A stretch of 64,000 nt of DNA, taken from positions 239,001-303,000 of the forward strand of contig NZ_CANNEZ010000001.1 in assembly GCF_947503795.1 (NCBI RefSeq). Reading direction: 5' to 3'. The notes below the pieces were generated by a model that ran no database searches, was not told the DNA's origin, and saw nothing but the letters and a program-made list of their open reading frames with translations. A program made the position numbers and the translations under genes. Below, one piece after another: positions 1 through 64,000 of this stretch (positions within the stretch are counted from its first letter, which is position 1; each line of letters starts with the position of its first letter). This DNA comes from an uncultured Jannaschia sp. (GTDB lineage: Bacteria > Pseudomonadota > Alphaproteobacteria > Rhodobacterales > Rhodobacteraceae).

Positions 1-135
1 GCCGCGCAGGGCGAGTTCCGCGACCTCGCGCATTGGCGCGACGGTTACCGCGCCTATTTCCAACGGACCGGCGGCTGGTCCGAGGATCTTGCGCTGATGG
101 TCGAGACCTTCCGGGTCGTCGAGGATTACGCATGA
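1..135 (+). CDS. C-terminal end of an unrecognised protein (5' cut by window)
   Basis: An open frame runs from the first base to a TGA at 133-135 and gives the last 44 residues of a protein (ending ETFRVVEDYA). It overlaps the ATG of the next gene by four bases (ATGA), the usual sign of translational coupling in this cluster. I do not recognise the family. The overlap and codon use suggest a real gene within the leucine-degradation cluster, probably lying between the carboxylase beta subunit (outside the window) and the biotin subunit. Confidence 0.6.
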   Translation, partial: AAQGEFRDLAHWRDGYRAYFQRTGGWSEDLALMVETFRVVEDYA

Positions 136-754
136 GCACCGAATCCCCCTGGGGCCGGTCCGCCGAGGCGACCAGCGTGCCACGCGTCCGTCAACAGCGC
201 GGCCCGGCCGTGCAGGTCTGGCTCATCCACCGCGACGGCCGGCCCGATTTCTACGAGACCATCTTCGACTTCGCGACCTTCGTGGAGGCGTCGCGCACGG
301 CCGAGCCCTCGCTCCTCGTCTGGTCGGGTCGCGACGATGTCGACCGGACGGGTCTGCGCCAGACACTGCGCAGGATCGTCACCGCCGAGATCGACGCCGC
401 GCGCGCCCAGCTCAACGACGGCGGTCGAGAGGCCGAGGCCGAGGCGCGGACGGGCATGGGGCTCGTGCTGACGCTCGCCGCGCAGGGCGCGCTTCTGGCG
501 ATGCGTGCGACGCCCGCGGGCCTCGCGACCTCGGCGCTGCTCGGGGTGGCGGCGCTGGTGCTCGGGCGGGACCGCCACGCGCCCGGCCCTCACGATCCGG
601 CCCGGCTCGAGGCCGAGATCGAGCGGGTGAAGGCGGCGACCGACCGCGCGCTCGACCGGCTCGACCTCAAGATCCACCCGGAGCTGTCCGGAGGCGAGGG
701 CGATTCCGACGCCTGGCCGCTGCCGCAAGCCGTGCGCGACGTGAAGGAGACCCC

Positions 755-773
<19 letters not shown>
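132..773 (+). CDS. Hypothetical protein upstream of mccA
   Basis: 213 residues from the ATG that overlaps the preceding stop. The N-terminal half is hydrophilic (residues 1-100). A hydrophobic, Ala/Leu-rich stretch at roughly residues 112-150 could form one or two membrane helices, and a charged helical tail follows. No catalytic motif or known domain was recognised. The stop lies 19 bases inside mccA, so the two genes are translationally linked. An earlier in-frame start at 33 exists but would overlap the preceding gene heavily, so 132 is preferred. Its place in the cluster hints at a role beside the carboxylase, but function is unknown. Confidence 0.6.
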
Positions 774-2692
<1,919 letters not shown>

Positions 2693-2717
2693 CGCGGCCG
2701 TCGCGACCGTGGCGGGC

Positions 2718-2762
2718 GCCGGGGCTCTGCCCCGGACCCCGAGGTATTTCGGGCCAGAGGAG
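2718..2762 (+). repeat. Intergenic repeat element, copy 1
   Basis: Between mccA and the GST gene. It comprises a G/C hairpin (ggggctctgcccc, 2721-2733) followed by a 25-base core at 2737-2761 that ends in ...gggccagagga. The core recurs base for base, 25 of 25, on the minus strand at 36747-36771, also behind a G/C hairpin and also just 3' of a stop codon. The AGAGGAG at its end (2756-2762) serves as Shine-Dalgarno sequence for the GST gene. Confidence 0.75.
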
Positions 2763-2771
2763 TGTCGCGGT

Positions 2772-3440
2772 ATGACCGGCATCCTCTTGCATCACGTCCC
2801 CCAGAGCCGGTCGCAGCGCGTGCTCTGGCTTCTGCACGAGCTGGACGTGCCGTTCGAGGTCCGGACCTGGCCCTTCGACAAGACGCTGCGGTCGGACGAG
2901 TTCCTCGCGCTCAACCCGGCGGGCCGTGTCCCCGCGCTCGAGATGGACGGGCGATCCTACTGGGAGACGGGCGCGATCGTGGAGCTTCTGTGCGAGCGCT
3001 TCCCCGAGGCCGGGATGGGACGCGCGCCGGACCATCCGGAGCGGGCCGATTGGCTGATCTGGGTACATTTCAGCGAGACGATCAGCCAGCATGCCGCGGC
3101 ATTGACGCAGGCCCATGTCGCGCTTCGCGAAGACTGGATGCGCTCGCCGGTTGCCATGAAGCTGGAGGCCGCGCGCGTGGGCAAATGCTTCGATGCCATC
3201 GAAGCGCGGCTGGCGGGCGATTGGCTGCTGCCGTCGGGGTTCTCGGCGGCGGATATCTGCGTGGCGCAGGCCGCCGCGATGGGCCGCCGGTTTCACGCGG
3301 TGGGTGACCGCCCGCGTATGGCAGGCTGGCTCGACCGGTGCCTCGCGCGGCCCGGCTGGGCCGCGTCGGACCAGGGCGGCGCGCTCTATGACCGGGCGTT
3401 TTACGATGCACCGCCCGTGATCGCACCGGAGGACGCATGA
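2772..3440 (+). CDS. Glutathione S-transferase family protein
   Basis: 222 residues. An N-terminal thioredoxin-like half (roughly 1-80; starts LLHHVPQSRSQRVLWLLHEL, with NPAGRVPALE near 49-58) is followed by an all-helical C-terminal domain, the cytosolic GST layout. It probably conjugates or isomerises glutathione adducts; the substrate is unknown. The start at 2772 is chosen because AGAGGAG (2756-2762) sits nine bases upstream and because the GST fold begins there. The open frame extends further 5' but only through the repeat element. The stop overlaps the HMG-CoA lyase start by four bases, so it belongs to the leucine-degradation transcript. Confidence 0.85.
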   Translation: MTGILLHHVPQSRSQRVLWLLHELDVPFEVRTWPFDKTLRSDEFLALNPAGRVPALEMDGRSYWETGAIVELLCERFPEAGMGRAPDHPERADWLIWVHFSETISQHAAALTQAHVALREDWMRSPVAMKLEAARVGKCFDAIEARLAGDWLLPSGFSAADICVAQAAAMGRRFHAVGDRPRMAGWLDRCLARPGWAASDQGGALYDRAFYDAPPVIAPEDA

Positions 3441-4291
3441 CCGGCCCGGTCGAAATCTTCGAGGTCGGCCCCCGCGACGGGCTCCAGAACGAGGCACGCG
3501 CGATACCGGCCGCCGAGAAGATCGCGCTGATCGACCTGTTGTCGAAGGCGGGCTTCCGGCGGATCGAGGTGGCGAGCTTCGTGAGTCCCAGATGGGTGCC
3601 GCAGATGGCCGACGGCGCCGAGGTCCTGGCTGGGATCAAGCGCCACGACGGCGTGTCCTACGCGGCGCTGACGCCGAACCTGCGCGGCTATGAGAACGCG
3701 CGCGATGCGGTGGTCGACGAGGTGGCGATTTTCGCCAGCGCCTCGGAGGGGTTCTCGAAGGCCAATCTCAACGCCACCATCGCCGAGAGCCTCGCCCGGT
3801 TCGAGCCTCTGGTCGCCGCCGCCCGCGCCGACGACATGCCGGTCCGGGGCTACGTGTCCTGCGTCGTGGAATGCCCGTTCGACGGGGCCGTGCCGCCCGG
3901 TGACGTGGCGCGGGTCGTCGCGGCGCTGCGCGCATTCGGCTGCTACGAGGTCAGCCTCGGTGACACGATCGGGCGCGGACTTCCCGAGGCGGTGGATGCG
4001 ATGCTGGGCGCGGTGCTGGGCGAGATGGAGGCCACGGCGCTGGCCGGGCATTTCCACGATACGGCCGGGCGCGCGCTGGACAATGTGGACGTGGCGCTCG
4101 GGCGCGGGCTGCGCGTATTCGACGCCGCGGTGGGTGGGCTCGGCGGTTGTCCCTATGCCCCGGGAGCGGCCGGGAACGTCGCGACCGAGGCCGTGCTCGC
4201 GCATCTGCACGCGGCAGGCTACGAAACCGGCCTCGACGCGGCGGTCGTGGATGCGGCGGCCGAGATGGCACGCGGCATGAGGGCCGGCTGA
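3437..4291 (+). CDS. mvaB: Hydroxymethylglutaryl-CoA lyase
   Basis: 284 residues, standard length. It cleaves HMG-CoA to acetyl-CoA and acetoacetate, the last step of leucine degradation. Visible motifs are the EVGPRDGLQNE start (catalytic Arg and metal-binding Asp), SLGDTIGRG in the barrel, the metal-binding HFHD, and the GGLGGCPYAPGAAGN signature with catalytic Cys238. The gene overlaps the GST stop (ATGA) and the next start (TGATG), placing it in a coupled operon with mccA and the hydratase. Function is secure from motifs and context together. Confidence 0.95.
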   Translation: MTGPVEIFEVGPRDGLQNEARAIPAAEKIALIDLLSKAGFRRIEVASFVSPRWVPQMADGAEVLAGIKRHDGVSYAALTPNLRGYENARDAVVDEVAIFASASEGFSKANLNATIAESLARFEPLVAAARADDMPVRGYVSCVVECPFDGAVPPGDVARVVAALRAFGCYEVSLGDTIGRGLPEAVDAMLGAVLGEMEATALAGHFHDTAGRALDNVDVALGRGLRVFDAAVGGLGGCPYAPGAAGNVATEAVLAHLHAAGYETGLDAAVVDAAAEMARGMRAG

Positions 4292-4797
4292 TGGACGTCT
4301 TCCGGGGCGCCGAGCGGATGATGGCGATGGACGACGCGACATGGCGCCGACATGCCAACCCGTGGTCGGTCTGGTCGCGCTTCACGGTCCTGCCGCTTCT
4401 GGTTCTGGCGATCTGGAGCCGGGTCTGGCTGGGGTGGTGGGCGCTTCTGCCGATCGCCTTGGCGCTCGGGTGGAACTGGCTGAACCCGAGGGTCTTTCCA
4501 CCGGTGGACCGGCTCGGTGGCTGGGCGGGACGCGCCGTCATGGGTGAGCGCATCTTCCTCGAGCACCGGAGCGAGATCGCGCCGCATCACCGTCGCGCCG
4601 CCACGGTCCTGACCTGGGCCTCGGCCGCGGGAGCCGTTCCGCTGGTCGTCGGGCTCTGGGCGCTTTGGTGGGAGGGTGCGGTGTTCGGAACGCTGCTGGC
4701 GGCGCTGCCGAAGGTCTGGTTCTGCGATCGGATGGTCTGGATCTACGAGGATTGGGTGGGCGCAGGTCGCGCGCTGCCGGGGGAGGACATGACATGA
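4291..4797 (+). CDS. Conserved membrane protein, DUF6653-like
   Basis: 168 residues. The N-terminus (HANPWSVWSRF, then hydrophobic segments near 31-67) and a second hydrophobic region near 105-140 indicate about three or four membrane helices. The C-terminus ends with a conserved-looking WFCDRMVWIYEDW. This matches my memory of the uncharacterised DUF6653 family of small inner-membrane proteins found in Rhodobacteraceae. It overlaps the stop of HMG-CoA lyase and the start of the hydratase, so it is co-expressed with leucine-degradation enzymes. No reaction can be assigned. Confidence 0.8.
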   Translation: MDVFRGAERMMAMDDATWRRHANPWSVWSRFTVLPLLVLAIWSRVWLGWWALLPIALALGWNWLNPRVFPPVDRLGGWAGRAVMGERIFLEHRSEIAPHHRRAATVLTWASAAGAVPLVVGLWALWWEGAVFGTLLAALPKVWFCDRMVWIYEDWVGAGRALPGEDMT

Positions 4798-5576
4798 GCT
4801 ACGAGACCCTGGACGTGACGCGCGACGGGCGTGGTGTCGTGACCGTTCGGCTGGACCGTCCGGACATGCACAACGCCCTCTCGGCGCCGATGATGGACGA
4901 GTTGACGGCCGTGGCCGCGATGCTTGCGGCCGATGGCAGCCGCGTCGTGGTGCTGACCGGGACAGGCCGATCCTTTTGCGCGGGCGGCGACCTCGGCTGG
5001 ATGCGGGCGCAGTTCGATGCTCCGCCCGAGGCGCGGGCCACCGAGGGTCGACGCCTGGCGCACATGCTGCAGGCGTGGAACACGCTGCCGAAGCCGGTGA
5101 TCGGCCGGGTGCAGGGCAACGCCTTCGGCGGTGGCGTGGGGCTTGCCTGCATCTGCGACGTGGCGATCGGCGCGGTGGGCGCGCTCTTCGGCCTGACCGA
5201 GACACGGCTGGGCCTGATCCCCGCGACCATCGGGCCTTATGTGATCGCGCGCATGGGCGAGGGTCGCGCGCGGCGGGTCTTCATGTCGTCGCGCCGCTTC
5301 GACGCGGCCGAGGCCGTCGATCTGGGCATCCTCGCGCGGGTGGTCGAGGCCGAGGCCCTCGATGCGGCAGTCGAGGCCGAGGTTGCGCCATATCTCGCTT
5401 GTGCGCCCGGCGCGGTGGCAGAGGCCAAGCGGCTTGCCCGTGCGCTCGGGCCGGTGATCGACGAAGCCACGATCGAGCGGACGATCGAGGCGCTGATCGC
5501 CCGCTGGGAGGGGGACGAGGCCGCAGAGGGCGTCGGTGCCTTCTTCGAGAAGCGCCCGCCGCGCTGGGCCGGCTGA
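4794..5576 (+). CDS. liuC: Enoyl-CoA hydratase/isomerase family, probable methylglutaconyl-CoA hydratase
   Basis: 260 residues, normal for a crotonase. Oxyanion-hole segments are visible as FCAGGDLGWM (near residues 61-70) and GNAFGGGVGL (near 108-117). The TETRLGLIPATIGPYV stretch carries the acidic catalytic region and is typical of methylglutaconyl-CoA hydratases rather than of general enoyl-CoA hydratases. It would convert 3-methylglutaconyl-CoA into HMG-CoA, the step between MccAB and HMG-CoA lyase, both encoded here or nearby. The start overlaps the previous stop within ATGACATGA. The exact substrate is inferred from context. Confidence 0.88.
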   Translation: MSYETLDVTRDGRGVVTVRLDRPDMHNALSAPMMDELTAVAAMLAADGSRVVVLTGTGRSFCAGGDLGWMRAQFDAPPEARATEGRRLAHMLQAWNTLPKPVIGRVQGNAFGGGVGLACICDVAIGAVGALFGLTETRLGLIPATIGPYVIARMGEGRARRVFMSSRRFDAAEAVDLGILARVVEAEALDAAVEAEVAPYLACAPGAVAEAKRLARALGPVIDEATIERTIEALIARWEGDEAAEGVGAFFEKRPPRWAG

Positions 5577-5663
5577 GGCACGCCGAGCCGCGCACGACGG
5601 CTTGCGGGCGCGCCGCCATCGGGTAGGATTCGCGCAATCCCCTCGCCAGAAGGACCTGCAGGC

Positions 5664-6791
5664 ATGTTCACCCGTCGCGCGATCACCCTGACCCTCGCCC
5701 TATGGCCGCTCGCGGCCTGCGCCAACGCGCCCGCCCTGTCGGGCCGCGCCGTCTCCCGGCCCTCCGACCCGGATCTCGTGCCGCGCGCGACGCCCGGCTG
5801 GTCGTCCTGGGTCGCGGCGTTCAAGCCGCGCGCCGCCGCCGCGGGGATCCGCGCCGATGTGGTCGAGCGCGCCTTTCGGGGGCAGGGCTACGTGCCCGGC
5901 GTGGTCGCCCGCGACCGCAACCAGACCGAGTTCAAGCGCAGCTTCGAGGATTACCTCAACATCGTCGCCCCCGAGCGGAAGGTGCAGGCGGGTCGCGCCG
6001 CCTTCGCGCGCCACCGCTCGACCCTTTCGGCCATCGAAAGCCGCTACGGCGTGCCCGCCGAGATCGTCGCCGCCATCTGGGGCGTCGAGAGCAATTTCGG
6101 CCAGCGGCGCGGCGACATCCCTACGATCAGCGCCGTCTCGACACTGGCCTTCGACGGGCGGCGGGGCGCGTTCTTCGAAAAGCAGCTGATCGCCGCGCTG
6201 CGCATCCTGCAATCGGGCGACATCACGCCCGAGCGGATGCTCGGGAGCTGGGCGGGGGCGATGGGGCACACGCAGTTCATCCCGACGAGCTACCTGCAAT
6301 CGGCGGTCGATTTCACCGGCGACGGACGCCGCGACATCTGGAGCGATGACCCGGCGGATGCGCTGGCTTCGGCGGCGGCCTATCTGCGGGATGCGGGCTG
6401 GCAGCGGGGCCAGAGCTGGGCGGTCGAGGATCCGTCGGGGAATCTCACGCCGGATCGCGGCGGACCCAGCTTCCGGACAGGCCCGAACTTCCGGGTCATC
6501 AAGCGCTACAACAATTCGGATTCCTACGCGCTGGGCGTCGGCCACCTGGCGGATCGGATCGCCGGGGGCGGGGCGCTGCGGCAAGGGTTCGGCCCGGATG
6601 GCGACGGGTTGGTGAAGTCGCAGCGGGTCGATCTGCAACGACGCCTGACCGCCGCCGGGTTCGACACCGATGGCGATGACGGCGTGCTCGGCCCCAAGAG
6701 CCGGGCCGCGATCGCCGCCTATCAGCGGAGCGTCGGTCTCGAGGCGACGGGGCGTCCGTCGGTCGCGCTGTTGCAGCGTCTCGGAGGCTAG
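5664..6791 (+). CDS. Lytic murein transglycosylase, MltB type, lipoprotein
   Basis: 375 residues. The N-terminal signal ends in a lipobox (PLAAC), so a membrane-anchored lipoprotein is predicted. The catalytic domain (about 45-310) has VPAEIVAAIWGVESNFG, with Glu142 as the likely catalytic acid, followed by MGHTQFIPTSY typical of the MltB family. A C-terminal peptidoglycan-binding domain occupies roughly 315-372 (DDGVLGPKSRAAIAAYQ). It cleaves glycan strands to 1,6-anhydro-muropeptides in the periplasm. It stands alone: 87 bases separate it from the previous gene, with a possible -10-like TAGGAT at 5624. Confidence 0.93.
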   Translation: MFTRRAITLTLALWPLAACANAPALSGRAVSRPSDPDLVPRATPGWSSWVAAFKPRAAAAGIRADVVERAFRGQGYVPGVVARDRNQTEFKRSFEDYLNIVAPERKVQAGRAAFARHRSTLSAIESRYGVPAEIVAAIWGVESNFGQRRGDIPTISAVSTLAFDGRRGAFFEKQLIAALRILQSGDITPERMLGSWAGAMGHTQFIPTSYLQSAVDFTGDGRRDIWSDDPADALASAAAYLRDAGWQRGQSWAVEDPSGNLTPDRGGPSFRTGPNFRVIKRYNNSDSYALGVGHLADRIAGGGALRQGFGPDGDGLVKSQRVDLQRRLTAAGFDTDGDDGVLGPKSRAAIAAYQRSVGLEATGRPSVALLQRLGG

Positions 6792-6878
6792 ATCGGGCAC
6801 GCGGTTCGGGGGCTGTCATTGCCTGACACGGCCGCACCGCCCACCTGTTCCGGAGACTTACACCGACCGGAGCGTCCG

Positions 6879-7505
6879 ATGCGACTGATCCTGCCCCTTT
6901 TTTTCTGCGTGGCCTTCGCCGGGGTCGCGACGGCCCAGACCCTGCGCAACGACAGTGGCGGTGCCGTCAATCTGCGGGGCGGGCCGGGAACGCTCTTTCC
7001 GGTGCTGGGCACGCTCGGGGCGGGTGTGGCCGTCGAGCGTGGCCGCTGCGATCTCGAAGGGCGCTGGTGCCTCGTCTCGACCGACGGAGCGTTCGGGTGG
7101 GTCAATACGGCCTATCTCGCGGCGCGGTCGCCGACAGCGCCGGTCCCCGAGGTGATCGTCACACCGCTGCCGTCCACCGGCGCTGCGCCGTTCGAGCCGC
7201 CCGCCGACCTGCCGCGCGAGATCGTATCGGCGGTCCTCGGGCTGGGCGGCGGCACCGTCACGGGCGCGCGGCCGCCCACCATCCTGTCGACCACGGCCCC
7301 GATGTGGAACATCACCACCGGCGAGGTGAACCTGCGATCCGGGCCGGGCACCGGTAATCCGGTCGTCGGTCAACTGCGGCCGGGCGAGGGCGGGCGCATC
7401 GACGTCTGCTCGCCCGACGAGCAATGGTGCCGCATCGGCGCGCCTGACGGCCGGCAGGGTTGGGTGAAGGCGACGCTGATCGGCGAGCGCCGGATGGCGC
7501 CCTAA
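6879..7505 (+). CDS. Exported protein with two bacterial SH3 domains
   Basis: 208 residues from the ATG that starts a clean signal peptide (RLILPLFFCVAFAGVATA, cleavage before QTLRN). Two SH3b repeats follow: one near 20-80 (AVNLRGGPGTLFPVLGTL, then FGWVNTAYL) and one near 145-205 (EVNLRSGPGTGNPVVGQL, then QGWVKATLI). Each contains a Cys pair that may form a disulfide (CDLEGRWC and CSPDEQWC). They are joined by a Pro-rich linker. SH3b domains usually bind the cell wall, and the neighbouring transglycosylase agrees. The ligand is unknown. A start at 6819 would destroy the signal peptide and is rejected. Confidence 0.82.
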   Translation: MRLILPLFFCVAFAGVATAQTLRNDSGGAVNLRGGPGTLFPVLGTLGAGVAVERGRCDLEGRWCLVSTDGAFGWVNTAYLAARSPTAPVPEVIVTPLPSTGAAPFEPPADLPREIVSAVLGLGGGTVTGARPPTILSTTAPMWNITTGEVNLRSGPGTGNPVVGQLRPGEGGRIDVCSPDEQWCRIGAPDGRQGWVKATLIGERRMAP

Positions 7506-7519
7506 CGGCCCGGCGCCCG

Positions 7520-7548
7520 TTGACCCCCCGCGGCGCGCCACCTAGAAC
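7520..7548 (+). promoter_or_regulatory. Candidate sigma-70 promoter of nuoA
   Basis: TTGACC (7520-7525) and TAGAAC (7543-7548) are separated by exactly 17 bases, 29 bases upstream of the nuoA ATG. The -35 matches five of six consensus bases. A similar box pair precedes nuoB. Confidence 0.55.
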
Positions 7549-7577
7549 CGGCTCCAGACGCGAGCGGAGTGCCAGAC

Positions 7578-7934
7578 ATGCTGATGGAATACCTGCCCAT
7601 CCTGATCTTTCTCGGCGTGGCCATCGGGCTCGGCCTCGTCCTGATCCTCGCCGCTGCCCTGATCGCCGTGCGTGCTCCGGACCCCGAGAAGGTTTCGGCC
7701 TACGAATGCGGCTTCAATGCCTTCGATGATGCGCGCATGAAGTTCGACGTCCGGTTTTACCTCGTCGCCATCCTCTTCATCATCTTCGACCTCGAGATCG
7801 CATTCCTGTTTCCGTGGGCCGTGTCCTTCGCGGGCCTTTCGATGGAGGCGTTCTGGTCGATGATGGTCTTCCTCGCCGTGCTCACGGTTGGCTTCGCCTA
7901 CGAGTGGAAGAAGGGCGCGCTCGACTGGGAGTGA
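7578..7934 (+). CDS. nuoA: NADH-quinone oxidoreductase subunit A
   Basis: 118 residues with three membrane helices, the usual size. It shows the family hallmark [20 protein letters not shown], with the conserved Cys, between helices 1 and 2, and FEEWKKG-like [10 protein letters not shown] at the end. It is a membrane-arm subunit of complex I near the quinone site. The ATG at 7578 is preferred over the in-frame GTG at 7569: a GGAG at 7565-7568 sits nine bases upstream and the protein then begins MLMEYLPIL as in relatives. Unlike the rest of the nuo genes it is followed by a terminator and two unrelated genes before nuoB. Confidence 0.96.
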
Positions 7935-7960
7935 TGCGCCGGTCCAGCATCGCAATTCGA

Positions 7961-7989
7961 AGGGTCGCCTCGGGCGGCCCTTTCTTTTT
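7961..7989 (+). terminator. Rho-independent terminator after nuoA
   Basis: A nine-pair stem (agggtcgcc / ggcggccct, one G-U pair) with a TCG loop, followed by TTCTTTTT. It lies 26 bases after the nuoA stop, so at least part of nuoA transcription should end before nuoB. Confidence 0.8.
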
Positions 7990-8035
7990 GCTGCGGCGCA
8001 GCATCTTTCCTTGCCTCGGACCGCATTTAGGTTCA

Positions 8036-8055
8036 TACCATCCAAGTAGATGGTA
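8036..8055 (+). promoter_or_regulatory. Palindromic operator candidate (taccatc-N6-gatggta)
   Basis: A perfect 7-base inverted repeat with a 6-base spacer lies 14-33 bases upstream of the ATG of a ribbon-helix-helix regulator. Such regulators usually bind short inverted repeats in their own promoters, so autoregulation is likely. No U-tract follows, so it is not a terminator. Confidence 0.6.
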
Positions 8056-8068
8056 GAATGAGGCTGTC

Positions 8069-8473
8069 ATGCCGAAGCAGGTGAAGGCGACCGAGACCGA
8101 GAAGATCACGATGAACCTGGGATATGTCGATCTTGGGCGGATCGATCTTCTGGTCGAGGAAGGCTTTTTCACCAATCGGACCGATTTCATCAGGACCGCA
8201 ATCCGGGCGCAGCTTGACCGGCACGGCACCGAGGTCGGGGCGCTCGTCGAGCGTCGCGTGCTGGAGATGGGCCTGCGGGACATCACGCGGGCCGAACTCG
8301 AGGCCGCGCGCGCGGCGGGCGAACGGCTGCATGTCAAGGTCGTCGGCCTGGCCCGGCTCGCCGAGGACATTCCGCCGGATCTCGCCCGCGAGACCATCGC
8401 AGAAATCACCGTGCTGGGGGCGCTTCAGGCGTCGCCCGCACTTAAAGACGCCCTGCGCGACCGCATCAGGTAA
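8069..8473 (+). CDS. Ribbon-helix-helix (CopG-like) transcriptional regulator
   Basis: 134 residues. The first 55 residues fit an RHH fold: a short strand (KITMNLGYVDLGRIDLLVE) followed by a helix carrying NRTDFIRTAIRAQLDRH. The rest is a helical C-terminal region that may bind a ligand or partner. The gene has its own palindromic upstream site and lies 20 bases before a PHB-depolymerase-like esterase; the two are probably co-transcribed. In related genomes I recall the same pair side by side, which suggests control of polyhydroxyalkanoate metabolism. Target and signal are inference. Confidence 0.8.
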   Translation: MPKQVKATETEKITMNLGYVDLGRIDLLVEEGFFTNRTDFIRTAIRAQLDRHGTEVGALVERRVLEMGLRDITRAELEAARAAGERLHVKVVGLARLAEDIPPDLARETIAEITVLGALQASPALKDALRDRIR

Positions 8474-8493
8474 GCGCGACGAGGAGAGACCCG

Positions 8494-9612
8494 ATGGACG
8501 GAGACTTCATGGCGGCCATGCGCCGCACGCTCGACCTGACAAAGAGCGGCGATCTCGGCACGGCGACGCGTCAGATCCAGGCCGCACTGTCGGGCAGCGG
8601 AGACGCGCCGCACGCGGAGGCCGCGGCCGAACCGGACCCGAAGCCGAAGCGCACGGCCGCGACCGCTTCCCGGGTCGAGGACGCCGAAATCGTGGACGAG
8701 ACACCGCCGCGTCGCCGCGCCCGCAAGCCGCTGGGTGCCACGCTGGACGCTCTGCGCAGGCGGCCCCGCGCGACGGGCGGTGCGATGCCCGAACTCGCCG
8801 ACGGGGCGGTCTGGGACAGAAGGCGCCATGCCGGGCGGTTCGGGGCCCGCGATGTCCGGGTCCATATTCCCGCCAGCGTCGCCGCAGAGGGGGCGGCGGG
8901 GCTGATCGTGATGCTGCATGGTTGCACCCAGACGCCCGAGGATTTCGCCATCGGCACCGCGATGGGGCGCCAAGCCGAAGATCATCGCCTCGTCGTCGCC
9001 TATCCCGCACAAGACCGGTCGGCCAATGCGCAGGGCTGCTGGGCCTGGTTTCAACCTGCCGATCAGGGACGGGGCGGCGAATCCGCCCTGATCGCCGAGA
9101 TGGCGGGCCAGATCGCAACGGAATTCGCGGTGCCCGACGGGCGCGTCTTTGTGGCGGGCCTGTCGGCCGGGGGCGCGATGGCGGCGGTCACGGCCGCCGC
9201 GCATCCCGAGGTCTTCGGGGCGGCGGGCGTGCATTCGGGGCTGGCGCCGGGCGCGGCCCGCGACATGGTCTCGGCCTTCGCGGCGATGCGCGGTGACGGG
9301 ACGGCGGCGCAGCCGGGACCCACCATGCCGATGATCCTCTTTCACGGGGACGCGGATCGGACCGTCGCGCCGGCCGCGGCGGACTGGGGCACGCGCGATC
9401 TCGATACGCCTGCCACCGATGCTCCGGCAAACCATGGCCGCAGGGTCCGGCGCACGGTCGGGCGGACGATGGCCGGCGGCGCGGTCGAGGTCTGGCGCAT
9501 CGCCGGGGCCGGGCACGCGTGGTCCGGGGGCGATCCGCGCGGCAGCTATGCCGACGCGGCCGGTCCGGACGCCTCGGCCGAGATGGTGCGGTTCTTCCTC
9601 GGACTGTCCTGA
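8494..9612 (+). CDS. PHB depolymerase-family esterase
   Basis: 372 residues. The N-terminal 35 residues (MRRTLDLTKSGDLGTATRQI) are a helix seen in this subgroup, followed by a charged, Pro/Ala-rich linker to about residue 100. The alpha/beta-hydrolase domain shows HGCTQTPEDFA, the nucleophile elbow GLSAGGAM (Ser224), the acid region HGDADRTV (Asp286 or Asp288) and GAGHAWSGGD (His341). It has no signal peptide, so an intracellular polyester or esterase activity is more likely than extracellular depolymerisation. It sits between nuoA and nuoB, downstream of an RHH regulator. The polymer substrate is inferred from the family. Confidence 0.87.
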   Translation: MDGDFMAAMRRTLDLTKSGDLGTATRQIQAALSGSGDAPHAEAAAEPDPKPKRTAATASRVEDAEIVDETPPRRRARKPLGATLDALRRRPRATGGAMPELADGAVWDRRRHAGRFGARDVRVHIPASVAAEGAAGLIVMLHGCTQTPEDFAIGTAMGRQAEDHRLVVAYPAQDRSANAQGCWAWFQPADQGRGGESALIAEMAGQIATEFAVPDGRVFVAGLSAGGAMAAVTAAAHPEVFGAAGVHSGLAPGAARDMVSAFAAMRGDGTAAQPGPTMPMILFHGDADRTVAPAAADWGTRDLDTPATDAPANHGRRVRRTVGRTMAGGAVEVWRIAGAGHAWSGGDPRGSYADAAGPDASAEMVRFFLGLS

Positions 9613-10912
<1,300 letters not shown>

Positions 10913-10916
<4 letters not shown>

Positions 10917-11293
10917 CTGCCGCCGAAACCGATCTTCGCGACGTCGCGCAGCGTTACTGCGAGGGCGTCTACCACGCGCGCCCCGAGATCTTCGAGGAGA
11001 TCTGCCACGACCGCTTCGCGATGACCGAGATCACGCCCGAGGGTGGCGAGAACGCATGGGACAAGGCGTCCTATCTCGAGCGGGTGCGGGGCCGGTCGGC
11101 CTTTCCGGGCGACGTATCGGCCGAGATCCTCGATGTCGACATCGCGGGTGACGAGATCGCGCGCGTCCATCTCTGGGTCGATGTGCCGCCGCGCCGCTAC
11201 GAGGATCATCTCGGCTTCGTCCGCGTGGACGGGTCGTGGAAGCTTCTGACGAAGGTGTTCCGCACGATGGGCCCTTCGACGGTGGAGGCGTAG
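10913..11293 (+). CDS. NTF2-like / SnoaL-fold protein inside the nuo operon
   Basis: 126 residues starting at a GTG that overlaps the nuoC stop. The pattern ([25 protein letters not shown], acidic middle, then [31 protein letters not shown]) fits the putative lumazine-binding/NTF2-like cone fold with a C-terminal strand ending in WKLLTKVF. Members bind small molecules or act as enzymes or scaffolds, and no catalytic residues can be named here. Strict coupling to nuoC suggests production in proportion to complex I, but a direct role in it is unproved. Confidence 0.75.
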
Positions 11294-11297
11294 GGCG

Positions 11298-11729
11298 GTG
11301 GCCGACACACTCTCCGGACGCTGCCTCTGCGGGGCTTGTGCCTTCACCGCGCGCCCCGACGGGCCCGCGGGGACGGGCGCCTGTCACTGCGGCATGTGCC
11401 GGAAATGGTCGGGCGGCATCTTCATGTCCGTCGATTGCGGCGACAGCGTCGCCTTCGAAGACGGCGCGCCGCTGGGCCGCTTTCGCGGATCGGACTGGGG
11501 CGAGCGGGTGTTCTGCACGGCATGCGGCGCGTCGCTGCTCTGGCAGCTCCAGGACGGCACGCACCAGCATGTCTCGATCCAGTGTTTCGAGGACCCGGGC
11601 CAGTTCGAGATCGGCGTCGAGGTCTTCATCGACAAGAAGCCCGGCAATTACGCCCTCGCGGGCGACCGCAAGACGATGACGGAGGCCGAGGTCTTCGCGC
11701 TCTATGCTTCCGAAGGAGGAACGACCTGA
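11298..11729 (+). CDS. GFA family (CENP-V/GFA domain) zinc protein
   Basis: 143 residues starting at GTG 11298. Zinc ligands typical of the glutathione-dependent formaldehyde-activating fold are present: [10 protein letters not shown] near the start, [12 protein letters not shown] near residues 33-44, and [11 protein letters not shown] near 73-83. The family name comes from one member; most homologues have no proved formaldehyde activity. It sits four bases after the NTF2-like gene and overlaps the nuoD start (TGATG), so it is an integral part of the nuo transcript. Function here is unknown; a thiol or carbon-sulfur substrate is possible. Confidence 0.88.
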
Positions 11730-12961
11730 TGGATGGCGACCTGACCCCGGCCCGCGGATACGAGGACGCCCTCACCGGCGAGCAGAAGATCCGCAACTTC
11801 AACATCAACTTCGGGCCTCAGCACCCGGCGGCGCATGGCGTGCTGCGGCTTGTGCTGGAGCTCGACGGCGAGATCGTCGAGCGCTGCGATCCGCATATCG
11901 GCCTTCTGCATCGCGGCACCGAGAAGCTGATGGAGAGCCGGACCTACCTCCAGAACCTTCCCTATCTCGACCGCCTCGATTACGTGGCGCCGATGAACCA
12001 GGAGCATGCCTGGTGCCTCGCCATCGAGCGGCTGACCGGCACCGAGGTGCCGCGCCGCGCCCAGCTGATCCGGGTGCTCTACTGCGAGATCGGGCGCATC
12101 CTCAGCCACATCCTCAACGTCACCACGCAGGCGATGGACGTCGGCGCGCTGACCCCGCCGCTCTGGGGTTTCGAGGAGCGCGAGAAGCTGATGGTGTTCT
12201 ACGAGCGGGCCTCGGGCGGCCGGCTCCACGCCGCCTATTTCCGGCCCGGCGGCGTCCATCAGGACCTGCCGCCCGACCTGATCGACGACATCGAGACCTG
12301 GATCGCGGACTTCCCGCGCGTCCTCGCCGATATCGACGGCCTGCTGACCGAGAACCGGATCTTCAAGCAGCGCAATGTCGACATCGCCATCGTCTCCGAG
12401 CAGGAGGTGATGGACTGGGGCTTCTCGGGCGTGATGGCGCGCGGGTCGGGCCTCGCCTGGGACCTGCGCCGCGCGCAGCCCTACGAGTGCTACGACGAGT
12501 TCGACTTCCTGATCCCCACGGGCAACAACGGCGATTGCTACGATCGCTACCTCGTCCGTATGGAGGAGATGCGGCAGTCGCTCCGGATCATGACGCAGGC
12601 CATCGAGAAGCTGCGCGCCCCCGAAGGGCAGGGCGACGTGCTGGCCCGCGGCAAGATGACCCCGCCGAACCGGGGCGACATGAAGACCTCGATGGAAAGC
12701 CTCATCCATCACTTCAAGCTTTATACCGAAGGCTTCCACGTCCCCGCGGGCGAGGTCTATGCCGCCGTCGAGGCGCCCAAGGGCGAGTTCGGCGTCTACA
12801 TGGTCTCGGACGGGTCCAACAAACCCTACCGCGCAAAGCTGCGCGCGCCGGGCTACCTGCACCTGCAGGCGATGGATCACATCGCCCGGGGGCATCAGCT
12901 CGCCGACGTCGCCGCCATCATCGGGACGCTGGACGTGGTGTTCGGCGAGATCGACCGCTAA
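11729..12961 (+). CDS. nuoD: NADH-quinone oxidoreductase subunit D
   Basis: 410 residues, the 49-kDa subunit that forms the quinone pocket with NuoB. Typical features are [22 protein letters not shown] near the N-terminus (with the quinone-site His), [24 protein letters not shown], and the C-terminal [11 protein letters not shown], which in hydrogenase relatives would carry cysteines. The start overlaps the GFA stop. A 71-base gap without recognisable features separates it from nuoE. Confidence 0.97.
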
Positions 12962-13032
12962 GGCGGGCGCAACAGGGACTGACGACACGACGCGGAACGC
13001 CGGGATCGTGTGACGACCGAAGGACAGACGAC

Positions 13033-14349
13033 ATGCTTCGCCGCCTCCACAAAGACCAACCCGAGAGCTTCGCCTTCACGCCCGCCAACCAGGCCTGGGC
13101 CGAGGCGCAGATGACGAAGTATCCCGAGGGGCGGCAGGCCTCCGCGATCATTCCGCTGCTCTGGCGCGCGCAGGAACAGGAGGGATGGCTGACACGGCCC
13201 GCCATCGAGCATGTCGCCGACATGCTGGGCCTCGCCTATATCCGGGCGCTCGAGGTCGCGACCTTCTACTTCATGTTCCAGCTTCAGCCGGTGGGCTCGG
13301 TCGCGCATATCCAGATCTGCGGCACGACGTCCTGCATGATCTGCGGGGCCGAGGATCTGGTTGCCGTCTGCCGCGACAAGATCGCCTCGCGTCCCCACGT
13401 GATCAGCGAAGACGGCAAGCTGAGCTGGGAAGAGGTCGAGTGCCTCGGGGCCTGTGCAAATGCGCCGATGGCCCAGATCGGCAAGGATTACTACGAGGAT
13501 CTGACGACCGAGCGCTTCGCCGAGATGCTCGACCAGTTCCGCGCGGGCAAGGTTCCGGTGCCGGGTCCGCAGAACGGCCGCTTCACCTCCGAGCCGCTGG
13601 GCGGGGTCACTTCGCTGACCGATGCGGCAGGATCGAAGGAGGAGGCTGCGAACGGCTCGGTCGCGCTGGCCAACCGCATCGGCGACACGATCAAGCGGAT
13701 CGACGGCACCGAAGTGCCGCTGGTCGCCCCCTGGGGCCGGGCGAACCAGGCCGATGACGACCCGGAGGTCGCGGCGCGCGATCCGATGATGGGGCCGTCG
13801 GGCCCCGACGGCAAACAGGCGGGTCGCGTGCGCGGTCAGGCCGATGCGCCGCGCACGCGGGGTGATGCCAGCGACGGGCGCGCCAATGTCCGCGGCTCCG
13901 ACGCCACGGCCAAGGCGAAGCCCGAGGCCGGCACCGTCGCACCCGAGCCCGAGGGGCGCCCCGCCGCGGGTATCGCGAAGACACACGAGACGCCGACCGT
14001 CACCGGCACGACCGACACGGACGGGATGCCCGCGGGCACCCAGACGGCGGCCGAATCGACCGCGACCGCCGATCCGGGCACCAAGCCCGCGACGCTCGAT
14101 GCGCCGAAGTCCACGGGTGCGGACGATCTCAAGCGCATCCGGGGTGTCGGACCGAAGCTCGAGAAGATGTTGAACGGCATGGGTTTTTGGCATTTCGACC
14201 AGATCGCCGCGTGGTCGGACCGCGAAATTGCTTGGGTCGACGGAAACCTCGAAGGGTTCAAGGGACGCGCAAGGCGTGACGAATGGGTGAAACAGGCTAG
14301 AGTGTTGGCTGAGGGAGGAGAAACCGAGTTCTCCTCGCGCCAGACTTAA
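13033..14349 (+). CDS. nuoE: NADH-quinone oxidoreductase subunit E with C-terminal HhH extension
   Basis: 438 residues, about twice the usual NuoE. Residues 1-175 are the thioredoxin-like 24-kDa subunit with the 2Fe-2S (N1a) ligands Cys96, Cys101, Cys137 and Cys141. Residues about 215-350 form a low-complexity Ala/Pro/Thr/Asp linker. Residues 351-436 form a helix-hairpin-helix domain ([17 protein letters not shown]). It matches the C-terminus of the next gene product at about 62 of 86 positions by hand count. The extension is not needed for electron transfer; it may dock NuoE to the membrane protein encoded downstream. The start has no alternative near it. Confidence 0.95.
14083..14340 (+). 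repeat. Duplicated HhH-domain coding segment, copy in nuoE
   Basis: Codes for NuoE residues 351-436. Its partner at 15076-15333, in the next gene, is about 72 percent identical in protein. The two are direct repeats 993 bases apart. Confidence 0.8.
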
Positions 14350-14397
14350 GCGGGCATCCGAACGGTCGGTCGTCCGCGACAGCAGGGGAGCCGCACC

Positions 14398-15357
14398 ATG
14401 GATGACAACCGGATCCGTCCCATCGGGACACTCGAGAGCGCAGCGACGTCGGCGGGGGTCGCGGCCCTCGCGGGCGCCGGGACCTTCGCGCTTCTCATGT
14501 TGATCGCGGACTGGAGCTTCCTGCAGGCCGTGTTCGGCGGGTTCGTGGTCGCGGCCGTCGTGTTCTGCATCTTGCTCCTGACCATCGCGCGACCGGTCTC
14601 TCGGCCGGTGGGCGCAGGCGGCGTGCAGCGCCCGACCGCCGATCTGGCGCAGGCCGAAGCGCCCGGCACGCCGGGCGAGCCCGCCCGCCCGCTGGCGCCG
14701 CGCGACGTGAACGCGCCCTCGCCGCACAAGGCCTCGATCGACAGCTCGATGATCTCGGACGTGCGCCGCGACGGCATCGGCGATCCGCGCGTCAACCGCG
14801 CGCTGGGCGATCCGTCCCACGCCGTCGGACTGGCGGGCACGGGCCACGCGACCCCGATGCCGGCCCCCGCGCCGGTCGATGCCGACCCGGTCGTGGCCAA
14901 GCCCGCCGCCGCGACCACCGCGCCCAAGCCGCAGGCGCAACCCGCCCCGCTGGATGGCGAGGTGGTCTCGCCCGAGCCGCCCAAGGCCGCGCCCCCGAAA
15001 CCGGCCGCGCCCGCGAAACCCGCCGCGGCGACGTCGTCTGCCAGCGCGGCACCGGATGCGGGCGCCGAGGGCACGAAGCCCGAAACGCTGGACGCCCCGC
15101 GGGGCGGCGCAGCCGACGATCTCAAGCGCATTAAGGGCATCGGCCCCAAGCTCGAGACACTCTGCAATCGACTGGGCTTCTGGCATTTCGACCAGGTCGC
15201 CAGCTGGTCGGACGAGGAGATCGCATGGGTCGACGCCAATCTCGAAGGCTTCAAGGGACGCGTTCGCCGTGACGACTGGGTCGCGCAAGCGAAGCTTCTG
15301 GCCGAGGGCGGCGACACGGCCTTCTCCAAGCGCGTCGACAAGGGTGGGGTCTATTGA
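14398..15357 (+). CDS. Two-span membrane protein with HhH domain, NuoE-tail paralogue
   Basis: 319 residues. Two hydrophobic segments (about 20-43 and 45-64) are followed by a long Ala/Pro/Lys linker (about 70-225) and a C-terminal helix-hairpin-helix domain (227-312; DDLKRIKGIGPKLETLC, then GFWHFDQVASWSDEEIAWVD). The last domain is a clear duplicate of the NuoE tail. HhH domains usually bind DNA, but these two sit in a complex I operon and one is attached to a respiratory subunit. A protein-binding role is therefore more likely. The gene lies 48 bases after nuoE. Sometimes such proteins are annotated as endonuclease-like; I see no nuclease motif. Confidence 0.85.
   Translation: MDDNRIRPIGTLESAATSAGVAALAGAGTFALLMLIADWSFLQAVFGGFVVAAVVFCILLLTIARPVSRPVGAGGVQRPTADLAQAEAPGTPGEPARPLAPRDVNAPSPHKASIDSSMISDVRRDGIGDPRVNRALGDPSHAVGLAGTGHATPMPAPAPVDADPVVAKPAAATTAPKPQAQPAPLDGEVVSPEPPKAAPPKPAAPAKPAAATSSASAAPDAGAEGTKPETLDAPRGGAADDLKRIKGIGPKLETLCNRLGFWHFDQVASWSDEEIAWVDANLEGFKGRVRRDDWVAQAKLLAEGGDTAFSKRVDKGGVY
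15076..15333 (+). repeat. Duplicated HhH-domain coding segment, second copy
   Basis: Codes for residues 227-312 of the two-span membrane protein and is a direct repeat of 14083-14340. Confidence 0.8.
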
Positions 15358-15416
15358 TGCCGACCGGGCGGCACCGCTTGACGGCGGTGCGCCCGACCTG
15401 TTGAAGACGGCCTGAA

Positions 15417-15644
15417 ATGACCGAGCCTTCGCCCTCAGACGTGTCGATCGCCAGGATGCAGCGCAACATCGCGCTGGTGATCCTCGGCACCTTCGCGATC
15501 TGGCTGCCGATGCAGGGCATCGCCTATTGGCTGGACCTGCCGACGCGCTTGATGGGACTGCTCGATCTCGTGGCGCTCGCGGCCCTGGGCTGGGCGCTAT
15601 TCATGCTGTTGCGGGTGCGCAAGCTGCGCCGCAAGGAGGACTGA
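15417..15644 (+). CDS. Small two-helix membrane protein, DUF5337-like
   Basis: 75 residues: a short hydrophilic start, then two hydrophobic helices (about 17-38 and 45-65), and a basic tail (RVRKLRRKED) expected to stay in the cytoplasm. It resembles my memory of DUF5337, a family found next to nuoF in Rhodobacteraceae. The stop is three bases before the nuoF ATG, so the two are co-translated. It could be an assembly factor or accessory subunit; no direct evidence. Confidence 0.8.
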   Translation: MTEPSPSDVSIARMQRNIALVILGTFAIWLPMQGIAYWLDLPTRLMGLLDLVALAALGWALFMLLRVRKLRRKED

Positions 15645-15647
15645 CCC

Positions 15648-16943
15648 ATGCTGCAAGATCAGGACCGGATCTTCACCAATATCTACGGCATGGCGGATCG
15701 TTCGCTGAAGGGCGCGCAGGCGCGCGGCCAGTGGGACGGGACCAAGGACCTGATCGCGCTGGGCCGCGACAAGATCGTCGAGATCATGAAGGCGAGTGGC
15801 CTGCGCGGGCGCGGCGGCGCGGGCTTCCCGACGGGCCTCAAGTGGTCCTTCATGCCCAAGGAGAGCGATGGGCGCCCGGCCTACCTCGTCATCAACGCCG
15901 ACGAATCCGAGCCGGGCACCTGCAAGGACCGGGAGATCATGCGCCATGATCCCCACACCCTGATCGAAGGGGCGCTGATCGCGTCCTTCGCGATGGGTGC
16001 GCATGCCTGCTACATCTACATCCGAGGCGAATATATCCGCGAGAAGGAAGCCCTCCAGAACGCCATCGACGAGGCCTACGAAGCGGGTCTGCTGGGCAAG
16101 AATGCCGCCAAGTCGGGCTGGGATTTCGACCTCTACCTGCATCATGGCGCGGGGGCTTATATCTGCGGCGAGGAAACCGCCCTGATCGAGAGCCTCGAGG
16201 GCAAGAAGGGCATGCCGCGCATGAAGCCACCGTTCCCGGCGGGTGCGGGGCTTTATGGCTGCCCCACCACGGTCAACAACGTCGAGTCGATCGCAGTGGT
16301 CCCCACCATCCTGCGGCGCGGCGCCGAATGGTTCGCGGGCTTCGGGCGGCCCAATAACGCCGGCACCAAACTCTTCGCCATCTCGGGCCATGTGAACCGG
16401 CCCTGCGTCGTAGAAGAGGCCATGTCCATCAGCTTCGAGGAGCTGATCGAGACCCATTGCGGCGGTATCCGCGGCGGTTGGGACAACCTCAAGGCTGTCA
16501 TTCCCGGCGGGTCGTCGGTGCCGATGATTCCGGGGAAGGACATGCGCGAGGCGATCATGGATTTCGACTACCTGCGCGAGCAGAAGTCGGGCCTGGGCAC
16601 CGCGGCGGTCATCGTGATGGACAACTCCACCGACGTCATCAAGGCGATCTGGCGGCTGTCGGCCTTCTACAAGCACGAGAGCTGCGGCCAGTGCACGCCG
16701 TGCCGCGAAGGCACGGGCTGGATGATGCGGGTCATGGACCGGCTGGTGAAGGGCGAGGCGGAGGTCGAGGAGATCGACATGCTGCTCGATGTCACCAAGC
16801 AGGTCGAGGGCCATACGATCTGCGCGCTGGGCGACGCGGCGGCCTGGCCGATCCAGGGTCTGATCCGGCACTTCCGCGACGAGATCGAGGACCGCATCCG
16901 GCACAAGCGCACTCCGTCGCCCGCTTCGGTGGCCGCGGAATGA
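15648..16943 (+). CDS. nuoF: NADH-quinone oxidoreductase subunit F
   Basis: 431 residues, the 51-kDa NADH-oxidising subunit. The NADH/FMN site [16 protein letters not shown] lies near residues 52-67, and [14 protein letters not shown] near 172-185. Cluster N3 ligands are Cys346, Cys349 and Cys352 (CGQCTPC), with Cys392 (HTICALGD) as the fourth. It works with NuoE and NuoG in the peripheral arm. The ATG follows the DUF5337 stop, and the end overlaps the MAPEG gene (ATGA). Confidence 0.97.
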
Positions 16944-17455
16944 TCCGTGGCCTGACGGTCATCTGCGCCCTGACCGCGATCCCGGCCGCCGCGCAGGAGG
17001 CCGCACCCGCCGTCGCCGACACCATCGCCGACGGCACCATGCTCTCGGTCATCACCGAACCCTACGCGCACGCCCTCGCGGCGATCGCCGGCTGGGTCGT
17101 CCTGACGCTGGTCCTCCTGATCCTGTCGGTTGTGGGCGCGCCCCGTGCCCGGTCCGACAGCGGCATGCCGGTCCGGGACTATTCCGATCCGTTCTACCGC
17201 CGCGACCGCGCGTTCCGGAACGCGGTCGAGACATCCGGCCCCTTCATCGCGGCCACGCTTGTCGCCATCCTCGTGGGGGCGTCGCCCTTCTGGACGAACC
17301 TTCTGGCCTCGGTCTTCCTCGTCGCGCGCATCGGTATGGCGGCCGTCCATATCCGCACCGAGATTCAGCCTGCCCGTTCGGCCTTCTGGTTCGCTGGCAC
17401 GCTCTGCGTGACGGGGCTCGCGCTTCTGGCATTGGTCGGGGCCTTCACGCTGTGA
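16940..17455 (+). CDS. MAPEG-like membrane protein
   Basis: 171 residues. It begins with a signal-like segment ([17 protein letters not shown]), followed by about four hydrophobic helices (near 47-67, 95-115, 117-130 and 148-170). The first helix is followed by a charged loop with [19 protein letters not shown], which fits the MAPEG pattern of R-x-FRNAxE-x2. MAPEG proteins are membrane eicosanoid/glutathione enzymes, and bacterial ones are mostly uncharacterised. The start overlaps the nuoF stop and the end overlaps the next gene (GTGA), so it is firmly in the nuo transcript. Catalytic activity cannot be inferred. Confidence 0.8.
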
Positions 17456-17847
17456 TCCGGGTGGGGCTGATCGTCCTCGGCTTCGCGACGCCGCTCCGGG
17501 CTGACGATCTGCGCCCTGTGCCGGACTATTTCGTCGACACCGTGTTCCTGACCTCGACCGCCCAGACCATCGCGCGGGCCTGCTCGACCCTGTCGCTCGA
17601 TCCCGCGGCGACGACCCGCCTAACCGAGACCGTTCTCGCCCGGCTCGAGGCCGACGGGTACACCGCCGAGATCATCGCGACGGGAACGGATGATCCGAGT
17701 CCGGCCATCGCGGCCTTGCAGGCGGCGTTCCTCGCGAAGCATGATCTGGCCGACGGCGCGCCCGAGGCTCAGGTCTGTGCGGCCGGTCGCGCCGAAATTG
17801 CCGGGGACACACCCCTCGGACATCTGATGCTGGAGGTCGCTGAATGA
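17452..17847 (+). CDS. Exported DUF5333-like protein, copy 1
   Basis: 131 residues from a GTG overlapping the MAPEG stop. A short signal-like start ([18 protein letters not shown]) is followed by a helical domain with two Cys (ARACSTL, QVCAAGRAEIAGDTPLGHLM) that may form a disulfide. The end closely resembles that of the second protein at 18322 (CRVGAAEVANDTQVGRLL), so these are paralogues within the nuoF-nuoG gap. It is probably periplasmic. No function is known for the family as far as I can tell. Confidence 0.72.
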   Translation: MIRVGLIVLGFATPLRADDLRPVPDYFVDTVFLTSTAQTIARACSTLSLDPAATTRLTETVLARLEADGYTAEIIATGTDDPSPAIAALQAAFLAKHDLADGAPEAQVCAAGRAEIAGDTPLGHLMLEVAE

Positions 17848-18224
17848 CCCTGAGAACCCTGACCCTGATCGCGGCCCTCGTGGGCCTCGCCGGCTGCGGC
17901 ACCTTCGACAGCCTCGCCTCGGGGGCGAGCGGCCCGTTCAGCGGCGGCGGCGGGTTGCGCGGCAGCGCGACCGAAGTCGGCGGCGTGCGGTTCCGCACGC
18001 GGGTCTCGGGCGACGGCCGGGCCTTCACGACCGCCACACGCGGGGCCGACCGGTCCGTCGCGGGCGCGCTCGAAGCCGGGCGCGTCAAGGGCGTCGAATA
18101 TTGCATCAAGCGCTATGGCGGCTCGGACATCACGTGGACCATCGGGCCCGACCGCCCGGTCGAAGAGGTCGTGCTGGGCGATGGCGGCGCGCTGATCCTG
18201 CAGGGGACCTGCGTCACGCGCTGA
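17844..18224 (+). CDS. Small lipoprotein in the nuoF-nuoG gap
   Basis: 126 residues. A signal peptide with lipobox LAGC predicts a lipid-anchored Cys18. A Gly-rich stretch (SGPFSGGGGLRGS) leads to a mixed beta region with two further Cys (EYCIKRYG and QGTCVTR), perhaps a disulfide. The start overlaps the preceding stop (ATGA). I do not recognise the family beyond a conserved-looking Rhodobacteraceae lipoprotein. It is placed with other exported proteins between nuoF and nuoG. Confidence 0.75.
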   Translation: MTLRTLTLIAALVGLAGCGTFDSLASGASGPFSGGGGLRGSATEVGGVRFRTRVSGDGRAFTTATRGADRSVAGALEAGRVKGVEYCIKRYGGSDITWTIGPDRPVEEVVLGDGGALILQGTCVTR

Positions 18225-18321
18225 ACCCCGCCGGGTCAGGGCCTTGCAGGGCCCCGCTATTGAATGACGGTCCCGTCGGGACAATTTCGGGTCGGACAGC
18301 AATGCCAACCCGGAGGCCGTC

Positions 18322-18723
18322 ATGCCCCTTTTTCTTCGTGCCCTTGCCGCGACCCTGACCGTTGCCGCCACGCCCGTCTTCGCCGCCGGGCTGGAGGACG
18401 AGCCGCGCATCACCGAAGGGCTGATCACGGTCGGTATCGCCTACGAGATCGCCGAAGTCTGCCCGACCATCGGCCCGCGCCGCATCCGCGGCCTGCGATA
18501 TCTGCTGGCGCTGAAATCTGCGGCCAGCGACCTCGGCTACAGCGACGACGAGATCGAGACCTTCATCGACGACGACGCCGCCAAGGACCGGCTTGAGGTC
18601 ATCGCGCGCGAGCGTCTGGCGGGTCTGGGCGCATCCCGCGGCGACGTCGCGGCCCATTGCCGCGTCGGGGCGGCCGAAGTCGCGAATGACACGCAGGTCG
18701 GACGATTGCTCAACCCGAACTGA
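18322..18723 (+). CDS. Exported DUF5333 protein, copy 2
   Basis: 133 residues. A clean signal peptide (LFLRALAATLTVAATPVFA) precedes a helical domain: two Cys (EVCPTIGP, AHCRVGAAE), a YSDDEIETFIDDDAAKDRLE segment and the end VANDTQVGRLLNPN. It matches what I recall as DUF5333, common in nuo operons of Rhodobacteraceae. It is preceded by a 97-base gap that breaks the run of overlapping genes. It is a paralogue of the product of 17452. Periplasmic; role unknown, possibly folding or stability of membrane-arm subunits (inference). Confidence 0.82.
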   Translation: MPLFLRALAATLTVAATPVFAAGLEDEPRITEGLITVGIAYEIAEVCPTIGPRRIRGLRYLLALKSAASDLGYSDDEIETFIDDDAAKDRLEVIARERLAGLGASRGDVAAHCRVGAAEVANDTQVGRLLNPN

Positions 18724-18735
18724 GCCCAAGGGTTC

Positions 18736-18764
18736 TGGTCACCGGCGCGCGGCAGGTTTAGAAC
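18736..18764 (+). promoter_or_regulatory. Possible internal promoter before nuoG
   Basis: TGGTCA (18736-18741), 17 bases, TAGAAC (18759-18764). The -10 box and following CCG repeat the nuoA arrangement. The -35 is weak (four of six bases). Confidence 0.3.
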
Positions 18765-18794
18765 CGCCGCGAACGGAAGACCGGAGCGTTTGAC

Positions 18795-20813
18795 ATGGCC
18801 GACCTCAAGACGATCGTGATCGATGGCACCGAGGTCGAGGTGCCCGGCGAGATGACCTTGATTCAGGCCTGCGAACAGGCCGGGATCGAGATCCCCCGCT
18901 TCTGCTACCACGAACGGCTGACGATTGCCGGAAACTGCCGGATGTGCCTCGTCGAGGTGGTCGGCGGCCCGCCCAAGCCCGCCGCGTCCTGCGCGATGCA
19001 GGTCAAGGACCTGCGCCCCGGCCCCGAAGGGCAGGCGCCCGTCGTCAAGACCAACAGCCCGATGGTCAAGAAGGCCCGCGAGGGGGTGATGGAGTTCCTC
19101 CTCATCAACCACCCGCTCGACTGTCCGATCTGCGACCAGGGCGGCGAATGCGACCTTCAGGACCAGGCGATGGCCTACGGCGTCGATTTCTCGCGCTACC
19201 GCGAGCCCAAGCGCGCCGCCGTCGATCTGGACCTCGGACCGCTGGTCGAGACGCACATGACGCGCTGCATCTCCTGCACCCGCTGCGTGCGCTTCACGAC
19301 CGAGGTCGCGGGTGTCACCCAGATGGGCCAGGTCGGCCGCGGCGAGGACAGCGAGATCACGTCCTACCTCGGCGAGACGTTGAAATCGAACCTCCAGGGC
19401 AACATCATCGACCTCTGCCCGGTGGGCGCGCTGGTCTCGAAGCCCTATGCCTTCACCGCCCGGCCTTGGGAGCTGACCAAGACCGAGACGATCGACGTGA
19501 TGGACGCGCTGGGCGCCTCGATCCGGGTCGACACCAAGGGCCGCGAAGTGATGCGCATCCTGCCGCGCAACCATGACGGCACGAACGAGGAATGGATCTC
19601 CGACAAGACCCGCTTCGTCTGGGACGGCCTGCGCCGCCAGCGGCTGGATCGGCCCTACATCCGCCGCGACGGCAAGCTGGTCCCGGCAACCTGGCCCGAG
19701 GCTCTGGATGCGGCGGCAAGCGCGATGAAGGGCGGGTCGGTCGCAGGGATCGTTGGCGATCTGGTACCGACCGAGGCGGTCTTCGCTCTGCGCGGCCTGA
19801 TGGACGCCTTGGGCGGCGCGACCGAGTGCCGCACGGATGGCGCCAAGCTGCCCGCGGGGGACCGTGCGGGATACGCCGGGACCGCGGCCGTCGAGGACAT
19901 CGACGGCGCCGAGATGATCCTGCTTATCGGGACCGACCCGTCGGTCGAGGCACCGGTCCTGAACGCGCGCATCCGCAAGGCGTGGCTGCGCGGTGCGACC
20001 GTCGCACGGATCGGTGCCAAGGCGGACCTGTCCTATGACGTGGTCGATCTGGGCACGCGCCGCGAGGCACTGTCCGAGCTTGCAGGCCAGGACCATTCCG
20101 GCGCGCGCGACAAGGCGGGCGTGGTGATCGTCGGCATGGGCGCGCTCTGCGGGCCGGACGGCGCCGAGGTGCTGGCCACGGCGCGGGCAGTGGCGGAGAG
20201 CGCGGGCTCTGGCCTTCTGGTCCTGCACACTGCCGCGGGCCGGGTCGGCGCGATGGATGCGGGCGCGGTCTGCGAGGGCGGCATCGAGGCCGCGCTTTCG
20301 GCCGATGTGATCTACAACCTCGGCGCCGACGAGATGGAGATCCCGGCGGGCAAATTCGTCATCTACCAGGGCAGCCATGGCGACCGCGGCGCGCACCGCG
20401 CCGACGTGATCCTGCCGGGCGCGGCCTGGACCGAGGAGCAGGGCCTGTTCGTGAACCTCGAGGGCCGGCCGCAGCTTGCGCTACGCGCGGGCTTCGCGCC
20501 GGGCGAGGCCAAGGAGAACTGGGCGATCCTGCGTGCGCTTTCGGCCGAACTGGGCGCGCAGCTTCCCTATGACAGCCTTGCGCAGCTGCGCCGCGCGCTG
20601 GTCGAAGCCGCCCCGCAGCTGGCCGAGATCGACGCGGTTCCGGTCAACACGCAGGCGCCCGCCGGCCCCATGCCGTCGCTGGACGGCGGCGCGTTCGAGA
20701 CGGCCATCGGCGACTTCTACCTCACCAACCCGGTCGCACGGGCCAGCCAGTTGATGGCAGAGCTCTCGGCCCTCGCCGCGGGCCGTGATCCGCAAGCCAT
20801 CGCGGCGGAGTAG
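18795..20813 (+). CDS. nuoG: NADH-quinone oxidoreductase subunit G
   Basis: 672 residues, the 75-kDa subunit. N-terminal ferredoxin-like domain: [15 protein letters not shown] for the 2Fe-2S cluster N1b, [14 protein letters not shown] for the His-ligated 4Fe-4S N5, and CISCTRC with [13 protein letters not shown] for N4. The remainder is a molybdopterin-oxidoreductase-like domain without cofactor, shorter than in E. coli, as expected for alphaproteobacteria. CGGAG-like sequence (18783-18786) eight bases upstream supports the ATG. It lies 71 bases after the DUF5333 gene, with a possible own promoter. Confidence 0.97.
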
Positions 20814-20816
20814 GGC

Positions 20817-21434
20817 ATGCGCGGACCGCTCGCCATGAGCGTCCAGCCGCCCGATCTCCGGATGGTCGCGGCCCGCGATGCCCTGGACGACATCCTGACC
20901 GCACCCGGTTTCCTGTCGCTCGAGGTCGATGCGGACGCGCCGGGACTCGGCGCGATGCGACGGGTCGAGGACGTGGCGCAGGCGGCCCGGATGGCCAGTA
21001 TCGATCCCGCGCAGGCCAGCGCGCCGGTCGAGGAGGGGCTGCAATGCCTGCCCCATGTCGTCGCGGCCGCGATGCAGCGGGGCAAATCCTGGTCCGACGA
21101 CCCGCTGCCCGATGGCGATGCGGCGGAGGCGGCCATGGCGCGCTGCGCGGCGACGGCAGCCGTGGCGCTGATGGCGCATGTGGCCGGCCGCCTGCGCCGC
21201 AGCGCCGCCGTCGCGGTCGGGACGGAACAAGACGTGTTTCTCGACGAGATCACGGCGCAACTCGGCTTCATGCTGCGTCACATCTTCGTCCCCGCGCCCC
21301 GCAATGGCCGGCTTTTCGAGGCTTTCACCGCGATCTATGCGGCGGGCGGCATACCCTGCGGCTGGTTCGGGCCGGACCCGGACGAGGACATCGGCAACCC
21401 CGTATCAGATCTCGCCTACCTGGCCGTGTCGTGA
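20817..21434 (+). CDS. Hypothetical protein between nuoG and nuoH
   Basis: 205 residues, three bases after nuoG. GGAG at 20807-20810, inside the nuoG end, is spaced six bases from the ATG at 20817; an alternative ATG lies at 20835. The protein looks soluble and mainly helical. It has a Cys-containing ATAAVALMAHVAGRLRR helix in the middle and a C-terminus of IYAAGGIPCGWFGPDPDED. No motif from a known family was recognised. The end overlaps the lipoprotein gene (TGATG), so it is translated together with its neighbours. Confidence 0.7.
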   Translation: MRGPLAMSVQPPDLRMVAARDALDDILTAPGFLSLEVDADAPGLGAMRRVEDVAQAARMASIDPAQASAPVEEGLQCLPHVVAAAMQRGKSWSDDPLPDGDAAEAAMARCAATAAVALMAHVAGRLRRSAAVAVGTEQDVFLDEITAQLGFMLRHIFVPAPRNGRLFEAFTAIYAAGGIPCGWFGPDPDEDIGNPVSDLAYLAVS

Positions 21435-21814
21435 TGCGCTGGGTTTCGCTTGTCGTCCTTCTGGCTGCGTGCCAATCCGAGGAGGCGCCGACGGTCGACG
21501 TCTTCCGGCCCGACTATCAAGGGGTCGAGACGGGGCTTCTGGAGGGCGATCTTGTTCGGTTCCGGGTCGCGATGACGGGCGCCCGCGACGGACAGGACGT
21601 GATCGACTACGCGGAATGCGCCGCGGCGCAGTATGCCCTGATCCGGGGCTTCGGATTCGCGCGTCAGGTGCGCACGAACGTGGCCGAAGAGGGTGGCATT
21701 TGGCGGGCGGATGCGGTTTACACCGTCTCGCCGGCGGTCCCTCGGGGGCTGAGAACGATTGATGCCGAAGTGACCGTGGACAATTGCGTGTCGCTGGGCA
21801 TCCCGACCGTATGA
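21434..21814 (+). CDS. Small lipoprotein between nuoG and nuoH
   Basis: 126 residues. The short signal RWVSLVVLLAAC contains a lipobox (LAAC, Cys13). The mature part has one Cys pair (YAECAAAQ near 64 and VDNCVSLG near 117) and a beta-rich C-terminal half (WRADAVYTVSPAVPRGLRTI). Family not recognised. Lipidation predicts attachment to the periplasmic membrane face. It starts on the stop of the preceding gene and ends 11 bases before nuoH. Confidence 0.75.
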   Translation: MRWVSLVVLLAACQSEEAPTVDVFRPDYQGVETGLLEGDLVRFRVAMTGARDGQDVIDYAECAAAQYALIRGFGFARQVRTNVAEEGGIWRADAVYTVSPAVPRGLRTIDAEVTVDNCVSLGIPTV

Positions 21815-21825
21815 GGACGACTTGA

Positions 21826-22875
21826 ATGGCGGAATTTCTGGCATCTCCGGCAGGCATCGGGCTGACGATCCTCGCCCAGTGTCTGGCCGTCGTCGCCTTC
21901 GTGATGATTTCGCTGCTGTTTCTCGTCTATGGGGACCGCAAGATCTGGGCCGCCGTCCAGATGCGGCGCGGCCCCAATGTCGTGGGCGTGTTCGGCCTGC
22001 TGCAGACTGTGGCGGACGCCCTGAAATACGTCGTCAAGGAGATCGTGATTCCCGCGGGCGCGGATCGCACGGTCTTCATGCTGGCCCCGTTGATTTCCTT
22101 CGTCCTCGCCATGCTGGCCTGGGCGGTGATCCCGTTCTCGGACACATGGGTCCTGTCGGATATCAACGTCGCGATCCTCTTCGTCTTCGCCGTCTCGTCG
22201 CTCGAGGTTTACGGCGTGATCATGGGCGGCTGGGCTTCGAACTCGAAATACCCGTTCCTCGGCTCGCTCCGGTCGGCGGCGCAGATGATTTCCTACGAGG
22301 TCTCGATCGGCCTCATCATCATCGGGGTAATCCTGTCCACTGGGTCGCTCAACTTCGGTGATATCGTGCGCGCGCAGGACAATGGCTGGGGGTTCTTCGG
22401 CTGGTACTGGCTGCCGCATTTCCCGATGGTGTTCCTGTTCTTCATCTCGGCGCTGGCCGAGACGAACCGCCCGCCCTTCGACCTGCCGGAGGCCGAGTCC
22501 GAACTCGTGGCGGGCTATCAGGTCGAGTATTCCTCGACGCCGTTCCTACTGTTCATGGCCGGCGAATACATCGCCATCTTCCTGATGTGCGCGCTGATCT
22601 CGCTTCTGTTCTTCGGCGGCTGGCTTTCGCCCATCCCGTTCATCCCGGACAGCCCGCTCTGGATGGTCGCCAAGATGGCGTTCTTCTTCTTCCTCTTCGC
22701 GATGGTGAAGGCGATCGTGCCGCGCTACCGCTACGATCAACTCATGCGGCTCGGCTGGAAGGTGTTCCTGCCGTTCTCGCTGGGCTGGGTCGTGCTGGTG
22801 GCGTTCCTCGCGAAGTTCCAGGTCCTCGACGGCTTCTGGGCCCGCTGGCCCGACGTCGTGGCGGTGGCGAACTGA
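21826..22875 (+). CDS. nuoH: NADH-quinone oxidoreductase subunit H
   Basis: 349 residues with eight or more membrane helices. Hallmarks are [20 protein letters not shown] near residues 36-55, [10 protein letters not shown], and the quinone-cavity loop [20 protein letters not shown] near 207-226. It links the quinone chamber to the proton-pumping arm. The stop shares bases with an 11-codon open frame that bridges to nuoI. Confidence 0.97.
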
Positions 22876-22910
22876 TGGGCGACCTTAGCATTCCGAAGGT
22901 GATCCGATGA
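22875..22910 (+). other. 11-codon mini-ORF bridging nuoH and nuoI
   Basis: The ATG shares its A with the nuoH TGA (TGATG) and the stop overlaps the nuoI ATG (ATGA). It would encode [11 protein letters not shown]. The peptide itself is unlikely to matter; the frame could let ribosomes carry over from nuoH to nuoI. nuoI also has its own Shine-Dalgarno-like GAAGGTG. Confidence 0.35.
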
Positions 22911-23401
22911 CGCAGATCGACTGGACCCGCAGCGCCAAGTACTTCCTGCTGATGGACATGTGGACAGGCATGAAGCTGGGGCTGAAGTACTTCTTTGCGC
23001 CCAAGGCCACGCTGAACTACCCGCATGAGAAGGGCCCGCTGAGCCCCCGCTTCCGGGGCGAGCATGCCTTGCGCCGTTATCCCAATGGCGAGGAGCGGTG
23101 CATCGCGTGCAAGCTGTGCGAGGCGATCTGCCCCGCGCAGGCGATCACAATCGACGCCGAGCCGCGCGCCGACGGGTCGCGACGGACGACCCGCTACGAC
23201 ATCGACATGACGAAATGCATCTATTGCGGCTTCTGTCAGGAAGCCTGCCCGGTCGATGCCATCGTCGAGGGCCCGAACTTCGAATTCGCGACCGAGACCC
23301 GCGAGGAGCTGTTCTACGACAAGGAGAAGCTGCTCGCGAATGGCGAGCGCTGGGAGGCGCTGATCGCCAAGAACCTCGAGCTGGACGCACCCTACCGATG
23401 A
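22907..23401 (+). CDS. nuoI: NADH-quinone oxidoreductase subunit I
   Basis: 164 residues, the TYKY subunit with two 4Fe-4S clusters (N6a and N6b). [16 protein letters not shown] lies near 65-80 and [16 protein letters not shown] near 104-119, each with the ferredoxin CxxCxxCxxxCP spacing. The amphipathic N-terminus ([19 protein letters not shown]) lies on the membrane surface. The end overlaps the carboxymuconolactone-decarboxylase-like gene (ATGA). Confidence 0.97.
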
Positions 23402-23793
23402 CCGATCCGAAAAACCCCTTCGCTGACTGGATGTCCCACATGCAGGACATGGCCAAGTCGATGAACCCGGCGCTCGAGACGTTCACGCCCAAGGGCTTCG
23501 AGAAGCTCTGGCCGACCATGCCGGCCGAGGTGATGGAGCAGTTCGCGGGCAAGGGCTTCAACCCCGAGGGGCTGGACGCCAAGACCAAGATGCTGCTGAC
23601 GCTGGCGGGTCTGACGGTGCTGGGCGCGCAGGCCGAGGCGCAGGTGCGGATGACCGTTCGCCAAGCCGCGGCACAGGGCGCCACCAAGCAGGAGATCGCC
23701 GAGACGATCGGGCTGATGGGCCTCTTCGGCGGGCTTCCCGCGATGAACAAGGCGATGGAACTGGCGACCGAAGCGCTGGAGGACGACGCATGA
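23398..23793 (+). CDS. Carboxymuconolactone decarboxylase-like protein in nuo operon
   Basis: 131 residues. Helical, with [20 protein letters not shown] and [20 protein letters not shown], typical of the CMD/AhpD-like fold. The redox CxxC pair of AhpD is absent, so peroxidase-type activity is not expected. The N-terminal 40 residues are an extra Met-rich segment. It overlaps both nuoI and nuoJ, so its production is linked to complex I. The role is unknown; in related genomes I recall it in the same place. Confidence 0.85.
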
Positions 23794-24404
23794 CGATCCT
23801 CGACCTGTCCTTCTACCTCTTCGCGATCCTGACGGTGACCGGCGGCCTGATGACGGTCGTGGCCCGCAACCCCGTGCATTCGGTGCTGTGGCTGATCCTG
23901 ACCTTCCTGTCGACGGCGGGGCTCTTCGTGCTGATCGGGGCGGAGTTCGTCGCGATGCTGCTGATCATCGTCTATGTCGGCGCGGTCGCGGTGCTGTTCC
24001 TCTTCGTCGTCATGATGCTCGATGTCGATTTCGCCGAACTCAAGGCCGAGATGGCGCGCTACGTGCCGCTCGCGGGCCTGATCGGCGTGGTCCTCCTGAT
24101 GCAGCTCGTGATCGCCTACGGGGTCTGGGACGTGGCCGAGGGCGTGGTCGTGGCCGACGGGCTGGCGACCATCGCGCCGATGGCCGAGCTCAACACCGCG
24201 GCGCTCGGGCTGATCCTCTATGACGATTACTTCCTCGCGTTCCAGCTATCGGGGCTGATCCTGCTGGTGGCGATGATCGGGGCGATCGCGCTCACGCTGC
24301 GCCACCGCCGCGACGTCAAGCGCCAGAACGTGCTCCATCAGATGTGGCGCGACCCCGCGACCGCGATGGACGTCCACGACGTGAAACCGGGCCAAGGCCT
24401 GTAA
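23790..24404 (+). CDS. nuoJ: NADH-quinone oxidoreductase subunit J
   Basis: 204 residues with five membrane helices, normal length. The conserved third helix segment [20 protein letters not shown] (about residues 54-73), containing the pi-bulge Gly/Tyr region, is complete. The C-terminus is a hydrophilic extension ending HDVKPGQGL. It overlaps the CMD-like gene by four bases. A 23-codon gene follows 15 bases later. Confidence 0.96.
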
Positions 24405-24419
24405 ACCGGAGGGCATTCC

Positions 24420-24491
24420 ATGTCCCGTACGACCATTATCATCATCATCGTCCTGCTGGTCATCCTGCTGGGCGGCTACTCGTTCTTCTGA
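24420..24491 (+). CDS. 23-residue single-helix micro-protein between nuoJ and nuoK
   Basis: ATG-to-TGA frame encoding [20 protein letters not shown] plus SFF, essentially one membrane helix. It has an excellent Shine-Dalgarno (ggaggg, 24408-24413) at good spacing and fills the gap between nuoJ and nuoK. Strong initiation signal and uninterrupted hydrophobic coding make a real micro-protein likely. It could be a supernumerary complex I subunit or an assembly aid; this is inference. Too short for family assignment. Confidence 0.6.
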
Positions 24492-24543
24492 ACGGGACCG
24501 AGACGACGAACGGGGCCGCCAAGCGCCCCGGAGAGGGACGACC

Positions 24544-24849
24544 ATGATCGGACTTGAGCATTACCTGACGGTGGCCGCGGCGCTGTTCGTCATCGGCATC
24601 TTCGGGATCTTCCTGAACCGTAAGAACGTCATCATCATCCTGATGTCGATCGAGCTGATGCTGCTGGCCGTGAACATCAACTTCGTCGCCTTCTCGGGCT
24701 TCCTCGGCGATCTCACGGGGCAGGTCTTCACGCTGTTCGTCCTGACTGTCGCGGCGGCCGAGGCGGCGATCGGCCTCGCGATCCTGGTTTGCTTCTTCCG
24801 CAATCGCGGCACCATCGACGTCGAAGACGTCAACGTCATGAAGGGCTGA
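24544..24849 (+). CDS. nuoK: NADH-quinone oxidoreductase subunit K
   Basis: 101 residues with three membrane helices. The conserved glutamates of the E-channel are visible in [20 protein letters not shown] (Glu36) and [20 protein letters not shown] (Glu72 region). GAGAGGGACGACC precedes the ATG, a good Shine-Dalgarno sequence. It is flanked on both sides by micro-protein genes. Confidence 0.97.
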
Positions 24850-24854
24850 GGGCC

Positions 24855-24971
24855 ATGAGCATCGCATTCTGGGCCGCCATCCTGATCGCCGGTCTCGGCG
24901 CCGCCGCCGGCGTCCTCTATTTCGCCTGGCCCGACCTGGCCGCACGACGCGACGACAAGAAGGCGCGCTGA
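24855..24971 (+). CDS. 38-residue single-helix micro-protein between nuoK and nuoL
   Basis: Encodes one hydrophobic helix (about residues 3-26, [20 protein letters not shown]) followed by a charged tail [10 protein letters not shown], so N-out/C-in topology is expected. It begins five bases after the nuoK stop, with TGAGGGCC as a possible ribosome site, and ends four bases before nuoL. With the 23-residue protein it brackets nuoK. No family recognised. Confidence 0.6.
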
Positions 24972-24975
24972 CCCG

Positions 24976-27063
24976 ATGGAAACGATCATCCTCTTCGCCC
25001 CGCTGGTCGGCGCCCTGATCTGCGGCTTCGGCTGGCGCTTCATCGGCGAGACGGCGGCCTGCGTCATCGCGACGGCGCTGCTGTTCCTGTCGGCCGCGCT
25101 GTCCTGGATCGTGTTCCTCGGCCATGACGGCGAGACGCATATCATCCAGCTCTTCCGCTGGATCGAAAGCGGCAGCCTGCTGACCGACTGGTCGATCCGG
25201 CTCGACCGGCTGACGGCCGTGATGCTGATCGTGGTGACGACCGTGTCGTCGCTCGTCCATCTCTACAGCTTCGGCTACATGGATCACGACCCGCAATGGC
25301 GCGAGGGCGAGACCTACAAGCCGCGCTTCTTCGCCTACCTGTCCTTCTTCACCTTCGCGATGCTGGCGCTGGTGACGGCCGACAACCTGCTGCAGCTCTT
25401 CTTCGGCTGGGAGGGTGTGGGCGTCGCCTCGTATCTCCTGATCGGGTTCTACTGGCGCAAGCCCAGCGCCGGGGCCGCGGCCATGAAGGCGTTCATCGCC
25501 AACCGCGTCGGCGATTTCGGCTTCCTGCTGGGCATCTTCGCGCTGTTCTACGTCACCGACAGCATCGACATGGGGACGATCTTCGCGCTGACTCCCGAGA
25601 TCGCCGAAACGACGATCCGCTTCATGTGGACCGACTGGAACGCGGCCGAACTGATCGCCTTCCTGTTGTTCGTTGGCGCCATGGGCAAGTCGGCGCAGCT
25701 CGGCCTGCATGTCTGGCTGCCCGACGCGATGGAGGGCCCGACGCCGGTCTCGGCCCTGATCCACGCGGCGACCATGGTGACGGCGGGCGTGTTCCTCGTT
25801 TGCCGCATGTCGCCGCTGATGGAGTTCGCGCCCAACGCCATGGGCTTCGTCGTGGTTATCGGCGCGGCCTCGGCATTCGTGGCGGCGACGATCGGCCTTG
25901 TGCAGAACGACATCAAGCGCGTCATCGCCTATTCGACCATGTCGCAGCTGGGTTACATGTTCGTGGCGGCGGGCTTGGGCGCCTACTCGGTCGCGATGTT
26001 CCACCTGCTGACCCACGCCTTCTTCAAGGCGATGCTGTTTCTCGGCGCCGGGTCCGTCATCCACGCCATGCACCACGAGCAGGACATGCGGAACTACGGT
26101 GGCCTGCGCAGCAAGATCCCGCTGACGTTCTGGGCGATGATGATCGGCACGCTCGCCATCACGGGCGTCGGCATCCCGATCCCGCTTCTCTACGTGGGCT
26201 TCCCGATCGGCTTCGCGGGCTTCGTGTCAAAGGACGCGATCATCGAGGTCGCCTATGTCGGCTCGACGGGGGCGTTCTGGGTGTTGGTCGCCGCCGCCGC
26301 CATGACGAGCTTCTACTCCTGGCGCCTGATGTTCATGACCTTCTTCGGGACCCCGCGCGGCGACAAGCACACGCACGAGCATGCCCATGAAAGCCCGACG
26401 ACCATGACCGCGCCGCTGGGCGTGCTGGCCGTGGGTTCGGTGCTGGCGGGGATGGTCTTCTACGGGCCGTTCTTCGGCAGCCAGGAGAAGGTCGACCACT
26501 TCTTCGGGATCACCGACACCGTTCCCGCCGCCCATGCCGCCCATGCGATCCCGGGTGCGGCCGTCGCCGCCACCGAGGGCGACGAGGCGCATGAGCGTCC
26601 GCCGCAGGTTCCGGGCGAGGGGGCGATCTTCATCGGACCCGAGAACCACGTCATCCACGAAGCGCATCTCGTGCCGCCTTGGGTCAAGTGGTCGCCCTTC
26701 GTGGCGATGCTGCTGGGCCTCGGGGCCGCATGGCTCTTCTACATCCGCCGTCCGGGCTTGGCCGGCCAGTGGGCCGAGAATCTCGGGCCGCTCTACAGGT
26801 TCCTTCTCAACAAGTGGTATTTCGACGAGATCTACGACGCGGTCTTCGTGCGCCCCGCCAAGGCGATCGGCCGCTTCTTCTGGAAGAAGGGCGATGGGTC
26901 GACCATCGACGGCTCGATCAACGGGCTCGCCATGGGGATCGTGCCGACGGCGACGCGCTGGCTGAACCGCGCGCAGTCCGGCTACGTCTTCACCTACGCC
27001 TTCGCCATGGTCATCGGGCTCGTTGCCCTGATCACCTGGATGACCATCGCGGCGGGGAACTGA
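24976..27063 (+). CDS. nuoL: NADH-quinone oxidoreductase subunit L
   Basis: 695 residues, an antiporter-like proton-pumping subunit at the distal end of the membrane arm. Conserved features: [19 protein letters not shown] (with Glu at the essential helix-5 position), [20 protein letters not shown] (Lys/His channel region), and a long C-terminal lateral helix region near 580-620 and beyond. A His-rich loop ([13 protein letters not shown], His at 465, 467, 469 and 471) and a second His-containing loop near 515-555 are unusual but fit a loop between helices. Confidence 0.97.
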
Positions 27064-27064
27064 G

Positions 27065-28615
27065 ATGCTGGACAACCTCCTTTCGATCGTCACGTTCATC
27101 CCGCTGATCGCGGCGCTGATCATGGCGCCGTTCCTGCGCGGCGACGACGCCAGCGCCCAGAGCAACGCCAAGTGGCTCGCCCTCGGCGCGACATCGCTGA
27201 CATTCATCGTCTCGATCTTCGTGCTCACGGGCTTCGACCCCGAGGACACCGGCTTCCAGTTCGTCGAGGAACACACTTGGATCGCCGGCCTGACCTACAA
27301 GATGGGCGTCGATGGCATCTCGGTGCTGTTCGTGATGCTGACGACCTTCCTGATGCCGCTGGTGATCCTGTCCTGCTGGGGCGTGACGCACCGGGTGAAG
27401 GAATACATGATCGCGCTTCTCGTGCTTGAGACGCTGATGCTCGGCGTGTTCTGCGCGCTCGACCTGATCCTGTTCTACCTCTTCTTCGAGGCGGGCCTGA
27501 TCCCGATGTTCCTCATCATCGGCATCTGGGGTGGAGCGAACCGCATCTACGCGTCGTTCAAGTTCTTCCTCTACACGCTTCTGGGCTCGGTCCTGATGCT
27601 GGTCGCGATGATCGCGATGTATCTCGACGCGGGCACCACCGACATCCCGACGCTGCTGGCGCACGAATTCTCATATGCGCCGCTGTCGGTGCTCGGGCTG
27701 AACGTCGTCGGCGGCGCCCAGACGCTGCTCTGGCTCGCCTTCTTCGCCAGCTTCGCGGTCAAGATGCCGATGTGGCCCGTCCACACCTGGCTGCCCGACG
27801 CGCACGTCCAGGCGCCCACGGCGGGGTCGGTCGTCCTGGCGGCGATCCTGCTGAAGATGGGCGGCTACGGCTTCCTGCGCTTCTCGCTGCCGATGTTCCC
27901 CGTGGGCAGCGAGGTGATGGGGCCGCTCGTCCTGTGGCTCAGCGCGATCGCCATCGTCTACACCTCGCTCGTGGCGATGGTGCAGGACGACATGAAGAAG
28001 CTGATCGCCTATTCCTCGGTGGCGCATATGGGCTTCGTGACCATGGGCATCTTCGCCGCCAACCAGCAAGGCATCGACGGCGCGATCTTCCAGATGATCA
28101 GCCACGGCTTCATCTCGGGCGCGCTCTTTCTCTGCGTCGGCGTGATCTACGACCGGATGCATACCCGCGACATCGACGCCTATGGCGGGCTCGTGAACCG
28201 GATGCCGGCCTACGCGCTGATCTTCATGCTCTTCACGATGGCCAATGTCGGCCTGCCGGGGACATCCGGCTTCGTGGGAGAGTTCCTGACCCTGATGGGC
28301 GTGTTCCAGGTCAACACCTGGGTCGCCGTCGTCGCCTGTACCGGCGTCATCCTGTCGGCGGGCTACGCGCTCTGGCTCTACCGCCGGGTCGTGTTCGGGG
28401 ATCTCATCAAGGAGAGCCTCCGAACCATCTCGGATCTGACGGGCCGCGAACGGGCGATCTTTGCGCCGCTGGTCTTCTTCACCATCCTGCTGGGCGTCTA
28501 TCCCAGCCTCGTGACCGACATCATCGGCCCCACCGTGGCCGAGCTGGTCGCCAATTACGACGTCGCCACCGCCGATCTCGCGTTGCACAACGCGGTCGCC
28601 GGGGCCGATCACTGA
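27065..28615 (+). CDS. nuoM: NADH-quinone oxidoreductase subunit M
   Basis: 516 residues with about 14 membrane helices, an antiporter-like subunit. Conserved segments are [20 protein letters not shown] (with the key Glu) and [20 protein letters not shown] (with Lys and the WLPDAH motif). It begins one base after the nuoL TGA and ends 12 bases before nuoN, so it is co-translated. Confidence 0.97.
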
Positions 28616-28627
28616 GAGGGCCGCCCC

Positions 28628-30061
28628 ATGAGCGCCGACCTGACCCTTCTGCTGCCCGAGATCGTGCTCGCGGTCTACGCGATGCTGGCCCTGCTGGGCG
28701 CGGTCTATACCGGCAAGGATGACCTCGCCCGCCCGCTGGTCTGGCTGACGGCCGCCGTGCTCGTCGTCGTCGCCTTCTGGATCGCGGTCTCGTCTGAGGT
28801 CGGAACCGGGTTCACCGGCATGATCGTCAAGGACGGGTTCAGCCGCTTCGCGCAGGTCACGATCCTGCTGTCGGCGGCGGTCGTCCTGGTGATGGGGCAG
28901 GATTACATGGCCCGCACGGGGCTGATGAAATTCGAATACCCGATCCTCATCACGCTCGCCTGCATCGGCATGATGGTGATGGTGTCCTCCGGCAACCTCC
29001 TGACGCTCTACATGGGGCTCGAGCTGCAATCCCTGTCGCTCTATGTCGTCGCCTCGATGCGCCGCGACAGCGTGAAGTCGACCGAGGCGGGGCTGAAGTA
29101 CTTCGTCCTCGGCGCGCTCTCCTCGGGGCTTCTGCTCTACGGCATCTCGCTGACCTACGGCTATACGGGCACCACGGAGTTCGCGGGCGTCATCGCCGCC
29201 GCCGCGGATGGCGAGATCGCTCTGGGCCTGCTCTTCGGCCTCGTCTTCATGATCTGCGGTCTGGCCTTCAAGGTCTCGGCCGCGCCGTTCCACATGTGGA
29301 CGCCCGACGTCTACGAAGGCTCGCCCACGCCGGTCACCGCCTTCTTCGCGACGGCCCCCAAGGTCGCCGCCATGTGCATGTTCGCCCGCGTCACCCATGA
29401 CGCGTTCGGCGGCGTCGTCGGCGACTGGCAGCAGATCGTGGCACTCCTGTCGGTGCTGTCGATGTTCGTCGGTGCCATCGCCGCGATCGGCCAGCGCGAC
29501 ATCAAGCGGCTCATGGCCTATTCCTCGATCGCCCATATGGGTTACGCGCTCATGGGACTCGCGGCAGGCACGGCCGGCGGCGTCCAGGCGATGCTGCTCT
29601 ACATGGCGATCTACGTCGTGATGAATATCGGCACCTTCGCCTTCATCCTCTCGATGTCGCGCGACGGGCTCGAGGTGACGGACATCGCCTCGCTCAACCA
29701 GCTCGCGAAGGCCCGGCCCACCGCGGCGCTGGCCCTGCTCGTCCTGATGTTCAGCCTGGCCGGTATTCCGCCGATGGTGGGCTTCTTCGCCAAGTACTAC
29801 GTGCTGCAGGCGGCGGTGGGCGCGGGCCTCGTCTGGCTCGCGGTGCTGGGCGTGATCGCCTCGGTGATCGGCGCGTTCTACTACCTCCGGATCGTCTATT
29901 TCATGTATTTCGGCGAGAGCGACGCCCCCCTCGACCGCAACATGCCGACCGTCCAGATGGTCGCGCTCGTGGTGTCGGCGGCGATCATGGTGCTGGGGAT
30001 CGTCAACATGTTCGGGCTCGAAGGCATCGCGGCCGCCGCCGCGGCGACGCTGGTTCTCTAG
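28628..30061 (+). CDS. nuoN: NADH-quinone oxidoreductase subunit N
   Basis: 477 residues, the third antiporter-like subunit. It shows [20 protein letters not shown] (helix 5 Glu), [20 protein letters not shown] and [22 protein letters not shown], all standard. It ends with TAG at 30059-30061, and the next base is the A of the birA start, so nuo expression runs directly into birA, coaX and the RNase J gene. Confidence 0.97.
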
Positions 30062-30817
30062 ATGCACGCCGCGCCGGCGGGCTGGCCCGCGGGCGTGGAC
30101 CGCGTGATCCTCGACGAGATCGACAGCACCTCCGAAGAGGCGGCGCGCCGCGCGCCCGTCGGACCGCTCTGGATCATGGCCCGGCGACAGACCGGCGCGC
30201 GGGGGCGCCGCGGGCGCGCCTGGTCGATGCCCGAAGGCAATTTCGCCGCGTCCCTTGCCTGGCGCCCCGGTGGCGACCCGGCGGCCATGGCGCTGCGCAG
30301 CTTCGTGGCTTCGCTCGCTCTCCATGACACGCTGGCGGGGATGGAGGTCGCGGGCCTCTCGCTCAAATGGCCGAACGACGTGCTTCTCGACGGCCGCAAG
30401 CTGGCTGGAATCCTGCTGGAAAGCCCGCGCCCCGGCTTCCTCGTCCTCGGGATCGGCGTAAACCTCGTGGCCGGGCCGGATCCGTCCACCCTTGAACCCG
30501 GCGCGCTGGCCCCCATCTCCCTTCGCGACGCCTCTGGCCTCCGGATCGAACCCGAGGCCTTTCTCGACGCTCTCGCCCCCGCCGTCGCGGCGCGCGAGAC
30601 ACAATTCACCACCCTCGGCTTCGCCCCCATCCGCAGCGCTTGGCTCGCCCATGCAGCGCGGTTGGGCGAGACCATCACCGCCCGCACCATGGCCGACGCG
30701 ACGTCCGGCACCTTCGAGGATGTGGACGCCGAGGGGCATCTCGTCCTAGGGACGCCGGATGGCCCGGTCCGGATCACCGCGGGCGACGTCTTCTTCGGAG
30801 AGCCCTCATGCTCCTGA
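30062..30817 (+). CDS. birA: Biotin--[acetyl-CoA-carboxylase] ligase
   Basis: 251 residues without the N-terminal DNA-binding domain, so it ligates biotin but should not act as repressor. Motifs: DEIDSTSEEAARRA near residues 17-30, the biotinyl-AMP loop ARGRRGRAWSMPEGN, LKWPNDVLLDGRKLAGILLE, and a small C-terminal beta barrel. It would biotinylate MccA Lys608 and other carboxylases. It starts with no gap after nuoN and overlaps coaX by ten bases; nuoN-birA-coaX-rnj is a known alphaproteobacterial arrangement. Confidence 0.93.
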   Translation: MHAAPAGWPAGVDRVILDEIDSTSEEAARRAPVGPLWIMARRQTGARGRRGRAWSMPEGNFAASLAWRPGGDPAAMALRSFVASLALHDTLAGMEVAGLSLKWPNDVLLDGRKLAGILLESPRPGFLVLGIGVNLVAGPDPSTLEPGALAPISLRDASGLRIEPEAFLDALAPAVAARETQFTTLGFAPIRSAWLAHAARLGETITARTMADATSGTFEDVDAEGHLVLGTPDGPVRITAGDVFFGEPSCS

Positions 30818-31578
30818 CCATCGACTGCGGCAACACCAATACCGTCTTCGCCATCTGGGACGGGACGCGCTTCGTCGAGAGTTGGCGCCGCGCGACCAAC
30901 CACGCCAGCACGGCGGACGAATACTACACCTGGCTCCGGACCTCGATGACGCTCCGCGACGTGGACGTCACGATCACCGACTGCATCGTGTCCTCGACCG
31001 TGCCGCGGGTCGTGTTCAACCTGCGCGTCCTCTGCGACCGCTATTTCGGCACGCGCCCGTGGGTCGTGGGCAAGCCCGACACCCGTCTTCCGATCGACGT
31101 GCGGGTCGATGCGGGCACGGCGGTCGGTCCGGACCGCCTCGTGAACTCGGTTGGCGGGTGGGACCGCCATGGCGGCGACCTGATCGTCGTCGATTTCGGC
31201 ACCGCGACCACCTTCGACGTGGTCGACCATGACGGCGCCTATGTCGGCGGCGTCATCGCGCCCGGCGTGAACCTCTCGCTCGAGGCGCTGCACATGGCCG
31301 CCGCCGCGCTGCCGCATGTCGATATCACCCAGCCCGCGACCGTCGTGGGCACCAACACCGTCGCCTGCATGCAGAGCGGCATCTTCTGGGGCTATGTCGG
31401 CCTCATCCGTGAAATCTGCGCCCGTATCCGGGCGGAACGCGACCGGCCGATGAAGGTCGTCGCAACCGGGGGCCTCGCGCCCCTGTTCCAACAGGGCGAC
31501 ACCCTGTTCGACGCATATGACGAAGACCTGACGATGCACGGCCTGACCGTGATCCACGCATATAACAAGGACGACTGA
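30808..31578 (+). CDS. coaX: Type III pantothenate kinase
   Basis: 256 residues. ASKHA-type phosphate loops: LLTIDCGNTNTVFAIWDG at the N-terminus, GPDRLVNSVG near 110, and DFGTATTFDVVD with GGVIAPGVNLSLEAL. It phosphorylates pantothenate in the first step of coenzyme A synthesis. The start at 30808 lies inside birA, but it is the only start giving the complete N-terminal DCGNTN loop. The stop is directly followed by the next ATG. Confidence 0.94.
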   Translation: MLLTIDCGNTNTVFAIWDGTRFVESWRRATNHASTADEYYTWLRTSMTLRDVDVTITDCIVSSTVPRVVFNLRVLCDRYFGTRPWVVGKPDTRLPIDVRVDAGTAVGPDRLVNSVGGWDRHGGDLIVVDFGTATTFDVVDHDGAYVGGVIAPGVNLSLEALHMAAAALPHVDITQPATVVGTNTVACMQSGIFWGYVGLIREICARIRAERDRPMKVVATGGLAPLFQQGDTLFDAYDEDLTMHGLTVIHAYNKDD

Positions 31579-33252
31579 ATGGCTCGCGAACGCCTGATCT
31601 ACCTCCCGCTGGGGGGCGCCGGTGAAATCGGCATGAACGCCTATGTCTACGGCTACGGCCCCGAGGGAAAGGAGCGCCTGATCCTCGTCGATCTGGGCAT
31701 CGCCTTCCCCGACATGGACACCACCCCCGGCGTGGACGTGATCCTGCCGGATATCGGCTGGCTGGCCGACAAGCTCGACCGCCTCGAGGCGATCTTCATC
31801 ACCCACGGGCACGAGGACCATGTCGGGGGCGTGGGCCACCTGCACAACCAACTGCGCAAGCCGGTCCATGCGCGCAAGTTCACCGCCAACCTCGCGCGGC
31901 GGAAGCTGCAGGAGAAGGGCCAGGACCCGAAGGCCGTCACTACCGCCGACCCCTATCCCGCGATGATCGAGGCCGGTCCTTTCAGCGTCGGCTTCCTGCC
32001 CGTCTCGCATTCCATCCCGGAGAGCGCGGCACTCGTGATCGACACGCCGACGGGCCGCATCATCCATACGGGCGACTTCAAGATCGACCGGGCCCCTGTC
32101 ATCGGCGAGCCGTTCGATGACGATCTCTGGGCCGAGGCGGCGAAGCCCGGCGTGCGCGCGCTGGTCTGCGATTCCACCAACGTCTTCTCCAAGCATCCCG
32201 GTCGCTCGGAATCCGAGGTGAAGCCGAACCTCGTGCCGCTCGTGGCCGCCGCCAAGGGCATGTTTGTCGCGACGACCTTCGCATCCAACGTCGCCCGCCT
32301 GAAGTCGCTGGCCGACGCGGGCGAGGCGGCGGGCCGTTCGATCTGCCTCATGGGCCGCGCGATGCGCCGCATGACCGAGGCCGCGCGCGAGGAAGGGCTG
32401 CTGCCCGACTTCCCGAAGACCATCTCGCCCGAGGATGCCGCCGGCATCCCGCGCGAGAACCTCATGCTGATCGTCACCGGCAGCCAGGGCGAGCGTCGCG
32501 CGGCGTCGGCCCAGCTCAGCCGCGGCAAGTATTTCGGGATGGAACTGGCCGAAGGCGACACGTTCCTCTTCTCGTCTAAGACCATTCCCGGCAACGAGAA
32601 GGAGGTCGGTCGCATCATGAACAACCTCTCCGAACTCGGCGTCGACGTGGTGACCGACGATGACGGGCTTTACCACGTGTCGGGCCATGCCAACCGGCCG
32701 GACCTCGAACTCGTCCACACGATCACCGACCCGCAGGTCGTGATCCCCATGCATGGCGAGCACCGTCATCTGCGCGAACACGCCAAGCTGGCCGACAGCC
32801 TCGGGCGGCTGGGAGTCGTCGCGCCGAACGGCACGATGCTGGACCTCGCAGGCAACAAGCCCAAGGTGGTCGATCACGTCGAGACGGGGCGCACCTATCT
32901 CGATGGCTCGGCCCTCGTGGGCCAGTTCGACGGCGTGGTCCGCGACCGTATCCGCATGGCCCTGAACGGGCACGCCGTGGTCGCCGTGATGGTCGACGAC
33001 GACGATGCGATCCTCGAGGACACCTGGGTCGACCTGCGCGGTCTGCCGGATGTCGCGGGCAACGGTGCCGCGCTGGCCGACCTGATGGAGCAGCACCTCG
33101 CCGGACAGCTCGCGCGCGTCGACACGCGGACGGCGGGCGACGACGAGAAGCTCGAGGACCTGATCGTCAAGGGCGTCCGCAAGGTCGCGCAGGACGAGGT
33201 CGGCAAGCGCCCCGAGGTGACGGTGCTCATCACCCGGCTTGCGGCGGAGTAG
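31579..33252 (+). CDS. rnj: Ribonuclease J
   Basis: 557 residues: metallo-beta-lactamase plus beta-CASP RNase. Metal site HGHEDHVGG with His76, His78, Asp80 and His81, further LPVSHSIPES and IHTGDFKID. Beta-CASP motifs include CDSTNVFSKHPGRSE and MPMHGEHRHLREH-like VIPMHGEHRHL. It processes and degrades RNA and matures ribosomal RNA 5' ends. It starts immediately after coaX. A GC-rich perfect hairpin follows 19 bases after the stop. Confidence 0.94.
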   Translation: MARERLIYLPLGGAGEIGMNAYVYGYGPEGKERLILVDLGIAFPDMDTTPGVDVILPDIGWLADKLDRLEAIFITHGHEDHVGGVGHLHNQLRKPVHARKFTANLARRKLQEKGQDPKAVTTADPYPAMIEAGPFSVGFLPVSHSIPESAALVIDTPTGRIIHTGDFKIDRAPVIGEPFDDDLWAEAAKPGVRALVCDSTNVFSKHPGRSESEVKPNLVPLVAAAKGMFVATTFASNVARLKSLADAGEAAGRSICLMGRAMRRMTEAAREEGLLPDFPKTISPEDAAGIPRENLMLIVTGSQGERRAASAQLSRGKYFGMELAEGDTFLFSSKTIPGNEKEVGRIMNNLSELGVDVVTDDDGLYHVSGHANRPDLELVHTITDPQVVIPMHGEHRHLREHAKLADSLGRLGVVAPNGTMLDLAGNKPKVVDHVETGRTYLDGSALVGQFDGVVRDRIRMALNGHAVVAVMVDDDDAILEDTWVDLRGLPDVAGNGAALADLMEQHLAGQLARVDTRTAGDDEKLEDLIVKGVRKVAQDEVGKRPEVTVLITRLAAE

Positions 33253-33271
33253 CATCGCTCGCCCGCAATCG

Positions 33272-33300
33272 GCCCGCGCCACCTTGCCGGTGGCGCGGGC
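33272..33300 (+). terminator. Strong hairpin after RNase J gene
   Basis: A perfect 12-pair stem (gcccgcgccacc / ggtggcgcgggc) with a five-base loop, starting 19 bases after the stop. No U-tract follows, so it may pause polymerase or protect the 3' end of the nuo-rnj transcript rather than terminate on its own. Confidence 0.55.
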
Positions 33301-33342
33301 GGCGGCTCATATCGGGGCGACCCCCATCCGGAGTGCCGTCCC

Positions 33343-33837
33343 ATGTTCCGCGCCACCCTGATCGCCCTGACCCTCGCCGCGCTGCCCGCCCAAGCGGACG
33401 AGCGCTATATCGGCGTGTTCGTCGGCTCCCAGCATATCGGGAGCGATGCATATAACGACTTCAACCCCGGCCTGACCTACGGCCTCCGCCGCGAGATCGG
33501 GCAGGGGCCGGCCGAATGGCATGTCGAAGGCGGCGTCTTCTACAACTCCTACGAGGAGGTGTCCCCGATCCTCGTCACTGGCCTCTCCACCGGCGTGGGC
33601 GAAATCGGGCCGGGCGAGTTGCGCTTCGGGATCAGCGCGGGCACCGCCTATTACGGCGATCTCGTCGACATTTACGAGGCCCGCGGCGACACGATCCCCA
33701 ATGTTGGGGGCTTCGTCCCGATCGGCATCCTGACCGGCGCCTACCGCGTCGGGCGCACGGAATACCGCCTTAACGTCCTGCCCTACGGCGAGGACGTGCA
33801 CGGCGTCGTCAACTTCCAGTTCGCCGTCTCGTTCTGA
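33343..33837 (+). CDS. Exported protein, probable small outer-membrane beta-barrel
   Basis: 164 residues. Signal peptide FRATLIALTLAALPAQA, then alternating aromatic/polar strands (YIGVFVGSQHIG, WHVEGGVFYNSYEEV, LRFGISAGTAYYGDL, YRLNVLPYGED) with a terminal Phe (FQFAVSF), as in eight-stranded outer-membrane barrels. It loosely recalls PagP-like proteins, but I see no catalytic residues that would allow that name. It lies alone between the rnj hairpin and the convergent fdhA, whose stop is three bases away. Confidence 0.65.
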   Translation: MFRATLIALTLAALPAQADERYIGVFVGSQHIGSDAYNDFNPGLTYGLRREIGQGPAEWHVEGGVFYNSYEEVSPILVTGLSTGVGEIGPGELRFGISAGTAYYGDLVDIYEARGDTIPNVGGFVPIGILTGAYRVGRTEYRLNVLPYGEDVHGVVNFQFAVSF

Positions 33838-33840
33838 GCG

Positions 33841-36600
33841 TCATTCGGCCGCGACGGGCTCCGCCGCCTCGACCTTCACCGCGCTGAACTTGAACTCAGG
33901 GATCTTGCCGTAGGGGTCCAGCGCCGGGTTCGTCAGCAGGTTCGCGGCCGCCTCGACGAAGGCGAAGGGCAGGAACACCATGTCCGGCGCCACCGCCCGG
34001 TCCGCCCGCGCCATAAGCGTCACCGAACCGCGACGCGTCGTCAGCCGCACCAGCCCGCCCGGACCCACGCCCAACTGGCGCAGCGTCGAGGGGTGCAGCG
34101 AGCAGTTGGCCTCGGGCTCGACCGCGTCCAGCACGCTCGCCCGCCGCGTCATCGACCCGGTGTGCCAGTGCTCGAGCTGCCGCCCGGTCGTCAGGATCAT
34201 CGGGTACTCCGCATCCGGCGTCTCGTCGGGCGGGATGACCGAAGCGGGCGTGAACTTCGCCCGGCCGCCCTCGCGGGGGAAGGCGTCGGCGAAGACGATG
34301 GACTGCCCGGGATCGGTGGGCGAGAGCGACGGGTAGGTCACCGCGCCCTCGGCCTCGAGGCGGTCCCAGGTGATGTTGTCGAGGCTGGGCATGACCTGCT
34401 TCATCTCGGCGAAAACCTCGCGCGGATGGGTGTAGCGCCAGTCGAGGCCACAGCGTTGCGCCAACTCGGTCGTGATCCACCAGTCCTCGCGCGCCTCGCC
34501 CGGCGGGGCCACGGCGGGGCGGCCCATCTGAACCTGGCGGTTGGTGTTCGTGACCGTCCCCGACTTCTCGGCGAAGGCCGACGCGGGCAGGATGACGTCC
34601 GCGTAATTCGCCGTCTCGGTCAGGAAGATGTCCTGCACCACGAGGCAATCCAGCGCCGCGAGTGCCGCGCGCGCATGGTCCACATCGGGGTCCGACATGG
34701 CCGGGTTCTCGCCGAGGATATACATCGCCCGGATCTCGCCCGCATGAACGGCGCCCAGAATCTCGGTCACCGTCAGCCCCTTCTCGGCCAACGGCTCGTC
34801 GCCCCAGAGACCCGCGTATTTCGCGCGTACCTCGTCGGACAGCACACTGGCATAGTCCGGCAGGAACATCGGGATCAGGCCCGCGTCGCTTGCGCCCTGC
34901 ACGTTGTTCTGGCCCCTGAGCGGGTGCAGCCCCGCGCCGGGCCGCCCGACCTGTCCGGTCATCAGCGCCAGCGAAATCAGGCAGCGGGAATTGTCCGTCC
35001 CGTGAATATGCTGGCTGACGCCCATCCCCCAGAAGATCATCGCCGACTTCGCCCCAGCGAAGGTCCGCGCCACGTCGCGCACCGTTTCGGCGTCGATGCC
35101 CGTCAGGTCGGCCATCTTCTCGGGCGCGAACCCCTCGAGATGCGCCGTCTCGGCGTCCCAGCCTTCGGTCATCGCTTCGATATACTGGCGGTCGACCAAT
35201 CCCTCGTCCGAGATGACGTGCATGATCGAATTGAGGAGCGCCACGTCCGCGCCCGGCCGGAACTGCAGCATGTGGGACGAATGACGCTTCAGCGCCTGCC
35301 CCCGCGGATCCATCACGATCAGCTTGCCGCCACGCTTGGCGAACTGCTTGAAATAGGTCGCCGCGACGGGATGGTTCTCGACCGGGTTGGCGCCGATGAC
35401 GATGGCGACGTCCGCATTCTCGATCTCGTTGAAGGTCGCCGTGACCGCGCCCGATCCGACATTCTCGAGAAGTGCCGCGACCGACGACGCATGACACAGC
35501 CGTGTGCAGTGATCGACGTTGTTGTGCCCGAAGCCCTGCCGGATGAACTTCTGGAAGAGATACGCCTCCTCGTTCGAGCACTTGGCCGACCCGAAGCCCG
35601 CGACTTCGCGTCCGCGCCCCTTCAGACCTCCGGCCGCCCGGTCCAGCGCCTCATCCCACGTCGCCTCGCGGAAGACCGCACGCCAGTCGCCCGGATCGAC
35701 GTTGAGCCCCTTCGCGGGCGCGTCGTCGCGCCGGATCAGCGGCACGTCGAGGCGGTGCGGATGATGAATGTAGTCGAAACCGAACCGCCCCTTCACGCAG
35801 AGCCGCCCCTCATTCGCGGGCCCGTTGATGCCGTCGACCTTGACGATCCGGTCGCCCTTGGTCTTCAGCGAAACCTGGCAGCCGACGCCGCAAAACGGGC
35901 AAATGGACTTGGTCTCGGCGTCGAAATCGGCGCTGTCGCCCACCTGCGCCGCATCCACCATCGTCGCGGGCATCAGCGCGCCGGTGGGACAGGCCTGGAC
36001 GCATTCGCCGCAGGCCACGCAGGTACTTTCGCCCATCGGGTCGTCGAAATCGAAGACCGGGTAGGCGTCGTGCCCCCGGCCCGCCATGCCGATCACGTCG
36101 TTGACCTGCACCTCGCGGCAGGCGCGCACGCAGAGCCCGCACTGGATGCACGCGTCGAGGTTGACGCGCATCGCGACATGGCTGTCGTCCAAGAGCGGGA
36201 TGCGCCCGGCCTCCAGCGTCGGCAGGCGGCTTTCGGTCACGCCCTGTGCGTCGGCCTGGTCCCAGAGGCGCGAGGACCGGTCATGGGCCGCGTCGCGCTC
36301 GGGCTGGTCGGCGACGAGCATCTCGACAACCATTTTGCGGGCCGCCATGGCGCGCGCGCTGTCGGTCGTGACCACCATGCCGGCGGCGGGCTCGCGGATG
36401 CAGGAGGCGGCGAGCACGCGCTCGCCCTCGATCTCGACCATGCAGGCGCGGCAATTGCCGTCGGGGCGATAGCCGGGATCGGGCTTGTGACACAGATGCG
36501 GGATCTTCAGGCCACGCCCGTGCGCGACCTCCCAGATCGTCTCGCCGGGGGCGGCGTGGACGGTCTCGCCGTCGAGGATGAATTCGATCGTCTCGGACAT
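33841..36600 (-). CDS. fdhA: Formate dehydrogenase alpha subunit (orphan)
   Basis: 919 residues. Order: 2Fe-2S domain (Cys37, 50, 53, 67), two 4Fe-4S ferredoxin clusters (Cys151/154/157 with 204, and 194/197/200 with 161), the 4Fe-4S of the molybdenum domain (Cys234, 237, 241, 268), then the bis-MGD catalytic domain. The active-site stretch NNVDHCTRLCH places Cys369 (codon TGT) at the selenocysteine position, with His370 beside it. The His/Cys-ligated cluster found in NuoG-like and many FdsA proteins is missing: residues 95-120 have no Cys. No beta, gamma, delta or maturation genes lie nearby, so the electron acceptor is unknown. The start is the first ATG, before the IEFILDGETV ferredoxin strand. 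Confidence 0.9.
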   Translation of the reverse strand: MSETIEFILDGETVHAAPGETIWEVAHGRGLKIPHLCHKPDPGYRPDGNCRACMVEIEGERVLAASCIREPAAGMVVTTDSARAMAARKMVVEMLVADQPERDAAHDRSSRLWDQADAQGVTESRLPTLEAGRIPLLDDSHVAMRVNLDACIQCGLCVRACREVQVNDVIGMAGRGHDAYPVFDFDDPMGESTCVACGECVQACPTGALMPATMVDAAQVGDSADFDAETKSICPFCGVGCQVSLKTKGDRIVKVDGINGPANEGRLCVKGRFGFDYIHHPHRLDVPLIRRDDAPAKGLNVDPGDWRAVFREATWDEALDRAAGGLKGRGREVAGFGSAKCSNEEAYLFQKFIRQGFGHNNVDHCTRLCHASSVAALLENVGSGAVTATFNEIENADVAIVIGANPVENHPVAATYFKQFAKRGGKLIVMDPRGQALKRHSSHMLQFRPGADVALLNSIMHVISDEGLVDRQYIEAMTEGWDAETAHLEGFAPEKMADLTGIDAETVRDVARTFAGAKSAMIFWGMGVSQHIHGTDNSRCLISLALMTGQVGRPGAGLHPLRGQNNVQGASDAGLIPMFLPDYASVLSDEVRAKYAGLWGDEPLAEKGLTVTEILGAVHAGEIRAMYILGENPAMSDPDVDHARAALAALDCLVVQDIFLTETANYADVILPASAFAEKSGTVTNTNRQVQMGRPAVAPPGEAREDWWITTELAQRCGLDWRYTHPREVFAEMKQVMPSLDNITWDRLEAEGAVTYPSLSPTDPGQSIVFADAFPREGGRAKFTPASVIPPDETPDAEYPMILTTGRQLEHWHTGSMTRRASVLDAVEPEANCSLHPSTLRQLGVGPGGLVRLTTRRGSVTLMARADRAVAPDMVFLPFAFVEAAANLLTNPALDPYGKIPEFKFSAVKVEAAEPVAAE

Positions 36601-36746
36601 GGTCGCACCCCGGTCAGTCGCGGCCAGCCTAGGCGGTCGCCCCACGGCCCGAAAGACCACCCGCGACAGGGGATACGGGGGAAGCGACCCGCGCCGTTTC
36701 CGATCGGACCGTCTCGGCGACGATCCATCAAGGTTAATGCGCGCGA

Positions 36747-36806
36747 TCCTCTGGCCCGAAATACCTCGGGGGGCCCGCAGGGCGGGGGCAGCGCCCCCTC
36801 CGGTCC
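36747..36806 (-). repeat. Intergenic repeat element, copy 2
   Basis: Between the SDR stop and fdhA, reading on the minus strand: a G/C hairpin (gggggcgctgccccc), a second short palindrome (gccctgcgggc), then the 25-base core at 36771-36747, identical to 2737-2761. As in copy 1, the element begins directly after a stop codon. Confidence 0.75.
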
Positions 36807-37547
36807 TCAGCCTTTCCGGGCGAAGATCGGATACCAGAGCGCGTCCGGCAGGAACTGGCCGCCCCGGAAGAGCCACGAGAAGACGGTCGGGAAGCTCTTC
36901 TTGAAGTCGTCGCCCGACATCAGCTCGAACATGTGCTGCGCGGCCTCCTCGGGCTCCATCAGGAAAGGCATGTCGAAATCGTTCTTGTCGGTCAGGCGCG
37001 TCTTGATGAAGCCCGGGTTCGCGATCTGGACCTGAACGCCGGTGGTGCGCAGGTCGGCGTACATCGCCTCGGCCATTCCCATGATCCCGGCCTTCGACGC
37101 GCAATATCCCGTCGCACCCGGCAAGCCGCGGAATCCGGACAGCGATCCCGTCAGCACGATATGTCCCGCATCGCGCTCGACCATGTCGCCGATCACCGCG
37201 CCGACGCAGCGCGCCGCCCCGGTCAGGTTCACGTCGATCATCGCCTCGACCTTGTCGGGATCCCATTCCTGCGCCTTCAGCGGCCAGTAGACCCCCGCAA
37301 GGAAAACCATGCCGTCGATCCGTCCGATGGCCTCGGCTGCCGCGCGGACCGACGTGCTGTCGGAGACGTCGCAGGTCCGCACCTCGGATCGGCCGGGCAA
37401 TTCGGCGGCAAGCGCCGCCAGCTTGTCCTCGGACCGGGCCGAGAGCACCAGCTCGGCGCCGGCGCGGGACATGTTCTGGGCCAATGCGGCGCCGAGACCC
37501 TCGGACGCACCGACGAGCCAATATCGTTTGCCGCTCCATTCACGCAT
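36807..37547 (-). CDS. Short-chain dehydrogenase/reductase
   Basis: 246 residues. Rossmann glycine motif GASEGLGAAL near residues 11-20, DVNLTGAARC, catalytic GSLSGFRGLPGATGYCASKAG with the Tyr-x3-Lys pair, and PGFIKTRLTD. The ATG at 37547 is preferred over the one at 37553: GGAGG lies six bases from the former and touches the latter. It is the last gene of a five-gene overlapping operon (overlap eight bases) and corresponds in order to RSP_1087 of R. sphaeroides. It probably reduces or oxidises a lipid-derived carbonyl; the substrate is unknown. Confidence 0.88.
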   Translation of the reverse strand: MREWSGKRYWLVGASEGLGAALAQNMSRAGAELVLSARSEDKLAALAAELPGRSEVRTCDVSDSTSVRAAAEAIGRIDGMVFLAGVYWPLKAQEWDPDKVEAMIDVNLTGAARCVGAVIGDMVERDAGHIVLTGSLSGFRGLPGATGYCASKAGIMGMAEAMYADLRTTGVQVQIANPGFIKTRLTDKNDFDMPFLMEPEEAAQHMFELMSGDDFKKSFPTVFSWLFRGGQFLPDALWYPIFARKG

Positions 37548-38112
37548 CGTCATCCTCCATGGGGGTGATGACGGCGAACAGTTCCGCGGCCTTGATCCCG
37601 AACTTCCGAAACTGGCTGCGATTGAGGATTGTTCCGTCTTCCTGGAGATAGAGCCAGTCCACCGCCGAGAGAAGATGGCCACCCATCTCCTCGGGGAGCT
37701 GGATCCGGTAGCGCAAGCCCAGCGCATTGCCCGACTGTCGGCCCTGCCCACCGCCGGGCACGTCGTTGGCCTCGGTCTCGACCCGTCCGTCCTCGTAGAC
37801 GGTGATCAGCCAGACCCGCTCCTGCGTGGTGCCGTCGTCATAGACGAAGGTCTCGATCATGGATCCGACCGGCCCGTCCCAAGTCATTCGCATGATCGCG
37901 ACGAAGCGACTGCTGACGCGACCGGTCGGCCCGAAGATCATGCCCTGGCAGCGCATCGTGCCGTTCAGGTGCCGCCTGATGTCCAGTTCGGGCAGCAGGT
38001 GGACGTAATCGTCATGCTCCTGCGCCTGGAACGCGAAGGTCCGCCGCACGATCCAGACGGAGGCCAGCGCCAAGACGACGCCAATCAGGACGTAGAGTAT
38101 CGGGTCTGTCAT
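37540..38112 (-). CDS. DUF3833 family protein, membrane-anchored
   Basis: 190 residues. An N-terminal membrane anchor (PILYVLIGVVLALASVWIV) precedes a lipocalin-like beta region: LNGTMRCQGMIFGPTGRVSSR, then FVYDDGTTQERVWLITVYEDG and a C-terminal WLYLQEDGTILNRSQFRKFGI. This pattern fits DUF3833. In Vibrio and Rhodobacteraceae such genes accompany the same SDR, MFS, DUF1365 and FAD genes. Probably a periplasmic lipid-binding partner in the pathway (inference). Overlaps: four bases with the MFS gene and eight with the SDR gene. Confidence 0.82.
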   Translation of the reverse strand: MTDPILYVLIGVVLALASVWIVRRTFAFQAQEHDDYVHLLPELDIRRHLNGTMRCQGMIFGPTGRVSSRFVAIMRMTWDGPVGSMIETFVYDDGTTQERVWLITVYEDGRVETEANDVPGGGQGRQSGNALGLRYRIQLPEEMGGHLLSAVDWLYLQEDGTILNRSQFRKFGIKAAELFAVITPMEDDDA

Positions 38113-39332
38113 CCAACCTCCGGGTCAAGGCGCGCCAGCAGCAGGAATGCCGCGGATTTCAGGACCAGCGGGACACCGGCATAGAGCAGCGTCAGCACTG
38201 TCATGGCTGCGGCGGGGCTGGCCGCACCCGGCACGAACCCCGCCGCTTCCAGCGTTGGAAATAGGGCAATCGCGGCGAAGGCCAGCGTGATCTTGTTGAC
38301 GAAGGACCATAGCCCGAACCCGTCCGCCGCCGAGGGCGCGATCACGGAGAGACGCTTGGCAAAGAGCGCCGGGAGCAGCGTGAGGTCCGCGCCGACGGCG
38401 GCCCCCGAGGCGACGCAGATCGCCGCGAAGGGCAGGGCATCACCCGGCCCGAGGGTCAGCGCGAAGGCGAAGGTCGCGATCGCGAGCCCCATCGCCCAGA
38501 GGAGGGACCGGCGCGCGCCCACCCGCTCGGCCGCCCGGCCCCAGAGCGGCGCGGCCCCCGCGGCCGAAAGGAAGAACAGCAAGAGGAGCGGCCCTTCCCA
38601 TCCGGGCGCCTGAAGGCGGTCGCTGACGAAGAAGAGAAACAGGGTCGAGGTGACGGCGACGGGTGTGGCGTTGACCAGCGCGAGAAGGAGGAGGCGACGT
38701 GCCCGTGCGTCGCCGAGCACGGCGCGTAGCCCGCCGGTGCCCGGCGTCTCGCCGCCGCCGCTCCACTCCCGCCGCATCAGCCAGACGACCAGGACGACGC
38801 CGACGCAGAAGATCGCCGCGTACCACGCGAAGGGCGCCCCGGTTCCCGCCAGAACCGCCGGCAATGCCGCTGCAAGGCAGACGCCCAACAGGCCGCCCGT
38901 TTCGCGCCAGGCGGCGAGGCGGACATGCCCGTCGCCCATCGCCCGCGCCTTCGCGACGCCTTGGGCGTAAAAGCAGATCGTCAGGAACGAGAAGGCCGAG
39001 AAGAGCGCCGCAAGGCTGAGCGCGAACCACCAGAGCGGGGGCAGGGCGGGCGGAACCGCGAACAGGGCCACCATCGCCACCGCCATCAGGATCGCGGCCC
39101 CGAGGACCATCGCGCCGCGCCGGTTGCGGGTCGCCTCGGCCAGCCGACCCAGCAACGGGTCCTGCACCACGTCGATCAGGCGCAGCGCGAAGAGCGCCAG
39201 CGAAAGCTGCGCCAGCGTCACGCTGTAGCTGTCGACGTAGAATTTCGGCGCGTGGATGTAGATCGGCAGGCCCGCGGCCGCGAGCAGGGCCGCGAACCCG
39301 GCATAGCGGGGCAGCCCTTCCGTCCGCGTCAT
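38109..39332 (-). CDS. MFS transporter (GPH/MFS_2-like)
   Basis: 407 residues with about 12 membrane helices. The N-terminal motif FALRLIDVVQDPLLGRLAEATRNRRG is typical of the glycoside-pentoside-hexuronide (MFS_2) group, with Asp residues for cation binding. Despite the sugar-transporter label, the operon context (FAD enzyme, DUF1365, DUF3833, SDR) argues for transport of a lipid or other stress-related compound. The start at 39332 overlaps the DUF1365 stop (ATGA). Longer upstream frame is rejected because it lies in DUF1365. Confidence 0.87.
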   Translation of the reverse strand: MTRTEGLPRYAGFAALLAAAGLPIYIHAPKFYVDSYSVTLAQLSLALFALRLIDVVQDPLLGRLAEATRNRRGAMVLGAAILMAVAMVALFAVPPALPPLWWFALSLAALFSAFSFLTICFYAQGVAKARAMGDGHVRLAAWRETGGLLGVCLAAALPAVLAGTGAPFAWYAAIFCVGVVLVVWLMRREWSGGGETPGTGGLRAVLGDARARRLLLLALVNATPVAVTSTLFLFFVSDRLQAPGWEGPLLLLFFLSAAGAAPLWGRAAERVGARRSLLWAMGLAIATFAFALTLGPGDALPFAAICVASGAAVGADLTLLPALFAKRLSVIAPSAADGFGLWSFVNKITLAFAAIALFPTLEAAGFVPGAASPAAAMTVLTLLYAGVPLVLKSAAFLLLARLDPEVG

Positions 39333-40093
39333 CGCGACGTCTCGTGCTCGGGCGGACGGGGCCGGCTCCGCCAGGTCGCGCCCTTCCACCAGAGGCGCAG
39401 CGCCTGCCAGTGGATGAGCCCGAGAACCCGGCGCGTGCCAAAGGGCCGCCGCAGCGCCGCGCGGATTAGCCCGCGATTGGTCAGCGGCATGCGCGGTCCG
39501 GTCAGAACCGCCAGCAGCCGCCCGTCGCCGATGCGGTAGTCGATGCGGATGTCGACGCGGTCGGGGGCGATGTCGAAACGGAACGCATAATCCCCCTCGG
39601 TCGGCTGGAAAGGCGAGACATGCATCAGCTTGCGGGCCGCCAGCCGTGTGTCGGGCGTGATCGGTGCGAGGTCGTCGGTATGGCAGAGGTAAGAATGCCT
39701 GTCGCCATAGGTGTTCGTCACCTCGGCGATGGCGATCCGGAACGCGCCGGCCATGTCGTGGATGAGCCAGAAGCTCACAGGGTTGAACGCATGACCCAGC
39801 ACGCGTGGTTGGGCGAGCAGGAGGATGCGACCGGGTCGGAAGGACGGATGCGCCTCGGACAGCACCTCGTGCACCCACCTCACGCCGCGTCCCGCGCCGG
39901 GCGGCCCGCCATGGTCGCGATCCCGGAGCGAGGCCAGGGCGGCGCGGTTGCGTCCGAAGAGCGATGGCATCGACCCGGTATCGGTCGGGTCGAGCAGGAC
40001 GTAATCGACCCCGTAGCGGAAGGCGTTCGTCACCCCTTCGGCGCGGCGGCCATGGAAGGTCTGGCCCGGAACATGGTCCAGGACCCGGGTCAC
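39329..40093 (-). CDS. DUF1365 family protein
   Basis: 254 residues from a GTG (40093) that overlaps the stop of the FAD gene. Segments typical of DUF1365: FRYGVDYVLLD, LLAQPRVLGHAFNPVSFW, and AEVTNTYGDRHSYL near the middle, then MHVSPFQPTEGDYAFRF. The family almost always follows an FAD-dependent oxidoreductase and often a cyclopropane-fatty-acid-synthase-like gene; a part in unusual fatty-acid synthesis is inferred. R. sphaeroides has a homologue in its singlet-oxygen-induced operon. Confidence 0.88.
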   Translation of the reverse strand: MTRVLDHVPGQTFHGRRAEGVTNAFRYGVDYVLLDPTDTGSMPSLFGRNRAALASLRDRDHGGPPGAGRGVRWVHEVLSEAHPSFRPGRILLLAQPRVLGHAFNPVSFWLIHDMAGAFRIAIAEVTNTYGDRHSYLCHTDDLAPITPDTRLAARKLMHVSPFQPTEGDYAFRFDIAPDRVDIRIDYRIGDGRLLAVLTGPRMPLTNRGLIRAALRRPFGTRRVLGLIHWQALRLWWKGATWRSRPRPPEHETSR

Positions 40094-41385
40094 GCCGCCG
40101 CGATTCCCATCGGGGTCCGCCGCGACATCGCCTGGACGACATCGAGCGCGCTGGCGATGCCGTCCTCGTGGAAGCCGTTCCGCATCCATGCGCCGCAGAA
40201 CCACGTGTTCGCGGTGCCGTTCAGGGCGCGCATGCCCTCGACCGCCTTCAGCATCGCGAGGTCGTAGACCGGGTGCCGGAAGGTGTTGTCGTCGTAGATA
40301 TCCTCGTCCCGGAACGTGCTCTGGGGGTTCAGCGTCAGGAAGAGCGGATCGCTCTCGTCGATATTCTGCAACCGGTTCATCCAGTAGGTCAGGCCCAGCC
40401 GGTCGTCGCCGCCGCGCTTGGCTTCGCTGTAGTTCCACGACGCCCAGACCTTGCGGCGCCGGGGCATGGCCGACGGATCGCGATGCAGGATGCCGCGATT
40501 GTCCTGGTAGCGGATGTCGCGCAGATGGGTCGTCTCGGCCTCGGACGCGTCCGAGAGAAGCGACAGCGCGACGTCCGAATGGGTCGCGAGCACCACGTCG
40601 TCGAACCGCTCCCATTCACCGCCCCGCACCCGGATCTCGACCCCGCCGGGGAGACGACGCAGACCCTCGACCGGCGCGCCGAGGCGGATGTCGACGCCCC
40701 GTGCGCGCATCCGCGCCTCGAGTCGGGATACATACTGGATCGATCCGCCATCGACCGTGTACCAGACATGCTGGCCGGTGTGGTGCAGAAGGTTATGGTT
40801 GCGAAAGAAGCGCAGCATCGCCGCGGCCGGAAAATCCATGACGTTCTGGCTGGGCGTCGACCAGATCGCGCCAGAGATGGGGCCGATATACCAGTCCCGG
40901 AATTCCTGCCCGAGGCCCATCCGGGTCAGGAACGCGCCCAGAGACAGATCCGGCGCGATGTCCATCTCGCCCGCCCGGGCGTTGAAGCGGAACACGTCGC
41001 GCACCATCCGCAGATAGGGCGGCGAGAAGGCGAGGCTGCGCTGCGCGAAGAGCGTGTCGAGCGTCTGGAGGCTGTATTCGATCCGTCCGCCTTCGATGGA
41101 TGCGGCAAAGGACATGTCGGATTCGGCGACCGGAACGCCCAGATCCTCGAACAGCTTGACGAGGTTGGGATAGTTCGGGCGGTTGTAGACTATGAAGCCG
41201 GTATCGACCGGCTGCTCGCCCGTGCGGCCCGCGAGGACCGTGCGGGCATGGCCGCCGAGACGCGGCGCGGACTCGATCAGGGTGACGGAATGGCCGGGGG
41301 CGAGCGCGTCGGCGGCCGCCATGCCGCTGATGCCCGCGCCGATCACGGCGATGCGGCGGGACGGGGAAGTCTGGATGTTCTGCAA
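40090..41385 (-). CDS. FAD-dependent oxidoreductase (flavin amine oxidase family)
   Basis: 431 residues. The N-terminal FAD-binding motif IAVIGAGISGMAAADAL (about 12-28) is followed by ESAPRLGGHARTV and DTGFIVYNRPNYPNLVKLFEDLGV. At the C-terminus, TWFCGAWMRNGFHEDGIASAL completes the FAD site. It is the first gene of the five-gene operon with DUF1365, MFS, DUF3833 and SDR. Members next to DUF1365 are linked in the literature with fatty-acid modification (cyclopropane or furan fatty acids) and oxidative stress. Here the reaction is inferred only. Its upstream region is shared with lysE-like. Confidence 0.88.
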   Translation of the reverse strand: MQNIQTSPSRRIAVIGAGISGMAAADALAPGHSVTLIESAPRLGGHARTVLAGRTGEQPVDTGFIVYNRPNYPNLVKLFEDLGVPVAESDMSFAASIEGGRIEYSLQTLDTLFAQRSLAFSPPYLRMVRDVFRFNARAGEMDIAPDLSLGAFLTRMGLGQEFRDWYIGPISGAIWSTPSQNVMDFPAAAMLRFFRNHNLLHHTGQHVWYTVDGGSIQYVSRLEARMRARGVDIRLGAPVEGLRRLPGGVEIRVRGGEWERFDDVVLATHSDVALSLLSDASEAETTHLRDIRYQDNRGILHRDPSAMPRRRKVWASWNYSEAKRGGDDRLGLTYWMNRLQNIDESDPLFLTLNPQSTFRDEDIYDDNTFRHPVYDLAMLKAVEGMRALNGTANTWFCGAWMRNGFHEDGIASALDVVQAMSRRTPMGIAAA

Positions 41386-41568
41386 GGGAAGGGGTGGTCC
41401 GATCGGCGGTTGGTGGCGTTGCCACTAGAAATGGGGCGTCGCGGCCACGATCAAGATGCGCATATCCGCGCAGGTCCGAACGTTTCGAGATGCCTAGCCG
41501 GTTCGGGACGCCGCGCCTAGGGTGGCGGGCCGTAAACGTCCGCACTGTTGCAAACGCCGGAGTCGTCC
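41386..41568 (+). other. Divergent intergenic region (FAD operon / LysE)
   Basis: 183 bases serving both directions. On the minus strand a TGATCG (41453-41448) resembles the -35 element TGATCC of ECF sigma-E/ChrR promoters, but the expected -10 is not convincing (TCTAG after 18 bases). No terminator or RNA gene is seen. Confidence 0.3.
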
Positions 41569-42171
41569 TTGCCTATTACCGACTGGATCGTGTTCGCGGC
41601 CTTCTGGGCGGTCTTCGTGACCTCGCCGGGACCGAACGCGGCCAATTGCATCCTGACGGCGTGGTATGCCGGGTTTCGGTCGTCGCTCTGGTGCGTGGCA
41701 GGCATCCTGACGCAGGCGACGCTGTTCCTCGGGCTGGCGGCGACGGGAGTGACGGCCCTCCTGCTGGCGGCGCCGGGAGCGTTCGACGCGATCCGGCTGA
41801 TCGGAGCGGCGATCCTCGTGGCGCTTGGCATCCGGGCCTGGATCCGGGCCGGGGACGCGCCCGCCGCCGAGCCGCCCCCGGCCCATGGCATCTACCTGCG
41901 GGCGCTGGCCATCGCCACGTTCAACGCCAAGTCGCTGGCGGGCTACCTCGCGGCGTTCACGCAATTCGTCTCGCCCGACATAGCCATCGCGGCGCAGATG
42001 GGGGTGATCGTGCCCACCGCCCTGACACTCACCACCCTCAGTTACACGGGCTGGTGCGGCCTCGGCGCGTGGCTCGGGCAGCGGGCGATGGGCGTGATGG
42101 CGAGCCTCTGGCTCCGGCGGTCGCTGGCGCTGTGCTTCGTGGCCTATGGCGTGGCGCTGGCTATCCTCTAG
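41569..42171 (+). CDS. LysE/RhtB family amino-acid exporter
   Basis: 200 residues with about six membrane helices. LysE signature: WAVFVTSPGPNAANCILTAWYAGFRSSLW near residues 14-42, and a C-terminal LWLRRSLALCFVAYGVALAIL. It exports an amino acid or derivative; the substrate is unknown. No ATG fits. TTG at 41569 is chosen because GGAG (41559-41562) lies six bases upstream; a TTG at 41548 is possible but lacks such a site. It faces the CreA gene, whose stop is seven bases away. Confidence 0.85.
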   Translation: MPITDWIVFAAFWAVFVTSPGPNAANCILTAWYAGFRSSLWCVAGILTQATLFLGLAATGVTALLLAAPGAFDAIRLIGAAILVALGIRAWIRAGDAPAAEPPPAHGIYLRALAIATFNAKSLAGYLAAFTQFVSPDIAIAAQMGVIVPTALTLTTLSYTGWCGLGAWLGQRAMGVMASLWLRRSLALCFVAYGVALAIL

Positions 42172-42178
42172 GCGGGCG

Positions 42179-42646
42179 TCAGTCCGTCGCGAGCGTCGCG
42201 CCGTAGAGCGGCACGGTCGAGATCGACATCTTCGCCGAGCCCTCGGTCAGTTCCTGCGCGTGGACGAGGTAGATCAGCGTCTGATTCGCCTCGTCGAAGA
42301 TACGCTTGATCCGCAGCGACTTGAGGATAATCGACCGGCTCTCGCGGAAGACCTGTTCGCCATCCTCGGACATGTCGATGTCGCCGACCCGGATCGGCCC
42401 GGTCTGGCGGCAGGCGATCGAGGCATTGGACGGGTCCTCGAACCACGCCCCCTGGCTCAGCCGGTCGATCAGCGACCTGTCGAAATAGGCGATATGGCAG
42501 GTGATGCCCTCGACCTTCGGGTCGGCGATGGCTTCGATGATGATGTCGTTGCCGACCCAGTCGACCCCGACTTCGCCCACCTGTTCGGCATGGGCGGCGG
42601 GCGCGAGAAGGAGGGCGGCGGCGAGAATGTTCGATTTCATTCGCAT
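42179..42646 (-). CDS. creA: CreA family exported protein
   Basis: 155 residues with signal peptide (RMKSNILAAALLLAPAAHA). The mature protein shows VGNDIIIEAIADPKVEGITCHIAYFDRS, with IACRQTGPI supplying a second Cys, and the end TEGSAKMSISTVPLYG, all typical of CreA. The family is periplasmic and its function is unknown. The ATG at 42640 is an alternative start (MKSN). It is divergent to the dienelactone hydrolase gene, with 87 bases between. Confidence 0.88.
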   Translation of the reverse strand: MRMKSNILAAALLLAPAAHAEQVGEVGVDWVGNDIIIEAIADPKVEGITCHIAYFDRSLIDRLSQGAWFEDPSNASIACRQTGPIRVGDIDMSEDGEQVFRESRSIILKSLRIKRIFDEANQTLIYLVHAQELTEGSAKMSISTVPLYGATLATD

Positions 42647-42733
42647 GAAACGCGGCGCGCGGGCGCGGGTTCCGTGTGCGGTGCCGCAAACCGTGCTACC
42701 TTCCCCTCGGTCATCTGGGACGGGAGACACGCC

Positions 42734-43627
42734 ATGACACGCATGACAGCCAAGGATTTCGATCAGGAATTGCTCGACCTCTACGACTTCTATGCCCACG
42801 GGAAGATCTCCAAGCGCGAGTTCCTCGACCGCGCGGGCAAATGGGCCGTCGGCGGCCTGACGGCGGCGGCGATCCTGACGACGCTCTCGCCGAACTACGC
42901 GCTTGCGCAGCAGGTGGCCGAGGACGATGCCGACATCACGGGCGAGGACATCACCTATGCCAGCCCGAACGGACATGGCGACGTGAGCGCCTATCTCGTG
43001 CGCCCCGCCGAGACCGACCCCGAGCGCCCGCCCGCAGCGATCCTCGTGGTACACGAGAACCGGGGCCTCAATCCCTATATCCGCGACGTGGCACGGCGCG
43101 TGGCCAAGGCGGGCTTCATCGCGCTGGCGCCCGACGGGCTGACCTCGATGGGGGGCTATCCCGGCAACGACGACGAAGGCCGCGAGCTGCAGCGCCAGGT
43201 CGACGGGGAGAAGCTGATGAACGATTTCTTCGCGGGCTACGAATATCTCGTTGCCCTCGAAGGGACGAACGGCAAGGTCGGCGCGACGGGCTTCTGCTAC
43301 GGCGGCGGCGTCGTGAACGCGCTGGCGGTGGCCTACCCGGAGCTCGACGCGGGCGTGCCCTTCTACGGGCGGCAGGCCGCCGCGGCGGACGTGCCGAAGA
43401 TCGAGACGCCGCTTCTGTTCCAGTACGCCGCGCTCGACAGCCGCATCAACGCCGGCTGGCCCGAGATGCAGAAGGCGCTGGAGGCGAACGACAAGATCTA
43501 CGAGGCGCTGATCTGGCCCGACGTGAACCACGGGTTCCACAACGATACGACCCCGCGCTACTATGCCGAGGCGGCCGAGGCCGCGTGGGAGAAGACGGTC
43601 GCGTGGTTCAGGGTCTATCTCGCCTGA
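42734..43627 (+). CDS. Dienelactone hydrolase family protein (YghX-like), exported
   Basis: 297 residues. After an N-terminal helix (FDQELLDLYDFYAHGKISKREFL), a hydrophobic signal-like segment (KWAVGGLTAAAILTTLSPNYALAQ) resembles a Tat-type leader but has KR rather than twin Arg. The hydrolase domain has VVHENRGLNPYIRDVARR, the nucleophile GFCYGGG (Cys188), ALDSRIN (Asp) and NHGFHND (His). This Cys-Asp-His triad is that of dienelactone hydrolases. The natural substrate of this exported subgroup is unknown. Confidence 0.88.
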   Translation: MTRMTAKDFDQELLDLYDFYAHGKISKREFLDRAGKWAVGGLTAAAILTTLSPNYALAQQVAEDDADITGEDITYASPNGHGDVSAYLVRPAETDPERPPAAILVVHENRGLNPYIRDVARRVAKAGFIALAPDGLTSMGGYPGNDDEGRELQRQVDGEKLMNDFFAGYEYLVALEGTNGKVGATGFCYGGGVVNALAVAYPELDAGVPFYGRQAAAADVPKIETPLLFQYAALDSRINAGWPEMQKALEANDKIYEALIWPDVNHGFHNDTTPRYYAEAAEAAWEKTVAWFRVYLA

Positions 43628-43655
43628 CCCCCGCGGCCCGCCACGGGAGGTCGTC

Positions 43656-43850
43656 ATGCTGGAGCTCGCCGCCTCGATCCACCCGCTGGGCTGGCTGGCC
43701 CTGATCGCCGTGCTGGTGGCGCTGGTTTCCCTGCCGCAGGCGCTGCGCGAGATGTGGCGGCGCCCCTGGAAGGATGACGCGCGCGGACGTTCGGCGAAGA
43801 CCGATACTCATGGCGGCCCTCCCATCGCGCCGGACCGCGACCGGACATGA
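43656..43850 (+). CDS. Small membrane protein, 64 residues
   Basis: Starts after a strong Shine-Dalgarno (gggagg, 43645-43650). One membrane helix (about residues 10-30) is followed by a basic/hydrophilic tail (REMWRRPWKDDARGR). It overlaps the next small gene (ATGA). No family recognised; probably an inner-membrane protein with C-terminus inside. The pair lies between the hydrolase and pseudouridine synthase genes. Confidence 0.6.
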   Translation: MLELAASIHPLGWLALIAVLVALVSLPQALREMWRRPWKDDARGRSAKTDTHGGPPIAPDRDRT

Positions 43851-44047
43851 GCAAATACGGCCCGACGCGTCGCGAGACGTGGATCTATCTGATCGTCTCG
43901 CTGGCCGGGTTGGCCCTGATGGCCGGGGCGGTCGCGTTCCGGGGCGTGGGCGGCATCGCGGCGATCGAGGTGGTCGGGATGTCGGTGCTGTTCTTCGGCG
44001 GCACCGCGATCTGGGCGGGCTTGCGCCTTTGGCGGGGGCGCGGGTAG
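43847..44047 (+). CDS. Small two-helix membrane protein, 66 residues
   Basis: Basic start (SKYGPTRRETW), then two hydrophobic helices (about 12-32 and 36-58) and a short basic tail. The start overlaps the previous stop and the stop is 11 bases before the pseudouridine synthase start. Family not recognised. Coupling with the 64-residue protein suggests that the two form a pair. Confidence 0.62.
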   Translation: MSKYGPTRRETWIYLIVSLAGLALMAGAVAFRGVGGIAAIEVVGMSVLFFGGTAIWAGLRLWRGRG

Positions 44048-44058
44048 GGCTGCCGCCC

Positions 44059-44721
44059 ATGACCGACGCACCCGGCCCTTCCACCCCCTACGATCCGCCC
44101 GAAGGGCCGATCCCCGTGATCCACGAGGACGCGCATCTTCTGGTGGTCGATAAGCCCGCGGGCCTCCTGTCCGTGCCGGGGCGGGGCGAACACCTTTCCG
44201 ATTGCCTGCTGACGCGGCTGGCCGAGACCCACCCCGAGGTGTTGCTCTGTCACCGGCTCGACCGGGATACGTCGGGCATCATGGTCTTCGCGCTGACAAA
44301 GCTGGCGCAGCGCAAGATGGGTCGGCTGTTCGAGACCAAGCGCGTCAAGAAGCGCTATATCGCGCGCGTCGCGGGCGCGGTGGCCGAGGCGAAGGGCACG
44401 ATCGACCTGCCGCTGATCGTGGACTGGCCGAACCGGCCGCTGCAGCATGTGAACCACGAGACCGGCAAGCCTTCGGTCACCGATTGGGAGCGGGTCGCGG
44501 TCGAGGACGGCACCACGCGGATGAAGCTGATGCCGCGCACGGGGCGGAGCCATCAGCTTCGGGTGCACATGCGCGAGCTGGGACATCCGATCCTGGGCGA
44601 TCCGTTCTATTCCGACGATTCCGAGGCGTGGCCGCGCATGATGCTCCATGCCGAGGGGCTGAAGTTCGAACATCCGGTCGAAGGCAGCATGTTGCGGCTT
44701 GAGGCGCCCTGTCCGTTCTGA
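44059..44721 (+). CDS. RluA family pseudouridine synthase
   Basis: 220 residues without an S4 domain, the RluA rather than RluC/D layout. Catalytic motif HRLDRDTSGIMVFAL with the essential Asp near residue 71, then RVKKRYIARVAG, PRTGRSHQLRVHM and GHPILGDPFY. It converts uridine to pseudouridine in RNA, likely 23S rRNA position 746 and/or tRNA position 32 as for RluA; the target is inferred from architecture. The ATG is the first after the small membrane genes. Confidence 0.9.
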   Translation: MTDAPGPSTPYDPPEGPIPVIHEDAHLLVVDKPAGLLSVPGRGEHLSDCLLTRLAETHPEVLLCHRLDRDTSGIMVFALTKLAQRKMGRLFETKRVKKRYIARVAGAVAEAKGTIDLPLIVDWPNRPLQHVNHETGKPSVTDWERVAVEDGTTRMKLMPRTGRSHQLRVHMRELGHPILGDPFYSDDSEAWPRMMLHAEGLKFEHPVEGSMLRLEAPCPF

Positions 44722-44790
44722 TCCGCGCACGAAGGGATACCGTTCCGACCGGCAAGGCGGGGGCGAACCGCTGTCCCGATCCGGTGCGAG

Positions 44791-44808
44791 ACCCGTTTCA
44801 ACACGGGT
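44791..44808 (+). promoter_or_regulatory. Inverted repeat upstream of peroxiredoxin gene
   Basis: acccgt-N6-acgggt, perfect 6-base arms, 50-67 bases before the peroxiredoxin ATG. It could be an operator or a leader hairpin. No further evidence. Confidence 0.3.
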
Positions 44809-44857
44809 GAAGGGTGACTACATGGCACACGACGCAACCGAGCGAGGAGACGAGACC

Positions 44858-45514
44858 ATGGGACTTCGCATCAACCAGACCGTTCCAGATTTCGAGGCCG
44901 AGACCAGCGAGGGACCGATCCGGTTCCATGACTGGATCGGTGACAGCTGGGCCATCCTCTTCAGCCATCCGAAGGACTTCACGCCGGTCTGCACGACCGA
45001 GTTCGGCGCCGTGGCCCAACTCGCCGACGAGTGGGAGAAGCGCGGCGTCAAGGTGATCGGCATCTCGGTCGACGACGCGGAAAGCCACCGCAAGTGGAAG
45101 TCCGACATCCAGACCTTCGGAAAGGCCGAGCCGACCTTCCCGATCATCGCCGACACGTCGCTCGACGTCTCGAAGGCCTATGACATGCTGCCCGCCGACG
45201 CCTACCTGCCCGACGGACGCACGCCGAACGACACCGCGACGGTGCGGTCGGTCTACGTCATCGGACCGGACAAGCAGCTTAAGCTCTCGATGACCTACCC
45301 GATGAATGTGGGCCGCAACTTCGCCGAGATCCTCCGCGCGGTCGACGCGCTCCAGACGGCGGCCAAGTACGGCGTGGCCACGCCGGCCAACTGGGACCAC
45401 GGCAAAGACGTGGTGATCCCGGCGGCGGTGTCCAATGAGGATGCAAAGGCCAAGTTCGGCGACTTCACGACGCATTTCCCGTATCTGCGGATGACGAAGG
45501 ACCCCTCCGCCTGA
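44858..45514 (+). CDS. 1-Cys peroxiredoxin (Prx6/AhpC-TSA family)
   Basis: 218 residues, the standard Prx6 length. The peroxidatic site HPKDFTPVCTTEFG places Cys45. No resolving cysteine is present near the C-terminus, so an external thiol must reduce it. ATG 44858 is preferred over 44822 because GAGGAG (44844-44849) lies eight bases upstream and the protein then begins at GLRINQTVPDFEAET as in relatives. It detoxifies hydrogen and organic peroxides in the cytoplasm. Confidence 0.92.
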   Translation: MGLRINQTVPDFEAETSEGPIRFHDWIGDSWAILFSHPKDFTPVCTTEFGAVAQLADEWEKRGVKVIGISVDDAESHRKWKSDIQTFGKAEPTFPIIADTSLDVSKAYDMLPADAYLPDGRTPNDTATVRSVYVIGPDKQLKLSMTYPMNVGRNFAEILRAVDALQTAAKYGVATPANWDHGKDVVIPAAVSNEDAKAKFGDFTTHFPYLRMTKDPSA

Positions 45515-46194
45515 CCGGCGGGGCGGGGGACGGGCGCCGGGTCTCTCCGTACCTGGCGCCCGGTTTCTACGAGGACGCGCTGGCGGCCGGGCGGCTCCGC
45601 TTGATCGTCGGCGGGCGCTGGGACGAGACCGGACGCGCGCAGATGGCGCTCCTCCAGTCCGAGGGGCTGGCGCCGCATCATCGCCTTCTGGACATCGGCG
45701 CGGGGGCGATGCGGCTCGGGTGTCGCGCGGTGCCGTTTCTCGACGCGGGGAACTACTGGGCCACGGACGCGTCGCGCGCGCTGATGCTGCGCGGTCGCAG
45801 CGAGGAGCTGGCGGAGCCGTCGCGCCTGCCCAAACACCATTTGATCGCAGATGACGGCTTTCGTTATCGCGGCATCCCGACCGGGATCGACTACGCCATT
45901 GCCTTCGCGGTTTTCACCCACCTGCCGGCGGATCGCCTCGGCGGTGCGTTGAATCGCGCGCGCATCGCCTTCCCTAGGCTGCAGGCCTTCCTCTTCACGG
46001 TGTTTCTTGGGCCGGAGGGCGAGGGCTCGGTCCGGCAGGCGGATGGCGTCGTGACCCATCCCGACCGCCCGCCTTGGCATATCTCCGAGGATGCCGTCCG
46101 GCGGATGGTCGAGGAGGCGAGCTTCGACCTTCGTCGCCGCGACGACGTGCTGCCGCGCGGGCAGGTCTGTTTCGTCGCGCGCCCGTCCCGCTGA
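45511..46194 (+). CDS. SAM-dependent methyltransferase, non-canonical start
   Basis: Class I methyltransferase with motif I LLDIGAGAMRLGCRAVPFL, then YWATDASRALM and AIAFAVFTHLPADRLGGAL. Conserved-looking coding (SPYLAPGFYEDALAAGRLR) lies upstream of the first TTG in frame (45601), but no ATG, GTG or TTG occurs between the in-frame TGA at 45436 and 45601. I place the start at CTG 45511: it overlaps the peroxiredoxin stop (CTGA) and GAAGGA lies nine bases upstream. A start at 45601 would cut into the fold. Substrate unknown. A 3' hairpin belongs to the opposite-strand rpmJ. Confidence 0.75.
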   Translation: MTGGAGDGRRVSPYLAPGFYEDALAAGRLRLIVGGRWDETGRAQMALLQSEGLAPHHRLLDIGAGAMRLGCRAVPFLDAGNYWATDASRALMLRGRSEELAEPSRLPKHHLIADDGFRYRGIPTGIDYAIAFAVFTHLPADRLGGALNRARIAFPRLQAFLFTVFLGPEGEGSVRQADGVVTHPDRPPWHISEDAVRRMVEEASFDLRRRDDVLPRGQVCFVARPSR

Positions 46195-46199
46195 GCACG

Positions 46200-46228
46200 A
46201 AAAAGGCCGCCCCCGAAGGAGCGGCCCC
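46200..46228 (-). terminator. Rho-independent terminator of rpmJ
   Basis: On the minus strand: ggccgctcc-ttcg-ggggcggcc followed by TTTTTC, 25 bases after the rpmJ stop. It lies between the convergent methyltransferase and rpmJ genes. Confidence 0.8.
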
Positions 46229-46250
46229 GATCGTCACGCGGTCGTCACGT

Positions 46251-46376
46251 TCAGCCCTGGCGGGCCTTGAAGCGGCGCTGCGTCTTGTTGATCACGTAGA
46301 CCCGGCCCTTGCGACGCACCACGCGGCAGTCGCGGTGGCGGTTCTTCAGCGACCGGAGGGAATTGCGAACCTTCAT
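46251..46376 (-). CDS. rpmJ: Ribosomal protein L36 (zinc-free form)
   Basis: 41 residues: starts [19 protein letters not shown] and continues [20 protein letters not shown]. The basic [10 protein letters not shown] core is diagnostic of bL36. Only one Cys is present, so the zinc-binding CCCH set is lost, as in the longer 41-residue (YkgO-like) form usual in alphaproteobacteria. A terminator follows. AGGAGAGCAGCC upstream of the ATG is a good Shine-Dalgarno sequence. Confidence 0.95.
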
Positions 46377-46477
46377 GGCTGCTCTCCTATGCCTGCGGGG
46401 CGTGCGCCCCGGGTTTCAATTCGTGCCCCCGTCGGGGGCGGTGAGATCCCGCCGTCTTCCGTGGGGAAGATGCGGGG

Positions 46478-46552
46478 TGGTGGGCGATACTGGGATCGAA
46501 CCAGTGACCCCTTCGATGTCAACGAAGTGCTCTACCGCTGAGCTAATCACCC
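46478..46552 (-). tRNA. tRNA-Val (anticodon GAC)
   Basis: The minus strand reads GGGTGATTAGCTCAGCGG... to ...GTATCGCCCACCA. The acceptor stem GGGTGAT/ATCGCCC has one G-U pair. The anticodon arm CTTCG-TTGACAT-CGAAG gives GAC, decoding valine codon GUC. The T-arm GGTTCGATCC is intact and CCA is encoded (46478-46480). A promoter with ideal spacing lies upstream at 46606-46634. Confidence 0.96.
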
Positions 46553-46605
46553 CCGATCCGCCGAAATTACGGGAACTCCCGACAGCCCGGCGCATTGGTG
46601 CGGCG

Positions 46606-46634
46606 GGGATAGTGTCTTTCACGAGGGCGTGCAA
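46606..46634 (-). promoter_or_regulatory. Sigma-70 promoter of tRNA-Val
   Basis: On the minus strand: TTGCAC (46634-46629), 17 bases, TATCCC (46611-46606), giving a leader of about 47 bases before the tRNA. Confidence 0.6.
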
Positions 46635-46695
46635 GGGGGCTTTCTGCCGTATCGCGAACGCCCTAGGTTATCGTGCGAGGAGCCTCGATCCACCC

Positions 46696-47556
46696 ATGCC
46701 GCGCCAGTCCTTCCGCCTGTTTCGACCCGATGCGATCGGATCGCCTGTCGTCGTGGCCAGCCCCCATTCGGGCCGCAACTACGACTGGGATTTCATGTCC
46801 GCCACCGTGCTCGACGGCGACCGAATCCGATCGTCCGAGGACGCCTTCGTCGACCTCCTTCTCGAGGACACGCCGTCGCTGGGGATGCCGCTTCTGGTGG
46901 CCGAGATGCCGCGCGCGTTTCTCGACCTCAACCGCGCCACCGAGGAGCTGGATCCGGCGGTCGTGCGCGACGTGCCGCGCGGATCGGTCGCCAACCCGCG
47001 GATCACCTCGGGGCTGGGCGTCATTCCCCGCGTCGTCGCACAGGGCCGCGCGATCTATGACGGCAAGATCAGCCGCTCCGAGGCGCGCGACCGCATCGAG
47101 CAGTTCTGGCATCCCTACCACGCGCAGCTCGCCGCATTGATGGACGAGGCGCAGGCGCGGTTCGGCGAAGCCGTCCTCGTTGACTGCCATTCGATGCCGC
47201 ACGAAGCGATCGAGGCCTCGGCGCCGGCGGGTCGCACGCCCGAGATCGTGCTGGGCGACCGCTTCGGGGCCGGCGCGCGACCGGAGCTGGTGGACGCGCT
47301 CGAATCGATCTTTTCAGACCAGGGCTTCCGCGTCGCGCGCAACGCGCCCTTCGCGGGCGCCTATGTCGTCCAGAACTACGGCAAGCCCGCCCGCGGCCGC
47401 CACGCCATCCAGATCGAGATCGATCGCGCGCTCTACATGGACGAGGCCGCGATGCGTCCGACCGCCGGGTTCGACGACCTCAAGCGCGCGCTGACGGACA
47501 CGTTCGCCCGCTTTGCAGACGTGGCACGGGGGAAGGATCGCGTCGCCGCCGAGTAG
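46696..47556 (+). CDS. N-formylglutamate amidohydrolase family protein
   Basis: 286 residues. Metal-site pattern VVASPHSGRNYDWDFM near residues 20-35, EDAFVDLLLED, EMPRAFLDLNRATEELD, and LVDCHSMPHEAI near 160-171. These identify the FGase fold, which hydrolyses N-formyl-glutamate in histidine degradation or related N-acyl amino acids. The ATG at 46696 gives a normal length; the open frame upstream crosses the tRNA and is not coding. No other hut genes are present, so the physiological substrate is uncertain. Confidence 0.88.
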   Translation: MPRQSFRLFRPDAIGSPVVVASPHSGRNYDWDFMSATVLDGDRIRSSEDAFVDLLLEDTPSLGMPLLVAEMPRAFLDLNRATEELDPAVVRDVPRGSVANPRITSGLGVIPRVVAQGRAIYDGKISRSEARDRIEQFWHPYHAQLAALMDEAQARFGEAVLVDCHSMPHEAIEASAPAGRTPEIVLGDRFGAGARPELVDALESIFSDQGFRVARNAPFAGAYVVQNYGKPARGRHAIQIEIDRALYMDEAAMRPTAGFDDLKRALTDTFARFADVARGKDRVAAE

Positions 47557-47559
47557 CCG

Positions 47560-48813
47560 TCAGCGCAGCGCGCGGCCCTTGCGGATCGCGTCTTCGCCGA
47601 ACCGCGCGCGGATCGCATCGGTGGCCCGTTCCGCTTCGGCCCGGCGCGCGGCATCGGGATCAAGAAGGTCACCCGCCCGATCGGCCTGATCCTCGGGCAC
47701 GAGATCCGAGATCCCGACCCCGATCAGCCGTGCGGGCCCGCTCCATCCCAGCGCGTCGAACAGCGCGCGTCCCTCGCGATAGATGCGATCGGCCATTTGT
47801 GTCGGCTCGGAGAGGGCATGGCGGCGGGTGACGGAGGTGAAATCGGCGCGCTTGATCTTCATCGTGACCACGCGCCCGGCCAGCCCCTTGGCCTTGGCGC
47901 GCGCGCTGACCTGTTCGGCCAACCGCCAGAGATGCCCGTCGAGGATATCCGGGTCGGCGGTGTTCTCGTGGAACGTCGTCTCCTTCGAGATCGATTTGAC
48001 GGGCCGACGCGCGCTGACCCGGCGGCGGTCCTGTCCGCGCGCCAGATGCCAGAGCCGGTCGCCCATCGACCCGAAGCGCCGCCCGAGATCGGCGCGATCC
48101 CAGCGGCGCAGATCGGCGATGGTGTTGATCCCCGCCTTCTTGAGCGATTCCTGTCCCACGAGGCCGACGCCCCAGATGATGCCCACCGGCTTGTCGGCCA
48201 GAAACGTCTCGGTCTCGGCCGCGCCGATCACCGAGAACCCGCGCGGCTTGTCGAGATCGGAGGCGATCTTGGCGAGGAACTTGTTGTGGCTGAGCCCGAT
48301 CGAACCGGTGATCCCCAGCTCGGCCTGCATCCGCGCGACCAGACGCGCCAGCATGACCGCGGGCGGCTGGCCATGGAGGCGCGCGGTGCCGGTCAGGTCG
48401 AGAAACGCCTCGTCGAGCGAGAGCGGTTCGATATCGGGCGTCAGCTCCTCCATCATGGCGCGGATGGCCTGGCTCACCTCGACATAGAGGGACATGCGAC
48501 CCTTGATGATGACCGCGTCGGGACAGAGCGCCAACGCCTTGAACATCGGCATCGCGGAGCGCACGCCCCGGATGCGCGCCACGTAGCAGCAGGTCGAGAC
48601 GACGCCCCGCCGCCCTCCGCCGATGATGACCGGCTTGTCGGCCAGTTCGGGCCGGTCCCGCTTCTCGACCGAGGCATAGAACGCATCGCAATCCATATGC
48701 GCGATCGACAGATCGAACAGCTCGGGATGGGTGGTCACGCGGGGGCTGCCGCAACGGGGACAGCGTCGCGCATCGGGAAAGGACTGGAGACAGGCGCGGC
48801 AGAGCGACGGCAT
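47560..48813 (-). CDS. dinB: DNA polymerase IV with N-terminal zinc ribbon
   Basis: 417 residues. An N-terminal zinc ribbon (Cys5, 8, 18, 21) precedes the Y-family polymerase. Catalytic residues: IAHMDCDAFYASVEKRD (Asp41, Asp43) and SLDEAFLDLTG. GSIGLSHNKFLAKIASDLDKP and a C-terminal little-finger region follow. It performs error-prone translesion synthesis. The ribbon is a known addition in Rhodobacteraceae DinB proteins. ATG 48813 is taken because the ribbon begins there; upstream in-frame sequence looks non-coding. No SOS box of the alphaproteobacterial GAAC type is evident upstream. Confidence 0.92.
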   Translation of the reverse strand: MPSLCRACLQSFPDARRCPRCGSPRVTTHPELFDLSIAHMDCDAFYASVEKRDRPELADKPVIIGGGRRGVVSTCCYVARIRGVRSAMPMFKALALCPDAVIIKGRMSLYVEVSQAIRAMMEELTPDIEPLSLDEAFLDLTGTARLHGQPPAVMLARLVARMQAELGITGSIGLSHNKFLAKIASDLDKPRGFSVIGAAETETFLADKPVGIIWGVGLVGQESLKKAGINTIADLRRWDRADLGRRFGSMGDRLWHLARGQDRRRVSARRPVKSISKETTFHENTADPDILDGHLWRLAEQVSARAKAKGLAGRVVTMKIKRADFTSVTRRHALSEPTQMADRIYREGRALFDALGWSGPARLIGVGISDLVPEDQADRAGDLLDPDAARRAEAERATDAIRARFGEDAIRKGRALR

Positions 48814-48907
48814 GGCCGGGATGTAATCCCCGTACGCCGCCGAGGGAACCCGCGAGGGGGGCTTTGGGGTTTCCACAGGGATTGTCACAATGCCCGAGGA
48901 GGCTGCC

Positions 48908-49108
48908 ATGACCGATCCGCACAAACCCGACGCCAATGCCCCGCCCAGCGGCTCCGCCCAATCCGCGGTCGAGGCCCCGTCCAGCCCGGCCGGGCGAAAG
49001 ATGCTGCTGACGGCGGCAGCCTTCGTCCTGATTCTCTTCGTGGTCTTCCTCCTGATTCCCGGCGGCGACGAAACCGTCGAGGAGACCCCGGCGGTCGTCT
49101 CTCAATGA
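48908..49108 (+). CDS. Single-span acidic-tail protein A (66 residues)
   Basis: Hydrophilic, disordered N-terminus (about 1-30), a membrane helix MLLTAAAFVLILFVVFLLIP (about 32-51), then a short acidic tail GGDETVEETPAVVSQ. GAGGAGG six bases before the ATG at 48908 decides the start over the ATG at 48890. It overlaps the next gene (ATGA), which encodes a protein of the same design. Unknown function; see the SPFH-NfeD neighbours. Confidence 0.7.
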   Translation: MTDPHKPDANAPPSGSAQSAVEAPSSPAGRKMLLTAAAFVLILFVVFLLIPGGDETVEETPAVVSQ

Positions 49109-49347
49109 GCGGCGAGGGCACGCAGACCAAGCCGGGCCACGCGTCGGGTCAGGCACCGGGCGACGGTGCGCTGACACATGACGACGTTGCCCCGAATGGT
49201 GGCCGCGCGAAATTGGGCCTGTTGGCGCTGCTGGCGCTGATCGTCGTGATCCTGGCGGTGTCGTTCCTCTGGGCCGACGATGCGCCCGTCGCGGCTGATG
49301 GCGGACCCGAGGCGGTGATTGTCGATGACGGGACGCTCGGGGACTGA
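49105..49347 (+). CDS. Single-span acidic-tail protein B (80 residues)
   Basis: A hydrophilic N-terminus (about 1-33, GEGTQTKPGHASGQ...) is followed by one helix (AKLGLLALLALIVVILAVSF) and an acidic exported tail WADDAPVAADGGPEAVIVDD. The tail resembles that of protein C (GPAVDGGFNVVVPEADG), suggesting paralogy. It overlaps the previous gene and ends 61 bases before protein C. Confidence 0.7.
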   Translation: MSGEGTQTKPGHASGQAPGDGALTHDDVAPNGGRAKLGLLALLALIVVILAVSFLWADDAPVAADGGPEAVIVDDGTLGD

Positions 49348-49408
49348 ATGTCGCGCCTTCGGAACGGAGCGGCCACTGGCTCGTTCACTGGACCGAAGGA
49401 GAATCCCT

Positions 49409-49624
49409 ATGGTCATCGAACCCCATGACGCCCCCGTCCCCGAGAGCAGCAAGCGCAACTACTACATCTGGCTCGCGGTCGCGATCGTGCTCGGCGGCCT
49501 GCTTGTCGTCTTCGTGATGCCGAACCTTTACTACCTGACCGCCGAAGGCCCCGCCGTCGATGGCGGCTTCAACGTCGTGGTCCCCGAGGCGGATGGCACC
49601 GGCCTCGCCAATGTCGGCGACTGA
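49409..49624 (+). CDS. Single-span acidic-tail protein C (71 residues)
   Basis: AAGGAG at 49396-49401 is a strong ribosome site. A short polar start (VIEPHDAPVPESSKRN) leads to a helix YYIWLAVAIVLGGLLVVFVM and an acidic exported tail with AVDGGFNVVVPEADGTG. The same plan occurs in proteins A, B and D. It lies 73 bases before the SPFH gene; a gccctg-N4-cagggc hairpin (49652-49667) sits between. Confidence 0.7.
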   Translation: MVIEPHDAPVPESSKRNYYIWLAVAIVLGGLLVVFVMPNLYYLTAEGPAVDGGFNVVVPEADGTGLANVGD

Positions 49625-49697
49625 CACGACTGTCCATGACCCGTTGTCCCCGCCCTGATCGCAGGGCATCGTTCGCAAAATCGCGAGGGACCGGGTC

Positions 49698-50591
49698 ATG
49701 GATATCGAAGAGCAACTACTGACACTCGCGGGCGAGAACGCCGTGCTGATCGCCATCGCGATCTTCGTGATCGTCTGCATCATGCTCGGGGTGCGGATCG
49801 TTCCGCAGTCCGAGAAATACGTGGTCGAGCGGTTCGGGCGGCTGAAATCCGTGCTCGGGCCGGGCATCAACCTGATCGTGCCCTTCCTCGACAAGGTGGC
49901 GCACAAGGTCTCGATCCTCGAGCGGCAGCTTCCCAATGCCAGCCAGGACGCGATCACCCGCGACAACGTTCTCGTGCAGGTGGAAACGAGCGTCTTCTAC
50001 CGCATCCTAGCGCCCGAAAAGACGGTCTACCGCATCCGCGACGTCGACGCGGCCATCGCAACCACGGTCGCCGGCATCGTGCGCGCCGAGATCGGGATGA
50101 TGGAGTTGGACGAGGTTCAGTCGAACCGCTCCGAGGTCATCAACAAGATCAAGGCGCAGGTCGCCGATGCCGTGGATGATTGGGGGATCGAGGTGACGCG
50201 CGCCGAGATCCTCGACGTCAATCTCGACCAGCAGACCCGCGAGGCGATGATGCAGCAGCTCAACGCCGAGCGGGCCCGTCGCGCGCAGGTGACCGAGGCC
50301 GAGGGTCAGAAGCGGTCGGTCGAACTGGCCGCCGATGCCGAGCTCTACGCTGCCGAGCAGACCGCCAAGGGCCGGCGCATCGCCGCCGATGCCGAGGCCT
50401 ATGCGACCGAGGTCGTGGCCCGCGCCATCGCCGATAACGGCCTCGAGGCGGCGCAGTACCAGGTCGCCTTGAAACAGGTCGAGGCGCTCACCGCGCTCGG
50501 CGGCAAGGCCGGCAGCCAGACAGTCGTCGTGCCCGCCTCGGCGCTGGACGCGTTCGGCGAGGCGTTCAAGATGCTGCGGGGTCGGGGCTGA
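49698..50591 (+). CDS. SPFH domain / stomatin-like protein (QmcA type)
   Basis: 297 residues. An N-terminal membrane anchor (NAVLIAIAIFVIVCIMLGV) is followed by the band-7 domain: IVPQSEKYVVERFGRLKSVLGPGINLIVPFLD, then RVDVRE-type QDAITRDNVLVQVETSVFYRI, and AQVADAVDDWGIEVTRAEILDV. The C-terminal half is a coiled coil rich in Ala/Glu (REAMMQQLNAERARRAQV). It forms membrane microdomain scaffolds and controls membrane-protein turnover in related systems. Coupling to NfeD (TGATG overlap) is the classic pair. Confidence 0.92.
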   Translation: MDIEEQLLTLAGENAVLIAIAIFVIVCIMLGVRIVPQSEKYVVERFGRLKSVLGPGINLIVPFLDKVAHKVSILERQLPNASQDAITRDNVLVQVETSVFYRILAPEKTVYRIRDVDAAIATTVAGIVRAEIGMMELDEVQSNRSEVINKIKAQVADAVDDWGIEVTRAEILDVNLDQQTREAMMQQLNAERARRAQVTEAEGQKRSVELAADAELYAAEQTAKGRRIAADAEAYATEVVARAIADNGLEAAQYQVALKQVEALTALGGKAGSQTVVVPASALDAFGEAFKMLRGRG

Positions 50592-50881
50592 TGTGGTCGG
50601 CATGGTGGGTCTGGATGCTCGCGGCGCTGATGTTCGGCGTCATCGAGGTGCTCGCCCCCTCCTACATCATGCTCGGGTTCGCGATCGGCGCGGGGCTTAT
50701 CGGACTCAGCCTGCTGACCGGCCTTCTCGGATCGCTGGTCGGTCTGGCCGGCGGCTATGGCTTCGCCAGTCTCCTCGTGGCCTTCGCGGTTCTGTCGCTG
50801 ATCGCGTGGATCGCGCTCCGGGCGGTGTTCGGGCCGCCGGGCGCCGCGGCTCAGACCTTCGACGACGATGTAAACGACTGA
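50591..50881 (+). CDS. NfeD family protein (short, membrane part)
   Basis: 96 residues with an N-terminal helix (WWVWMLAALMFGVIEVLAPSYIMLGF) and two further hydrophobic segments, typical of short NfeD proteins. The C-terminal OB-like domain of longer members is absent or reduced. It starts on the stop of the SPFH gene, its usual partner. It may assist the SPFH complex at the membrane; no enzymatic role is predicted because the protease domain of long NfeD is lacking. Confidence 0.85.
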   Translation: MWSAWWVWMLAALMFGVIEVLAPSYIMLGFAIGAGLIGLSLLTGLLGSLVGLAGGYGFASLLVAFAVLSLIAWIALRAVFGPPGAAAQTFDDDVND

Positions 50882-50952
50882 ATAATTTGGGAACCTGACC
50901 GGGTGGGGTCGTCGTTGTCTGGGTATAGACCTGCAACAGACGGAGGCCCGAC

Positions 50953-51348
50953 ATGGCCAGCATCGACCACACGACCGACCCCCGACACAACAACATCAGC
51001 CGCGCCGAGGTGGACGCCCGCGTGCCGCACGATTCCCACACCGCGCGGACGACCGACCACGACTACGCGGCCGAACCGCGCGAGGCGCACAGCTCCGGCA
51101 CCAACTGGATCATGATCGCCGCGGCCGTCGTGCTCGGGTTGCTGCTGCTGGCGTGGCTCTTCGGTGCGTTCGCCGCCGACGAAACCGTCGCCGTGACCCC
51201 GACCACCGACGCCGAGATCGTTGCGACCGAGACCGCGACCGAGACGGCCCCCGTCACGGCCGTCGCCGTCGAAGAGACCGCCGGGGCCGCCGTCGCGGTC
51301 GAGGACAACGTAACGACGACCACCGTTCCGGTCGTGCCCGTCGACTGA
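50953..51348 (+). CDS. Single-span acidic-tail protein D (131 residues)
   Basis: A hydrophilic, His-containing N-terminus (about 1-52), one helix (WIMIAAAVVLGLLLLAWLFG), then a long acidic, low-complexity tail rich in Thr, Ala, Val and Glu (TATETAPVTAVAVEETAG). The tail is repetitive in DNA (gaccgagaccgcgaccgaga). It shows the same plan as the three small proteins upstream of the SPFH gene. Not recognised as a known family. It is convergent with pyrF, with two bases between stops. Confidence 0.65.
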   Translation: MASIDHTTDPRHNNISRAEVDARVPHDSHTARTTDHDYAAEPREAHSSGTNWIMIAAAVVLGLLLLAWLFGAFAADETVAVTPTTDAEIVATETATETAPVTAVAVEETAGAAVAVEDNVTTTTVPVVPVD

Positions 51349-51350
51349 CG

Positions 51351-52034
51351 CTATGCCAACTCGTCGAGGATCGCCTGCGCTGCGGCGCGGGGATCCGCGG
51401 CGGCGTGGATGGGACGACCCACCACGATGTGATCCGCGCCCGCCTCGATCGCCGAGGCGGGCGTTTCCGTGCGCTTCTGGTCGCCAAGCGCCGCGCCCGC
51501 CGGTCGCACGCCGGGCGTCACGATGAGCTTGTCCCGCGCCTCGGGCAGGGCGCGGATGGCAGCCGCCTCGCGCGGCGACGCGATGACCCCATCGGCGCCT
51601 GCCTCGAAGGCCCGCGCGGCGCGGGTCGCCACCAGATCGGCGATATCGCCCGGCGCGATCAGCGATGCGTCGAGATCGGCGCGGTCGAGCGAGGTCAGGA
51701 TGGTCACGGCGAGGATCTTCATGTCGCCCTTCGCCTGCGCTGCCGCCGCGACCACATGCGGGTCGCCATGGACGGTCAGGAAATCGAGATCGAACTGGGC
51801 AAGCCCGCGCACCGCGGCCTCGACCGTGGCGCCGATATCGAAGAGCTTCATGTCAAGAAAGATGCGCTTGCCGTGCTCGTCCTTGAGCTCGTTGGCCAGC
51901 GCGAGGCCGCCGCCGGTCAGCATGCCCAGCCCGATCTTATAGAAGGACACGGCATCGCCCAGCGTCTCGGCCATGGCGAGCCCGTCGAGCGCGTTGGGCA
52001 CGTCGAGCGCGACGATCAGGCGGTCATCGGACAT
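51351..52034 (-). CDS. pyrF: Orotidine 5'-phosphate decarboxylase
   Basis: 227 residues. DRLIVALDVPNALDGLAMAE start, the catalytic FLDMKLFDIGATVEAA with the Lys-Asp charged network, VTVHGDPHVVAAA, and the phosphate-binding VTPGVRPAG and VVGRPI. It catalyses the last step of UMP synthesis. It is the first clear gene of a minus-strand block but is separated by 64 bases from the small hypothetical gene upstream. Confidence 0.95.
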   Translation of the reverse strand: MSDDRLIVALDVPNALDGLAMAETLGDAVSFYKIGLGMLTGGGLALANELKDEHGKRIFLDMKLFDIGATVEAAVRGLAQFDLDFLTVHGDPHVVAAAAQAKGDMKILAVTILTSLDRADLDASLIAPGDIADLVATRAARAFEAGADGVIASPREAAAIRALPEARDKLIVTPGVRPAGAALGDQKRTETPASAIEAGADHIVVGRPIHAAADPRAAAQAILDELA

Positions 52035-52098
52035 GGAAGATCTCCGGCAAAGGGGTTGCCGGGCGGGGTAGGACGCCGTGCGCGCCCTGTCCAGAGTG

Positions 52099-52290
52099 TC
52101 AGATGTTGTGGGCCTGCTCGGCCAGCGCGCTGACGGCGGTGTCGTGGGTCCAGGCCGGATCGCCGGGGGCCGTCAGGCGGCGGCGGTGAACGGTCCCACC
52201 CGGCGCGCGCAGGATCGCGGTGCCTGCGAATGTGCCATCGAGCGGGTCGAACCGGACGGCTTCGATGCGGATTACACGATCTGTCGGCAA
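52099..52290 (-). CDS. Small conserved-looking protein, 63 residues
   Basis: Starts at TTG 52290, with GGAG seven bases upstream. The sequence (DRVIRIEAVRFDPLDGTFAGTAI, then TVHRRRLTAPGDPAW) looks like a small beta protein with positive charge. I recall similar short proteins beside pyrF in Rhodobacteraceae but cannot name a family. The base composition of the codons fits a real gene; an unusual start lowers confidence. Confidence 0.5.
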   Translation of the reverse strand: MPTDRVIRIEAVRFDPLDGTFAGTAILRAPGGTVHRRRLTAPGDPAWTHDTAVSALAEQAHNI

Positions 52291-52382
52291 GGGCGTCTCC
52301 GGTACGTCATCGGCGTCGTTCGCAAAAGGAACGCTGCTTCGTTCGAATCGGTTGCATCCGCGTTAACGAATTTTTACGCGCG

Positions 52383-52798
<416 letters not shown>

Positions 52799-52802
<4 letters not shown>

Positions 52803-53077
52803 GCCGATACGACCCGGTTCCAGGCCTCGATCCTGACATCCTCGAACAGGCCCGCCGTCGCATAGGGATCGGCGGCGGCAAAGGCCTCGACATGGGCGCG
52901 GTCCGCGGTCTCGAAGATGATGAGGGAGCCGCACATCTCGCCGGTCGCGTTCACGAAGGGGCCCGCTTGGCGGACATGCGGATCGGCCCGCAGATGGGCC
53001 AGATGGGCCTCGCGGTTCTCCTGCCGGAGGGCGAGATGGCCGGGCTTGTCGGTGCAGATCAGGGCGTGGAGCATCAT
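52799..53077 (-). CDS. YciI family protein
   Basis: 92 residues. LHALICTDKPGHLALRQENREAHLAHLRA and GPFVNATGEMCGSLIIFE, AAADPYATAGLFEDVRIEAW are typical of the YciI dimeric alpha+beta fold, with a His near residue 26. Putative enzyme of unknown reaction. Two adjacent ATGs (53077 and 53074) are possible; GAGG lies five to eight bases upstream. It overlaps gpsA and the EVE gene. Confidence 0.88.
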
Positions 53078-54033
53078 TCGGACCTCAGGTCGCGGGAGAG
53101 AAGGGCGTGCATCGCGTTTTCGACCGTCAGGTCCCCGGCGACAAGCCCGGCGGTCGCGCGTGTCACCGGCAGGTCGATGTCGTGACATGCGGCGAGGTCG
53201 AGCGCCGCGCGGGCTGTCGCGACCCCTTCGGTCGTGGCGTCGGGCCGAACCGATCCCGCGCCGATCGCGTGGCCCAAGGCGAAGTTGCGCGACTGCGGCG
53301 AGGCGCAGGTCAGCGCGAGATCGCCCAGCCCCGACAAGCCCATCAGCGTCTCGGTCCGCGCACCCATCGCGGCGGCGAGGCGCATCATCTCGGCCATGCC
53401 GCGCGTCATGAGGGCGGCACGCGCGCTGTCGCCGAGGCCGGCGCCGATGGCCGCGCCGCAGGCGATGGCGACGACGTTCTTGAGCGCGCCCCCGAGTTCG
53501 ACCCCGATGGTATCGGTGCTGCGATAGACGCGCAGGACCGGCGTGGCGAGCCGGGCCTGAAGCATCGCACCCACCGCGTCGTCGGCGCATCCGAGGACCA
53601 GTGCCGTCGGCAGGCCCTGCGCGATATCGGCGGCGAAGCTGGGACCGGAGAGGATCGCGGGCACGGCGTCGGGTCGCATGTCACGCAGGGTCGCGGTCGC
53701 GCCGCGCCCGGTCGCGAGATCGACGCCCTTGCACGCCGCCACGAGATGCGCGGGCCGGAGCGGCAGATCGGCGAGCACGGCGCCGAGGGTCTGCATCGGG
53801 ACCGCCATCAGAACGGTCTCGCACGCCGCCAGATCCGTGGCGTCCGCGGTGGGCATGATGGGCGCGGGCAGGGTCACGCCCGGCAGGCGCGGCATGCGGC
53901 GGGTGCGGGCCGACCCGGACAGGATGGCGCGATCCCGGCCCCAGAGGTGGACGGGCGTGTCCGCACGGGCGAGTGCCACGGCCAGCGCGGTCCCGAAGGC
54001 GCCCGCGCCGACGATGCCGACGGGCGCGCTCAT
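53074..54033 (-). CDS. gpsA: Glycerol-3-phosphate dehydrogenase [NAD(P)+]
   Basis: 319 residues. N-terminal [20 protein letters not shown] (NAD site), [19 protein letters not shown], and [19 protein letters not shown] with the catalytic Lys, followed by [16 protein letters not shown]. It makes sn-glycerol-3-phosphate for phospholipid synthesis. Overlaps on both sides (four bases each) tie it to tsaD and YciI-EVE. Confidence 0.95.
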
Positions 54034-55112
54034 GCCTTCGCCCCGCGCTTGCCCGAACCCAGCATGGGCGAAGCCGCCGCGTCGAGCGGCCAGCGCGGTC
54101 GTGCGGCAAGGGTCATGTCATCGCGGCGTCCCCCGGCAAAAAGCTCCGCGCCCGCCCATGCGATCATCGCGGCATTATCGGTGCAAAGCGCGAGCGGGGG
54201 GGCGAGGAATGGCAGGTTTGCGTCCCCCGCAAGCTCGGTCAGGGCCGCGCGCAGGCTGCGATTGGCAGCCACGCCACCCGCGACGGCAAAGGCGGTGACA
54301 TCGGGATGCGCGTCGAGGGCGCGGCGCGATTTTTCGACCAGGACCTCGGTCATCGCGGCCTGAAAGCTGGCGCAGATATCGGCGCGGCGGTCGCGGGGGA
54401 GGCCGCCATGCTCGGACACGACCGCGTCGCGCGCCCGCAGCACCGCCGTCTTCAGGCCCGAAAAGGACATGTCGAGCCCCGGCCGGTCCAGAAGCGGTCG
54501 GGGCAGGGGCACCGACGCCGTGCCGTCGGCGGCCGCCGCCTCGACCGACGGGCCACCGGGCTGCGGCAGACCGAGGAGGCGGGCGGTCTTGTCGAAGGCT
54601 TCGCCGGGGGCGTCGTCGATCGTGCCGCCGAGCCGGGTGAAGGCATCGGGGCCATCGACCCGCAAGAACTGGCAATGCCCCCCCGAGACGAGCAGCATCA
54701 GATATGGGAAGGTCGCGCCATCCGTCATCCGGGGCGTCAGCGCGTGACCGGCCAGGTGGTTCACACCGATGAGCGGCAGGCCCGTCGCCGCCGACAGGCC
54801 CTTGGCGCACATGACACCCGCCAGCACGCCACCGATCAGTCCCGGCCCTGCCGTCACCGCGATGGCGTCGCAAGCCGTCAGGGCCACCCCCGCCTCGGCC
54901 AGCGCCTGTTCGACGGCGAGGTCGATTTTCTCGGCATGGGCGCGGGCGGCGATCTCGGGGACGACTCCGCCGAAGGCCGCATGAAGATCGTCCTGCCGCA
55001 TCACCACGTTGGAGAGGATCTCGGCGTCGCCCGCGCCGTCGCGGCGCACCACGGCGGCCGCGGTGTCGTCGCAGGAGCTTTCCAGCCCCAATATCGTCAG
55101 ACCCTGCGCCAT
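54030..55112 (-). CDS. tsaD: tRNA N6-threonylcarbamoyladenosine transferase
   Basis: 360 residues. [17 protein letters not shown] start, [14 protein letters not shown] (metal-binding His pair), [11 protein letters not shown] and [14 protein letters not shown]. With TsaB and TsaE it attaches the threonylcarbamoyl group to A37 of ANN-decoding tRNAs. Divergent from hemD with 69 bases between; first gene of the tsaD-gpsA-yciI-EVE operon. Confidence 0.95.
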
Positions 55113-55181
55113 AGGTGTTGTGCCGTCCGTGCTGCGGGTTCACCCTCGCCCTTCACCTAGGCCGCCCGATCCGGGGGAACA

Positions 55182-55865
55182 ATGCGCCCGTTGCCCATCC
55201 TGCTGACCCGCCCGCGCGCCGCGGCGACGAGCCTCGCGGCGCGGCTGGCCGACACGGGCGCGACGGTTCTGGTTTCTCCGCTGCTCGAGCTGTCGCCGAT
55301 GGGCGCTCTGCCCGCGATTTCCGGTGGCGTGCTGTTGACTTCGCCCGCCGCGGTCGATGCGTGGACGGCCATGGGCGGAACGGGCGCCTGGCCCGCCTGG
55401 GTGGTCGGGCCCGAGACGGCCCGCCGTGCGGCTGAGGCGGGGTTTGACGTCCGGGGTGTGGCGGCGGATGCGGCGGCACTGGCCACGCTCGTCCCCGAGG
55501 ACGCGCCGCCGCTTGTCCACCTCCGCGGCGAGGTGCAGCGCGGCGACCTCGCCGGCGACCTCCGTGCGCGGGGCCGGGACGCGACCGATGCCGTCATTTA
55601 CCGGCAGACGGCGCTGGGCCTGACCGCGCCGGCCCGCGCCCTCCTGCGGGCCGGTCCGACACTCGTGCCGCTCTATTCGCCGCGCACCGCCACGATCTTC
55701 GGCACCGAATGCCCGGCGGGCGCGTTGGGCCATGTCCGCGCGGTCTGCCTCAGCCGCGCGGTGGCCGAGGCCGCGCCGGTTCGACCCGTCGCAATGGCCG
55801 CACGCCCCGACGGGCAGGCGATGGAGAGCGCGATCCGTAAAGCCCTCGCCGCAAACGGCGGTTGA
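55182..55865 (+). CDS. hemD: Uroporphyrinogen-III synthase
   Basis: 227 residues, typical short HemD. Low-conservation family; seen are the start PILLTRPRAAATSLAARLAD, LTSPAAVDAWTAMGG and the C-terminal PLYSPRTATIF followed by AVCLSRAVAEAA. It closes hydroxymethylbilane to uroporphyrinogen III. The neighbours tsaD, mitofilin-like and hemY are the usual alphaproteobacterial setting, although hemC is absent here. Confidence 0.88.
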   Translation: MRPLPILLTRPRAAATSLAARLADTGATVLVSPLLELSPMGALPAISGGVLLTSPAAVDAWTAMGGTGAWPAWVVGPETARRAAEAGFDVRGVAADAAALATLVPEDAPPLVHLRGEVQRGDLAGDLRARGRDATDAVIYRQTALGLTAPARALLRAGPTLVPLYSPRTATIFGTECPAGALGHVRAVCLSRAVAEAAPVRPVAMAARPDGQAMESAIRKALAANGG

Positions 55866-55930
55866 GGGCCCACGGGGGACGGTCTAGGTGTATCTATGGT
55901 CCTTTGGGCCGAAGCTGACGGGGAGACGAC

Positions 55931-57334
55931 GTGGTGGCGCGCAAGACCGGCAAGACGACCCAGACCGACACGTCCCCTGAGGATACGAGCCCCGCGACGC
56001 CGGTCGAGGATGCGGTCGTCGTCTCCGAGGATGCCGGGACGGCCGGGTCGGACACGCTGGTCGCGACGGCGGCGGATACACCCAATGACAGCGTCGTCAT
56101 GGACACGGATACGGATACGGTGACCGATGGCGCGGCGGATACGCCGGTGGCGGAAACCGCGTCGGACGAGGCGCCCTCGGACGAGATGCCGACCGACGAC
56201 AGCCTCGCGGGCGAGACGGCGGCGGACGACACCGTGGAGGACACGCTCATCGCCGATATCGCGGGCGATGTGTCCGAGCCAGACCCCGAGCCCGCAACGG
56301 CCATCACAGCGCCGCCGCCCGCGGTGATCGAGAAGCGCGGACCGGGCTTTCTGCCGCTGGTCCTCGGCGGTCTGGTGGCCGGTGCGATCGGCTACGCGGT
56401 TCCGACATTCATCGCGCCCGCCCCCGAAATCGACATGACGCGCATCGAGACGCTGGAGGCGGAGCTTGCCGCGCTGGGCGAGGGGGGCGACGCGGAGCCC
56501 GTGGATCTCGCCCCGATCGAGAGTGCGCAGGCCGACCTTGCGGCCCGGCTGGACGAGGTCGAGGCACAGGTCGCGGCGCTGGCCGATGCGCCCGCCGCTG
56601 GACCGGTCGACGCCGCCTCGACGGCGAGTGTCGAAAACACGCCGGTGGATCTGGCCCCGCTCCGCGCCGATCTCGACGCCCTGGCGGCGCGTGTGGACGC
56701 GTCGGGTGAAGCGCAGGACGTGACCGGCGCTCTGGACGGTCTCCGGGCCGATCTCGGGGGGCGGATTGACGCGGTGGAAACCGGGCTGTCAGATGCGACA
56801 GGCCGGATCGACGGCCTCGCGACGCGGATCGACGAGATCGGGGCGGAAACCGCCGCCGTCGAGACCGAGGCCGAGACACTGGCGCGCGAGGCCGCGGCCA
56901 ACCAGCTTCGGATCGCGCTCGAATCCGGGGCGCCCTTCGCCGAGCCGCTGGACGTCCTTGGTGACGCGCCCGATGCGCTGGCCGCTTCCGCCGCCGAGGG
57001 GGTCGCGACGCTGGGCGATCTTGTGGCCGACTTCCCGCCGCTGGCCCGCGAGGCGCTGCGCGCGGCCCGTGCCGGAACCGCGCCCGAAGGCGTGGGCGGC
57101 ATGTTCGGGTCGCTCTTCAATGCCCGTTCGCTCGAGCCGCGCGAGGGCGACGACCCCGACGCCGTGCTGAGCCGGGCCGAGGCTGCGGTGCGCGCCGGGG
57201 ACTTGGACACGGCGCTGGCCGAGATCGACGCGCTGCCCGAGAGCGCGCAGGACGTGTTGGCCGACTGGACCGCACGGGCGACCGCCCGCCGCGACGCCCG
57301 CGTGGCCCTCGATGACTACCTTCAGGACGGGTGA
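55931..57334 (+). CDS. Mitofilin-like (Mic60/COG4223) inner-membrane protein
   Basis: 467 residues. An acidic Thr/Asp/Ala-rich cytoplasmic N-terminus (about 1-130) precedes a membrane helix (GFLPLVLGGLVAGAIGYAVP, about 136-157). A long coiled-coil region follows (about 160-320, with repeated LDEVEAQ, LRADLDALAARVDA-type heptads). The C-terminal domain holds FPPLAREALRAARAG and QDVLADWTARATAR, typical of bacterial Mic60. It shapes inner-membrane invaginations in related alphaproteobacteria. Start GTG 55931 follows a GGGAG ribosome site; GTG 55934 is possible. Linked with hemY. Confidence 0.88.
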   Translation: MVARKTGKTTQTDTSPEDTSPATPVEDAVVVSEDAGTAGSDTLVATAADTPNDSVVMDTDTDTVTDGAADTPVAETASDEAPSDEMPTDDSLAGETAADDTVEDTLIADIAGDVSEPDPEPATAITAPPPAVIEKRGPGFLPLVLGGLVAGAIGYAVPTFIAPAPEIDMTRIETLEAELAALGEGGDAEPVDLAPIESAQADLAARLDEVEAQVAALADAPAAGPVDAASTASVENTPVDLAPLRADLDALAARVDASGEAQDVTGALDGLRADLGGRIDAVETGLSDATGRIDGLATRIDEIGAETAAVETEAETLAREAAANQLRIALESGAPFAEPLDVLGDAPDALAASAAEGVATLGDLVADFPPLAREALRAARAGTAPEGVGGMFGSLFNARSLEPREGDDPDAVLSRAEAAVRAGDLDTALAEIDALPESAQDVLADWTARATARRDARVALDDYLQDG

Positions 57335-57345
57335 GGATTTCCTAG

Positions 57346-58926
57346 ATGCTCTGGTCGCTTTTCAAGATCCTCCTCTTCGTCGCCCTCGTGGTGGCACTGG
57401 CCTTCGGCGCACAGTGGCTGCTCGCGGTCTCGGGCGAGGTGCTCGTCACCTTCAACGGCGCGGAATACGTGCTGCCGCCGCTGGTCGTCGTGCTGGGGCT
57501 GCTGGTCGCGATGCTCGCGCTCTGGATCCTGTTCAAGCTGGCCGGGCTGCTGGTGGCGACGCTCCGGTTCATCAATGGCGACGACACCGCCATCGGCCGC
57601 TACTTCGACCGCAACCGCGAGCGGAAGGGCTACGAGGCGCTGTCGGATTCGCTGGTAGCGCTGGCCTCGGGCGAGGCGCGCGAGGCGACGACCAAGGCCC
57701 AGAAGGCGGAAAAATACCTCAACAAGCCCGAGATCACGACGCTCGTCGTGGCGCAGGCCGCCGAAGCGGCGGGCGAGACGGACCGCGCCCGCGAGGCCAT
57801 GAAGGAACTCGTGCGCCATGACCGGACCCGCTTCGTCGGCGTGCGCGGGCTGATGCGCCAGAAGCTCGAGGAGGGCGATACCGTCACGGCGATGAAGCTG
57901 GCCGAGAAGGCCTTTGCCCTGAAGCCGCGCCATGTCGAGATGCAGGACACGCTCCTGCGGATGCAGGCCAAGGACGGCAACTGGGACGGCGCGCGCAAGG
58001 TCCTAACGGCCAAGGTCAAGTCCGGCTCGCTGCCCAAGGATGTCTACAAGCGTCGCGAGGCGGTGCTGAGCATGGCTGATGCGCGCGATCAGCTGGCGCA
58101 GGGCAATACCGACAAGGCCCGCGCCGAGGCGCTCGAGGCGAACCGCCTGTCGCCCGAACTGGTCCCGGCCGCGGTGCTTGCCGCCCGGATGCATATCGAA
58201 AGCGGCGACAAGCGGCGTGCGGCCAAGGTGCTCAAGGCCGCGTGGCAGACGAAGCATCACCCCGATCTTGCCGCGGCCTTCGCCGATATCGAACCCGGCG
58301 AGACACCGGATGCCCGCATCAAGCGGTTCCAGCCGTTCCTGAAGCTCGACCCGGCGGCGCCCGAGGCGAAGATGCTCGAGGCCGAGCTGCACCTCGCGGC
58401 CGAGGATTTCCCGGCGGCCCGCCGGGCGCTGGGCACACTCTACGAGACCCATCCATCGGCCCGCAGCCTGTCGCTCATGGCGGCGATCGAACGCGGCGAG
58501 GGCGGCTCGGAAGCTGTCGTACGTGGTTGGCTGGCCAAAGCGCTGGGCGCGTCGCGCGGCCCGCAATGGGTCTGCGAGAATTGCGGCACTGTGCATGGCC
58601 AATGGCTGCCCGTCTGCACCAATTGCGAGACCTTCGACGCGCTGAGCTGGACCGAGCCGCGCGCGGGCACGGTGCCGACCACGGCGCTGGCCTCGGACAT
58701 GCTGCCCTTGCTGATCGGCACGCCTGATCCGGTCGCGCCCGAGGTCGAGGCCAGGCCGGTGGCCTCTGATGAACCCGAGGTCGAGATCGTGACCGAGCGC
58801 GATGTCGATCCGGACGTGGTCGGCACGACGCGCGACGTCTCCGAGCCGGTGACCCTGCCCGCCGGAGATAGCCCGCCCGCGCCGCAGGACGAGGTTCCCA
58901 CCACCGCCGGGACATCGCGGATGTGA
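57346..58926 (+). CDS. hemY: HemY-like TPR membrane protein with zinc ribbon
   Basis: 526 residues. Two N-terminal helices (LFKILLFVALVVALAFGAQWLL and PPLVVVLGLLVAMLALWILFKLAG) give the HemY_N domain. TPR-like helices span about 90-390. A zinc ribbon follows: Cys410, Cys413, Cys424 and Cys427 (WVCENCGTVHGQWLPVCTNC), then a Pro/acidic tail. The protein is associated with heme biosynthesis by its gene position; its exact role is unknown. It lies 11 bases after mitofilin-like, as in other members of the group. Confidence 0.9.
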   Translation: MLWSLFKILLFVALVVALAFGAQWLLAVSGEVLVTFNGAEYVLPPLVVVLGLLVAMLALWILFKLAGLLVATLRFINGDDTAIGRYFDRNRERKGYEALSDSLVALASGEAREATTKAQKAEKYLNKPEITTLVVAQAAEAAGETDRAREAMKELVRHDRTRFVGVRGLMRQKLEEGDTVTAMKLAEKAFALKPRHVEMQDTLLRMQAKDGNWDGARKVLTAKVKSGSLPKDVYKRREAVLSMADARDQLAQGNTDKARAEALEANRLSPELVPAAVLAARMHIESGDKRRAAKVLKAAWQTKHHPDLAAAFADIEPGETPDARIKRFQPFLKLDPAAPEAKMLEAELHLAAEDFPAARRALGTLYETHPSARSLSLMAAIERGEGGSEAVVRGWLAKALGASRGPQWVCENCGTVHGQWLPVCTNCETFDALSWTEPRAGTVPTTALASDMLPLLIGTPDPVAPEVEARPVASDEPEVEIVTERDVDPDVVGTTRDVSEPVTLPAGDSPPAPQDEVPTTAGTSRM

Positions 58927-58980
58927 CGTGATTTCGGGGCTGGAACCAGTCCCGAACCCCTGCTAGGACGCCGCCACGGT

Positions 58981-59056
58981 GCCGCTGTAGCTCAGCTGGT
59001 AGAGCACGTCATTCGTAATGATGGGGTCGGGGGTTCGAGTCCCTTCAGCGGCACCA
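58981..59056 (+). tRNA. tRNA-Thr (anticodon CGT)
   Basis: Starts GCCGCTGTAGCTCAGCTGG and ends CAGCGGCACCA. The acceptor stem GCCGCTG/CAGCGGC is perfect. The anticodon arm CGTCA-TTCGTAA-TGATG gives CGT, decoding ACG. The T-arm GGGTTCGAGTCC is intact and CCA is encoded (59054-59056). It is the integration target of the adjacent integrase: the gene stays complete at the left island end. A weak TAGGAC -10 box lies at 58964. Confidence 0.96.
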
Positions 59057-59079
59057 GTATCCCGTCCACAGGCGTTGCC

Positions 59080-59134
59080 ATACGTCCCTATACGTCGCAC
59101 AGTCATTCCTGAAAAACAGGGGTTTGTGCCCTGT
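59080..59134 (+). promoter_or_regulatory. Candidate integrase arm sites and hairpin near attL
   Basis: ATACGTC occurs twice with a ten-base period (59080-59086 and 59090-59096), i.e. on one face of the helix. An inverted repeat acaggg-N7-ccctgt (59116-59134) follows. This kind of layout suits arm-type integrase binding or autoregulation. Inference only. Confidence 0.4.
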
Positions 59135-59211
59135 TGCCCTCCTCGACCGTCCACATGCGACCACGCACGACGGCGCGCCGAAAGGGGGACCGGAGGGGGG
59201 ACCGAGGGGCC

Positions 59212-60381
59212 GTGAAGCTGAACAACACGACGATCCGGGCGGCCGGGGACGGCAAGCACGGGGACGGCGACGGGCTCTGGCTCTACCGTCGCGGCGGCTC
59301 GTCGAAGTGGGTCTACCGCTACACCGTCGCGGGCAAGCGGCGGGAGATGGGGCTGGGACCGTTCCCGGCGATGTCGCTCGCGCAGGCGCGCCGCGCCCGG
59401 GATGCGGAGCGGGCAATCGTCCTGGCCGGGGGCGACCCGATCGCGGTTCGGGAGGGTCAACGCGCATCTGCCATCGCGGAGCGGGACCGGACGGACCCGA
59501 CGCTCGAGGAGGCGATCGACGTCATCTTCGAGCGGATGCGGGGCGGACTGCGCGGGAACGGCGAGCGCGGGCGATGGATGTCGCCGCTCCGCGTCCACGC
59601 GATCCCCGCGCTTGGGGCGCGGCGGCTTTCCACGATCAGGGCCCACGACCTCATGGCGATGCTCAAGCCGATCTGGCACGCGAAGCACCCGACCGCGATC
59701 AAGGTCTCGCGGCGGCTGCGGAAGGTGCTGGAAGGCGGCAAGATGCTCGGCTGGCCTTGCGACCCGGAGGACATCGACCGCGCGGCCTTCCTGCTGGGCG
59801 AGGTCCGGCACCGCGAGGTCGCGCATGCGGCGCTCGATTGGCAGGACGCGCCCGCGATCTACGCGGCGCTGCGGAAGGTCGGGACCAGCTATGCCGACTG
59901 CATCCGATGGCACATGCTGACGGGCGTGCGGTCGATGGGGTGCAGGGGCGCGGCCATCGCGGAGATCGAGGGGGACGTGTGGACGGTCCCGCCAGCCCGG
60001 ATCAAGGGGCGCGAGGGCAAGGTCGACGCTTTCCGATGCCCGATGGTGCCGGATGCGCTGGCGATCCGCGACAGGGCGCAGGAGTTCGGCGGCGCGCTCC
60101 TGTTCGGTGGGCGGGGCAACAAGCCGGTCAGCGACGTGACGTTGATGCTGACGCTGCGGACGCTGCACGAGACCGCGACTCTGCACGGGATGCGCTCGAC
60201 GCTCCGCACGTGGGCGCAGGACAACGAGGCGGATCGCGAGGCTTGCGAGGTTCAGCTGGGCCACAAGGTCTATGGAAAGGTCGAGGCGGCCTACGCGCGC
60301 TCGGATCTGCTGGACCGACGCCACGCGCTCCTCTCCGCTTGGGCCGAGTTTCTAAACGGAGGGTCAACGCCGACCACCTGA
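59212..60381 (+). CDS. int: Tyrosine-type site-specific integrase (P4-like)
   Basis: 389 residues. An N-terminal DUF4102-like arm-binding domain (KLNNTTIRAAGDGKHGDGDGLWL) leads to a core-binding region and a catalytic domain. Catalytic residues: Arg240 (TGVRSM), His325 and Arg328 (LHGMRSTLRTWA), and Tyr361 (VEAAYARSDLL). The first Arg motif is GVRSMGCRGA rather than the usual GxRxxE, a slight divergence; activity is still plausible. GTG 59212 is chosen because it follows a purine-rich site and begins at the domain start; an in-frame ATG lies at 59155 (MRPRTT). It inserts and excises the island at the tRNA-Thr. Confidence 0.9.
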   Translation: MKLNNTTIRAAGDGKHGDGDGLWLYRRGGSSKWVYRYTVAGKRREMGLGPFPAMSLAQARRARDAERAIVLAGGDPIAVREGQRASAIAERDRTDPTLEEAIDVIFERMRGGLRGNGERGRWMSPLRVHAIPALGARRLSTIRAHDLMAMLKPIWHAKHPTAIKVSRRLRKVLEGGKMLGWPCDPEDIDRAAFLLGEVRHREVAHAALDWQDAPAIYAALRKVGTSYADCIRWHMLTGVRSMGCRGAAIAEIEGDVWTVPPARIKGREGKVDAFRCPMVPDALAIRDRAQEFGGALLFGGRGNKPVSDVTLMLTLRTLHETATLHGMRSTLRTWAQDNEADREACEVQLGHKVYGKVEAAYARSDLLDRRHALLSAWAEFLNGGSTPTT

Positions 60382-60392
60382 CCGCCGCCGTC

Positions 60393-60473
60393 ATGGCCGC
60401 CGCGCTGGTGTTCCTTCTGGCCGCCATCATCGGGGGCGTGACCGTCGCCGGGTGTGCGGGGTGCGGGCTGTGA
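60393..60473 (+). CDS. Tiny membrane peptide (26 residues)
   Basis: Encodes MAAALVFLLAAIIGGVTVAG followed by CAGCGL, a single hydrophobic segment ending in Cys-Ala-Gly-Cys. It lies 11 bases after the integrase stop and overlaps the next frame (GTGA). Plausible as a small island protein but without a clear ribosome site. Confidence 0.35.
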   Translation: MAAALVFLLAAIIGGVTVAGCAGCGL

Positions 60474-60667
60474 AAGACCTCGATACCTGCACCGCCCGCC
60501 TTCTCGGCGAGAACGCCTTGAGCGCGGCGCACGACTGCCTGAACGCCCACGCTATGCGGTCGATGCTGACCCGCGAGCAACTGCTGTCCGACCGCCCCGA
60601 CCGCGAGAAGCTGGCCGCGATCGCGAACCTCATGGGCGTGACGCTGCCCGATGGGGGCGCCTCATGA
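60470..60667 (+). CDS. Small island protein, 65 residues
   Basis: GTG start overlapping the previous stop. Helical, charged sequence (KDLDTCTARLLGENALSAAHD, then SDRPDREKLAAIANLMGVTL). It overlaps the next gene by four bases. No family recognised; typical of small genes that follow phage-type integrases. A GTG at 60452 is possible. Confidence 0.5.
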   Translation: MKDLDTCTARLLGENALSAAHDCLNAHAMRSMLTREQLLSDRPDREKLAAIANLMGVTLPDGGAS

Positions 60668-61209
60668 GCGCGGAGCCTTGGCATCTGTCCTATCGGGCCG
60701 ACCCGGCGGCGCGGGACTTGGCCGACCGGCACTACAACCGACAGTCGGTCGGGGCCACGCAATTCGTGCCGCCGGGCCGCTGCCTCGTGCTGCTGTCGGG
60801 CTGCGCGCGCGCCTTCTGGGTCACGTCCTGGCCGATCTACGTGCAGCACGCATGGCCGACCGCATGGATGTGCAGTGCGTTCCGGTCCGAAGGTGCGGGC
60901 CGCGCATCCGATCTAATCCGCGCAGCCGTCGCCGCGACACGCGCTCGATTCGGCCGCCCGCCGGCGCTCGGGATGGTGACGTTCATCGACCGCGCGAAGG
61001 TCCAGCCGATCATGCAACGCGGATCGCCGACGTGGGGCCGGACGTGGAAGCTAGCCGGGTTCCGTGAGGATGGTGAGACCCAAGGCGGCTTGCTCGCCCT
61101 GCGCCTCGATCCCTCCGACATGCCCGCCCCCGCGCCCGCCGCGCCGATGACGACGCATGGCCTACCCCTGTTCACCACCCCCGACCGAAAGGACGCCGCC
61201 CATGGCTGA
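60664..61209 (+). CDS. Phage-associated protein of unknown function (181 residues)
   Basis: Begins SAEPWHLSYRADPAARDLADRHYNRQS and has TQFVPPGRCLVLLSG, AFWVTSWP, AWPTAWMCSAFRSEG, LGMVTFIDRAKV and WKLAGFREDGETQGGLLALRL. I recall this pattern as a conserved phage/prophage protein next to Gp37/Gp68 genes; the strands and R/S-rich contacts vaguely recall an acyltransferase (GNAT) fold, but this is not shown. It overlaps the genes on both sides, including the DUF5131 start by eight bases. Confidence 0.7.
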   Translation: MSAEPWHLSYRADPAARDLADRHYNRQSVGATQFVPPGRCLVLLSGCARAFWVTSWPIYVQHAWPTAWMCSAFRSEGAGRASDLIRAAVAATRARFGRPPALGMVTFIDRAKVQPIMQRGSPTWGRTWKLAGFREDGETQGGLLALRLDPSDMPAPAPAAPMTTHGLPLFTTPDRKDAAHG

Positions 61210-62386
61210 CAAGACCAAGATCGAATGGACCGACGCGACGTGGAACCCGATCACGGGCTGCGCTGTCGTCTCGCCGGGCTGCACCAACTGCTACGCGATG
61301 AAGCTGGCCGGGACGCGGCTCCAGCATCATCCCTCGCGCGCCGGGCTCACGCGGGACACGCGATCCGGCCCCGTCTGGACCAGCGAGGTCCGCTTCAACG
61401 AGCAATGGCTCGACCAGCCCCCCCGCTGGCGCAAGCCGCGCATGATCTTCGTCTGCGCGCATGGCGACCTGTTCGCCGAGGGCGTCCCCGACAAGTGGAT
61501 CGACAAGGTGTTCGCCGTCATGGCGCTGGCGCCGCAGCACACCTTTCAGGTGTTGACCAAGCGGGCCGATCGGATGCGGGATTACTGCGACAGCATCACG
61601 TCGCGGAGTGGTGCAGAGCGGATTGCGACGGCCGCCGCATGGATATGGGGCGGGAAGAACCCAGATGGCATCGTCGATGGCATCATGGTCGAGATCGCCG
61701 ATCAAAGCTGCCTCCCGAACGTCTGGCTGGGCGTCAGCGTCGAGGACCAGGCCCGCGCCGACGAGCGCATCCCCCTCCTGCTCGACACGCCCGCCGCCGT
61801 GCGGTGGATCTCGGCCGAGCCGCTGCTCGCCCCGATAGAACTGCGTCGGCTTTCCGGCCGCCGGGAAGGGGAAAACTTCGACGCGATGGCTGGGGCGTTC
61901 TGGGAAGCCGTTCTCCCAAATCGCTACGAACCTATCTCCCCGCCGCTCAACAGTGTGCCTAGCCCGACCCATCGGCAATGGACATCTGGAGCCGGCCCCC
62001 GCGTCGATTGGGTCGTCGCCGGCGGCGAGAGCGGGTCCGGAGCGCGCCCGATGCATCCGGACTGGGCGCGGTCCTTGCGCGATCAGTGCGCTGCGGCGGG
62101 GGTGCCGCTCTTGTTCAAACAGTGGGGAGAATGGCTACCCTTCAGCCAATGCCGAACGCCCGAACAGCGCGAGACTGTCAGCCGGACGACTCGCCGCAGC
62201 AACGAAACTGGCAACGGCGATCAGACCTATTTCGGCAAAACCATACGGCGCCACCCGGACGGCCATTTCGTAACGAGTACGACTCCGGGCCTGCGGCCGG
62301 AACAGATCAACCGCGTCGGCAAGAAGGTCGCCGGCCGCGTCCTCGATGGCGTCGTGCATGACGCCATGCCGGAGGTCGCGCGATGA
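61202..62386 (+). CDS. Phage Gp37/Gp68 family protein (DUF5131)
   Basis: 394 residues. N-terminal KIEWTDATWNPITGCAVVSPG followed by CTNCYAMKLAGTRLQ; then FVCAHGDLFAEGVPDKWIDKV, FQVLTKRADRM, NVWLGVSVEDQARADERIP, WISAEPLL and VDWVVAGGESGSGARPMHPDWARSLRDQC. This is the DUF5131 pattern. The N-terminal cysteines (CAVVSPGCTNC) suggest a metal or Fe-S site, and a radical-SAM relation has been suggested for the family. The biochemical role in phages is unknown. It overlaps the upstream gene and ends on the start of a truncated phage gene. Confidence 0.88.
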   Translation: MADKTKIEWTDATWNPITGCAVVSPGCTNCYAMKLAGTRLQHHPSRAGLTRDTRSGPVWTSEVRFNEQWLDQPPRWRKPRMIFVCAHGDLFAEGVPDKWIDKVFAVMALAPQHTFQVLTKRADRMRDYCDSITSRSGAERIATAAAWIWGGKNPDGIVDGIMVEIADQSCLPNVWLGVSVEDQARADERIPLLLDTPAAVRWISAEPLLAPIELRRLSGRREGENFDAMAGAFWEAVLPNRYEPISPPLNSVPSPTHRQWTSGAGPRVDWVVAGGESGSGARPMHPDWARSLRDQCAAAGVPLLFKQWGEWLPFSQCRTPEQRETVSRTTRRSNETGNGDQTYFGKTIRRHPDGHFVTSTTPGLRPEQINRVGKKVAGRVLDGVVHDAMPEVAR

Positions 62387-62493
62387 CCGACCGACCGATC
62401 CTATTCAGCGGGCCGATGGTTCGCGCGCTGGTGGCTGGCTTCAATATGCAGATGCGACGCGTGTCGAATACCCCCACCCGATTGCCGCTCTGA
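62383..62493 (+). pseudogene. Truncated phage gene remnant (MTDRPILFSGPMVRAL type)
   Basis: 36 codons: it starts MTDRPILFSGPMVRALVAGF and continues NMQMRRVSN before an early stop. The start is that of a common phage protein that continues with KTQTRRV and some 150-200 further residues. Here the match fails around residue 27 and the reading frame ends in unrelated sequence. The gene overlaps the DUF5131 stop (ATGA) as intact versions do. So a deletion or insertion joined foreign DNA near 62465. Confidence 0.6.
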
Positions 62494-62543
62494 TAAGCCC
62501 GTAACCGGTGTGGTGTTTCTATCGCGCAGGCAATAGCCTCCTA

Positions 62544-63515
62544 TCACCTTATTTCTGCGCTTCCAAGCCAAGATAGCAAGGCAAGACGTTCTACAGGGAT
62601 TTGACCGTCGTTTGCGTCGATCGACAAGTTCAAATCAGGCCTAATCGGGTCGACCTTAGTCAGGGGGGCGTTCATCGTGGTGACAAAAGTTTCCTCACCC
62701 TGAAACGTCCTGTAGCTAACGATTGCCGAGACGAACGGACTAAGTGGGGTGATGGAACTATTGGGGTTCTGGGTCTTCCAAAGCGCGGCTCTGCGGTCGA
62801 TCTGATATTGGGGGCAGAGCAAGCCGCATTCCACGTCGACGGTCTGTTGCGGAAAGAGGATAGTACCTGTGGCTGTCAACGCGTGCGACTTCACTGCATT
62901 CGACAGTGATTTAGAATCCTCCGCATAATCCAACAATTCCCGCATGGCCAACATGCTGTCTTCCTGCGAGCAGCTAAGAGACGCCCTTATCCTGACCTGC
63001 TGTGCGGGAAGTTCGCCGTGGTTCAAAGCTCTGAAAACGAGTATCAACCGAGCGCCGTCGTGGTTAAAGTTTAGGTCACTGACGATCTCGGCATCCAATG
63101 CAACCCAAGGGCGTTGGATTCGGCCAGAAATGTTATTAGCCTCGCTCACCGCTCGAAGGTTCGCCACCAGAAACCCAATTCCGACAATCGAAGTAATCAC
63201 CGTGCCAACGGTGGCCCATGCAATAATACTTGTCGACCTTGCCATATTTTCTTGAGCAATAAGGGCGTTGTATTCGCTTCTTGTCGGCGTGCTTTCGGAA
63301 AGCTCCGGTTCAGTATCAATGGTGGAATTCGGCTCCCAAGGGACGGGGAGCCAGCCCTGGCGCTTTTGTTCGCCTTGATGTGGTATCTCTTGATTATTGC
63401 AGGGAGGATTCGGGCAATATCCTATTGGAAGCGACCATAGAAAAAACAACGTCACCAAAGCCAGCCCGACGATTAATCCAGTGGCAAATCCGTTGCTCCA
63501 TCTCCACCTACGCAT
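62544..63515 (-). CDS. Two-span membrane protein of island cargo
   Basis: 323 residues. A first helix (FATGLIVGLALVTLFFLWSLPIG, about 9-32) is followed by a polar loop with two Cys (GYCPNPPCNNQE). A second helix (TSIIAWATVGTVITSIVGIGFL, about 97-119) precedes a C-terminal domain with RPWVALDAEIVSDLNF. This architecture is common for uncharacterised proteins in alphaproteobacterial islands. G+C is clearly lower than in the rest of the window, a sign of recent transfer. No neighbour on the same strand allows a functional guess. Confidence 0.75.
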   Translation of the reverse strand: MRRWRWSNGFATGLIVGLALVTLFFLWSLPIGYCPNPPCNNQEIPHQGEQKRQGWLPVPWEPNSTIDTEPELSESTPTRSEYNALIAQENMARSTSIIAWATVGTVITSIVGIGFLVANLRAVSEANNISGRIQRPWVALDAEIVSDLNFNHDGARLILVFRALNHGELPAQQVRIRASLSCSQEDSMLAMRELLDYAEDSKSLSNAVKSHALTATGTILFPQQTVDVECGLLCPQYQIDRRAALWKTQNPNSSITPLSPFVSAIVSYRTFQGEETFVTTMNAPLTKVDPIRPDLNLSIDANDGQIPVERLALLSWLGSAEIR

Positions 63516-63687
63516 GTGATTTCTGACGCCGCAGAGAATTGCCCGAAGGTTTTCTCAGTTCGAACGTGCGCCTTTTCCAGTGATTCCAACGAGGCCCAGT
63601 TTTTCGGCAACTGGGGAACATGTCACGCCTTTCTACTCCGGCTCTCGGTAAGGAGAACCGCCGCCCGCTCCTCCCCGGCCCGCGATC
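63516..63687. other. Intergenic stretch without recognisable gene
   Basis: 172 bases between two minus-strand genes. It probably contains the promoter of the membrane protein gene. No terminator, repeat or RNA gene was recognised. Confidence 0.4.
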
Positions 63688-63972
63688 TCATCTCTCGGCC
63701 CCCCGGTACTTCTCGAAGGCCAGCTCGAGCTGGGGGCAGGCATTCATCAATTCCAGCGCGGCCCAGACATGCGGCAGGTAGATGTACGCGGTACGTCGCC
63801 CGCTCTCTGTCGATGGACCGGGCTCAATGAAGTACTGCCAGCGGGCACACGCGAGGAAGGCTGAGACCTCCCGGTTGTGGAAGTCGTCGCGGCTCCCCCG
63901 GATCGCGAGGCGCATGCGGAGTGGATACTCCTTTGGCGCCAACTCCCGGCGATTCGGTTTTCGATAGCCCAT
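63688..63972 (-). CDS. Hypothetical protein at window end, 94 residues
   Basis: From ATG 63972: GYRKPNRRELAPKEYPLRMRL, then DDFHNREVSAFLACARWQYF and PHVWAALELMNACPQLELAFEKY. It appears soluble and helical with a basic start. No family recognised and no good ribosome site, so the true start may lie further upstream, even outside the window. G+C is nearer to the chromosomal average than in the preceding gene. Confidence 0.45.
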   Translation of the reverse strand: MGYRKPNRRELAPKEYPLRMRLAIRGSRDDFHNREVSAFLACARWQYFIEPGPSTESGRRTAYIYLPHVWAALELMNACPQLELAFEKYRGAER

Positions 63973-64000
63973 GTGTGAGAACAAGACGGGAACATAATTC

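Follow-up and report, generated by a model that had tools for sequence, protein, structure and literature searches.

By sequence homology and predicted fold, the gene between nuoE and nuoF in the window, i.e. the 64,000-nucleotide stretch of DNA that was analysed here, is a member of the protein-O (LRC) family, a known extra part of the photosynthetic RC-LH1 complex. We suggest a reading in three parts, which as a whole we consider reasonably probable. In the organism of the window, the genome of which has pufL/M, the protein-O hairpin would be part of RC-LH1; its C-terminal helix-hairpin-helix (HhH) domain would be a docking tail that shares a partner with the similar tail of NuoE; and in relatives that are not phototrophic the protein would have another role. 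In this model, the hairpin most likely takes the same position as in D. shibae, where it is found between reaction centre and LH1 and its periplasmic turn abuts subunit L, and the HhH domain on its flexible linker is probably a docking module, with NuoE carrying the same module on a linker of its own. Occasional gene conversion between the two neighbours, together with selection for one surface, would keep the two tails alike. Tails kept alike in this way would probably bind the same cytoplasmic partner, and not necessarily each other.

The nuoE-nuoF interval and its protein-O family gene

The interval and its anchor gene hold the following features:

13033..14349, + strand: nuoE of the extended type, 438 amino acids, with NuoE core, low-confidence linker and HhH tail (NF009040, E = 1e-175; PF01257, E = 9e-50)
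14077..14340, + strand: NuoE HhH tail, residues 349-436 (64/88 identical to the neighbour; block pLDDT 91-98)
14398..15357, + strand: protein-O/LRC family gene by homology and fold, 319 amino acids, with predicted two-helix membrane hairpin, linker and HhH tail
14431..14586, + strand: putative membrane hairpin of protein-O, residues 12-63, which resembles protein-O of the D. shibae RC-LH1
14524..14535, + strand: hairpin residues Q43 to F46 (D. shibae 38 and 41), among the positions most associated with phototrophy
15070..15333, + strand: HhH tail of protein-O, residues 225-312 (BLASTP, AlphaFold)
15417..15644, + strand: DUF5337 (PF17272) small protein
15648..16943, + strand: end of the interval, used as anchor; we take this gene to be nuoF from its sequence

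The nuoE stop and the start of the protein-O gene are separated by 48 nt. The first-pass annotation had counted by hand about 62 identical positions over the last 86 residues of NuoE and its neighbour, and the shared C-terminal domain is confirmed by BLASTP, which aligned NuoE 349-436 with residues 225-312 of the neighbour (64/88 identical, 85% positive, E = 4e-45); the FWHFDQ segment is indeed common to both tails. The proposed architecture of the neighbour, with two membrane helices and a disordered linker, likewise agrees with the AlphaFold model, in which two helices (12-36 and 41-63) lead into a linker of low confidence and the C-terminal domain is folded. In the models, which were built with family alignments (59 of the 89 O proteins and 47 NuoE sequences were used), both tail domains are confident, with block pLDDT of 93-98 over residues 231-310 of protein-O and 91-98 over residues 351-438 of NuoE, and pLDDT is mostly below 50 in the NuoE linker (235-344). 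The linkers comprise about 160 residues in protein-O and about 110 in NuoE.

The identity of the neighbour rests on several lines of evidence. A PDB search with this protein returned 8yy9_O ("Reaction center protein O chain") and 9wqv_a, the source of which is, according to its Foldseek title, the LH1-RC of Rhodovulum sulfidophilum. 8yy9_O matched the window protein strongly over the C-terminal stretch (i-E 1e-43) and weakly over the hairpin stretch (17 bits, i-E 0.03). A profile of the family, window protein included, matched 8yy9_O with E = 3e-78, 9wqv_a with E = 1e-58, and, with E = 3e-10, 9lts_A, i.e. "Protein LRC", the hairpin chain of the D. shibae RC-LH1. The predicted two-helix hairpin fold of the window protein agrees with protein-O, and Foldseek superimposed the model on 8yy9_O, the 52 resolved residues of which are the hairpin, with a target-normalised TM-score of 0.87 and an rmsd of 1.2 over 52 columns at a weak E of 0.27. 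Also, the gene position nuoE-O-nuoF is the same in the window as in D. shibae.

Protein-O/LRC has been seen by cryo-EM in RC-LH1 of Dinoroseobacter shibae (8yy9, 9lts) and Rhodovulum sulfidophilum (9wqv), and for D. shibae it has been proposed that the protein acts in assembly and quinone access. According to the sections of the D. shibae paper drawn on here (PMC12079452), residues 8-59 of protein-O are located between RC-L and the 11th/12th LH1 alpha subunits, the hairpin is closed by a Cys10-Cys59 disulfide and its turn, at the periplasmic end, contacts RC-L Trp266-Met270; the C-terminal domain is like that of NuoE, the gene is flanked by nuoE and nuoF, and the function and origin of the protein are left open. 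Thus, our core finding, i.e. a domain shared between NuoE and the adjacent membrane protein, was already in print in that part of the D. shibae paper (PMC12079452). New within the literature searched are the survey of nuoE-nuoF intervals, the link between hairpin and phototrophy, the conversion-like tracts and the second shared motif described below. A search for papers on the Rhodovulum LH1-RC since 2024 found none.

The window protein, the D. shibae protein (8yy9, 9lts; ABV93056.1) and the Rhodovulum chain 9wqv_a all have a two-helix hairpin, a long linker and a highly similar C-terminal HhH domain. However, the window protein is longer than D. shibae protein-O (319 vs 239 amino acids), and lacks equivalents of both Cys10 and Cys59 as well as the KPS..RKGxWxY motif, all of which D. 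shibae protein-O has. In the survey described below, the O protein of genome G035 has 239 amino acids, the first 81 of which equal 8yy9_O, and we therefore take G035 to be D. shibae. A two-helix hairpin in a similar place in RC-LH1 is also known from protein-U of Rba. sphaeroides, although the primary sequences of protein-O and protein-U are described as quite distinct in the sections drawn on here (PMC12079452). The loop of protein-U contacts RC-L Trp265/Trp266 through Trp32/Phe33, and, unlike for protein-O, the portions used here of the accounts of protein-U describe no HhH tail (PMC8564508).

The extended NuoE is itself a catalogued type, i.e. the NuoE with C-terminal HhH extension of NCBIfam NF009040/PRK12373, which the window protein fits as a whole (585 bits against a cut-off of 514, residues 1-436 matched) with no difference noted. 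The NuoE tail also matches models of ribosomal L21, ribosomal S2 and the phasin PhaH, which have the same type of HhH domain at the C-terminus, and L21 of the window genome carries such a tail. Literature searches for NuoE with helix-hairpin-helix, for phasin with HhH and for RC-LH1 with 41 kD complex I found no paper, and one for NuoE with the R. capsulatus nuo operon gave a single unrelated paper. No protein with two HhH domains, which could have pointed to pairing of the domain, was present among the NuoE proteins and interval ORFs scanned. As for the remaining gene of the interval, a DUF5337-like ORF is present in 126 of 137 nuoE-nuoF intervals, and a PDB search with DUF5337 gave no match at E up to 1.

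Distribution of protein-O and of the NuoE tail

Within the window's family, the survey took in one genome per genus (149 in total). NuoE was detected in 143 of these, and 137 regions were fetched beside the window's own; G008, G022, G098, G102 and G144 were left out (NuoE broken, at the end of a contig or not selected). With one interval without nuoF (L165) dropped, 137 intervals including the window were analysed, and 136 rows entered the tree of NuoE+NuoF. Genomes with PF00124 were scored as phototrophs (61/149 genomes, 54 among the 137 intervals). A call of protein-O required both hairpin and HhH domain, and hairpin proteins without HhH were found later by a motif pattern; the hairpin counts are, therefore, lower bounds.

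Protein-O is present in 43 of 54 phototrophs vs 46 of 83 genomes without PF00124 (Fisher p = 0.006), and these 46 include assemblies of one to three contigs (G003, G009, G013, G049, G055, G093 and G141). These 46 non-phototrophs rule out that protein-O is a photosynthesis-only gene. For a nuo-operon gene present in 46/83 genomes without a reaction centre, an arrival with photosynthesis alone is unlikely, and because more than half of the relatives sampled that have no reaction centre retain it, the gene probably has a second job beside the reaction centre. Thus, the survey partly answers the question of the origin of protein-O in that it is a widespread gene of the nuo operon. In non-phototrophs, where the hairpin evolves differently, protein-O probably serves another membrane complex, for which complex I would be the obvious candidate, and these relatives provide a setting in which to ask what protein-O binds without RC-LH1. 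In the window's genus, PF00124 is present in 14 of 20 genomes, and protein-O in 14/14 phototrophs and in 5/6 others.

The first-pass annotation had proposed that the two domains join NuoE to its neighbour as a tether within complex I. The HhH domains of NuoE and protein-O would bind each other, and protein-O would thereby serve as membrane anchor for the peripheral arm of complex I. We regard this explanation as unlikely and do not favour a direct NuoE-O tether. Part of the proposal stands, in that a single domain type on two adjacent products, one of them a membrane hairpin, is plausibly a docking module. The genes are in the same operon, both domains, with 64/88 identical residues, are on long linkers, and the raw co-occurrence of protein-O with the NuoE tail, the check suggested at the time, is in favour of a tether (Fisher p = 0.011 for all intervals; p = 0.006 within phototrophs; p = 0.055 in non-phototrophs). 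However, on the tree there is no association of tail and protein-O (2.7 differences in the same and 2.9 in the opposite direction of 9 supported pairs; low power), and the corresponding figures for phototrophs only are 1.4 same and 0.7 opposite of 4 supported pairs, again with low power. It had been said that frequent absence of the second gene beside a tailed NuoE would speak against the idea, and this is partly the case. The NuoE tail is present in 111 of 137 intervals, 33 of which have no tailed protein-O, and 11 of 89 O proteins, eight of them from phototrophs, are found without a NuoE tail. An obligate partnership of NuoE tail and protein-O is, in other words, supported neither by the survey counts nor by the tree pairs. 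Moreover, the solved relatives of the neighbour sit in RC-LH1, which argues against a tether inside complex I. The solved complex I of P. denitrificans does not test the tether because its NuoE, of 239 residues, is without HhH tail; the portions of the structure paper used here name no such subunit.

The association of protein-O with phototrophy is slight at most on the tree (2.2 differences in the same and 1.2 in the opposite direction of 13 supported pairs; underpowered). Thus, with few pairs, the raw Fisher associations of protein-O with phototrophy and with the NuoE tail are both unconfirmed on the tree. The presence of protein-O changes 32 times on this tree vs a mean of 39.6 in 200 shuffles.

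Hairpin sequence, phototrophy and the cysteine pair

Judged from its sequence, the membrane hairpin seems to evolve in step with the presence of a reaction centre. Logistic regression on residues predicted phototrophy with an AUC of 0.91 for the hairpin, 0.80 for the NuoE core, 0.81 for NuoF and 0.73 for the HhH domain of protein-O itself. The out-of-fold AUC was 0.906 for the hairpin vs 0.819 for NuoE+NuoF; the bootstrap difference of 0.09 has an interval of -0.01 to 0.19, which includes zero. Adding the hairpin score gave a likelihood-ratio p of 1e-8, a figure that ignores relatedness.

In a scan of hairpin columns (839 tests), F41 (D. shibae numbering; 46 in the window) was found in 34/43 O proteins of phototrophs vs 14/46 of non-phototrophs, and Q38 (43 in the window) in 14/43 vs 0/46, the other 29 of the 43 phototroph proteins being without Q38. 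The window protein has the equivalents of both residues. On the tree, 3.4 of the 10 supported pairs for F41 show a difference in line with phototrophy and 0.1 one contrary to it; for Q38, the figures are 3.0 and 0.0, respectively, of 6 supported pairs. In the genus set minus the window, F is present in 12/13 phototrophs vs 0/5 non-phototrophs and Q in 9/13 vs 0/5. The five non-phototrophs of the genus share one type of hairpin and may be related. By analogy with D. shibae, Q38 and F41 would lie near the periplasmic turn, i.e. at the end that contacts RC-L in that structure. The signature is not required, because the Rhodovulum protein, a real RC-LH1 chain, appears from its profile alignment to be without Q38 and F41, and one phototroph (G162) has the hairpin type of non-phototrophs.

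The two cysteines that form the disulfide in D. shibae are nearly all-or-none among the 89 O proteins (57 with both, 27 with neither and 5 with a single one), and since 27 of the 89 members have neither, we do not treat Cys10-Cys59 as family-defining. The pair is commoner in non-phototrophs (37/46 vs 20/43; Fisher p = 0.001), which suggests that the hairpin is maintained in the absence of a reaction centre, with another partner. On the tree, the relation between cysteine pair and phototrophy is not significant (2.4 opposite and 0.8 same of 9 supported pairs).

Tails shared by NuoE and protein-O

The hairpin appears to follow the presence of a reaction centre while the tail resembles that of NuoE. 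Across genomes, mean identity of the HhH domain is 0.657 between NuoE and protein-O, 0.663 among NuoE proteins and 0.667 among O proteins, and it is 0.698 between NuoE and protein-O of the same genome (78 genomes with both). Conversion-like tracts between the two tails were observed in two intervals. In G103 (L131), the domains are 98.6% identical in DNA with 30/30 four-fold sites equal, and 267/270 bases match in the core of the tract, whereas past its edges 5-16 bases match in each block of 30. In G148 (L061), the domains are 91.8% identical in DNA, 27/34 four-fold sites are equal and identity drops outside. For all same-genome pairs, four-fold identity is 0.49 vs 0.46 expected from codon usage, i.e. 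barely above expectation, and gene conversion is, therefore, sporadic. We also considered that the tails might be freely interchangeable, which is not fully the case, as a classifier separates them with an AUC of 0.83.

Specific residues are shared between the tails. H and D of HFDQ and W of AWVD are found in 109, 102 and 111 of 112 NuoE tails and in 87, 81 and 83 of 89 O tails. By contrast, L21 tails mostly lack them (6/25, 4/25 and 0/25, respectively); the L21 figures rest on 30 loci, mostly the best matches, among the 60 genomes in which there was a match, and over-represent tailed L21. The glycines of the G-h-G pattern (110-111/112 NuoE, 89/89 O and 25/25 L21 tails), the arginine of FKGR (111/112, 89/89 and 21/25) and the last tryptophan (111-112/112 NuoE and 89/89 O) are common to all three, the tryptophan being near-universal in L21 tails as well.

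Because the domain is of the HhH type and the same type of tail is found in models of L21, S2 and PhaH, the tails could bind DNA or RNA and thereby bring ribosomes (through L21 and S2) close to the nucleoid, together with phasins, complex I and RC-LH1. The shared G-h-G glycines and the conserved K and R in the hairpin and FKGRxxRD segments would fit such a function. However, binding of DNA by this domain, which the first-pass annotation described as of a DNA-binding type, is not indicated by charge, the mean net charge being -1.0 in NuoE and -0.2 in protein-O, i.e. near zero to negative; Pfam HHH_5 matches the D. shibae protein weakly and below cut-off (E = 8e-4); the best-ranked fold match to a protein not of the O family, itself weak (E = 1.4), is to NusA AR2, which in that structure (6ib8_C) is part of a protein-protein complex; and L21 tails mostly do not have the H, D and W residues common to NuoE and protein-O. 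We, therefore, find binding of nucleic acid slightly less likely still than the tether.

The least likely explanation, in our view, is that the tails are passengers, in which case recombination between C-termini that are disordered and rich in repeats would have spread the domain and the second motif, neither of which would do much. This would be consistent with the conversion-like tracts, with the frequent gain and loss of protein-O on the tree and with hairpin proteins that end in the motif instead of HhH. Yet 17 columns are invariant in 59 aligned O proteins (one per genus), nearly all of them in the HhH domain, and the FKGR arginine and the last tryptophan are near-universal in NuoE and protein-O beside highly variable linkers.

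The second shared motif, KPSxxLPGxxELAxRKGxWxY, lends some support, at the level of sequence, to the same role for the NuoE and O tails. In nine intervals without tailed protein-O, a hairpin protein ends in a motif of this kind and has no HhH domain, and in 8 of these nine NuoE keeps its HhH domain, which is a further point against the tether. Among the nine, L178 is a weak case and the hairpin in L167 looks different. The RKGxWxY core is also present in the linker of 23/89 tailed O proteins, D. shibae protein-O included. Eight NuoE proteins have the motif, and their neighbour has it in 7/8 intervals vs 26/129 others (p = 2e-4), which would also fit a tether of NuoE to protein-O. On the tree, the motif changed 8 times in NuoE, and the neighbour changed the same way in 2.7 and the opposite way in 0.1 of 4 supported pairs. 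Thus, two modules are common to the same two genes, suggesting a common cytoplasmic partner, repeated copying between neighbours, or both.

We speculate that protein-O could alternatively be a switchable adaptor, a scheme that we judge improbable, ranking it just after binding of nucleic acid and before passenger tails. In phototrophs, the hairpin would be in RC-LH1 and the tail would pair with the NuoE tail or share its hub, so that matching HhH or KPS..RKGxWxY tails would bring together two quinone-reducing machines, RC-LH1 and complex I; in non-phototrophs, the hairpin, which evolves differently and is more often cysteine-paired, would serve complex I or another complex, and conversion between the adjacent genes would keep the tails matched. 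If true, this would connect the photosynthetic core to complex I through a type of supercomplex contact that is new.

Of 19 matches to the motif (E < 0.001) in a chosen set of 15 genomes, 18 fall within NuoE or the hairpin protein. In one interval (L065), the motif ends both NuoE and the hairpin protein, and neither has an HhH domain. The remaining match is at the N-terminus of a protein of G035 that, from its sequence, is presumably an ABC-transporter-like ATPase.

Small genes of the nuo region

The interval between nuoE and nuoF in the window holds a gene for a DUF5337 (PF17272) protein, and DUF5337-like open reading frames (ORFs) were found in 126 of the 137 nuoE-nuoF intervals that contain nuoF, the window's included. 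A PDB search with a relative from locus L063 gave no match. Two small ORFs lie elsewhere in the window, between genes that we take to be nuoC and nuoD, and the second carries CxCG motifs, which we presume to resemble those of formaldehyde-activating GFA proteins.

Window features
10913-11293, first small ORF between nuoC and nuoD
11298-11729, second small ORF between nuoC and nuoD
15417-15644, DUF5337 protein gene

HhH-tailed proteins and a shared short motif

At locus L131 (genome G103), nuoE and the gene for the hairpin protein O share a conversion-like tract of ~270 nt, in which 267 of 270 bases are identical. G161, a genome of the window's genus, and Jannaschia sp. Os4 have matching O hairpin sequences (loci L011 4625-6001 and L254), so the window probably comes from Jannaschia or a closely related genus.

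At ten loci the nuoE-nuoF interval also holds a third HhH-tailed ORF, for which no membrane helices are predicted, and several of these ORFs appear phasin-like when their sequences are judged by eye. Another HhH-tailed protein is a membrane protein with an MFKxWGFLLxEIWVLL-like start and mostly one predicted helix; in L014 and L024 it is adjoined by a large ORF with what we take to be an OmpA-like end. NuoE and the hairpin protein can carry the short motif KPSxxLPGxxELAxRKGxWxY in their linkers or at their ends, and it also occurs at the N-terminus of an ORF of G035 (taken as Dinoroseobacter shibae), presumably ABC ATPase-like as named from its sequence.

Loci by feature
Third HhH-tailed ORF: L058, L069, L076, L104, L136, L139, L142, L155, L168, L174
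MFKxWGFLLxEIWVLL-like protein: L010, L014, L015, L019, L021-L024, L028, L031, L034, L046, L047
Motif-bearing NuoE and neighbours: L065, L070, L078, L101, L103, L120, L126, L138
Further motif locus: L244 1423-2424

Reaction-centre genes in one surveyed genome

Genome G058 has four matches to PF00124, the reaction-centre family, two each on contigs C2 and C3, and possibly carries two reaction-centre L/M gene sets. One of the four matches falls within a 1669-aa open frame.
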